Part shown: positions 1 through 30,381 of the stretch, piece by piece
Layout of the letters: every line of letters starts with the position of its first letter
Position numbering within the stretch: the first letter of the stretch is position 1
DNA from: a virus
DNA: 30,381 nt
Virus record (IMG/VR): IMGVR_UViG_3300046542_000607
Coordinates: 1 to 30,381 of that record
Strand: one strand, 5' to 3'
Notes under the pieces: generated by a model
The model's database searches: none
Told to the model about the DNA's origin: nothing
Seen by the model: the letters and a program-made list of their open reading frames with translations, nothing else
Program-made: the position numbers and the translations under genes

Positions 1-420
1 ATGAATGCAAATAAAACCGGTCGGCGGAATAGGCGCTGGATCCTCCTGATACTCGTCGCCCTTCCAATCGCTTTTTGGTATTTCGGCTTCCCAGTCGTAG
101 CGGTGAATTTCTCCCCAAACAGCGAGGGAGAATTTCACTACGTCTGGAATACTCAAGACAGGATTCATAGAGGCGATATCAAGCACGGTGGCTCGGCCGT
201 TGAGTTCGGCTACCTATTCCCCGATGACGACTTTTTCATGATGTTCGATTGGTGGACTGATAAAGGTTTTCAGAGGTGCATCGACATCACCCCCAAATGG
301 GGTCGAACCATTGACATCTATCTGGATGAAACAGGCAGGATCGATATCGCTAAAACAGGCCCGGACGTTATTTCTAGATTGAAGCAATGCACCGGCGAGC
401 CTGACCCTTTCCGGTCATAG
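1..420 (+). CDS. Small membrane-anchored protein of unknown function
   Basis: This is a 139-aa ORF whose ATG is the first base of the window, so an upstream extension or RBS cannot be seen. The N-terminus is basic (KTGRRNRR), followed by one hydrophobic segment at about residues 13-35, then a soluble region rich in aromatic and acidic residues. That pattern fits an inner-membrane anchor with a periplasmic domain. I recognise no family. It lies outside the proposed prophage junction at about 983-1006, so it is probably a host gene. Confidence 0.55.
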   Translation: MNANKTGRRNRRWILLILVALPIAFWYFGFPVVAVNFSPNSEGEFHYVWNTQDRIHRGDIKHGGSAVEFGYLFPDDDFFMMFDWWTDKGFQRCIDITPKWGRTIDIYLDETGRIDIAKTGPDVISRLKQCTGEPDPFRS

Positions 421-690
421 GGGAGCTTTCTGCTTTGGAGCAGATCAAGTGGATCAAAGTGATCTTCGGAGACGTGGCCGCCGTGCCCCCGTACTTTATC
501 GGAAATGCCAGTCACTTTTCTCTGCATCACCAGGACTGCGCATAAGCGCAGCCATCGATGTATTCGATGCCGCTGAGAACAAATCTTCCCTTAAATGCAT
601 TGAAGGGGAACGCTACTAATGAGTGTGGAAAATCAAAACTGAAATGCGTCGTAACGAATGACTTAACTCAGCACAGGAGTGCATGTGCCG

Positions 691-718
691 GATGGCGGAT
701 GGCGGATGGCGGATGGCG
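691..718. repeat. Four perfect tandem copies of a 7-bp unit
   Basis: GATGGCG is repeated four times without error. The unit length is not a multiple of three, and no real gene covers it. It is probably a slippage-prone simple repeat on the host side of the junction. Confidence 0.8.
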
Positions 719-787
719 TTGATCCCGCGAAGGGATTATTCGTTCGCCTGCCGGATCAATATTCGATGTTTCCACTTCCATCGACAA

Positions 788-822
788 GCTAGGAGGACTC
801 TCCTAGCGCCATGGCATTTTTT
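788..822 (+). terminator. Possible rho-independent terminator
   Basis: GCTAGGAG and CTCCTAGC form an 8-bp perfect stem around a 4-base loop. A GCCATGGC palindrome and a run of six T (817-822) follow. The T run is not directly at the base of the main stem, so function is uncertain. It could serve rightward transcription arriving from the ORF at 1-420. Confidence 0.3.
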
Positions 823-921
823 AGAAAAGGTCAGTAGTGGGCGGCACAGATCCACATTCGTGCGATAGCAATCATAGGCAGGTCTGTCCCAAATTTGGTC
901 CAATATTGCCTTTTGCCAGAC

Positions 922-969
922 ACCAAAAACCACAAACCCCCGACTTTCTCTAGGAAAATCAGGGGTTTG
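922..969 (-). terminator. Strong minus-strand terminator behind the tRNA 3' end
   Basis: Read on the minus strand, the arms at 969-954 and 948-933 pair over 16 positions with a 5-base CTAGA loop, followed by TGGTTTTTGG. The imperfect positions are G-U wobbles on the minus strand but C-A mismatches on the plus strand, so the hairpin is built for minus-strand RNA. It begins about 14 bases after the CCA of the tRNA fragment, as expected for the native terminator of a tRNA gene. Confidence 0.65.
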
Positions 970-982
970 CGTTTACTGAATG

Positions 983-1006
983 TGGCGGTGAAGGAGAGAT
1001 TCGAAA
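983..1006 (-). other. tRNA 3'-end fragment; candidate prophage attachment core
   Basis: On the minus strand this reads a T-loop TTCGAAT, a 3' T-stem CTCTC, an acceptor strand CTTCACC, discriminator G and CCA. The expected 5' T-stem partner GAGAG is absent (the window has GTAGT), and no tRNA body follows upstream, so only the last ~24 bases are preserved. This is what integration into a tRNA 3' end leaves at the distal junction. The acceptor strand resembles tRNA-Ser(GGA), but that identity is from memory. The terminator at 922-969 places host DNA on the left and the element on the right. Confidence 0.6.
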
Positions 1007-1182
1007 CTACCCGTTTTCGAGTTTTGAAACTCACCCCCCTGATTTATAAGGGCTGCAGCCTGGTCGTCCGCCCAGAATCTGTCCCATCTCAGTCCCATGG
1101 CGGTCCCAGAAGAAAACGCATAAGGGCGCAGAAACGGGCACTCAGCGTTTTTTTTGCGTTTTATGTTGCCCCCTGGGAAAAA

Positions 1183-1455
1183 GGTAAGATCGGTAATATT
1201 GAAATTGAAAGCCGCTGGAAGCCTTCAAATACGGGGATTTGAAGGATTTCAATAAAGGTAATAATTAGGAAAGGATAAGGTTAGAAAATTACCTTTTGCT
1301 TGGTAATCCTCCATGAGCCTCAAAACCAGTAAAACCGGGCACTTCAGAAGATATTACCTCTAGCATTACTCAAAATTACCCTCTGAGGTAATGACGGAGA
1401 GTCAAGCCCTGCGGGGGCTGCAGCCCATTTCTGGTCCGACATTACCCAAATTACC
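1183..1455. repeat. Cluster of ATTACC/GGTAAT motifs (possible integrase arm sites)
   Basis: There are nine exact hexamers in 264 bp. GGTAAT lies at 1192, 1257, 1302 and 1387. ATTACC lies at 1288, 1353, 1375, 1441 and 1450. Near-matches are GGTAAG at 1183 and ATTACT at 1365. Several are flanked by A runs (AAAATTACC at 1285 and 1372). Chance would give about 0.1 copies in this length. The position 180-450 bp inside the tRNA-type attachment core fits arm-type binding sites for a tyrosine integrase or excisionase. Operator or iteron function is not excluded. Confidence 0.6.
1222..1245. repeat. Perfect 9-bp inverted repeat
   Basis: CCTTCAAAT and ATTTGAAGG flank a 6-base spacer ACGGGG. Neither side has a T tract, so it is not an intrinsic terminator. 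It sits among the ATTACC motifs and may be a protein-binding site. Confidence 0.55.
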
Positions 1456-1770
1456 CTTTTTCCAGCCCTCAACCGAAACCGGCTACGTGAATCGGACTCA
1501 CTCTCCCCCAGCACGTAAATAAAGCCTCAGAAGCCTCCTCCCTGATTTGCGTACCAACTCCGTAACCTGCCTGAAGGGTATCCGAGAAGGATTTCTAAGC
1601 TAGCGATCCTGATGCCCTTCGCAGCCCTTTTTGCAGAATGTACGCGTCCGCGAAGCCGTCCTGCTGCGCCGACCTCAGCCAGTAACGCAAACGTCTTCAC
1701 AACCGTTGAAAATCCTGCATAGAAGTGTTGAAGGCATCGCGCATCGAGGCTAGACTCGAATTTCGTACCA

Positions 1771-1797
1771 TTTTTTTGCAGAAAATCCGCAAAAAAA
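1771..1797. promoter_or_regulatory. Inverted repeat just upstream of the defence pair
   Basis: T7GC and GCA7 are perfect 9-base arms separated by 9 bases, ending 17 bases before the rloA-like start codon. The location suits an operator or a 5'-leader hairpin controlling the pair. I see no clear -35/-10 set. The gene's RBS (AAGGAAAG, 1801-1808) lies immediately downstream. Confidence 0.35.
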
Positions 1798-1814
1798 CCT
1801 AAGGAAAGAAAAAT

Positions 1815-3089
1815 ATGCTCGTGCAGTTCAGTGTCGAAAACTATCGATCGGTCAAGGATGTCTGCGAGCTAAGCATGGTTGCGTCTCGGTATTACAAAGA
1901 AAACGAAGAAGAAAATACATTTGAGACAGGTATTGCAGATTGCCCGCGCTTACTCAAATCAGTAGTGATTTACGGCCCAAACGGATCTGGTAAAAGCACT
2001 CTCCTCGAAGCTATGAAGTTCGTGGAAACTTTTGTATTGAAATCCGCGCCCAAGTCTCAAGCAGGCGAGGAAATCAATGTAACGCCTTTTCGCCTATCTA
2101 AAGACACCAGGAACAAACCATCAAACTTTGAAATAATCTTTATTGAAGATAACGTCCGTTATGAGTACGGCTTATGCACCACGCGAGAACGCGTTATGGA
2201 AGAGTGGTTGATTGCCTTCCCTAACGGAGTATCTCAAAAATGGTTCCATAGGGTTTACGACGCGGACACCGAAACCTATGCATATAAGTACTCGAAATAC
2301 TTTGAGGGTGGACGGCTGCGCGGCATTTGGCAAAAACAAACCCGCCAGAATGCGTCATATTTATCTACTGCAATCCAGCTAAATAATGAGCAGCTTACTC
2401 CTGTATACAATTGGTTTTTCCGTAGATTGGCCACACTTCGCCCTGATGGTCTTTCATCGGAGTTCACAGCAGAATACTGCCTTGATAGCGACTTCAAAAA
2501 AAGCGTTATTGAGTTTATCAGCAGTGCCGACATCCCCTTAACAAACATTGAAGTCGAAACATTGAAGTACTTGGATATGAAGTTTCCAGAGCATATCCCA
2601 ACGGCCTTCAGAGAAGAAATCACAAAATCACTAAAAGACAAAGAGTATCACGAAGTCAGCTTCGTAAGAACAGACGACGCTGGCGAGAGTGTTAGATTCA
2701 AACTATCTGAAGAATCACAGGGCACTCAGGGACTATTTAATTTTGCGGGCCCATGGATAGATGTGATTGCAAACGACTTAGTATTGTTCGTTGACGAACT
2801 GGATAGCAGTCTGCACCCTTTGATTGTTCACCATCTTGTTGACATCTTGCATAAGTCTGGCTCAAACGCACAAATCATTTTCACAACACATGACACGACG
2901 ATTCTTTCTCAAAAAATCCTTCGTCGGGACCAAGTGTGGCTTCTTAAAAAGAACAAACTTCACGCCTCGGAGCTTTACCCATTATCTGATTACAAAATCC
3001 GCGATGGCGAGGCAATTGAAAAAGGCTACCTTTCGGGTCGCTATGGCGCAGTTCCGTTCATCAAGGATATGAGCTTCAATGGGATCTGA
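1815..3089 (+). CDS. RloA/AbiLi-like AAA ATPase, defence pair component
   Basis: This is a 424-aa AAA15/AAA21-type ATPase. The Walker A motif is GPNGSGKS at about residues 54-61. The Walker B region (LFVDELDSSLHP) is near residues 322-333 and the H-loop (FTTHD) near 356-360. A strong RBS (AAGGAAAG) precedes the ATG. It overlaps the RloB-like gene by 11 bp, so the two are translationally coupled. Such ATPases pair with TOPRIM-like effectors in abortive-infection loci (RloA/RloB, lactococcal AbiL). The usual view is that the ATPase senses infection and releases the effector. Its AT-rich codons contrast with the phage core, marking it as acquired cargo. The family call is firm; an anti-phage role here is inferred. 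Confidence 0.85.
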   Translation: MLVQFSVENYRSVKDVCELSMVASRYYKENEEENTFETGIADCPRLLKSVVIYGPNGSGKSTLLEAMKFVETFVLKSAPKSQAGEEINVTPFRLSKDTRNKPSNFEIIFIEDNVRYEYGLCTTRERVMEEWLIAFPNGVSQKWFHRVYDADTETYAYKYSKYFEGGRLRGIWQKQTRQNASYLSTAIQLNNEQLTPVYNWFFRRLATLRPDGLSSEFTAEYCLDSDFKKSVIEFISSADIPLTNIEVETLKYLDMKFPEHIPTAFREEITKSLKDKEYHEVSFVRTDDAGESVRFKLSEESQGTQGLFNFAGPWIDVIANDLVLFVDELDSSLHPLIVHHLVDILHKSGSNAQIIFTTHDTTILSQKILRRDQVWLLKKNKLHASELYPLSDYKIRDGEAIEKGYLSGRYGAVPFIKDMSFNGI

Positions 3090-3750
3090 AAACTTGTTTC
3101 ATCTGAGAAAAGGAAAAACAACGAGATCTCTATCAAGGAGGGGGCCAATGAAAGACTCCGCCCCTATTTACTTGATTGTCTGCGAAGGAAAAAAAACCGA
3201 GCCTGAATATTTTAACGACTTGCGAAATCACGAACGACTTGCGAGCATAACAGTAAAAGTATGCGGTGAATGTGGATCTGCGCCGATCTCCGTTGTAGAA
3301 CATGCTATACAGCTCTATAAGGATATGACAAAAGAGGGAGAAACAGTCGAGGGAATTTTCTGTGTTTTCGACAAAGACAACCACGAAAGCTTCTTTCGAG
3401 CCTGCGCCCTAATCGAAAAATCAAAAAAAGAGAATATGCCTATCACCGCGGTGTTTTCAATACCGTGCTTTGAATACTGGTTGTTACTTCACTTCCAGTA
3501 CAACCGAGCACCATTCCAAGGTAAAGGTAATGCTAGTATTGCCGGAGTAGTCTGCAAGCAAGTGCAGGCTCATATTAAGGGATATACCAAAGGTGCTAAA
3601 GGATTATACGCAAAGTTAAAATGTAAACAGGCGGATGCCATTTCACACTCTCAGCGTGCTATTGAGGACGTTGATGCTACGGGTCAAGACAATCCTTCGA
3701 CTTATGTTCATACACTTGTCGAACAGCTTCTGAAGTACTCTGACGCGTAG
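3079..3750 (+). CDS. RloB/AbiLii-like protein, probable TOPRIM-type effector
   Basis: This 223-aa protein begins with MGSENLFHLRK, matching the usual basic N-terminus of RloB proteins, which supports the start at 3079 rather than the internal ATG at 3148. Family motifs are VCEGKKTEPEYF (about residues 34-45, acidic TOPRIM-like site), FDKD (about 97-100) and PCFEYWLLLHF (about 134-144). It lies directly after the ATPase with an 11-bp overlap and is the likely toxic or nucleolytic partner. No transporter or modification genes accompany it, so this is a two-gene system. Substrate and trigger cannot be read from sequence. Confidence 0.83.
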   Translation: MGSENLFHLRKGKTTRSLSRRGPMKDSAPIYLIVCEGKKTEPEYFNDLRNHERLASITVKVCGECGSAPISVVEHAIQLYKDMTKEGETVEGIFCVFDKDNHESFFRACALIEKSKKENMPITAVFSIPCFEYWLLLHFQYNRAPFQGKGNASIAGVVCKQVQAHIKGYTKGAKGLYAKLKCKQADAISHSQRAIEDVDATGQDNPSTYVHTLVEQLLKYSDA

Positions 3751-4301
3751 ACAGATTTGTCTTCCCCCCAGGGCCGCCAATTTGTTGTCAGATCTTTGGC
3801 CGTACGCAAAACAATGCAAAGGACGCCATGCGTTCCAGCAATCCACAGAGCATGCATGCCCAACCTTTTCACGCGTTCACGTCGCTGTCTTCCGAGTCGA
3901 TTCAAATCGACCACTGGTAGGTGATGAAAACGAAATTATTGCCAAATTTTCGTTTTTTTCACCTCCAGCCCCCAAAATGCTTAGCCTCCTCTCCTCTCCA
4001 ACTGCTGCGTCGAGTCCTGCAGACATTGAAATCTTCTTACAAAGCTTTTCAATTCCTTTCACTGTTGGAAACGTTGCATCTATCCATGCAGCCCGCAACT
4101 TGCGAGCCTCCACATCGCGTTTACAATCCGATCGCCTTTGCATAAAAGAACCACGTGTAGCCCGTCGGCGGGAGGGGGATAAGTGCTTTTTCAACTGCTT
4201 TTTTATGAGCAGTGGGATTTTCAATAGCCAACCGGCCGACCTTCGCGGTGACGCCAATGCCGTCAGTCGCCGAGTAGATGTAGCCCCATTCGCCTGACGA
4301 T
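3751..4301. other. Gene-poor spacer between defence pair and SOS cassette
   Basis: No ORF here has a start with an RBS and a convincing product. On the minus strand, a reading frame at 3877-4143 (88 codons from an ATG without RBS) and another at 4121-4324 (no start codon) look partly protein-like and could be relics of lost genes. A weak hairpin AGACA/TGTCT at 3749-3762 straddles the end of the rloB-like gene. Confidence 0.45.
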
Positions 4302-4324
4302 ATACTGTCTGCATATACAGTATT
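4121..4324 (-). pseudogene. Possible remnant of a leftward gene
   Basis: The frame is open for 68 codons and reads as ordinary protein with GC-ending codons, for example SSGEWGYIYSATDGIG and LIPLPPTGYTWFFYAK, ending in TAA at 4121-4123. It has no ATG, GTG or usable TTG near its 5' end, and its upstream end runs into the LexA box. A neighbouring frame has an ATG inside the box but gives Arg/Ser-rich, shadow-like sequence. It may be a 5'-truncated gene. No family recognised. Confidence 0.25.
4302..4323. promoter_or_regulatory. LexA (SOS) box
   Basis: The site has 7-bp perfect dyad arms ATACTGT and ACAGTAT with an 8-base centre, giving the gamma-proteobacterial LexA pattern CTG-N10-CAG flanked by TA. 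It ends 22 bases before the ATG of the downstream cassette, where bound LexA would block transcription. TATACT (4301-4306) and TATACA (4314-4319) within it could serve as a -10. Confidence 0.85.
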
Positions 4325-4345
4325 TCAACAGGGTACGTGTGTCCG

Positions 4346-4597
4346 ATGAATAGAGAATCTGCGGCAGCTTTGACTCCGGTTTCGTCCGGGGTTGCGCAAT
4401 GGCAGGTCATGCTGCGCGATGAGGAGGCGTTGCTCGCAATGCCCGGTGCCCATCACAAAGCGTTGCTCAGGCAAGCCCGTGCACTGCACCAGGACCATAT
4501 GATCGATGCTGACGAATTAGGCGACTTTCTAGAGTTAGCGGACGCGGCGCTAGCCTACGCAGTCGAATCGCTACTTGACCTCGACGCTGACGAGTAG
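4346..4597 (+). CDS. LexA-controlled small acidic protein, first gene of SOS cassette
   Basis: This is an 83-aa protein, or 86 aa if translation starts at the GTG at 4337. AGGG at 4330-4333 lies 12 bases before the ATG and only 3 before the GTG, so the start is not settled. The protein is helical and acidic, with a segment QWQVMLRDEEALLAMPG and a C-terminus ending LLDLDADE. There is no TM segment and no recognised domain. It is the first gene behind a LexA box and is followed after 8 bases by the gene at 4606. An SOS-induced phage function such as an antirepressor is a reasonable guess, not shown. Confidence 0.75.
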   Translation: MNRESAAALTPVSSGVAQWQVMLRDEEALLAMPGAHHKALLRQARALHQDHMIDADELGDFLELADAALAYAVESLLDLDADE

Positions 4598-4605
4598 GGG
4601 GCACC

Positions 4606-4902
4606 ATGCACGTATTGGTCACCCCTATGCGCGAACGTGGTGTCGCGCTAGATCCGAAGGAGCGGCGACGTTACCCAGCGATCCGGGGTAACGTCATGGT
4701 CAACTCAACTAACTGCCATGAATTAGGTCGCGCAGCCAACGTTGCCCGCGTTGAGGTGGGAATGCCACTCGACCCAGATCCGTTACCGCCTTTACTCGAT
4801 GCCACGCTGGCGGGAATGGCGGTAACAGGCTTCGTGCTAAGCGGCATTGAATACGTCGACGGCTGCGCTTTTGCGCAGTCGTGGTGGTGTCGACTTGAGT
4901 AG
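4606..4902 (+). CDS. Second gene of SOS cassette, unknown function
   Basis: This is a 98-aa protein with a good RBS (AGGGGG, 4596-4601) overlapping the stop of the preceding gene, so the two form one transcription unit under the LexA box. It has a basic patch DPKERRRYPAIRG at about residues 16-28 and a Pro-rich middle (DPDPLPPLLD). The C-terminus is unusual, with Cys, Trp-Trp and a final RLE. I do not recognise a family. Codon use resembles the phage core more than the AT-rich cargo on either side. Confidence 0.7.
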   Translation: MHVLVTPMRERGVALDPKERRRYPAIRGNVMVNSTNCHELGRAANVARVEVGMPLDPDPLPPLLDATLAGMAVTGFVLSGIEYVDGCAFAQSWWCRLE

Positions 4903-4973
4903 TAGGTTTATACCTATCGTTATGTGATATAGAGCAGAGAGGAAATATACAAAGAAGCCAACACCAGGTGCAG

Positions 4974-6221
4974 ATGATGGATCAAAACAACGACAAAAAA
5001 TGTATCTACTGCACTCGCAGTGGTCCGTTCTCTGACGAACATGTATTCCCCGCAGGAATGGGCGGCGATGACAAAGACTTTTTATTAGAGGACTTGGTTT
5101 GCGCCGACTGCAATACAACAATTTTCTCTCCTTTGGAACTATCTCTGATGAGGCGCTCGCCGACAGGGTTAGGGCGGAAATTTCTTCAAAGCAAGACAAG
5201 AGAGAAGGGAAAGAGAACTACGAAACCTACAATCGAAACTAAAGGCCACTTTATAATTGATGAGTCTGGCGAGTACCTAGAGGCGGAGTATGACAAGGAA
5301 GGCAATGATATTGTACTTGCGCAATGTATATTCAAGGGTGACTCGATTAACTATGCGGCGCATGATCGAGACAATCTGAAGAAACTATATTCGGAGCTTT
5401 CCAAGCATCTGAATTCTTCAACCGTCGATCTTATTATAAAGAAAAGAGAGTTGACGGTAAGTTACGAAGTAACTACTTATGAGTGGGGGAAGGATGAGTA
5501 TGTACTTTCATCGATCGTGGAGCTGCCTAAAGCTCCGAAATTAGGGATTTGGCTGGAGGCAATGAGTAGTGCTCAGGCCTCTATATCGCCGCGATTTTAC
5601 CAAAGACCCAAGGGTCAGCTGGTTCTGAAGATCGGTCCGCAATCGAAGCCAGCAGAACTATTAAGAAGCATGCGAAGGACACTTCCTTCCATGCTAGCTA
5701 AGCAAGGGGAAGCGGCTGAAAACTCTATAAATCAGCCGGTCATCCATATTGAAATGCCCATAGATATGCATAGCACTGAAAGGGCAATTGCTAAAATAGG
5801 AGTAAATTTTCTAGCACACACTTTTGGACCTGAATTTGTTCGTCGCTCAGAGTTTGACAGGGTCAAGCAGTCTATACGGACGGGGCGCCCTGAGTTGCTT
5901 TTTTCTGCTTTTGGCCCAGAGGATGAAGACACAACAGTAGAATTATTTGGGTCGCCTCCTGCGCAGTGTCATTGCTTAATGCTAATAGGTGTGCCGTCAG
6001 ATAATGGATTTTGCGAGGTGTATTTTAATGCAAAATTGTATGGGTCTGGAGCATATCAAGTTACTCTGGCGCAAAGTCTCCCGCTCACTGATTTGTTTCA
6101 TCCGTTTTATTTCTTGGTTTACTATGAAGAAAACCGAATTGAAAAACTGTCGATGCTTGAATATCAATTAAGATACGGCGTATTGGTCCAGCGTTTTCTA
6201 GAGAGTGAAAACAATCAGTAG
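4974..6221 (+). CDS. HNH-type zinc-binding protein, probable nuclease cargo
   Basis: This protein is about 415 aa. Near the N-terminus it carries C-x2-C (CIYC), SDEHVFPAGMGG and then C-x2-CN (CADCN), the zinc-knuckle and histidine arrangement of HNH endonucleases. The remaining ~350 residues match nothing I know. AGGTG at 4966-4970 can serve ATG 4974 or 4977; the GTG at 4968 is less likely. The gene is AT-rich compared with the tail genes and points toward them, ending 25 bp from the convergent spike gene. That is a typical site for acquired cargo. The role could be defence, toxin or homing; the sequence does not decide. Confidence 0.7.
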   Translation: MMDQNNDKKCIYCTRSGPFSDEHVFPAGMGGDDKDFLLEDLVCADCNTTIFSPLELSLMRRSPTGLGRKFLQSKTREKGKRTTKPTIETKGHFIIDESGEYLEAEYDKEGNDIVLAQCIFKGDSINYAAHDRDNLKKLYSELSKHLNSSTVDLIIKKRELTVSYEVTTYEWGKDEYVLSSIVELPKAPKLGIWLEAMSSAQASISPRFYQRPKGQLVLKIGPQSKPAELLRSMRRTLPSMLAKQGEAAENSINQPVIHIEMPIDMHSTERAIAKIGVNFLAHTFGPEFVRRSEFDRVKQSIRTGRPELLFSAFGPEDEDTTVELFGSPPAQCHCLMLIGVPSDNGFCEVYFNAKLYGSGAYQVTLAQSLPLTDLFHPFYFLVYYEENRIEKLSMLEYQLRYGVLVQRFLESENNQ

Positions 6222-6227
6222 TGGGTG

Positions 6228-6269
6228 AGTTGAAGGCGATTACTTTTTAAAATGTAATCGCCTTCAACT
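6228..6269. repeat. Perfect 16-bp inverted repeat between convergent genes
   Basis: Arms AGTTGAAGGCGATTAC (6228-6243) and its exact complement (6254-6269) flank an A/T loop of 10 bases. The right arm encodes the last residues of the spike gene (LKAIT). The left arm is noncoding DNA after the HNH gene. No T run follows either arm, so it is not a classical terminator, although a hairpin between convergent genes could still stop or stabilise transcripts. Confidence 0.8.
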
Positions 6270-7224
6270 TCAAGCCCATACTAGTCGCCTGCGCAGCCTT
6301 GGCGGTAAATGCCTGTGAGTCAGCAGGGCTGGGCGACGGACCCGGTGAATGCGTGTGCGCAGCCAGTTGCGTGTTCATCTGCTCCATTAGCGCCAATACA
6401 TCGCAAACGACTTGAAAAAGATTCACACTTTCAGAGCCGATCCAGTTTTTCGGCGCTTGCAGATGCTGCCCTTTACCCGCCACGCTTCGGCGCAAGCCTT
6501 CAATCCGCTCCTGCATGTCGCCACCCACGGTCACGTTGTGTTTCTGCCCCACCACGACATTCAAATCGCGCCCGGTCGCCTGGTGCAGATCGTCCAAAGC
6601 CGCCAGGCTCGCGCATCCACCCGACATCAGCTTGAGTGCGCCCAACGCCTCGATCTTTTTCACTCCCCCCACCGTCTCTGTCGAGTGGTCATCGATCGTC
6701 TGCGTATGGCTCTGGAACTGCTCGCGGTTGCCCAGGGCCTGAACCTCGCGTTCGATCGCTTCGTCGCGGATCTTGCCGTCGGTGCTCCTGGTCCAGTTGC
6801 CATCCGCATCGACTCGCTGTTGCACCGCGTCACTGTGCTGCCACACCTGGTCGCCCTTTGGCACCTTGGGCAGGCTCAGGCCGTGGGGCAGGACCGTCTG
6901 GATGTAGGGACTGCTGGGCAGTCCGTAGGCAAAGCACACCACGACGCGGGTGCCCTCTTCCGGAAACCCGTACATGCCCATTTCTTCGCCGCCGTTGGCC
7001 AGCGGCAGTGGTACACCCGACAGGATCGGCATGTCCGGATCCGCCTCGCCATCCGGGGTCAGAACTTCGATATCGACCGCGTAGCGCGGACGGAAGTCAT
7101 CGCATAGCCCGGCCCCGGCCGGCGCGTCGGCCACCCCCACAACGCGGGCAAAGCGCGGCAGGTGGTAGCCGCCTGTCAATTCGGGAAATTGGCGCTCTAC
7201 GCTGCGCTTTATTGAGTCGTCCAT
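6247..7224 (-). CDS. Phage baseplate spike protein (gpV/VgrG-like)
   Basis: This is a 325-aa protein with the layout of P2-type baseplate spikes: an N-terminal OB-like domain (PRFARVVGV, EMGMYGFPEEGTRVVVCF), a beta-helical middle with repeats (TQTIDDHSTETVGG, QKHNVTVGGDM), and a C-terminal segment with HTHSPGPSPSP. It would tip the tail tube and puncture the outer membrane. It overlaps the hub gene by 16 bp and is the last gene of the late operon. The terminal codons lie in the 16-bp inverted repeat. Confidence 0.85.
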   Translation of the reverse strand: MDDSIKRSVERQFPELTGGYHLPRFARVVGVADAPAGAGLCDDFRPRYAVDIEVLTPDGEADPDMPILSGVPLPLANGGEEMGMYGFPEEGTRVVVCFAYGLPSSPYIQTVLPHGLSLPKVPKGDQVWQHSDAVQQRVDADGNWTRSTDGKIRDEAIEREVQALGNREQFQSHTQTIDDHSTETVGGVKKIEALGALKLMSGGCASLAALDDLHQATGRDLNVVVGQKHNVTVGGDMQERIEGLRRSVAGKGQHLQAPKNWIGSESVNLFQVVCDVLALMEQMNTQLAAHTHSPGPSPSPADSQAFTAKAAQATSMGLKLKAITF

Positions 7225-7907
7225 TTGATCGCCATCTGTGTGCCGGCGAGCGTCACGCTGGTGATGCGCTCCCCTTGATTGATCGTTGCGCCGGGTCGCA
7301 GGCCTGGCAGGGCCGCGATCATTGCGCTCTGGTTGCCCTGGTAGCCATCGAACAGGCTGACCGGGAGTTGCAGTGGCGCACGTGCGCCGAAGAAGCTGTC
7401 AGCCCAGGAGCCGGCAAACACCTCGCCATCGCCTTGCTGCTGCCAAACGAAGTCATCGATTCCGAACACTTTCGCCAAGCTATCCATTGCCAGCGTGCCG
7501 GACGCCAGGCTGTAGAAAAATGGAGCCTTTACGCGCGTGTAGTCCCGATCAGGCACGCGAAAGCGCAGGCCGGTCTTGCTGCTTACATCGGCCAGCACGG
7601 CCCGCATGTCGACGTGACGCAGGTTCATCGGCAGCTTGCCGGCGAGCACGGCAGCAAGCTCGCGGCAGTACACCACCTGCTCGATGCCGTTAGCCGCGGT
7701 ACAGCGCTCGACGTAGCCGATGAAGTGCCGCTGCAGTGCCGCGTCGTTATAGCCAATATCGAGCGTGACCAGGCCTTTGACCTGGGCATCGGTTTGGACC
7801 GTAAAGGTCGCCCGGCCCGGACTCTTGATATCGAGGCGAACGTCATCGCTCACCAAGGGAACGACCACCCCGTTGATGGTCAGCACCTTGTGCAGCTTCA
7901 TGCTCAT
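7209..7907 (-). CDS. Baseplate hub protein (gpD-like)
   Basis: This is a 232-aa protein of the late-control-D/gp27 hub type: an N-terminal beta domain (INGVVVPLVSDDVRLDIKSP), the segment GYVERCTAANG, then a domain with DMRAVLADVSSKTGLRFRVP. It is shorter than P2 gpD (about 390 aa), as in HP1-like phages. It should trimerise as the hub joining the tube to the spike encoded next. Its start overlaps the upstream stop as ATGA, and it overlaps the spike gene by 16 bp. Confidence 0.78.
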   Translation of the reverse strand: MSMKLHKVLTINGVVVPLVSDDVRLDIKSPGRATFTVQTDAQVKGLVTLDIGYNDAALQRHFIGYVERCTAANGIEQVVYCRELAAVLAGKLPMNLRHVDMRAVLADVSSKTGLRFRVPDRDYTRVKAPFFYSLASGTLAMDSLAKVFGIDDFVWQQQGDGEVFAGSWADSFFGARAPLQLPVSLFDGYQGNQSAMIAALPGLRPGATINQGERITSVTLAGTQMAIKWTTQ

Positions 7908-8458
7908 GCGGAGTCGCCCAGGTAGGTGTCCACTTTTTTCAGCACAGCCTCAAAACCGGTCAGTTCTTGGGGCGCGCTACCAGATCCTCCGGAACCACCG
8001 GTGCCGCCGGAGCCATTGACCCCATCGCCCGGGGCAGACTGAGACGTGACCGCGTTGCCGGTGCGGCGGTTCTCGACCTTTTCCGGGTTGGAGAGCTTTT
8101 CGCTCAAGGTGAACTGGATGATCCACTGCGCCAGGCTGTCATCCTCCCGGGCGCTAACGCCATCGGCGAAGGTCACCTGGCGGATGCCGAAAGCCTCGGC
8201 CGTGTCGTTGACGATCCGATACGTGGTCAGTTGCCCGCCCTTTTCGGTCCCTTCCGCCAGGCGCATCAGGGTGCGCAGGTCTGCTTTCTCCCGGTAGGGA
8301 ATGGTCAAGGCTACCGTCAGGGTCTTGGGCTTGAAGCCCTTGTGCGACTTCTCGGTACCGGACGTTTGCCCGCCCATGTCGTCAGCCTCGATCCGCAGAT
8401 TTGCCGTGACCTTCATCCGGTTACCCAGGATCTGCTGGCCGTTGAGTAACATCGTCAT
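7904..8458 (-). CDS. Baseplate-associated protein with Gly/Ser linker
   Basis: This 184-aa protein begins at ATG 8458, which forms an ATGA overlap with the upstream stop. The longer frame up to 8533 lies wholly inside the neighbouring gene and is unlikely. Residues 1-125 are a beta-rich domain (NGQQILGNRMKVTANLRIEA). A low-complexity linker (GSGGTGGSGGSGS) and a short helical tail follow. Its place between the unknown 308-aa protein and the hub indicates a baseplate or tail-tip role. Similar HP1-like proteins are named baseplate complex proteins. Confidence 0.7.
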   Translation of the reverse strand: MTMLLNGQQILGNRMKVTANLRIEADDMGGQTSGTEKSHKGFKPKTLTVALTIPYREKADLRTLMRLAEGTEKGGQLTTYRIVNDTAEAFGIRQVTFADGVSAREDDSLAQWIIQFTLSEKLSNPEKVENRRTGNAVTSQSAPGDGVNGSGGTGGSGGSGSAPQELTGFEAVLKKVDTYLGDSA

Positions 8459-9381
8459 AGGCCCACCAGCTCGCGTACGAATGCGAGTCCCGGCAGCGAA
8501 CCCACCAGCATGACGCCGGACGACAGCACCCATTCATGCCCTGGTGAATCGTCCCCGGCGAGCAACTGCTTGCGAAGCTCGGTGGTGTCACCTGGACCCA
8601 GCAACCGGGCCTGCATCGAGGCGTCGGGCGTGCCGCTGGCCAGCAGCTCCTTAAGCGCCGTTAGGTTGCCGGCCTGGCTTACCGCTTGGTCCGCTTTGCG
8701 CTGAGCCAGTTGGGCCAGATCGTCCAGCGGCGAGCTGTCAGCGGCGTGGCTTTCCAGCCGGGCCACTTGGCTACTGATGGCCTGCTTGGCGTCCTTTACC
8801 AGGGTGCAACGCTCCAGCGGCAGATCCGACCAGCGTGGCAGGGTGCCGGCGGTGGGCAAAGTCCACTTCTCGGCCTCCAAGGTGAACAGGTTGCCGGCGC
8901 GGCGTTCGGCCTTCTGCAGATCGGCGATCGGTAGCAGCGCGTTGAACTTGGCCAGGCTGCTGGCCAGACCGTCATACCGCGTGCCCAGGAACAAGATCAC
9001 CAAGGCGTGCTGCTCACCCGCCGGCAGGTTGCTATCGCTGCCGTCCTGCAGTTTGTCAGCCAGGCGCTGCAGCAGATTCGGCGCGGACAGGAAGCGTTGA
9101 CTGCCCTTGCCCTGGCCGACGCCGCTCTGAAACGGTGTCACCGCGATGCAGCGCGGCACTTCGCCGAACTGCGCATCGAGCGCGGCCAGACTCTTGTCGG
9201 CCGCTGTTTTGGCAAGCGCGCCCAGCGGGTTGGAGTCGATGCTGACCAGGTTGGCCAAACCCTCTACGCGCTGCGCAGTCTTGCCCAACTCGGCGGTGGC
9301 CATGTTCTGGACACCGGCCAGCTCGTCCATCCACTGCGTGGACTTTTCAGGCCAGCTCATGGCCACGGAGGTCCAGTTCAT
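8455..9381 (-). CDS. Late-operon protein of unknown function, probable baseplate part
   Basis: This is a 308-aa, largely helical protein with Ala/Leu/Gln-rich segments such as GALAKTAADKSLAALDAQFG. The C-terminal ~30 residues are more hydrophobic (WVLSSGVMLVGSLPGLAFVREL). ATGA overlaps at both ends show tight coupling with the fibre-chaperone gene before it and the baseplate gene after it. I recognise no domain. Position alone suggests a tail-tip component. Confidence 0.65.
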   Translation of the reverse strand: MNWTSVAMSWPEKSTQWMDELAGVQNMATAELGKTAQRVEGLANLVSIDSNPLGALAKTAADKSLAALDAQFGEVPRCIAVTPFQSGVGQGKGSQRFLSAPNLLQRLADKLQDGSDSNLPAGEQHALVILFLGTRYDGLASSLAKFNALLPIADLQKAERRAGNLFTLEAEKWTLPTAGTLPRWSDLPLERCTLVKDAKQAISSQVARLESHAADSSPLDDLAQLAQRKADQAVSQAGNLTALKELLASGTPDASMQARLLGPGDTTELRKQLLAGDDSPGHEWVLSSGVMLVGSLPGLAFVRELVGL

Positions 9382-9902
9382 GGCTGCTCGCCCCAGATCA
9401 CTGCTTCCATGGTGCTCTGATCATCGTTGGCCAAGGCCTGGTCCAACTGCTGCTTGAGCAGATGCGCATATTCCAGCAGCTTGACCTTGTACACGGCCAG
9501 GTCCCGCCCGACCTCCTGCAGTTGCGCACTGGTGTGCATCAGGAATTCCCTGGTGCCGTCCTCGTTGCGGCATGGGTGCGGCAGGTCCTGCCCGCTCTGT
9601 ACCGCGCCGGTCAGGTTCAACTGGTCGTGAATCTCGCTGCTGTAAGCGTGCGGTGCGCCGAGCGCGGACGACCAGAAACCGGCGATGATGACCGCTTCGC
9701 AGGCCCGATCAATCTCCTGCAGCTTGCGCTCATGCAACTGCGGCAGCAGTTCACCAGATGGCAGCAGCTTGCCGCTGACCAGCATCCAGCCAGGACGAAC
9801 GGTCTTGGCGCAGGCCATCCAGATCATGGACGGGTGAAAGCGCCCGGCGGGGTCAATGTCCGTGAGTTCGGCCACGGTGCCGTTTTCAATTCGTGCCCAC
9901 AT
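9378..9902 (-). CDS. Tail fibre assembly-type protein (DUF4376-like)
   Basis: This 174-aa protein starts at ATG 9902 (MWARIENGTVAEL); the frame further upstream runs into the fibre gene. The N-terminus matches the small beta domain common in fibre-assembly proteins (GTVAELTDIDPAGRFHP). The C-terminal part, FLMHTSAQLQEVG plus helices, resembles DUF4376. It directly follows the fibre gene with a 10-base gap, the usual place for a dedicated fibre chaperone or a small fibre component. Confidence 0.7.
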   Translation of the reverse strand: MWARIENGTVAELTDIDPAGRFHPSMIWMACAKTVRPGWMLVSGKLLPSGELLPQLHERKLQEIDRACEAVIIAGFWSSALGAPHAYSSEIHDQLNLTGAVQSGQDLPHPCRNEDGTREFLMHTSAQLQEVGRDLAVYKVKLLEYAHLLKQQLDQALANDDQSTMEAVIWGEQP

Positions 9903-9912
9903 GTGAGAATCC

Positions 9913-11871
9913 TCAGTACAGAATAGTGACGGCACCAGGTGCGCCGTCGCCTGCATAGCCGCCGTTGTCCATCCGGCCGCCACCGCCCCCACCCGGCCCA
10001 CGGCCGTTTCGGAGCGAGCCGTTGCTCACGCTCGATGCCGTCACCGCCACGCCTGCCCCACCCGGGCCGCCACCGGCGCCGGCGACCGCCAGGGTCGTGG
10101 TGCTGACGCGATAGCCAGCATGGCCATCGCCCAAGCCATAATTCAGGTCGCCACCACTGCCGATCCCGGAATAACCGCCTTGCCCGCTGGTTTGCCCGCT
10201 GGTCCCACCGGTCGCAGACATGTACGCACCGAATGCCGATGAACCTCCGGTCCCCCCTACGCCGTTGGTGCCGTCGTACGATGCGCCCGCGCCGCCGCTG
10301 CCCACGGTGATGGAGATGACTTGCCCTGGTGTGACGTTCACCAGGCCTTCGGCCACGCCGCCGCCACCACCGCCACCGCCAAACACGGAGCTGTTGCGCC
10401 CGCCGCCACCGGCGCCGATGACCTTGGCGAATACCCGGTAGACGCCTTCTGGCACGGTCCAGGAGAAAACCCCAGGCACGGCGAAGACCTTGTGAGCGCG
10501 AAAAGGAAGCATCTGCAGGGTTTGCAGGGACGTCAGGGCGTCAGAAATGCCCGCGCCGGCCAGCGTGGTCGGGTTGGTGCCACCTATGACGCGGCCGCGC
10601 TTGTCCACCGTGACACTGCGGTAGGTGCCAGCCGCAATGCCGGCCGGACCGGACGCCACTTCGAACTGCAACGCGGTGACGCCCAGGGTGATCGGGCCAT
10701 CGGTCACCAACTGCCAGAGGCTGTCGCCGTTGAGCGTGCCCTGCTCAACCGGGACCAGCATCCCCGGCGTCACTTCCAGGCTGACGTCGGCATCGGCTGC
10801 CCGCGTCCAGTTACCCCCGGACACGATGTAGAGACCGTTCAGCGAGGCGTCCGCCTGGTTCTTCACCAGCACGCGGTCGCCGCTGTATACCGCGATGTCA
10901 TCGATGCGCTGCGAACCGTTGAGAATGATGGGGGCGGTAGTAGCTGCGAGGACGGACTGCTTGCTGTCGAGCTTGTTGATCTCGTCGCGCACGAACGCCC
11001 GTGAAGCAAAATAGCTAACCAGCGCGGCGTCGATCGGCTCGACCGTGCGGCGATCGACGATGCTGTTCGCGTTCGCCAGATCCGCGATCGGCACGCAGTA
11101 GTGACGCACGCCCAGACTGTCAGCGTAGTCCGGACGAGTTGCGGCGAACACGATCTGCCATCTGGCCACCACGTCGCTCAGTTCGCGCTGCAGGGCAACA
11201 TCCAACCAGGCGGTGGTGGGAAAGCTCGCCGGCGCAACAGCCAGAGCAGCCGACCGCATCACGCGGATGCCTTCGACATAGGCGATGCCGGGTTTCACCT
11301 GGTACGCGCTGCCGACCTTCTCCAACTGCAGCGCATTGCCGAAGAAACAAGCGCGGCCGAACATGTCGCGGTTGCTCAGGCGTTCGCGCTCATCGATGCC
11401 GGCCAGGCGGATGGTGAAATCGTGCTGCCAGGTGCTGGCATCGATCGTGATGCCGGTCAGCGCCTGGGCACCGTCGAAGGCCACCAGAAAGTTTCGAGTC
11501 AGGTTGTTGCCGATCTGCATCGGCGGAATGTTGCGGCGCTTCTCCTGCAGGGCAACGGTCGCCACCGCAAACAGGCTGCTTTCGTCCGTCTCCAGTCCGA
11601 TCCAGTTGAAATCCCAATCGCCCTGGTCAGAACCCAGCTGCGCGCTGTAGACCACCTGGTTGGGGTTCACATAGCCCGCGCTGTCGAGGGCGATGTCGTG
11701 CGTGTAGACGATCTGGCCGGCAGGCGGCTTGCCGGCGGCTCGGTCGACCGGCAGCGCAGGGTCCAGACCGGGCACGTTGGCAAAAATGAACCGCACAACG
11801 TTGAGCGGCTTTTTCGCGACGATCTTCTGGGCGATCAGGCTTTCGCCGGCGAGGGTAATACTGGCTCCCAT
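9913..11871 (-). CDS. Tail fibre with glycine-rich receptor-binding tip (gpH-like)
   Basis: This is a 652-aa protein. The N-terminal ~170 residues fit the phage tail-collar fibre family (DUF3751), which attaches to gpI and the baseplate. A central region holds a fibre domain (GDRVLVKNQADASLNGLYIV). The C-terminal ~170 residues are an extreme glycine-rich domain (GGGGGGGGVAEG and many GxGG runs), like the polyglycine sandwich adhesins at tips of some Myoviridae fibres. RBS GGAG lies 5 bases before the ATG. The tip should set host range and is followed by its probable assembly protein. Confidence 0.85.
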   Translation of the reverse strand: MGASITLAGESLIAQKIVAKKPLNVVRFIFANVPGLDPALPVDRAAGKPPAGQIVYTHDIALDSAGYVNPNQVVYSAQLGSDQGDWDFNWIGLETDESSLFAVATVALQEKRRNIPPMQIGNNLTRNFLVAFDGAQALTGITIDASTWQHDFTIRLAGIDERERLSNRDMFGRACFFGNALQLEKVGSAYQVKPGIAYVEGIRVMRSAALAVAPASFPTTAWLDVALQRELSDVVARWQIVFAATRPDYADSLGVRHYCVPIADLANANSIVDRRTVEPIDAALVSYFASRAFVRDEINKLDSKQSVLAATTAPIILNGSQRIDDIAVYSGDRVLVKNQADASLNGLYIVSGGNWTRAADADVSLEVTPGMLVPVEQGTLNGDSLWQLVTDGPITLGVTALQFEVASGPAGIAAGTYRSVTVDKRGRVIGGTNPTTLAGAGISDALTSLQTLQMLPFRAHKVFAVPGVFSWTVPEGVYRVFAKVIGAGGGGRNSSVFGGGGGGGGVAEGLVNVTPGQVISITVGSGGAGASYDGTNGVGGTGGSSAFGAYMSATGGTSGQTSGQGGYSGIGSGGDLNYGLGDGHAGYRVSTTTLAVAGAGGGPGGAGVAVTASSVSNGSLRNGRGPGGGGGGRMDNGGYAGDGAPGAVTILY

Positions 11872-11879
11872 GGGGGCTC

Positions 11880-12404
11880 CTACAAAGTGGCGATCAGCGT
11901 CTGCTGGTCGTCGTTGAATTCGACCAGGCCGGCCCCAAGCGTTACGGGGGTCAGGGTCACAAAGTCATAGCGGCGGCAGGTGCGGCCGTACTGTTGAATC
12001 AGCACGCGCAGCAGCTCGGGATTCTTGGAAAGCTGGGAGTCGGAGAACCGCAGCAGCACCACGTCCCAGTCGCGGCCGGGCATGCGCTCCTCGATCTCCA
12101 CGTAACCGACGCCCAAGCGCTCCAGGATGCGTTTCATCCCGGCGGTGCTGCCCGCGTCGACGGCGTTGATGAAGGCGTACTTGACCCGCAGGCGGTACAG
12201 GCTTTCGGGCTCGTTCTTGAAGCGGGTAATGTCCCGCTGCCAGGCCAGCAGATCGAGCACCACCAGGTGGCAGGTGTCCGCGTCCATCTGCATCAAGGGC
12301 CAGCGCAGCCAGCCCTCTACCGCTTCCCACCAGCCCTGTGCGGCGGCCTTGAGCTTGGTCAGCTCCGTGCCCTCAAGCCAGAACGGCAAACCGAGCTTAA
12401 TCAT
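11880..12404 (-). CDS. I: Tail protein I (baseplate wedge, gpI)
   Basis: This 174-aa protein matches P2 tail protein I: W-rich N-terminal region (QGWWEAVEGWLRWP), CHLVVLDLLAWQRDITRF, and the characteristic IERLGVGYVEI-type segment (here RILERLGVGYVEIEER). gpI links the baseplate J ring to the fibres. It overlaps gpJ by 8 bp and sits 8 bases before the fibre gene, the order J-I-H seen throughout P2-like phages. Confidence 0.9.
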   Translation of the reverse strand: MIKLGLPFWLEGTELTKLKAAAQGWWEAVEGWLRWPLMQMDADTCHLVVLDLLAWQRDITRFKNEPESLYRLRVKYAFINAVDAGSTAGMKRILERLGVGYVEIEERMPGRDWDVVLLRFSDSQLSKNPELLRVLIQQYGRTCRRYDFVTLTPVTLGAGLVEFNDDQQTLIATL

Positions 12405-13572
12405 GCAGAACGATCTCCAGGCTCTGGATCCTAGGAATGTTCAGCTCGGACAGGATGTCGACGTTTTCAAAGTCCAGCGACTCGATGCCGGCGAACTGCT
12501 GGTGCAACTCTTCGCCGAGGCGGCTGAACGAAAAGCGCGACTGCGGCAAGGTCAGCGTCGGCTGGTAGTCACTGGTCGTGCTTTCGCGGAACGCTGCCCG
12601 CACGAACTGCTCGACCTGCTGTTCCAGGGTCAACCGCTGTTCGGCGGTCAGGGTCGAGCGCGGCCAGATCTGCAGTTGCAGCGCGTGAAAGGTTTCGGGC
12701 ATGACCATCACCTGCAGGTCATCGCCGTGACCATGGTTGCCCTGGTCGCGGATGTGCGTATTGATCTGCTGCAGGAATGCCTCGGCCGGAACGCCGGCGT
12801 CGAACAGCACGAAGGCGTTCGCACTGCCCGGGCCGCGCGGCGCGCCGTGCTCGAAATACACGCCGTCCGGACGCACACCTGGAAACGCCGAGATCATGGC
12901 GCGATATACCGCGTCGGTGTGCCACTGGTTGACCGCCGAGAACTGGTTACGGGTGCGCAGGCGCAGCTCGTCGTCGGGCTCAGGATCCGCCCCGGGCGTG
13001 GTCAACCAGCCGTCGGCGTTCACCACCTGGGCAATGCCTGGCACAGGGACCGGCAGAATCGCGTAGTACCCCGGAGCCAGGTTGAAGCCGGAGCCGGCCT
13101 CGATCGCCTCGACCGGAATTTCCAGTTGCATCAGCCCATCGGCAAATTCGCCGGCGGCGGTGGTGCGCAGTTGATAGACGTGGCCATTGATCGCGGCGGA
13201 CTGCACCAGGGTGCCGATCGGCACCGAGAAGGCCCCGCCCGGCGCGGTGCGGGTGAACAGCAGCACGCCGGCGGCGCGAGTCGCGCCCTTGCGCTCGACG
13301 TTCACCGCCCAGGCCAGCATGTCCAGCCAAGCCGCTTTGGCGGTCTTGACGAAGAAGTTCGGCAGCACCGTGGCCACGAAGAAATCGAGGATCCACAGCA
13401 CCGGCTTAGTCACCAGTGCGGTGATTACCCGCCAGAATGGCGAATAGGCGCTGGTGTTGGCCACCTTGCTGCCCTGCGCGGCCACTTCCTTTTCCCACGC
13501 CTGGCGCAGCCCGACCTCGGTGGTCGGGATGCCGGCGTCGGTCAGGGCCTGCTTGAAATCGACGTCGCTCAC
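12397..13572 (-). CDS. J: Baseplate protein J
   Basis: This is a 391-aa gpJ/Baseplate_J family protein. It starts MSDVDFKQALTDAGIP, has the membrane-like hydrophobic stretch common to this branch (VLWILDFFVATVLPNFF), and the family core GTLVQSAAINGHVY...TTPGADPEPDDELRLR. It forms the outer baseplate wedge and triggers sheath contraction. ATGA overlap with the DUF2590 gene and 8-bp overlap with gpI place it firmly in the late operon. Confidence 0.92.
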   Translation of the reverse strand: MSDVDFKQALTDAGIPTTEVGLRQAWEKEVAAQGSKVANTSAYSPFWRVITALVTKPVLWILDFFVATVLPNFFVKTAKAAWLDMLAWAVNVERKGATRAAGVLLFTRTAPGGAFSVPIGTLVQSAAINGHVYQLRTTAAGEFADGLMQLEIPVEAIEAGSGFNLAPGYYAILPVPVPGIAQVVNADGWLTTPGADPEPDDELRLRTRNQFSAVNQWHTDAVYRAMISAFPGVRPDGVYFEHGAPRGPGSANAFVLFDAGVPAEAFLQQINTHIRDQGNHGHGDDLQVMVMPETFHALQLQIWPRSTLTAEQRLTLEQQVEQFVRAAFRESTTSDYQPTLTLPQSRFSFSRLGEELHQQFAGIESLDFENVDILSELNIPRIQSLEIVLHD

Positions 13573-13886
13573 AGGGTCACCTCGATCGAGCCGAACTCAA
13601 GCGTCGTCGCCGTGACCAGGTACTGCCCAGGCTCGACCTGGGTGATCGATGCGGTGCCCGGCACCAGGCGCAGGTCGGTTTCCACCAGCAGCTCCAGCTG
13701 CTGGATGCAGTCGCGCTGCCGCAGGCGGTCACGCTCGGCCACTAGGGTGACCAGCAAGCCGCTGTCGCGGATCATGTGCGCGATGTCCTGGGCGATGCAG
13801 GCGCGGTCTTCGACTGGCTCGGGCTGACGCGAGGGATCGAGCACCAGGTCGTTGTTCTCGATCAGCAGATCGATATAGACACTCAT
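13569..13886 (-). CDS. DUF2590 phage baseplate protein
   Basis: This 105-aa protein begins MSVYIDLLIENNDLVLDPS, typical of DUF2590. The family is found between tape measure and baseplate J in HP1/K139-like phages and takes the position of gpW/gp25 wedge proteins. Both ends overlap the neighbours by four bases (ATGA). The fold and exact baseplate role are inferred from position. Confidence 0.8.
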   Translation of the reverse strand: MSVYIDLLIENNDLVLDPSRQPEPVEDRACIAQDIAHMIRDSGLLVTLVAERDRLRQRDCIQQLELLVETDLRLVPGTASITQVEPGQYLVTATTLEFGSIEVTL

Positions 13887-15952
13887 CCGCCGATCGCCAT
13901 GTTCATCATCCCTTCCATCTCCAGAGGGGTCATGGGTTTGCTGGTGTAGATGTTCACGTTGCCCACCTTGTTGCCGTTGGAATTCTGGTTGGTGTTGTTC
14001 TGGATGCTGGTCAGCAGCCCGCCCCGGGGCACCGCTTCCGGCCGCGAGGGTGAAAGGCTGCCGGTCGTCGGTGCATGTCGCGCTAACAGCTCAGCGCCTT
14101 GAGGGATCGGCGCAGGTGCGGCCAACAGCGCAGCGCCTTGAGGGACTGGCGTAGGTGCGGTCAAAAGCGCAGCACCTTGCGGAATGCCTGCTGGCAGCAC
14201 CGGTGCTTGAATACCCGGGATCTCGGGGGCCTTGGGCATCTCGCCGAAGGCCGCATCGATCTCGATGCCCGGTATCTTGTTGAGCATGTCGATCAGGCCG
14301 TTGATGGCACTCCGGAAGATGGCAACGATGCCGTCCCATGCGGCCGACGCCATGCCGGTCCAGCCGCCGATCGAGCCGAACCAGTCCGACAGGCTCTGCA
14401 GCTGCGCGGCGATCCATTTGAACGCGGCGGTATTCATCAACGCGCCGGTCCACTGGTCCCAGTAGACGACCGCTGCGACAACAGCCGCGCCCAAGGCGAT
14501 GATGCCGGCGACGATCAGCAGAACCGGGTTGGCCAGCATGGCGGCGTTGACGAGCCAGATCGCGCCTTGCCAGAGCAACATGCCGGTGCGCACCAGGGCC
14601 ATCCAGGTGTAAATCGCCACCAGACCGACAACGAATGCGGTCACCATGACGGTGTGTAAAAGAAACATGGCAATCGAGCGGAAGCCGGTCCAAGTGAGCA
14701 GTTTCCAGACCGTGACCAGGGCCAACCAAACCATCTTGCTGATGCCCACCACCAAGGTCATGGCGGACATCGCCGCGACCAGGCCGAACACGGCCAGCAC
14801 GGTGATCCCCAGCACGCGGGTGATGTTGGGAAACAGCTGCGTCCAGCGGGTCAACGTCGAAGCGATACCGACGAGGCGGTCCATCAACGGGGTCAGCATC
14901 GGAATCAGCGCCTGTCCAAAGGCGATGCGCAGCGCCTGCACGGCCGCGCCGAACTGCTGCCATGGATCGACCATGGCCTTGGCCATCTTCTCGGCGTTCT
15001 CCAGCCCACGCACCTTGCCCAGCTCGCTGATGCCGCCGCGCAGCCGGTCGGTATCTTTGGCCAGTGCCGCGATCACCTGGGCACCTTCCCCACCAAAAGC
15101 CTCGGTCAGCTTGGTGCCCGCTGCCGCCGTGGTCAGGTCGCCGTATTTACCCTGCAGCTTGTCCAGGATCTGGATCATCGGCAGCGTGTTGCCAGCGGCG
15201 TCGGTGAACGCCAAGCCGGTTTTCTCTGCAGCAGCTCCGATGTTTTCGAAGAAGGCCTTGTAGCGCCCGCCGGCGTCGCCGCCTTCCATGGTGCTCGACA
15301 GCGTGCCGATCACTGCCATCTGTTCAGCCACGCTGATGCCCGCCGTGGTAGCGATCGCACCAACTTCCTTGAAGGCGTCTTTGAGCTGGGCACCGTCAGT
15401 GCGAAACAGCTTCACGGCCAGGGCGGTTTGCCCCGTCAGCTGTTCGACCCATTGAACCTTGCCCATCTTGTCGGCTTCGGTTTTGAACAGGGTGTACATG
15501 GTGCCCAGGTAATTGCTGGTGGTCTCGGTGTCGGCTTTCGTCACCTTGGCCAGCAACCCGCTTGCAGCCGTAATCGCCGCCAGTTGATCGCCGACCAGGC
15601 CCTTGATTGCCCCTTCGATGGTGCGCGACGACGCCACGAACTCGGCGGCGCTAGTCGCGTAGGTCACGGAGAATTCCAGCGCTCTGCTGTTGAGCGCGGT
15701 CAGCGCATCTTCCGTGACGCCCAGCGCACGTACGTCGCCCAGTGCCCGATTGACCTCCAACGCCGGTTCCAGGGACTCGGTGATGGCCACGCCTGAGCCG
15801 ACCATGCCGGCCAAGCCCGCGCCCATCTTGACGATGTTCTGCTGCCCTTGGTCGGCGAGGTCGGAAAAGCTGGTTTTCACCTTGCCCAGAGGAGCGCTGA
15901 CCTTATCGGTCAGGCTCAAGATGAAAGCCAAGCGGGCGGAACGGTCAGCCAT
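13883..15952 (-). CDS. Tail tape measure protein
   Basis: This is a 689-aa protein. The N-terminal half is helical and begins like TP901-type tape measures (ARLAFILSLTDKVSAPLGKV). A long hydrophobic block at about residues 380-510 may help DNA cross the inner membrane. The C-terminal segment has three 13-residue repeats (PQGAALLTAPTPV type). The start lies 5 bases after the stop of the frameshifted chaperone frame. Its length sets tail length; at ~689 aa the tail should be of P2/HP1 size or slightly shorter. Confidence 0.9.
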   Translation of the reverse strand: MADRSARLAFILSLTDKVSAPLGKVKTSFSDLADQGQQNIVKMGAGLAGMVGSGVAITESLEPALEVNRALGDVRALGVTEDALTALNSRALEFSVTYATSAAEFVASSRTIEGAIKGLVGDQLAAITAASGLLAKVTKADTETTSNYLGTMYTLFKTEADKMGKVQWVEQLTGQTALAVKLFRTDGAQLKDAFKEVGAIATTAGISVAEQMAVIGTLSSTMEGGDAGGRYKAFFENIGAAAEKTGLAFTDAAGNTLPMIQILDKLQGKYGDLTTAAAGTKLTEAFGGEGAQVIAALAKDTDRLRGGISELGKVRGLENAEKMAKAMVDPWQQFGAAVQALRIAFGQALIPMLTPLMDRLVGIASTLTRWTQLFPNITRVLGITVLAVFGLVAAMSAMTLVVGISKMVWLALVTVWKLLTWTGFRSIAMFLLHTVMVTAFVVGLVAIYTWMALVRTGMLLWQGAIWLVNAAMLANPVLLIVAGIIALGAAVVAAVVYWDQWTGALMNTAAFKWIAAQLQSLSDWFGSIGGWTGMASAAWDGIVAIFRSAINGLIDMLNKIPGIEIDAAFGEMPKAPEIPGIQAPVLPAGIPQGAALLTAPTPVPQGAALLAAPAPIPQGAELLARHAPTTGSLSPSRPEAVPRGGLLTSIQNNTNQNSNGNKVGNVNIYTSKPMTPLEMEGMMNMAIGG
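14082..14198. repeat. Three 39-bp tandem repeats in the tape measure gene
   Basis: The units are 14082-14120, 14121-14159 and 14160-14198, the third more diverged. Each encodes 13 residues starting PQGA (PQGAALL, PQGAALL, PQGAELL, in coding order with PIPQGAP-like variation at the ends). The in-frame unit length means copy-number change would not break the gene. Confidence 0.8.
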
Positions 15953-15957
15953 CGGGG

Positions 15958-16146
15958 TTATCCGTTAAAGGCAATGGAAATGCCGTTGGCCACGGCCATT
16001 TCCATGCGTCTCCAATGTTCGTCTTCCAGCCACTTGGCAGTGCCCATGTTCTCGATCGAGGGCGGCGCGCCAGGTAGCCAACGTTGGGTCAGGGCCAGCA
16101 ACTGGCCCAGCCCGTCTTCGGTCAGGCCTTCGGCTTGCGCGAGGGC
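15958..16146 (-). CDS. -1 frameshift extension of the tail chaperone (DUF6890-like)
   Basis: This frame runs 62 codons from the slippery site to TAA at 15958-15960 and has no start codon of its own near its beginning. Fusing after the AAG codon of the upstream ORF gives a 151-aa product. Its end (EHWRRMEMAVANGISIAF) matches the tail of DUF6890 proteins found beside DUF2765 in related phages. It is the counterpart of P2 E' and lambda T: the longer chaperone that bridges the short form and the tape measure, whose gene begins 5 bases later. Confidence 0.8.
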   Translation of the reverse strand, partial: ALAQAEGLTEDGLGQLLALTQRWLPGAPPSIENMGTAKWLEDEHWRRMEMAVANGISIAFNG

Positions 16147-16412
16147 TTTTTTACGATCACTTCCACGTCAGGCGAGTACTCCTCGAGCAACGCGCCGGCG
16201 ATGGTCATGGTGGTCACCGGGTTTTCCAGCAGCGTTTTGAGCGTGGCTTTCTCGTCCTGCTTCACGGTGCCCATCAGCAGGTTGTGCGCCGGGGCGACCT
16301 TGTTGGCTTGGGTGGTCGAGTTGAAGTACTTGGTGATGTCCTGCGGGGTCAGGGAGAACGTGAATTCCTGCGCGCCGATTTCCAGGGTGATGTCGCGGTT
16401 TACTTCGGTCAT
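16122..16412 (-). CDS. Tail assembly chaperone, short form (DUF2765)
   Basis: This is a 96-aa protein from ATG 16412 (MTEVNRDITLEIGAQEF) with GGAAAG 4 bases upstream. A TTG at 16424 would add four residues but has no RBS. The sequence fits the DUF2765 tail assembly chaperone family. Near its 3' end lies A_AAA_AAG in frame, then a normal TGA at 16122-16124. It is the lambda G / P2 E analogue that coats the tape measure during tail assembly. Confidence 0.88.
   Translation of the reverse strand: MTEVNRDITLEIGAQEFTFSLTPQDITKYFNSTTQANKVAPAHNLLMGTVKQDEKATLKTLLENPVTTMTIAGALLEEYSPDVEVIVKKPSRKPKA
16146..16152 (-). other. A_AAA_AAG programmed -1 frameshift site
   Basis: The heptamer lies in phase X_XXY_YYZ in the chaperone frame (GTA AAA AAG). 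Slipping back one base enters exactly the frame that stays open for 62 more codons. A stop in the -1 frame lies 18 bases upstream, so that frame cannot be reached earlier. GC-rich sequence downstream (GCCGAAGGC and GGCC...GGGCC) could form a stimulatory stem, but no strong pseudoknot is obvious. Confidence 0.85.
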
Positions 16413-16433
16413 GGTGCTTTCCAAATGGTGGGT

Positions 16434-16913
16434 TCAGGGTTGTGCCGGCGTGCCCAGCACGACGCGGCGGATGTAGTCCTGCAGGCCGAGAATCATTTCC
16501 CGGCTGCGGGCGAGTTCGTCTCTGAGGGTGAAATAAGCCGATCGAGCGTCTGCTGTGAGTTCGGCGGTTCCTGCATCAGCCAGGCCGGCGGTGCCGGCGG
16601 CATTTGGTACGGCTGAACAGGTCGCGTGGACGAGCAGCCGCTGATCACGATCAGCAACAGCGCGCTGCAGACGTTTTGTTTCATTGAACGCACGGGTCAG
16701 TGCCTCCGTTCGTTGGGTATCGATCGAATCGCGGGCGGCGAGCATTTCGCCGCTGATGCGGGCGGCCTCGCGTAGACCATCGCGCTCGACTACGGCGGTG
16801 TTGCGCTCCTGGACAACGGTTTCGTAGCGGCCAAGCGCCCAGTCGACGGCGAGCCAGATCACCAGGCCAGCGAACAGAGTACGAAACAGCAGCTGTAGCG
16901 GGCCGATGGTCAT
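16434..16913 (-). CDS. Rz: Rz-type inner-membrane spanin
   Basis: This 159-aa protein starts at ATG 16913, giving an ATGA overlap with the endolysin. It has one N-terminal TM helix (about residues 7-23) followed by a long periplasmic coiled coil rich in E, R and Q. This is the i-spanin layout. It works with the Rz1 lipoprotein encoded in another frame inside it to fuse inner and outer membranes at the end of lysis. It completes the order holin-endolysin-Rz/Rz1. Confidence 0.88.
   Translation of the reverse strand: MTIGPLQLLFRTLFAGLVIWLAVDWALGRYETVVQERNTAVVERDGLREAARISGEMLAARDSIDTQRTEALTRAFNETKRLQRAVADRDQRLLVHATCSAVPNAAGTAGLADAGTAELTADARSAYFTLRDELARSREMILGLQDYIRRVVLGTPAQP
16493..16693 (-). 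CDS. Rz1: Rz1-type outer-membrane lipoprotein spanin, nested in Rz
   Basis: This 66-aa ORF lies wholly within Rz in another frame. The signal peptide ends in lipobox ISGC with the modified Cys at residue 20. The mature part is Pro-rich (PYQMPPAPPAW), typical of o-spanins. The GTG start at 16693 is preferred over the ATG at 16684 because GGAGG lies 9 bases before the GTG. The embedded arrangement is the same as in lambda and P2. Confidence 0.88.
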   Translation of the reverse strand: MRSMKQNVCSALLLIVISGCSSTRPVQPYQMPPAPPAWLMQEPPNSQQTLDRLISPSETNSPAAGK

Positions 16914-17434
16914 GACAGGCACAGCCTCACCTCAGCGAGACGGCGGTTATGCAGCCCCTGAATGAAACGCTTCTTGCCATTGGCCAGGGTCACCGAGGCC
17001 CACACTGGTCGACCGTCAGTCCCCCATGCGAGCGCCTTGCAGCCTTCGACGACGCGTCCGGCGTTGATCAGGCCCACGGCCCGACTGGCGCAGGTGCTCG
17101 GTGTGCCGACGTTATGCGCGTGGCTGCTCAAGGCATCAAAGGTGTTCTGCCCGATCGCCTGATTGGTCAGGCAGTCGGCCAAAGCCAGCTGCCCCTTGGC
17201 GATCACTTGGGCTTCCACCTCGGCGCAGCGCGTATCGGACCAGTAGTCGCCGACGATCACTGGCTGCGGACTGGTATAGCGAGTGATTCCCTTACATACG
17301 GTGGGCAGTCCCTGGGCGAGCTTGTCGGCATAGACGACGTTCTGTCCCTCGCCTTCCCAATCGCCCAGAAAAATGCCCAGACTGCTGCTGCAGAGCACAA
17401 TGACGCCGGCGGCGATCTTGGCGCGCAGGCTCAT
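16910..17434 (-). CDS. SAR endolysin, phage lysozyme (GH24-like)
   Basis: This is a 174-aa protein. The N-terminus (about residues 5-24, KIAAGVIVLCSSSLGIFLG) is weakly hydrophobic and Gly/Ala/Ser-rich, like a signal-arrest-release domain. The lysozyme core follows: E27 or E29, D37 and T45 in a WEGEG...YAD...PTVCKGIT context. Spacing is Glu-to-Asp 8 or 10 and Asp-to-Thr 8, against 9 and 6 in T4/R21 lysozymes, so this is a variant subfamily. C15 in the SAR segment could take part in disulfide control. It overlaps holin and Rz by ATGA on each side. Confidence 0.87.
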   Translation of the reverse strand: MSLRAKIAAGVIVLCSSSLGIFLGDWEGEGQNVVYADKLAQGLPTVCKGITRYTSPQPVIVGDYWSDTRCAEVEAQVIAKGQLALADCLTNQAIGQNTFDALSSHAHNVGTPSTCASRAVGLINAGRVVEGCKALAWGTDGRPVWASVTLANGKKRFIQGLHNRRLAEVRLCLS

Positions 17435-17637
17435 GGTTTTTCCTTCCAGTCGCGCAGCATCCGCCGGTACTTGGGGGCCAGCAGTAGGATCTGCAGCACC
17501 ATGTAGAGCGCGGTCAGCATGTAGGCCACCGACGACCAGTCGACCGCACCAGTGACACCAGTGGCGGCGACGCCGATCGCGGGCGATGCCTTGACCAACG
17601 CGATTGCAGTGTCCTGGGCAGCCTGATTCGTGCTCAT
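17431..17637 (-). CDS. Holin
   Basis: This is a 68-aa protein from ATG 17637; the longer frame upstream lies inside the zinc-finger gene. It has a short polar N-terminus, a moderately hydrophobic stretch (SPAIGVAATGVTGAV), a clear TM helix (VAYMLTALYMVLQILLLA) and a basic C-terminus (KYRRMLRDWKEKP), as in small phage holins. ATGA coupling to the SAR endolysin supports the assignment. A pinholin is possible because SAR endolysins need only membrane depolarisation. Confidence 0.82.
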   Translation of the reverse strand: MSTNQAAQDTAIALVKASPAIGVAATGVTGAVDWSSVAYMLTALYMVLQILLLAPKYRRMLRDWKEKP

Positions 17638-17846
17638 CGATGAGCCTCTTTTTCGAAGATGGTCTGGCACGGGACGCAACGGGTCATACCGCCCAGCGCC
17701 TGGCGCGCTGCCGGGATCTTTGCGTCGCAGTCCTCGCAATGGGTCAGGCTTGGCCCGCTCGGGCGCTTGCGGGCGAGCTGGGCCGCGATGGCTTGGTCGC
17801 GTTGCCTCTGCTCCAGAGCCTGGGCGCGATCGAACGGGCAAACCAT
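17634..17846 (-). CDS. DksA/TraR-family C4 zinc-finger protein
   Basis: This 70-aa protein has C-x2-C-x17-C-x2-C (CEDC to CVPC), the TraR/DksA zinc finger, and a short N-terminal helix with DQAIAAQLARKRP. TraR-like phage proteins bind the RNA polymerase secondary channel and mimic DksA with ppGpp. The start shares a base with the tube stop (TGATG), and the stop overlaps the holin start, so it is made late, together with the lysis proteins. Confidence 0.87.
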   Translation of the reverse strand: MVCPFDRAQALEQRQRDQAIAAQLARKRPSGPSLTHCEDCDAKIPAARQALGGMTRCVPCQTIFEKEAHR

Positions 17847-18298
17847 CAGGTCAGGCCCTCAATCTCTGCAGCACTCAGATACGGCACGCCGTTGATCTTC
17901 ACGAAGTCCGGCGACGTGACGTCGAACGGAATCTTGTGGGTGTTCTTTGCGCCGCCCTTGGGGTCGATGCTCAGCAAGCTGGAGATGCGCAACTTGCAGC
18001 CGAACGCCTCGATGCGCAGTTCTTCCTCGCCAGCCTTGGCGAAGAACACGATGTCGAAAGGCTCCAGCTCGCGGAAACTGCCCGAACTTTTGGCCTGCTC
18101 GACCATCAAGTTGAAATTGGTGGTATCCAGCTCGATTTCGCCAGCCGCTGCGACGTCGCCGTCGACGTGGCCATTGGGTACGCCCTTGGTCTGGGCAACG
18201 GTGCTGTTGTCGGTGATATCCAACGTTGCAGCCTCAACGTGAACCAGCGAGTCGCCGAGATTCACGTCGAAGTTTTTGCCGCCAATCTTTGCAGCCAT
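17846..18298 (-). CDS. Tail tube protein (DUF2597)
   Basis: This 150-aa beta-rich protein begins MAAKIGGKNFDVNLGDSLV, diagnostic for the DUF2597 phage family that sits directly after the DUF2586 sheath in HP1-like phages. It would form the inner tail tube through which DNA passes. It is separated by 3 bases from the sheath gene. Confidence 0.85.
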   Translation of the reverse strand: MAAKIGGKNFDVNLGDSLVHVEAATLDITDNSTVAQTKGVPNGHVDGDVAAAGEIELDTTNFNLMVEQAKSSGSFRELEPFDIVFFAKAGEEELRIEAFGCKLRISSLLSIDPKGGAKNTHKIPFDVTSPDFVKINGVPYLSAAEIEGLT

Positions 18299-18301
18299 GA
18301 C

Positions 18302-19414
18302 TTACTCCGTATCGGTGGTCGAAAGGTCCAGCGCGATGTTCGCGGTCAGGTCTTTCGGGCAGTTGAGGGGGGTGAGCTGCAGATACGCCTCGACGGCGGT
18401 CTTGCTCTTCCAGGTCAGAACGATGTCGCCGTCCTTGGGCTGCTCGATCTCGCCCGGGAACACCTGGCCAGCGAAACGGGTGGACTTGGCCATCGCGCGC
18501 AGCGGGGCCATGAGCTTCGAAGTGGTAGTTGCCATGCTGTTGGCCGAGCTGTTCAGCGAGCGATCGCCGACGTAACGGATCAGCAGGATCCGGACGCGAC
18601 GTGCCGCCTTGTCCACGACTCGCAGATATTCGATCACCTGGTAATCGCTGCCAGGCGCGTCCAGCAGGTTGCCGTCGCCCCAGAAGGTGCCCGGGTAGTC
18701 GGGATAGGTCTGCGGTACGGAAAGGCGGGCGGCATCCAGCTGGCTCAGAACGGCCGACTGCAGCGGCGTGCCTTCGGAATCGACGGGCTCAGCGCCCAAA
18801 CCCACGACCGCACCGGTTGCGACGCGCATTGGCGAATCGGCAATGCTTACGGCGGCGTTGGCCAGGCGGCCGGCGAGCACGCCCAGGTTATTGCCGTGCA
18901 GCTGCGGAACAGCCAGCACACGCGGCGCGGCTAGGCCGTCGACAATCGTCTTGGCGCTAACCACGTAGTCGTTCCAGGTCTGCGCCTGGGCGATGCCCGG
19001 CAGCGCAGCCATGACGAACAAGCGCCGACCCAGTCGGTTGCTTAGCTCGATGGCCGCGTCATGCATGGCGGACAGCTCCGCTTTCGACGCGACTGGCGTG
19101 GTGATGACGACCGCCTCTACTGAGTAGGTGCGATTTGCGGCTTCCAAGGCTTCTTGCCAAGTAACGTCGTCCGCGATCGGGGCTGCGACGCAGGCCCAGC
19201 GATCACCGCCATTGAGGCGGGCGGCAGTGATTTGGGTTTTCAAGTCGCTGTCCGGAACGCCCAACTGGACGTCCAAGTCGCTTTGCGTATCCAGCGGGAC
19301 CAGCTTGCCGACGTTTTTGGACGCAGGGCCGATGATCAGGAAATAGCGCTCAATCTCGGTCACGGCACCCTGGCCGAGGTTAAGATTGTTGACGCTGACT
19401 TTGCCGAGTGCCAT
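18302..19414 (-). CDS. Contractile tail sheath protein (DUF2586)
   Basis: This is a 370-aa protein from ATG 19414 (MALGKVSVNNLNLGQG), with GAGG about 7 bases upstream. A longer open frame reaches 19822 but is an antisense-type extension through the gpS gene. DUF2586 proteins are the sheath of HP1/K139-type tails. The C-terminal half (LTWKSKTAVEAYLQLTPLNC) matches the sheath core fold that contracts during injection. The tube gene follows immediately. Confidence 0.87.
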   Translation of the reverse strand: MALGKVSVNNLNLGQGAVTEIERYFLIIGPASKNVGKLVPLDTQSDLDVQLGVPDSDLKTQITAARLNGGDRWACVAAPIADDVTWQEALEAANRTYSVEAVVITTPVASKAELSAMHDAAIELSNRLGRRLFVMAALPGIAQAQTWNDYVVSAKTIVDGLAAPRVLAVPQLHGNNLGVLAGRLANAAVSIADSPMRVATGAVVGLGAEPVDSEGTPLQSAVLSQLDAARLSVPQTYPDYPGTFWGDGNLLDAPGSDYQVIEYLRVVDKAARRVRILLIRYVGDRSLNSSANSMATTTSKLMAPLRAMAKSTRFAGQVFPGEIEQPKDGDIVLTWKSKTAVEAYLQLTPLNCPKDLTANIALDLSTTDTE

Positions 19415-19425
19415 GTGATGCCTCG

Positions 19426-20103
19426 TTAGCGGGGTGAATTGATGATTTGTTGAAGCACCAGGTTCACCAGCTGGCTGGTTTCGCTGTTGCTCGCGCCGAG
19501 GAACTGGCGTTTCGGCAGGGTGATATCCCAGCTCTGTGCGCCGGTTGTCGCGGTTCGTTCGGAGTCCAGGATGCGGATCAGCAATCCCGCCCGGGCGTAG
19601 TTCAGGTGTTGCTGGATCCAGGCAACTGCTGGGCGGGACGCGGATTTTTTGCCTGGCTGACGGACCTTGAAATTCAGCTGACGCAAGCGTTTCGCCTGTT
19701 TCTCGGTAGCGGCGGTGCCAGGCGGCACCCGGTTCCACTGGCGCATTTGCGCGGCGGTGCGCCGCTCGGATACACCGTTGTGTTGCTGCGAGGCGACCCA
19801 GCGGGTCAGTTGGTTGCGCCATCCCAGCTCGGCTTCGGTCGGACTCAGGCGGGTGACCTCCAGCAATTTGCCGAGGCCCGCCTCCATCTTTTTCTTGCCC
19901 TTGCTGTTGTCCTTGCGCGCCTCAAACGGCGTACCGTCCAGGTTCTCCTGGTTGCGGATCCGCTGACGGCTCAGGCTGCGTACGCGCTTGCTGACGTTGT
20001 TGAGCAGTCGCTTGCGCTTGGGCGCTGGCAGCTCCATCAAGGCCAGCAGATCCTGCGCTTCGAGCATGCCGCGAATGTCCAGCTCGAACGTGCTACGCGC
20101 CAT
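19426..20103 (-). CDS. S: Tail completion / virion morphogenesis protein (gpS-like)
   Basis: This 225-aa, highly basic protein of the phage virion morphogenesis family has a typical segment RKRLLNNVSKRVRSLSRQRIRNQENLDGTPFE shortened by the reporting limit to its core LLNNVSKRVRSLSRQRIR. It matches P2 gpS, required to join tail to head. At 225 aa it is longer than P2 gpS (about 150). It overlaps gpR by 11 bp. Confidence 0.83.
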   Translation of the reverse strand: MARSTFELDIRGMLEAQDLLALMELPAPKRKRLLNNVSKRVRSLSRQRIRNQENLDGTPFEARKDNSKGKKKMEAGLGKLLEVTRLSPTEAELGWRNQLTRWVASQQHNGVSERRTAAQMRQWNRVPPGTAATEKQAKRLRQLNFKVRQPGKKSASRPAVAWIQQHLNYARAGLLIRILDSERTATTGAQSWDITLPKRQFLGASNSETSQLVNLVLQQIINSPR

Positions 20104-20536
20104 GGCCGGTCACCTCACCGGATTCCGCGATCCATAGGTCGAACGGCACGAACGACCAGGTCTTGCCATAGGCTTCAATCTCGCCTTCCAGATCCTCAGC
20201 CAAGTACTGCGCCTCGGAGAACTGCAGCTTGATGTCGACGTCGGCCAGATCGTTGTCGAGCATGACCACGTCGAACACCACAGCAGGCAGGCCGTCGCGA
20301 TCCTGGTCGTGAGTTTCCAGCCAGCTGCCCACCAGGGCGAACAGGCGCGCCGGGTTATCCGCGAACCGCTCGATGGCGATGGTTGCGCCATAGTTCATGT
20401 CGCCCATGTGCATGCCCTGCGTGTCGGGCTTCCAGATCAATTCCACCTGCACCTGGTCGGTCCAGCTGTCGAGCTGTTCCGGCGCGACCAGTTCGCGGTC
20501 GATCAGGAAGGTGGTCAAGGCGCGGAGCTTGATCAC
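20093..20536 (-). CDS. R: Tail completion protein gpR
   Basis: This 147-aa protein has the P2 gpR pattern, opening MIKLRALTTFLIDRELV with a central LFALVGSWLETHD. It acts with gpS at the head-tail joint. Its start overlaps gpL by ATGA and it overlaps gpS by 11 bp, giving the order L-R-S. The lysis genes normally found between L and R in P2 are absent here and lie further down the operon. Confidence 0.85.
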   Translation of the reverse strand: MIKLRALTTFLIDRELVAPEQLDSWTDQVQVELIWKPDTQGMHMGDMNYGATIAIERFADNPARLFALVGSWLETHDQDRDGLPAVVFDVVMLDNDLADVDIKLQFSEAQYLAEDLEGEIEAYGKTWSFVPFDLWIAESGEVTGHGA

Positions 20537-20994
20537 AGCAGCGCCGCCGTGATGCGTCCGCGGCCTTGCAGCGAGCGAACAGACTGCTGGCTGAACTCCA
20601 GGAAAGTTTCCTTACGCTCGGGGGCTTCCTTGCCCAAATTCTCGGCACTTTCGCGACGGACGATCGACGCGAATTCAGGCAGCAAGCTGGACTTGGCGCG
20701 GCAATAAACGGCGCGCTTGTACGTCTCGGCTTGAAAGGTGCGCTCCGGCAGGACGGTGGTGTCTGCAGACTCAACGCGTGACACTCCAGCGCCCTGCCAG
20801 CGCGCTTTTAACTTCGCCAAATCACGATTGACCTCGATCATGGCGGTCGTCAGGTTGATGACCAGCACGTCTACCAGGTGCTCCGCCGGCAGGCGGTAGC
20901 CCTTCTGGAATTCGGTCACGGAGAGGTCCGGCCAAAAGCCGTCGTTCTCGATCGCTTGTTCCACAAAGGTGGTGGGTTTCCCGGAAAAGCTCAT
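20533..20994 (-). CDS. L: Head completion/stabilisation protein gpL
   Basis: This 153-aa protein from ATG 20994 (MSFSGKPTTFVEQ) has the gpL core GFWPDLSVTEFQKGYRLP and a C-terminal segment YKRAVYCRAKSSLLPEF. Other possible starts are GTG 21060 (GGGGA 9 bases upstream) and ATG 21045, which would add 16-22 residues. I prefer 20994 because family members begin shortly before the F-[FW]-PD motif. gpL plugs the filled head after packaging. Confidence 0.82.
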   Translation of the reverse strand: MSFSGKPTTFVEQAIENDGFWPDLSVTEFQKGYRLPAEHLVDVLVINLTTAMIEVNRDLAKLKARWQGAGVSRVESADTTVLPERTFQAETYKRAVYCRAKSSLLPEFASIVRRESAENLGKEAPERKETFLEFSQQSVRSLQGRGRITAALL

Positions 20995-21091
20995 TGCTAG
21001 CCGCTCGAATAGGGCGGGGAGCCTGTTTTCAGTGGGACGGTCCATAAATGGGCGGCTCACTTCCACAGTTCCCCGCTGGGGGGGTAGTCGG

Positions 21092-21814
21092 TTACTGGGC
21101 GCCGGTCACGGCGGGGGGTTGTTTGGCGATCGACTTGCGGCACTTCGCAATGCGCGTCTCATTGCCTGCTTTCGCGTAAAGCTCGGTAGATCGTTCCAGG
21201 TGCTGGAGCGCGGTTTCCCACTGCTCGGCCTCCATGGCGCGCATGCCGATCAACTTGTGGTACTTGCTCGGGATCTGTTCGGTCAGCTCCCATTCACCGT
21301 CGACGCGAGGCAGCAGATCGGACAGGTACGGCTCCGGGCTGCGTTGCGCGTTGTATTCGGCGTAAGCCCAATCGATCACTGCGTCCGCAACGAAGGTTTG
21401 CACGTCGCGGCGCTTAAACCGCTCGGGCATCTCCTGGCCCTGCCCGATCGCAAAGTCCGCCAGCGCCAGACCGTCTTCGAACTGCTCGGTGTCGAACAGC
21501 CAGACCATCACCTGCACCAGAACGCGATTCGGCATCACCAGACCCGAGTCCATGTAGCGCTGAATGAAATCCTGGTACTTGGGCAACAGCTCCTCGCGCT
21601 TGAGTGCCTGACGCCCGGCGAGACCCTTGATATCGCTAAGGCGCTGCAGATCCTGATCCAGAGAGGCTTCCATCAGCAGCAGGTGCTTTTTCGCGTTGGC
21701 CGGGCTGCTCAGGGCTTCCGCCGGCGAATACGCCAGCGGTGCGGCGGCTGCAGCGATTACTGCAGCGGTTCCCTGTGCCAAAGTACGGCGCTTGTGGGCA
21801 AGGGCCAGGCTCAT
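21092..21814 (-). CDS. M: Terminase small subunit / endonuclease gpM
   Basis: This 240-aa protein of the P2 gpM family has a central region KYQDFIQRYMDSGLVMPNR and VMVWLFDTEQFEDGLALADF, which are hallmark segments. With gpP it cuts at cos and starts packaging. It overlaps the capsid gene by ATGA. The N-terminus is Ala-rich (AAVIAAAAAPLAYSPA). Confidence 0.88.
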   Translation of the reverse strand: MSLALAHKRRTLAQGTAAVIAAAAAPLAYSPAEALSSPANAKKHLLLMEASLDQDLQRLSDIKGLAGRQALKREELLPKYQDFIQRYMDSGLVMPNRVLVQVMVWLFDTEQFEDGLALADFAIGQGQEMPERFKRRDVQTFVADAVIDWAYAEYNAQRSPEPYLSDLLPRVDGEWELTEQIPSKYHKLIGMRAMEAEQWETALQHLERSTELYAKAGNETRIAKCRKSIAKQPPAVTGAQ

Positions 21815-22830
21815 GCGGCCAACTCGACGTTTTCAGTAAACGCGATCTTTTCCAGCTGCTCGATCACATAGCCTTCGTTGCGGCTGTTGTAATCCTCGAC
21901 GCGGGAGCGTTTCGGGTTGTCTACGGTTTGCTTACGCCAGCTGGAGTCCTGGAAGTAGATCGACAGGTTGTCCCAACTGGTGACCAGTACGCCGTTAACC
22001 GGGAAGAACGGCACGCTGAAGCTTGGCAGACCACCATAAGTGGCGATCACCTGGGCGTCCTCGATGCGCTCTTTTTCGGTGGGTGTATCACCCTGCTTGG
22101 CGTACAGCTTGGCCTTGTCGGCCGCCAACAGGTCAGTGCCGATAATGGCGATCAGGTCGCCGCCATCGCGCAGGCGTTCGTCCACCATTTGCTTGGTGTC
22201 ATGCACCAGGGCGTCCAGGTTGGCGTAATCACCGCCCTGCCCCAGGATTACCTTGCCAGCGGTTTTGCCTTCCTTGAGTACCTGCTGTGGGGCTTGCTCG
22301 CGCAGTTGTTGCAGCCAGCCTTTGTTCACGTCCTGCAGCATTGGGTAAGCGGCAATATCGGTCTGCGCAGCGGCTTTCAGGCCGTGGAAACCGACCATGA
22401 TGCGGTCCAGAGCAATCTGTTTCTGCACAGCAGCCGAGTAGCGTTGATGGAAGTCCGGGAACTTGGCCCAGGCGTCGATTTTTGCGTACGGCAGACCCAC
22501 GTCCGACTCGGTGGACGAGAGTTCGTAGGTGGTGTTGTCCAGCTCGGAAGCGTCTTTCGCTTCGCGATCGGTGGTCTTGGTGTTAGTACGGCCAGTCACC
22601 GGGCCGGACACACCGATGAACACCTTCTCACCCTTGATTTCGCTCACGCCGATGACGTTGATGCGCGAAAGGAAGTCCGACTTGGCGGTGATGGCGTCGT
22701 TCAGTTCCTGGGTGATGGACGGCTCAACGCTGAACATCTTGCTGGACAACTCGACGCCGTAGGTTTCGGCCATGGCCAGTTGCATGGCTGCATACATCTT
22801 GGCGCCGTAGGCGCTCAGGGAACGAGCCAT
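21811..22830 (-). CDS. N: Major capsid protein gpN
   Basis: This 339-aa HK97-fold capsid protein of the P2 gpN family shows IGVSGPVTGRTNT, DVNKGWLQQLREQAP, and a C-terminal RNEGYVIEQLEKIAF. It should be trimmed at the N-terminus by the gpO protease encoded one base upstream. It is followed by terminase M with a four-base overlap. Confidence 0.92.
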   Translation of the reverse strand: MARSLSAYGAKMYAAMQLAMAETYGVELSSKMFSVEPSITQELNDAITAKSDFLSRINVIGVSEIKGEKVFIGVSGPVTGRTNTKTTDREAKDASELDNTTYELSSTESDVGLPYAKIDAWAKFPDFHQRYSAAVQKQIALDRIMVGFHGLKAAAQTDIAAYPMLQDVNKGWLQQLREQAPQQVLKEGKTAGKVILGQGGDYANLDALVHDTKQMVDERLRDGGDLIAIIGTDLLAADKAKLYAKQGDTPTEKERIEDAQVIATYGGLPSFSVPFFPVNGVLVTSWDNLSIYFQDSSWRKQTVDNPKRSRVEDYNSRNEGYVIEQLEKIAFTENVELAA

Positions 22831-22831
22831 G

Positions 22832-23758
22832 TCAGAGTACCCGCGCTTTGGTTTTATCGGCTGCGCCGGTGGAACGCGGCAGCTGACGACCGGTGGCAGT
22901 GTTCTGCAACGTGGTGAACTGTTGCTGCAGACTGGTCAGAGCTGCCAACACTGCTTTGTTGGAACTGCCGCCGTTGCGCTTGAATTCGCGTTCTTCTTCG
23001 GCGGTGGTGATGATCTCGTCGACTGCCGCGCTGACGTCATCGATCGGGGCTTGATCGGGTTCTGGCGCGTCTTCGGCAGCAGGCTCAATCACGGCCTGAA
23101 TGCCGGCAGCGACGACCAGCAGCTGGGCCAGCAGGGCTTTCAAAGCCGTTGCGGTAGCTTCATCCATTGGGGGTTTGCTCTCGGTTGGGGTTTGCGGAGT
23201 GGTTTCGGCGGTGGTGTCGTCGATGCCGAAACGCTTGAACAGGCGGGTGAACATGCCGACAAGGCGGCCAATCTCACCCTGCGCTTCGGTTTCGCGCAGA
23301 GGGCCGAGTTCTTGGGAGGCGGCGTAGTACGCATCGCGGTTGGTGCGACTGGAGAAGTAGAGTTCTTGCGTGCCGACGCTGGCGGGTTCGTCGGTGACGG
23401 CGATACCGGTCATGTAGGCTTTGCCACGGCCCCGAAAATTCGGCTTGATCTCGATGCTGGTGAACAGCTTTTCGCCGGCGTCGTTCAGGCGCAGCAGCTT
23501 GTCGTTTGGCTTCAGTTGCGCTTCAAGGGCGACTTGGCCAGGTTCCAGATCGTCCCCCTCCTCGACCAGGCGCACAGCGAAAACCGTTCCGTGAGATCCG
23601 AACCAGCGTTCGTGTTCGCACCAGATAACAGCGGTGTACAAAGTCGGCGTGTAGGTCTCGGCGATGTCGCGCAGTTCCTGGGGAAGGATCTCGCGACCAT
23701 CGACGGTCGGGCCGCTGGTGGCTACACGTTTCCAGTAGGAGACAAGGGAACGGGGCAT
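22832..23758 (-). CDS. O: Capsid scaffold and maturation protease gpO
   Basis: This is a 308-aa protein. Catalytic residues align with P2 gpO D19/H48/S107: D20 in VDGREI, H49 in WCEHERW, S101 in LFTSIEI. EIKPNFRGRGKAYMTGIAVTD is shortened here to IKPNFRGRGKAYMTGIAV. The C-terminal half is acidic, helical scaffold. It is the first gene of the leftward late operon, facing the terminase gene across a 162-bp gap. The RBS is weak. Confidence 0.9.
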   Translation of the reverse strand: MPRSLVSYWKRVATSGPTVDGREILPQELRDIAETYTPTLYTAVIWCEHERWFGSHGTVFAVRLVEEGDDLEPGQVALEAQLKPNDKLLRLNDAGEKLFTSIEIKPNFRGRGKAYMTGIAVTDEPASVGTQELYFSSRTNRDAYYAASQELGPLRETEAQGEIGRLVGMFTRLFKRFGIDDTTAETTPQTPTESKPPMDEATATALKALLAQLLVVAAGIQAVIEPAAEDAPEPDQAPIDDVSAAVDEIITTAEEEREFKRNGGSSNKAVLAALTSLQQQFTTLQNTATGRQLPRSTGAADKTKARVL

Positions 23759-23805
23759 GAGTGGTGGCTGCGCTCAATCGTTGAATGAGCCGCCACGATA
23801 GGGAG

Positions 23806-23827
23806 CCGTTTACCGCCAAACAAACGG
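23806..23827. promoter_or_regulatory. Dyad in the divergent late-promoter region (possible Ogr site)
   Basis: CCGTTT and AAACGG flank 10 bases in the only intergenic region between the divergent O and P genes. The inner GTT-N12-AAC has the same 18-bp span as the P2 Ogr site TGT-N12-ACA, but the half-site differs. The centre is 104 bases from the P start and 59 from the O start. A second hairpin-like repeat (GTGGTGGCT / AGCCGCCAC) lies at 23761-23796. Assignment is tentative. Confidence 0.3.
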
Positions 23828-23920
23828 TTGAAATTCAAGGTTCTCCTATTTTCGAGAGATAGGCGGATCGCAGCATTTAACCTCGCGTTTCCGGGGTTTT
23901 CGCCGCATAGACTGCGGCCC

Positions 23921-25963
23921 ATGAACTACCCGACCGAAGTTAAAGAAGCCGCAAAACGCCTCTACCTGCGCCGCTGTTCGGTGAAGGAAATACAGGCGCA
24001 TTTGAAGCTGCCCAATATCCGAATCGTTTACTACTGGATCCGCCAAGGCGGCTGGGACGAAATGCTGACGGATGAAGAACCGTTGAGCGCGGTCAACCGG
24101 CGAATCACCCTGATCCTGGAAAAGATCGATCCGCTGACGAAAGCCGAACTGGACGAACTGGAGCGGCTGACAAGCCTGCTTGAACGGCTGAAAAAACTTG
24201 CGGCCAAGCCTGCACAGACAGCGCCGTCGGACGCCCCGGGCGAGCCTCGCGAACGCCAGCCTGGTCAACGTCGTGAACGCGGCGAAGGCGGCGGCAAGAA
24301 GCGCGAAAAGAAGGCCAAGAACGACGTCGGCGGCCTGACCGAAGTGGACTTCCTCGATAAATTCATCTCGAAGATGTACGGCTACCAGAAAGAGCTGTTC
24401 GAGGCGAAACAAAACCCGCTGACACGCCGCGTCCGGAACATCCTCAAAAGCCGACAGGTCGGCCTGACCTATTACTTCGCCGGCGAAGCGTTCATGGACG
24501 CCGTGCTAAGCGGTGACAACCAGGTGTTTCTGTCTGCCAGCCGATCGCAGTCCGAGATCTTCCGCAGCTACATCATCCAGTTTGCCCAGCAGTGGTTCGG
24601 CATCGAGCTTACGGGCAACCCGATCACGCTCAGCAACGGCGCCGAACTGCGCTTTCTCAGCACCAACAGCAGCACCGCCCAGGGCTATCACGGCCACGTC
24701 TACGTGGACGAATATTTCTGGATCCGCGACTTCGAAAAACTCAGCACCGTGGCCAGCGCCATGGGCACACACAAGAAGTGGCGCAAAACCTATTTTTCGA
24801 CCCCCAGCGCCGTGTCGCACCAGGCGTACCCATTCTGGTCAGGTGAGGAATTCCGCAACAGCAAACGCGGCAAGAAGGCCGGCGGTGTATGGCCCAGCGA
24901 AGCGGCTTACAAGCAGGGTGCGCTGTGCCCTGATGGCCAATGGCGCAAGACGATCACCCTGGACGATGCGATCGCCGGCGGCTGCGATCTGTTCGACCTG
25001 GAGCAGCTGCAGCTGGAGTACGACGAGGACAAATTTCAGCAGCTGTTCTACTGCAAATTCATCGACAGCACCCAAAGCGCGTTCAGCCTCAAGGATCTGG
25101 AGCGCTGCTACTCGGATCTGTCGTTGTGGGAGGACTACAACGCGGAGCTGGATCGACCGTTCGGCAACAGCCCGGTCTGGCTTGGCTACGACCCAAGCCG
25201 CACCCGCGACGACGCCACCTGTGTGGTCATCGCGCCGCCACTCGAACCCGGGGCGAAGTTCCGGATCCTGGAGAAGCACAGCTGGCGTGGCCACTCGTTC
25301 ACCTACCAGGCTGCTCAGGTCAAGAAGCTGACCGAGCGCTTCAACGTCCAGCACATCGGCATTGACGTCACCGGCGTGGGTTATGGCGTGTTCGATCTGG
25401 TGCGCGACTTCTACGCCAAGGCAACACCGATTCACTACAGCCTTGAGGCGAAAAACGCACTGGTGCTCAAAGCCCAGGACACGATCCAGGGCAGTCGCAT
25501 CGAGTGGGACGCCGGCTGGACCGATATCGCCCAGGCATTCCTGACCATCAAGCGCGGCGCCACCAACAGTGGCCAGATCACCTACAGCGCATCGCGTACC
25601 GAAGCCACCGGTCACGCCGACATTGCCTGGGCGGTGATGCACGCCCTGTCCAATGAACCTTTGAACACCAACAAGCGGCGTCGCAGCCGCTACGTCACGA
25701 GTAACCAGAGCAGCCATGGCCAACCGCAAGCGCAGAAAACAACACGTAGCCCAACCAACGCAGCAACCGATGCGCTCGTTTACGTTCGGGGAGCCGGAAC
25801 AGGTGCTGTCCGGCAACATCGGCGAGTATGTGGGCGTGTTCCCCAGCGACGACGGCAAGATCTACAAACCTCCGGTGTCACGGGCTGGTCTGGCCAAGCT
25901 GCTGCGCGCCAACGCGCACCACGGCGCCATTCCAAAATTCAAACGCAACCTGCTGTTGCGTGA
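23921..25963 (+). CDS. P: Terminase large subunit gpP (ATPase/nuclease), with odd C-terminal tail
   Basis: This is a 680-aa protein from ATG 23921. It has an N-terminal HTH (SVKEIQAHLKLPNIRIVYYW), an ATPase with LKSRQVGLTYYF (about residue 177) and Walker B VYVDE (about 261), and a nuclease with GYDPSRTRDD (about 423), GIDVTGVGYG (about 480) and HADIAW (about 567). The TTG at 23828 would add 31 residues with no family match. After about residue 597 the frame continues 83 residues of Arg/Gln-rich sequence overlapping the portal gene by 248 bp. A TAA in the -1 frame at 25702 suggests that a 1-base change removed the normal stop. Confidence 0.88.
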   Translation: MNYPTEVKEAAKRLYLRRCSVKEIQAHLKLPNIRIVYYWIRQGGWDEMLTDEEPLSAVNRRITLILEKIDPLTKAELDELERLTSLLERLKKLAAKPAQTAPSDAPGEPRERQPGQRRERGEGGGKKREKKAKNDVGGLTEVDFLDKFISKMYGYQKELFEAKQNPLTRRVRNILKSRQVGLTYYFAGEAFMDAVLSGDNQVFLSASRSQSEIFRSYIIQFAQQWFGIELTGNPITLSNGAELRFLSTNSSTAQGYHGHVYVDEYFWIRDFEKLSTVASAMGTHKKWRKTYFSTPSAVSHQAYPFWSGEEFRNSKRGKKAGGVWPSEAAYKQGALCPDGQWRKTITLDDAIAGGCDLFDLEQLQLEYDEDKFQQLFYCKFIDSTQSAFSLKDLERCYSDLSLWEDYNAELDRPFGNSPVWLGYDPSRTRDDATCVVIAPPLEPGAKFRILEKHSWRGHSFTYQAAQVKKLTERFNVQHIGIDVTGVGYGVFDLVRDFYAKATPIHYSLEAKNALVLKAQDTIQGSRIEWDAGWTDIAQAFLTIKRGATNSGQITYSASRTEATGHADIAWAVMHALSNEPLNTNKRRRSRYVTSNQSSHGQPQAQKTTRSPTNAATDALVYVRGAGTGAVRQHRRVCGRVPQRRRQDLQTSGVTGWSGQAAARQRAPRRHSKIQTQPAVA

Positions 25964-26723
25964 GTTCATCCCGTCGGCAGGCTGCAGCACGGAAACGATG
26001 GGGCGTGCAGGGCTGGACTACATGGTTTTTGGCGAATCGTATTTCTACAACGACACCAATGCATTCGGACAGGTACTGGAGCTGCAGCATCTTCCGGCCA
26101 TCAACATGCGGGTGAAGGTCGACGGCGGTTTCGTGATGCTGCTGCCCGACAACAAGGAAATGGAGTTCGAACAACACGAGATCTCCCACGTCCTGGACTA
26201 CGACGTGGAACAGAACATTTACGGGATTCCCGACTATTTGGGCGGCCTGCAGGCGCTGCTGCTCAATGAAGCGGCCACCCTCTTCCGCCGTCGGTACTAC
26301 AGCAACGGCGCGCACGCCGGCTACATCTTCTACACCAACGATCCTGACCTGACCGAAGAGGACGAAGACGAGCTGCGCGCGCAGATCAGTGCCAGCAAGG
26401 GCGTGGGCAACTTCCGGTCGATGTTCGTCAACATCCCCAACGGCAAGGAAAACGCGATTCAGATCATCCCCGTGGGTGACTTTCAGGCGAAAGACGAACT
26501 GGAGAAGGTGAAGAACATCACCCGAAACGACGTTATCGCCGCCTGGCGTATGAACCCGGCACTGGCCGGCATCATCCCGGAAAACACCGGCGGTTTCGGG
26601 GACATCGAAAAGATTGATCGTGTGTACACAAGCAACGAAATCCAACCGATCTGCCAGTTGTTCAACCAGCTTAATGACAAGCTGCGAGAAGACAGGCGCT
26701 TTAGCTGGAAACCTGTTCCATAA
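25716..26723 (+). CDS. Q: Portal protein gpQ
   Basis: This 335-aa protein of the P2 gpQ portal family has motifs FTFGEPEQVL, VFGESYFY, NIYGIPDYLGG and WRMNPALAGIIPENTGGFGD. It forms the dodecameric ring at the capsid vertex through which DNA enters. The start lies within the extended terminase frame. Without that extension the genes would be about 11 bases apart, as in relatives. Confidence 0.93.
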   Translation: MANRKRRKQHVAQPTQQPMRSFTFGEPEQVLSGNIGEYVGVFPSDDGKIYKPPVSRAGLAKLLRANAHHGAIPKFKRNLLLREFIPSAGCSTETMGRAGLDYMVFGESYFYNDTNAFGQVLELQHLPAINMRVKVDGGFVMLLPDNKEMEFEQHEISHVLDYDVEQNIYGIPDYLGGLQALLLNEAATLFRRRYYSNGAHAGYIFYTNDPDLTEEDEDELRAQISASKGVGNFRSMFVNIPNGKENAIQIIPVGDFQAKDELEKVKNITRNDVIAAWRMNPALAGIIPENTGGFGDIEKIDRVYTSNEIQPICQLFNQLNDKLREDRRFSWKPVP

Positions 26724-26819
26724 GCAGTGGATACCACTACATGATCAGCCAAGCAGAGAGAAAGCCACTACAAAATATGGCAATATGGTGGCGATCAGCT
26801 GCCCCTGGGGAGGGACACA

Positions 26820-27077
26820 ATGAGAGTTGTATGCAATTGCGGACACAAGGGCCGGATTGCCTCGCGGGAAGAGGTAACCAGAGCCTTTGTAAAACTGTAC
26901 TGCCAGTGCCTGGACGCAAAGTGCGGGCACACATGGGTGGCAAATCTGACGTTCTCGCACACGCTCAGTCCGTCATCGCAGACATTCGAGCGGATGCTGA
27001 TCGATCGCTTGCGGGAAATGCCCCGAGCGAAGCAGCGGGAGCTTTTCGAGCAGTTGGGATCGCAGGCGGTGGCATAG
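26820..27077 (+). CDS. ogr: Ogr/Delta-type zinc-finger late activator
   Basis: This 85-aa protein has the Ogr signature: C5-x-C7 near the N-terminus, C30-x4-C35, then GHTWVANLTFSHTLSPS. Ogr proteins activate phage late promoters by contacting the RNA polymerase alpha subunit. A strong RBS (GGGAGGG) precedes the ATG. It follows the portal by 96 bp, whereas in P2 ogr is at the far end of gene D, so its location here is different. The likely target is the O/P intergenic region. Confidence 0.88.
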   Translation: MRVVCNCGHKGRIASREEVTRAFVKLYCQCLDAKCGHTWVANLTFSHTLSPSSQTFERMLIDRLREMPRAKQRELFEQLGSQAVA

Positions 27078-27132
27078 TTACAAACCGCCAACGCTATAGC
27101 GCCGGCGATCGGGATCATTCAAGGAATGACGG

Positions 27133-27318
27133 TCAGCCCTCAACTTTCTCCTTTGGGTTGATTGCCAGTATCTCGGCCACGCGACGAACCTGTTGCTGTT
27201 CAATGCGGCTCAGCCGGCGATACAGATCGATCAGTCGACGCTCAATGTCCGTGAGTACGGTAGTTTCCGACCCGGCGTGTTCGAGGTTGATGTGATCGTT
27301 CTTCTTGCGATCCAACAT
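27133..27318 (-). CDS. Mini-protein resembling the repressor C-terminal segment
   Basis: This is a 61-aa protein with a good RBS (GGAG, 8 bases before ATG). Its residues LTDIERRLIDLYRRLSRI and QQQVRRVAEILA align without gaps to the C-terminus of the XRE repressor encoded next to it (LTEVEDCLVNQF, DQKAIRRILEAMA), with 10 identities and about 9 conservative changes over 34 positions. It has no HTH. A 9-bp inverted repeat overlaps its RBS. It may modulate the repressor by mixed oligomers; this is inference. Confidence 0.7.
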   Translation of the reverse strand: MLDRKKNDHINLEHAGSETTVLTDIERRLIDLYRRLSRIEQQQVRRVAEILAINPKEKVEG

Positions 27319-27328
27319 GCTAACTACT

Positions 27329-27360
27329 CCATAAAGTGCATTGCTGAATGGACTTTATGG
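27329..27360 (-). promoter_or_regulatory. Hairpin covering the RBS of the mini-protein gene
   Basis: On the minus strand CCATAAAGT and ACTTTATGG are perfect 9-base arms separated by 14 bases. The second arm ends in the GG of the GGAG Shine-Dalgarno for the gene starting at 27318. The hairpin would hinder ribosome loading on transcripts running through from the repressor gene. It could equally be a protein-binding dyad. Confidence 0.45.
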
Positions 27361-27420
27361 GGGGTGCGCAACTGCATTGGAATAAGAGATACCCCAATCA
27401 CTGTGCGGGATTGTTGCGAG

Positions 27421-27771
27421 TTAAGACCGGTGCCTGGCGACGTCGTCGGCCATCGCTTCAAGGATGCGGCGAATAGCCTTTTGGTCATCCTCTGGAATGC
27501 TTCGGAACTGGTTTACCAGACAGTCTTCGACTTCCGTCAGTGCTTCATTCGCCAACGTCTTTCGCGATCCGTGAACGATATACGCAACGTCAAAATCGAG
27601 CAGAGAGTTAGCAAGGCTCAGGTAGGACGCAGGCGCATCACTCGCACCCGATTCGTAGTTGCCTTGGGTACGTTTAGACACGCCAAGTTTTTCAGCCAGT
27701 TGATCTTGAGTCAGGCCAGCACCGGCGCGAAGTTCCCGCAGCCTGGCGCCGATCTCTTCAGAAAGAGTCAA
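27421..27771 (-). CDS. XRE-family phage repressor (CI-like)
   Basis: This 116-aa protein is read from TTG 27771 (MTLSEEIGARLREL), with GTGGA 6 bases upstream. A GTG at 27813 would add 14 Cys-rich residues and cross the operator region. HTH_3 spans about residues 5-60 (LTQDQLAEKLGVSKRTQGNYESG shortened to LTQDQLAEKLGVSKRTQ). The C-terminus is a short helical segment with no LexA/S24 peptidase domain, so RecA-driven self-cleavage is unlikely. It faces the Cro-like gene across about 84 bp of operator DNA. Confidence 0.87.
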   Translation of the reverse strand: MTLSEEIGARLRELRAGAGLTQDQLAEKLGVSKRTQGNYESGASDAPASYLSLANSLLDFDVAYIVHGSRKTLANEALTEVEDCLVNQFRSIPEDDQKAIRRILEAMADDVARHRS

Positions 27772-27789
27772 TATTTTTCCACTCGCATA

Positions 27790-27815
27790 TTTACATTGGC
27801 AGTTTTTTGCCACAT
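27790..27815. promoter_or_regulatory. Candidate operator between repressor and Cro-like genes
   Basis: The region holds TGGCA and TGCCA around a 6-base T-rich centre, with ACATT/AATGT-like flanks, in the 84-bp divergent gap. This is where the repressor and the Cro-like protein should compete. The promoters themselves are not clear by eye. Confidence 0.4.
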
Positions 27816-27855
27816 TCTGCGCTCGTCATCACACGAAAACGCAGAGATTTGCACT

Positions 27856-28068
27856 ATGCCGAACACAAGCATCACCGAGCAAGCCCGCAAAAAAGCCCGT
27901 GAAGCGCTGGAGAAGCGCGGTCAGTCCGCGAAAGATTTTGCTGCTATGCACAACCTGAGTCCCAGCACTGTTTATGCGGTGCTGAGTGGACAGAGCCAAT
28001 GTCGCCGTGGGGAGGCACACCGAGCCGCCGTTTTATTAGGCGTCAAACAAGGTGTGATCGAACAGTAA
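27856..28068 (+). CDS. Cro-like DNA-binding protein (BcepMu gp16 family)
   Basis: This 70-aa protein from ATG 27856 has the arrangement KKAREALEKRGQSAKDFA, SPSTVYAVLSGQ, then RRGEAHRAAVLLGVK, matching the BcepMu gp16 family of small phage HTH proteins. It is the first gene of the rightward early operon, directly opposite the repressor, so a Cro-type role in the lytic switch is likely. A longer open frame starting at 27193 is a shadow across the repressor genes. Confidence 0.85.
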   Translation: MPNTSITEQARKKAREALEKRGQSAKDFAAMHNLSPSTVYAVLSGQSQCRRGEAHRAAVLLGVKQGVIEQ

Positions 28069-28097
28069 TGGCATGGGCCAACAGGGAAAAGTAGAAG

Positions 28098-28571
28098 TTG
28101 AAAAGTCCAATCCTAGACACCCGCAAACAAGTCATGAGCGAGATCATCCGCAGTTACACCGGCGGACGCGAAGCCGCTGCTGCGCGCTTGGGTCTGAAGC
28201 TCAAAAAATTCGACAACCATGCCTACGAAAATGCTGGTTGCAGTCCCCTCAGCGACTTACAAGTTTTCATGCTTGAGCAGGACTGTGGAACTCAGCACTT
28301 CCCCACGTACGTCGCGTCGATGTATGGGGGACTGTTCGTACCGGTGGCCGATCCTGAAACGCTCGACAATGTCGAACTCTACAAACGCTCCGTGCAGGTT
28401 TCTGCAAAGCGAGGGTGTGTTGATCAAGCAATTGCCGCCGCTCTAGAAGACGGTTCGATCAGTGATGAAGAAGCTGAATTCATCATGGACGCGCATAACC
28501 TCCACGTAGCAGCAAGGCACGCAGAAGTGCTGGCTGCCATCGCTCTCTACCGCGCAGGAAAGGCTCAATGA
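28098..28571 (+). CDS. YmfL/CII-type phage regulatory protein
   Basis: This is a 157-aa protein from TTG 28098; the ATG at 28134 lacks an RBS and would remove the conserved LDTRKQ start. Segments GGREAAAARLGLKLKKFDNHAY and LSDLQVFMLEQ (first shortened to REAAAARLGLKLKKF) match the YmfL/phage CII regulator family with an N-terminal HTH. The C-terminal half is helical. Its stop overlaps the next start by ATGA. Likely a CII-like activator or modulator of the lysogeny decision. Confidence 0.8.
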   Translation: MKSPILDTRKQVMSEIIRSYTGGREAAAARLGLKLKKFDNHAYENAGCSPLSDLQVFMLEQDCGTQHFPTYVASMYGGLFVPVADPETLDNVELYKRSVQVSAKRGCVDQAIAAALEDGSISDEEAEFIMDAHNLHVAARHAEVLAAIALYRAGKAQ

Positions 28572-28933
28572 ACAATTTGTCTGCAGTACCGGAATACCAG
28601 GATGTCCTGCAGAGCGCCGCGCTGGCGTTTCTTGAGCGTCACCACTGCGAACACCTGAGCGACGATCAGCAACTATTCAGCCGGGCTGTTCAGCACCTGG
28701 TTGCAGACTACGACGTGCAAACGCAGGTCGCTGAAAAGATCGTTCACCTGGCAGGCAGCACTATGGTCGCCGTTCGCGATCGGCAACGCCTGAACGTCCA
28801 GAGCAGCACGTCGACGCACACCGTGATCGTTGATCCGGTCACCGGCCGACAATGGGCCGTACCGGTCAGCCTCATCTATGAGCGAATCATCAACGCGCCG
28901 GACCTTGGCCGCTTTCGCTTAGCCAACTCGTAA
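28568..28933 (+). CDS. Early phage protein of unknown function
   Basis: This is a 121-aa soluble protein coupled to the YmfL-like gene by ATGA. A helical N-terminal region (YQDVLQSAALAFLERH) is followed by a small beta segment (HTVIVDPVTGRQWAVPV). No family recognised. Its position between regulators and the primase suggests an early function such as replication support. Confidence 0.7.
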   Translation: MNNLSAVPEYQDVLQSAALAFLERHHCEHLSDDQQLFSRAVQHLVADYDVQTQVAEKIVHLAGSTMVAVRDRQRLNVQSSTSTHTVIVDPVTGRQWAVPVSLIYERIINAPDLGRFRLANS

Positions 28934-29008
28934 CACCACCCCTCAAACAAACGCCTGCCCCGCACTCCGTGGGTTTGGGTGAGCTGCGCCCGAAATCGAG
29001 GTTTCAAG

Positions 29009-29242
29009 ATGGGAAACGCCGTAATTCTGACCACCCAGCTGCCACCTGCAGAGGCCGAAGCACTTCTGGCTGCGATGCGTGAGCAGTACCGCTTGAGCCT
29101 CAACGGCTACTGGTACGCGGATGAATACCGGTATGTCCCGCAAGAAAAACGGCACAGCTCGATCCTCGAAAGAACTCCGGTGATGGCCGCCCAGAAACGC
29201 CTGATGGCCGCCCTCACCCTCAGCCTCAAAGCAGTGAAGTAA
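29009..29242 (+). CDS. Small early phage protein of unknown function
   Basis: This 77-aa protein starts at ATG 29009 (MGNAVILTTQLPPAEAE), with GAGG 10 bases upstream; the frame above has no RBS. It is helical, with a Tyr/Trp-rich middle (SLNGYWYADEYRYVPQ). The TAA is 2 bases before the primase ATG, so the two are co-translated. No function assigned. Confidence 0.65.
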   Translation: MGNAVILTTQLPPAEAEALLAAMREQYRLSLNGYWYADEYRYVPQEKRHSSILERTPVMAAQKRLMAALTLSLKAVK

Positions 29243-29244
29243 TC

Positions 29245-30381
29245 ATGAAAGAAGATCTCCGCCACGACGTGTTGCAACGCCTCCAGTTCGATTTCGGACT
29301 GAAGCACCGCGTAGGCACCGATTACATGCGCGGTGGCACCTGCCCCAAGTGCAAGAAAAAGGAGCTGTATTCCCGGTTCGATACGCCATGGATGGTGATC
29401 TGTGGTCGCCCGGAAAAGTGCGGCCATACGCTGCACGTAAAGGAGCTGTACGACGATCTGTTTGAGGACTGGAGCAAGCGAGCGCCGGCAACGGACCAGA
29501 ATCCCAACGCCACTGCACGGGCTTATCTGGAGTTCGCCCGGGGCTTTCGATTTGAACTGATCCAGGGCTGGTTCACGCAGGAAAGCTTCTACTCGCCCGA
29601 GCACAACGCCGGCAGCGCCACAGTGCGTTTCGCCCTGGAAAAAGGCGGCTGGTGGGAACGACTGATCGATCAGCCGCACCGTTTCGGCAAGATGAAGGCG
29701 CGCTTCAAATCCAAGGACAGCTATCGCGGCGTTTGGTGGTGCCCCCCTTGCGTCGACCTGCTCGAGGTCAAGGAAATCTGGATTGTCGAAGGGATCTTTG
29801 ACGCCATCGCTTTGGTCCACAACGACATCGCGGCCGTATCGGCCATGTCGTCCAACGCGTTTCCGGGGGACTCGCTCAAGGCGCTGATCAAAACACGTGA
29901 GGGCGGCAAGCTTCCCAAGTTGGTCTGGGCGCTGGACAACGAACCGAGCGCCAACGCCTACACCCGGCGCTGGGTCCGCGAAGCCCGTGCCCTGGGTTTT
30001 GTCTGCGAGTCAGCACAGATCCCGCAACGTGACGGCCGCAAATCTGATTGGAACGACCTGCACCAGCGCTGGAATTTTATTCAGGACGACACCAAGCGCG
30101 CCGAACAGATCGCAACGGACCTCAAACAGGCCCGGCACCAGGGCGCCCTGCTGCTGGCAGAAAGCGCAGCGGAAAAAGCCCTGCTCATGTACGACTGGAA
30201 CAAGCGCGGGGAATTTCACCTGTGTTTTGGCAGCCGTCTGTACTGGTTCAAGCTGGACATGGAGAAATTCAACCGGGCCATGTCCGACATCGAGGACAGC
30301 GAGAACCACGACGACCAGTTGCTCAACCAGGCGCAACAGCGCGAGAAGGCACTGCAGCAGTCCGGCAGCGTCGTAGAGATT
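29245..30381 (+). CDS. Primase-like replication protein (Zn finger plus TOPRIM), cut by window end
   Basis: The frame is open for 379 codons to the last base, so the 3' part is missing. The N-terminus has a zinc ribbon CPKC (about residues 33-36) with C-x5-CGH (about 53-61). A TOPRIM domain follows: IVEGIFDAIAL (about 178-188) and WALDNEPS (about 230-237). This matches phage P4 alpha-type and TOPRIM/primase-helicase proteins, and a helicase domain is expected beyond the window. It takes the place of P2 gpA, so this phage may not use the P2 rolling-circle initiator. Confidence 0.85.
   Translation, partial: MKEDLRHDVLQRLQFDFGLKHRVGTDYMRGGTCPKCKKKELYSRFDTPWMVICGRPEKCGHTLHVKELYDDLFEDWSKRAPATDQNPNATARAYLEFARGFRFELIQGWFTQESFYSPEHNAGSATVRFALEKGGWWERLIDQPHRFGKMKARFKSKDSYRGVWWCPPCVDLLEVKEIWIVEGIFDAIALVHNDIAAVSAMSSNAFPGDSLKALIKTREGGKLPKLVWALDNEPSANAYTRRWVREARALGFVCESAQIPQRDGRKSDWNDLHQRWNFIQDDTKRAEQIATDLKQARHQGALLLAESAAEKALLMYDWNKRGEFHLCFGSRLYWFKLDMEKFNRAMSDIEDSENHDDQLLNQAQQREKALQQSGSVVEI

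Follow-up and report, generated by a model that had tools for sequence, protein, structure and literature searches.

The window analysed here, meaning the whole stretch of DNA under study, is a 30,381-bp IMG/VR virus record (IMGVR_UViG_3300046542_000607, positions 1–30,381). Its genes for terminase, portal, scaffold, capsid, tail sheath, tail fibre and baseplate are those of a P2/HP1-like prophage, which is of Pseudomonas type. In a cargo region that adjoins its tail genes, this prophage keeps two small plus-strand genes, A and B, which lie 8 bp apart on the 3′ side of a LexA (SOS) box, TACTGTCTGCATATACAGTA (Table 1). As most A homologues begin at the second start, A probably initiates at ATG 4346 and not at GTG 4337.

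Table 1. Coordinates of the LexA-box cassette and of other features discussed, numbered from the first letter of the window.
Feature	Position	Strand	Remarks
LexA (SOS) box TACTGTCTGCATATACAGTA	4303–4322	.	20 bp; core CTGTN8ACAG at 4305–4320; consensus match and conservation
Gene A	4337–4597	+	86-aa ORF; 83 aa from the likelier ATG 4346; phrog_6137
Gene B	4606–4902	+	98 aa; phrog_5560
HNH_5-like gene	4968–6221	+	417 aa; PF14279 E = 1e-4, below cut-off; phrog_35254
Baseplate gene	6247–7224	-	phrog_4011; late gene, convergent
Short HTH repressor, outside the cassette	27421–27813	-	HTH_31 E = 1e-10; no S24 peptidase match

The gene that follows B begins 65 bp downstream on the same strand and encodes a product with HNH_5-like similarity at its N-terminus. 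It is probably variable cargo and may be co-transcribed with A and B; scans of positions 4150–5050 for sigma-70 promoters and terminators returned no matches, including no terminator-like site between B and this gene. The first-pass annotation placed the cassette at the end of the tail operon, and the adjacent late gene is indeed one for a baseplate protein, with the amendment that the HNH_5-like gene intervenes between it and B. The cassette is also adjoined by an AAA_21 ATPase and RloB pair (1815–3750, plus strand) resembling the AbiL defence pair, with best PADLOC matches to AbiLi (E = 2.6e-91) and AbiLii (E = 4e-28). The stretch between B and the tail gene varies among related P2-like prophages (A–B loci L115–L157), so the cassette seems to be the anchor of a hotspot for cargo genes alongside the tail genes.

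The box is the sole CTGTN8ACAG in the window. It differs from the searched consensus, TACTGTATATATATACAGTA, at three positions and is the only match in the window at three or fewer mismatches, none being expected by chance. Relatives of B were collected by scanning IMG/VR and the GTDB genome collection, and extra regions came from a search of Pseudomonas-genus genomes. Of the 78 viral loci collected first, 64 had the strict box CTGTN8ACAG, nearly always about 300 bp upstream of B, and most of the others carried a CTGG variant; the background frequency of CTGTN8ACAG in the same DNA is approximately 0.0125 per 700 bp. Among 220 distinct B alleles, the strict box precedes the first cassette gene in 176, a CTG[TG]N8[AC]CAG variant does so in 24, the contig is truncated in three and no box was recognised in 17. 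Clustering at 85% protein identity gave the strict box in 67 of 88 clusters and the variant in 11. As the fetched loci are related to each other, these allele counts, and the partner counts given below, are partly inherited and do not represent independent events.

Across 118 distinct upstream sequences the consensus is ATATACTGT-N8-ACAGT, flanked on both sides by near-random sequence as judged by information content. This fall to noise just beyond the box indicates that selection acts on the box itself. Conservation of a box at the promoter across homologues is the mark by which a LexA regulon member is recognised, and B, wherever it is intact, usually lies behind a LexA box. LexA control of the two-gene cassette is thus near certain from comparative sequence data, and the first-pass observation of a LexA box directly before two small genes is borne out by the uniqueness of the match, its retention in the 176 alleles and the selection on both ORFs.

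That selection is seen in the median dN/dS to homologues, approximately 0.04 for B and 0.18 for A, by which both are judged to be real genes. A matches phrog_6137 (E = 3.3e-18) and B matches phrog_5560 (E = 1.8e-33), families to which PHROG attaches no function. None of the libraries searched gave a function for B, and A had no match in Pfam, NCBIfam or PADLOC. Comparison of 51 members of A and 53 of B with Pfam yielded no consistent family, the one MazE-like match (E = 0.013) occurring in a single A member. No description of either gene was found in the open-licence literature.

Both products are small, probably cytosolic proteins. From 53 sequences, B is predicted by AlphaFold to form a compact all-β domain (pLDDT 92), and A is predicted to form a helical bundle (pLDDT 81). 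Residues M1, G12, A47, M71, G80, A90, Q91, W93, W94 and C95 of B are invariant, the last five comprising an invariant C-terminal motif, AQ.WWC. Fold searches with B returned only weak matches resembling PH and Ran-binding domains (best E 0.06, TM approximately 0.5) and none among viral structures; those with A returned no match. Sequence searches of solved structures gave none for B and one chance-level match for A.

B-like sequences, some of them fragments, occur in 100 of the 399 Pseudomonas-genus genomes searched, that is, in a quarter, and in 0 of 14 control genomes; a few copies are found in Caballeronia, Paraburkholderia and Burkholderia. The module is carried by P2-like prophages and by siphophage-type phages, in which it lies near lysis genes. 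In phages pAN and PG1 it sits between the integrase and lysis genes, and in phage Medea1 it is near the integrase. In P. syringae and P. cerasi it is found on conjugative plasmids, next to parAB and with no phage genes around it. Some genomes have two or three copies of B (for example, G008), and in one case two copies lie within 4 kb (L155:4332–4625 and 8001–8294). Frameshifted or truncated copies (L144, L145, L156, L160, L171, L177 and L193) suggest decay in some prophages.

The LexA box stays before the first gene while the order of the cassette shuffles, the orders behind it being A–B, B–A, B–UmuD-like–A and UmuD-like–B. The A–B order is found in 128 alleles, with the box approximately 300 bp upstream of B, and the B–A order in 30, with the box at −28 to −40 from B. 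In 22 alleles, a SRAP gene is divergent across the box from B, which stands alone or is followed by A and/or a UmuD-like gene; on two plasmids (L258 and L259) the arrangement is SRAP, box, B, UmuD-like, A, with SRAP pointing away. Codirectional SRAP–B is found in four alleles, with no box recognised. Single loci have UmuD-like–B (L178, box at −381), A–UmuD-like–B (L272, box at −595) and ImuA–B (L149, box at −742).

Clustering of every ORF starting near B in the 92 loci where A is not first, without preselection of families, gave only A, SRAP and a UmuD-like S24 protein as recurrent immediate partners. The remaining clusters were frames antisense to a gene or were restricted to a few close relatives. 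The SRAP partner, of YedK/HMCES type, is confirmed by PF02586 (E = 1.6e-48), and the S24 partner matches PF00717 (E = 3.7e-22). The latter scores 97–98 bits against the NCBI UmuD subfamily, for which the cut-off is 110, and so is labelled UmuD-like only. ImuA was found beside B once, as the 237-aa gene of L149 (NF033429 equivalog, 221 bits against a cut-off of 150). UmuC, ImuB and DnaE2 were not identified beside B.

This linkage to SRAP, UmuD-like or ImuA genes behind one LexA box is seen in B relatives on phages and plasmids, but not in the window, where no SRAP, UmuD or ImuA gene adjoins A and B. Likewise, none of the 128 A–B-type alleles has a SRAP, UmuD-like or ImuA gene immediately upstream. 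In one P2-like phage (G411, the record of locus L042), a 150-aa S24 domain frame at 33679–34023 lies approximately 1.7 kb upstream of A–B and is possibly a UmuD-like gene near the cassette.

In single-stranded DNA, YedK/HMCES-type SRAP proteins form cross-links with abasic sites, and protein–DNA cross-linking is named in the annotation of the L259 record; UmuD and ImuA are translesion synthesis proteins. Because B shares the same LexA switch with these proteins in several arrangements, a role in damage tolerance is the best guess for its function. It is proposed, in a judgement evenly poised between acceptance and doubt, that A–B is an SOS-induced accessory module for DNA-damage tolerance carried on mobile elements. 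Host LexA would repress A and B; DNA damage would lead to LexA cleavage and synthesis of both proteins, which would then act in a damage-tolerance pathway of the host. B, with its small β domain and a C-terminal strand bearing the invariant WWC, would be the core component and A its helical partner, and they may act, as SRAP and UmuD do, at damaged DNA or on the translesion or abasic-site machinery. The benefit to carriers would be that DNA damage is survived, or replicated through, by both the element and its host.

Everything in this scheme past LexA control and gene association is what we infer, and adjacent genes under one promoter are expressed at the same time without necessarily belonging to one pathway. 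More tentative, and on balance rather doubtful, is the broader idea that A and B are the first members of a novel class of SOS effectors, in which a WWC-ended β protein and a helical partner handle damaged DNA together with SRAP and UmuD-type proteins, as an order-shuffled kit that is spread by phages and plasmids and upgrades the damage tolerance of the host.

The next best explanation after damage tolerance, although an unlikely one, is that A or B acts on RecA, on LexA cleavage or on the general SOS level, adjusting how long the SOS response lasts for whichever element carries it. PsiB, DinI and UmuD′ act at these points in other systems. Such a role fits the small size of the proteins, the UmuD-like partner, the indifference of the module to repressor type and its presence on plasmids as well as phages. 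Against it, neither A nor B has a DinI- or PsiB-type family match or a structural relative.

The first-pass annotation proposed that the cassette may induce the prophage. In phage 186, which is P2-like, the tum operon comprises two genes under LexA control and lies outside the immunity region, and Tum drives induction. By analogy, LexA cleavage would allow synthesis of a cassette product that releases the prophage, either as an antirepressor or as an inducer of another kind, a reading that the repressor types in part encourage. The window's repressor does lack a self-cleavage domain, as had been noted, having HTH matches and no S24 peptidase match; its ORF is listed as 130 aa and not the 116 aa given earlier. 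In 28 long P2-like records with A–B, 19 repressors resemble that of the window (41–95% identity), five have an HTH-only match and four have no match. Two of these last four encode 239-aa HTH-plus-S24 proteins, leaving 26 of 28 records with no S24-type repressor in a comparison set made up of A–B carriers only. The cassette may therefore still be a general aid to induction in the P2-like phages, whose repressors mostly lack an S24 domain.

Several observations speak against induction through the repressor. Besides the two P2-like phages with S24-type proteins, the CI of Medea1 carries a peptidase S24 annotation, the self-cleaving type, and the plasmid copies lie outside any phage context. Furthermore, similarity of A and B to those of the window does not track repressor similarity: in one record (L006) A is 87% and B 96% identical and the repressor is unrelated, whereas in another (L067) the repressor is 95% identical and A only 64%. 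The gene pair, which the first-pass annotation suggested seeking in other HP1-like prophages, is found in other P2-like prophages; among 13 records of at least 32 kb with the window's repressor type, some of which may be incomplete, B is present in six and missing from seven. All seven retain the tail gene beside which the cassette would sit, and in none was another convincing LexA-box cassette found. Matches to CTGTN8ACAG in two B-less phages (G441 and G438) were rejected as cassette boxes; they fall within a long ORF or at its end, before no obvious cassette, and so look like chance occurrences. Thus, the co-occurrence or co-variation with one repressor type expected of a Tum-type gene was not found. 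Comparison of A and B with Pfam, NCBIfam and PHROGs, extended with Pfam to 51 and 53 homologues, respectively, gave no known antirepressor or DinI-type domain, in agreement with the earlier view that neither protein resembles Tum.

A precedent besides Tum for LexA-controlled prophage genes that drive induction is PP_3901 of a P. putida KT2440 prophage, which prophage genes are reported to require for their induction by DNA damage, according to a passage in PMC4595014 that cites Abella et al. 2007. With the published primers PP_3901 was located at L340:3041–3301, and a LexA box of its own, CTGTCTATGCATACAG, lies immediately upstream (within L340:3006–3301). A distant relative of PP_3901 is present in L330, approximately 4.5 kb from a B-like copy. 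The candidate that A or B is a PP_3901 homologue was rejected, as hmmsearch --max of PP_3901 with the A and B profiles gave no signal; PP_3901 represents another kind of LexA-controlled prophage gene, unrelated to A and B. Together, the plasmid copies, the S24 repressors, the lack of co-variation, the B-less phages with the same repressor and the unrelatedness of PP_3901 argue against a repressor-specific antirepressor and do not support one as a general function. Of the two parts of the original proposal, LexA control stands firmly, and induction of the prophage by the cassette now appears improbable. As its relatives, often beside DNA-damage genes, occur widely in Pseudomonas phages and on some Pseudomonas plasmids, the cassette looks more like a travelling damage-response module than a device for waking this one prophage.

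That A and B form an SOS-triggered inhibitor of growth or division, a lysis aid or a small toxin pair is very improbable. SOS-controlled small proteins such as the division inhibitor SulA do work in this way, and the module adjoins lysis or late genes in several phages. Nevertheless, no toxin, holin or division-inhibitor family was matched, and the module is kept on plasmids beside SRAP and UmuD-like genes. Either gene may come first and B often occurs without A, so the arrangement is not antitoxin-like; a family match and a fixed pair, by which toxin–antitoxin systems are recognised, are both lacking. Least probable of all is an anti-phage defence or counter-defence cargo under incidental SOS control, for although the cassette lies in a cargo region with the AbiL-like pair and the HNH-like gene adjacent, A and B have no PADLOC match and a constant LexA box with DNA-repair partners would be unusual for such cargo.

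Should the module proposed here for damage tolerance change how lesions are tolerated or how fast mutations arise, some of the mutation supply of environmental pseudomonads would be carried by mobile elements. Given its small size, the gene pair lends itself to a direct test in a laboratory strain. More generally, SOS control of a prophage gene is not proof that the gene induces the prophage.

Among known systems, the tum operon of phage 186 is similar in being a LexA-controlled two-gene unit in a P2-like phage; it differs in that A and B have no antirepressor or DinI match and belong to a repressor-independent module also found on plasmids. PP_3901 is likewise a small LexA-controlled Pseudomonas prophage gene with a box directly upstream, but is not homologous to A or B. 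SRAP neighbourhoods include UmuDC, ImuA–ImuB–DnaE2 and DinB operons, as outlined in parts of Aravind et al. 2013 (PMC3765255). The components named in those parts do not include A or B, and, unlike these neighbourhoods, B has no Y-family or DnaE2 polymerase identified beside it, with A–B standing alone in the window. The likeness to that account lies in LexA-controlled cassettes on phages, plasmids and chromosomes and in the partners of B, which in some of its relatives include SRAP, UmuD-like and ImuA proteins. For PHROG families 6137 (A) and 5560 (B), to which that resource assigns no function, LexA control and the partner genes are described in the present analysis.
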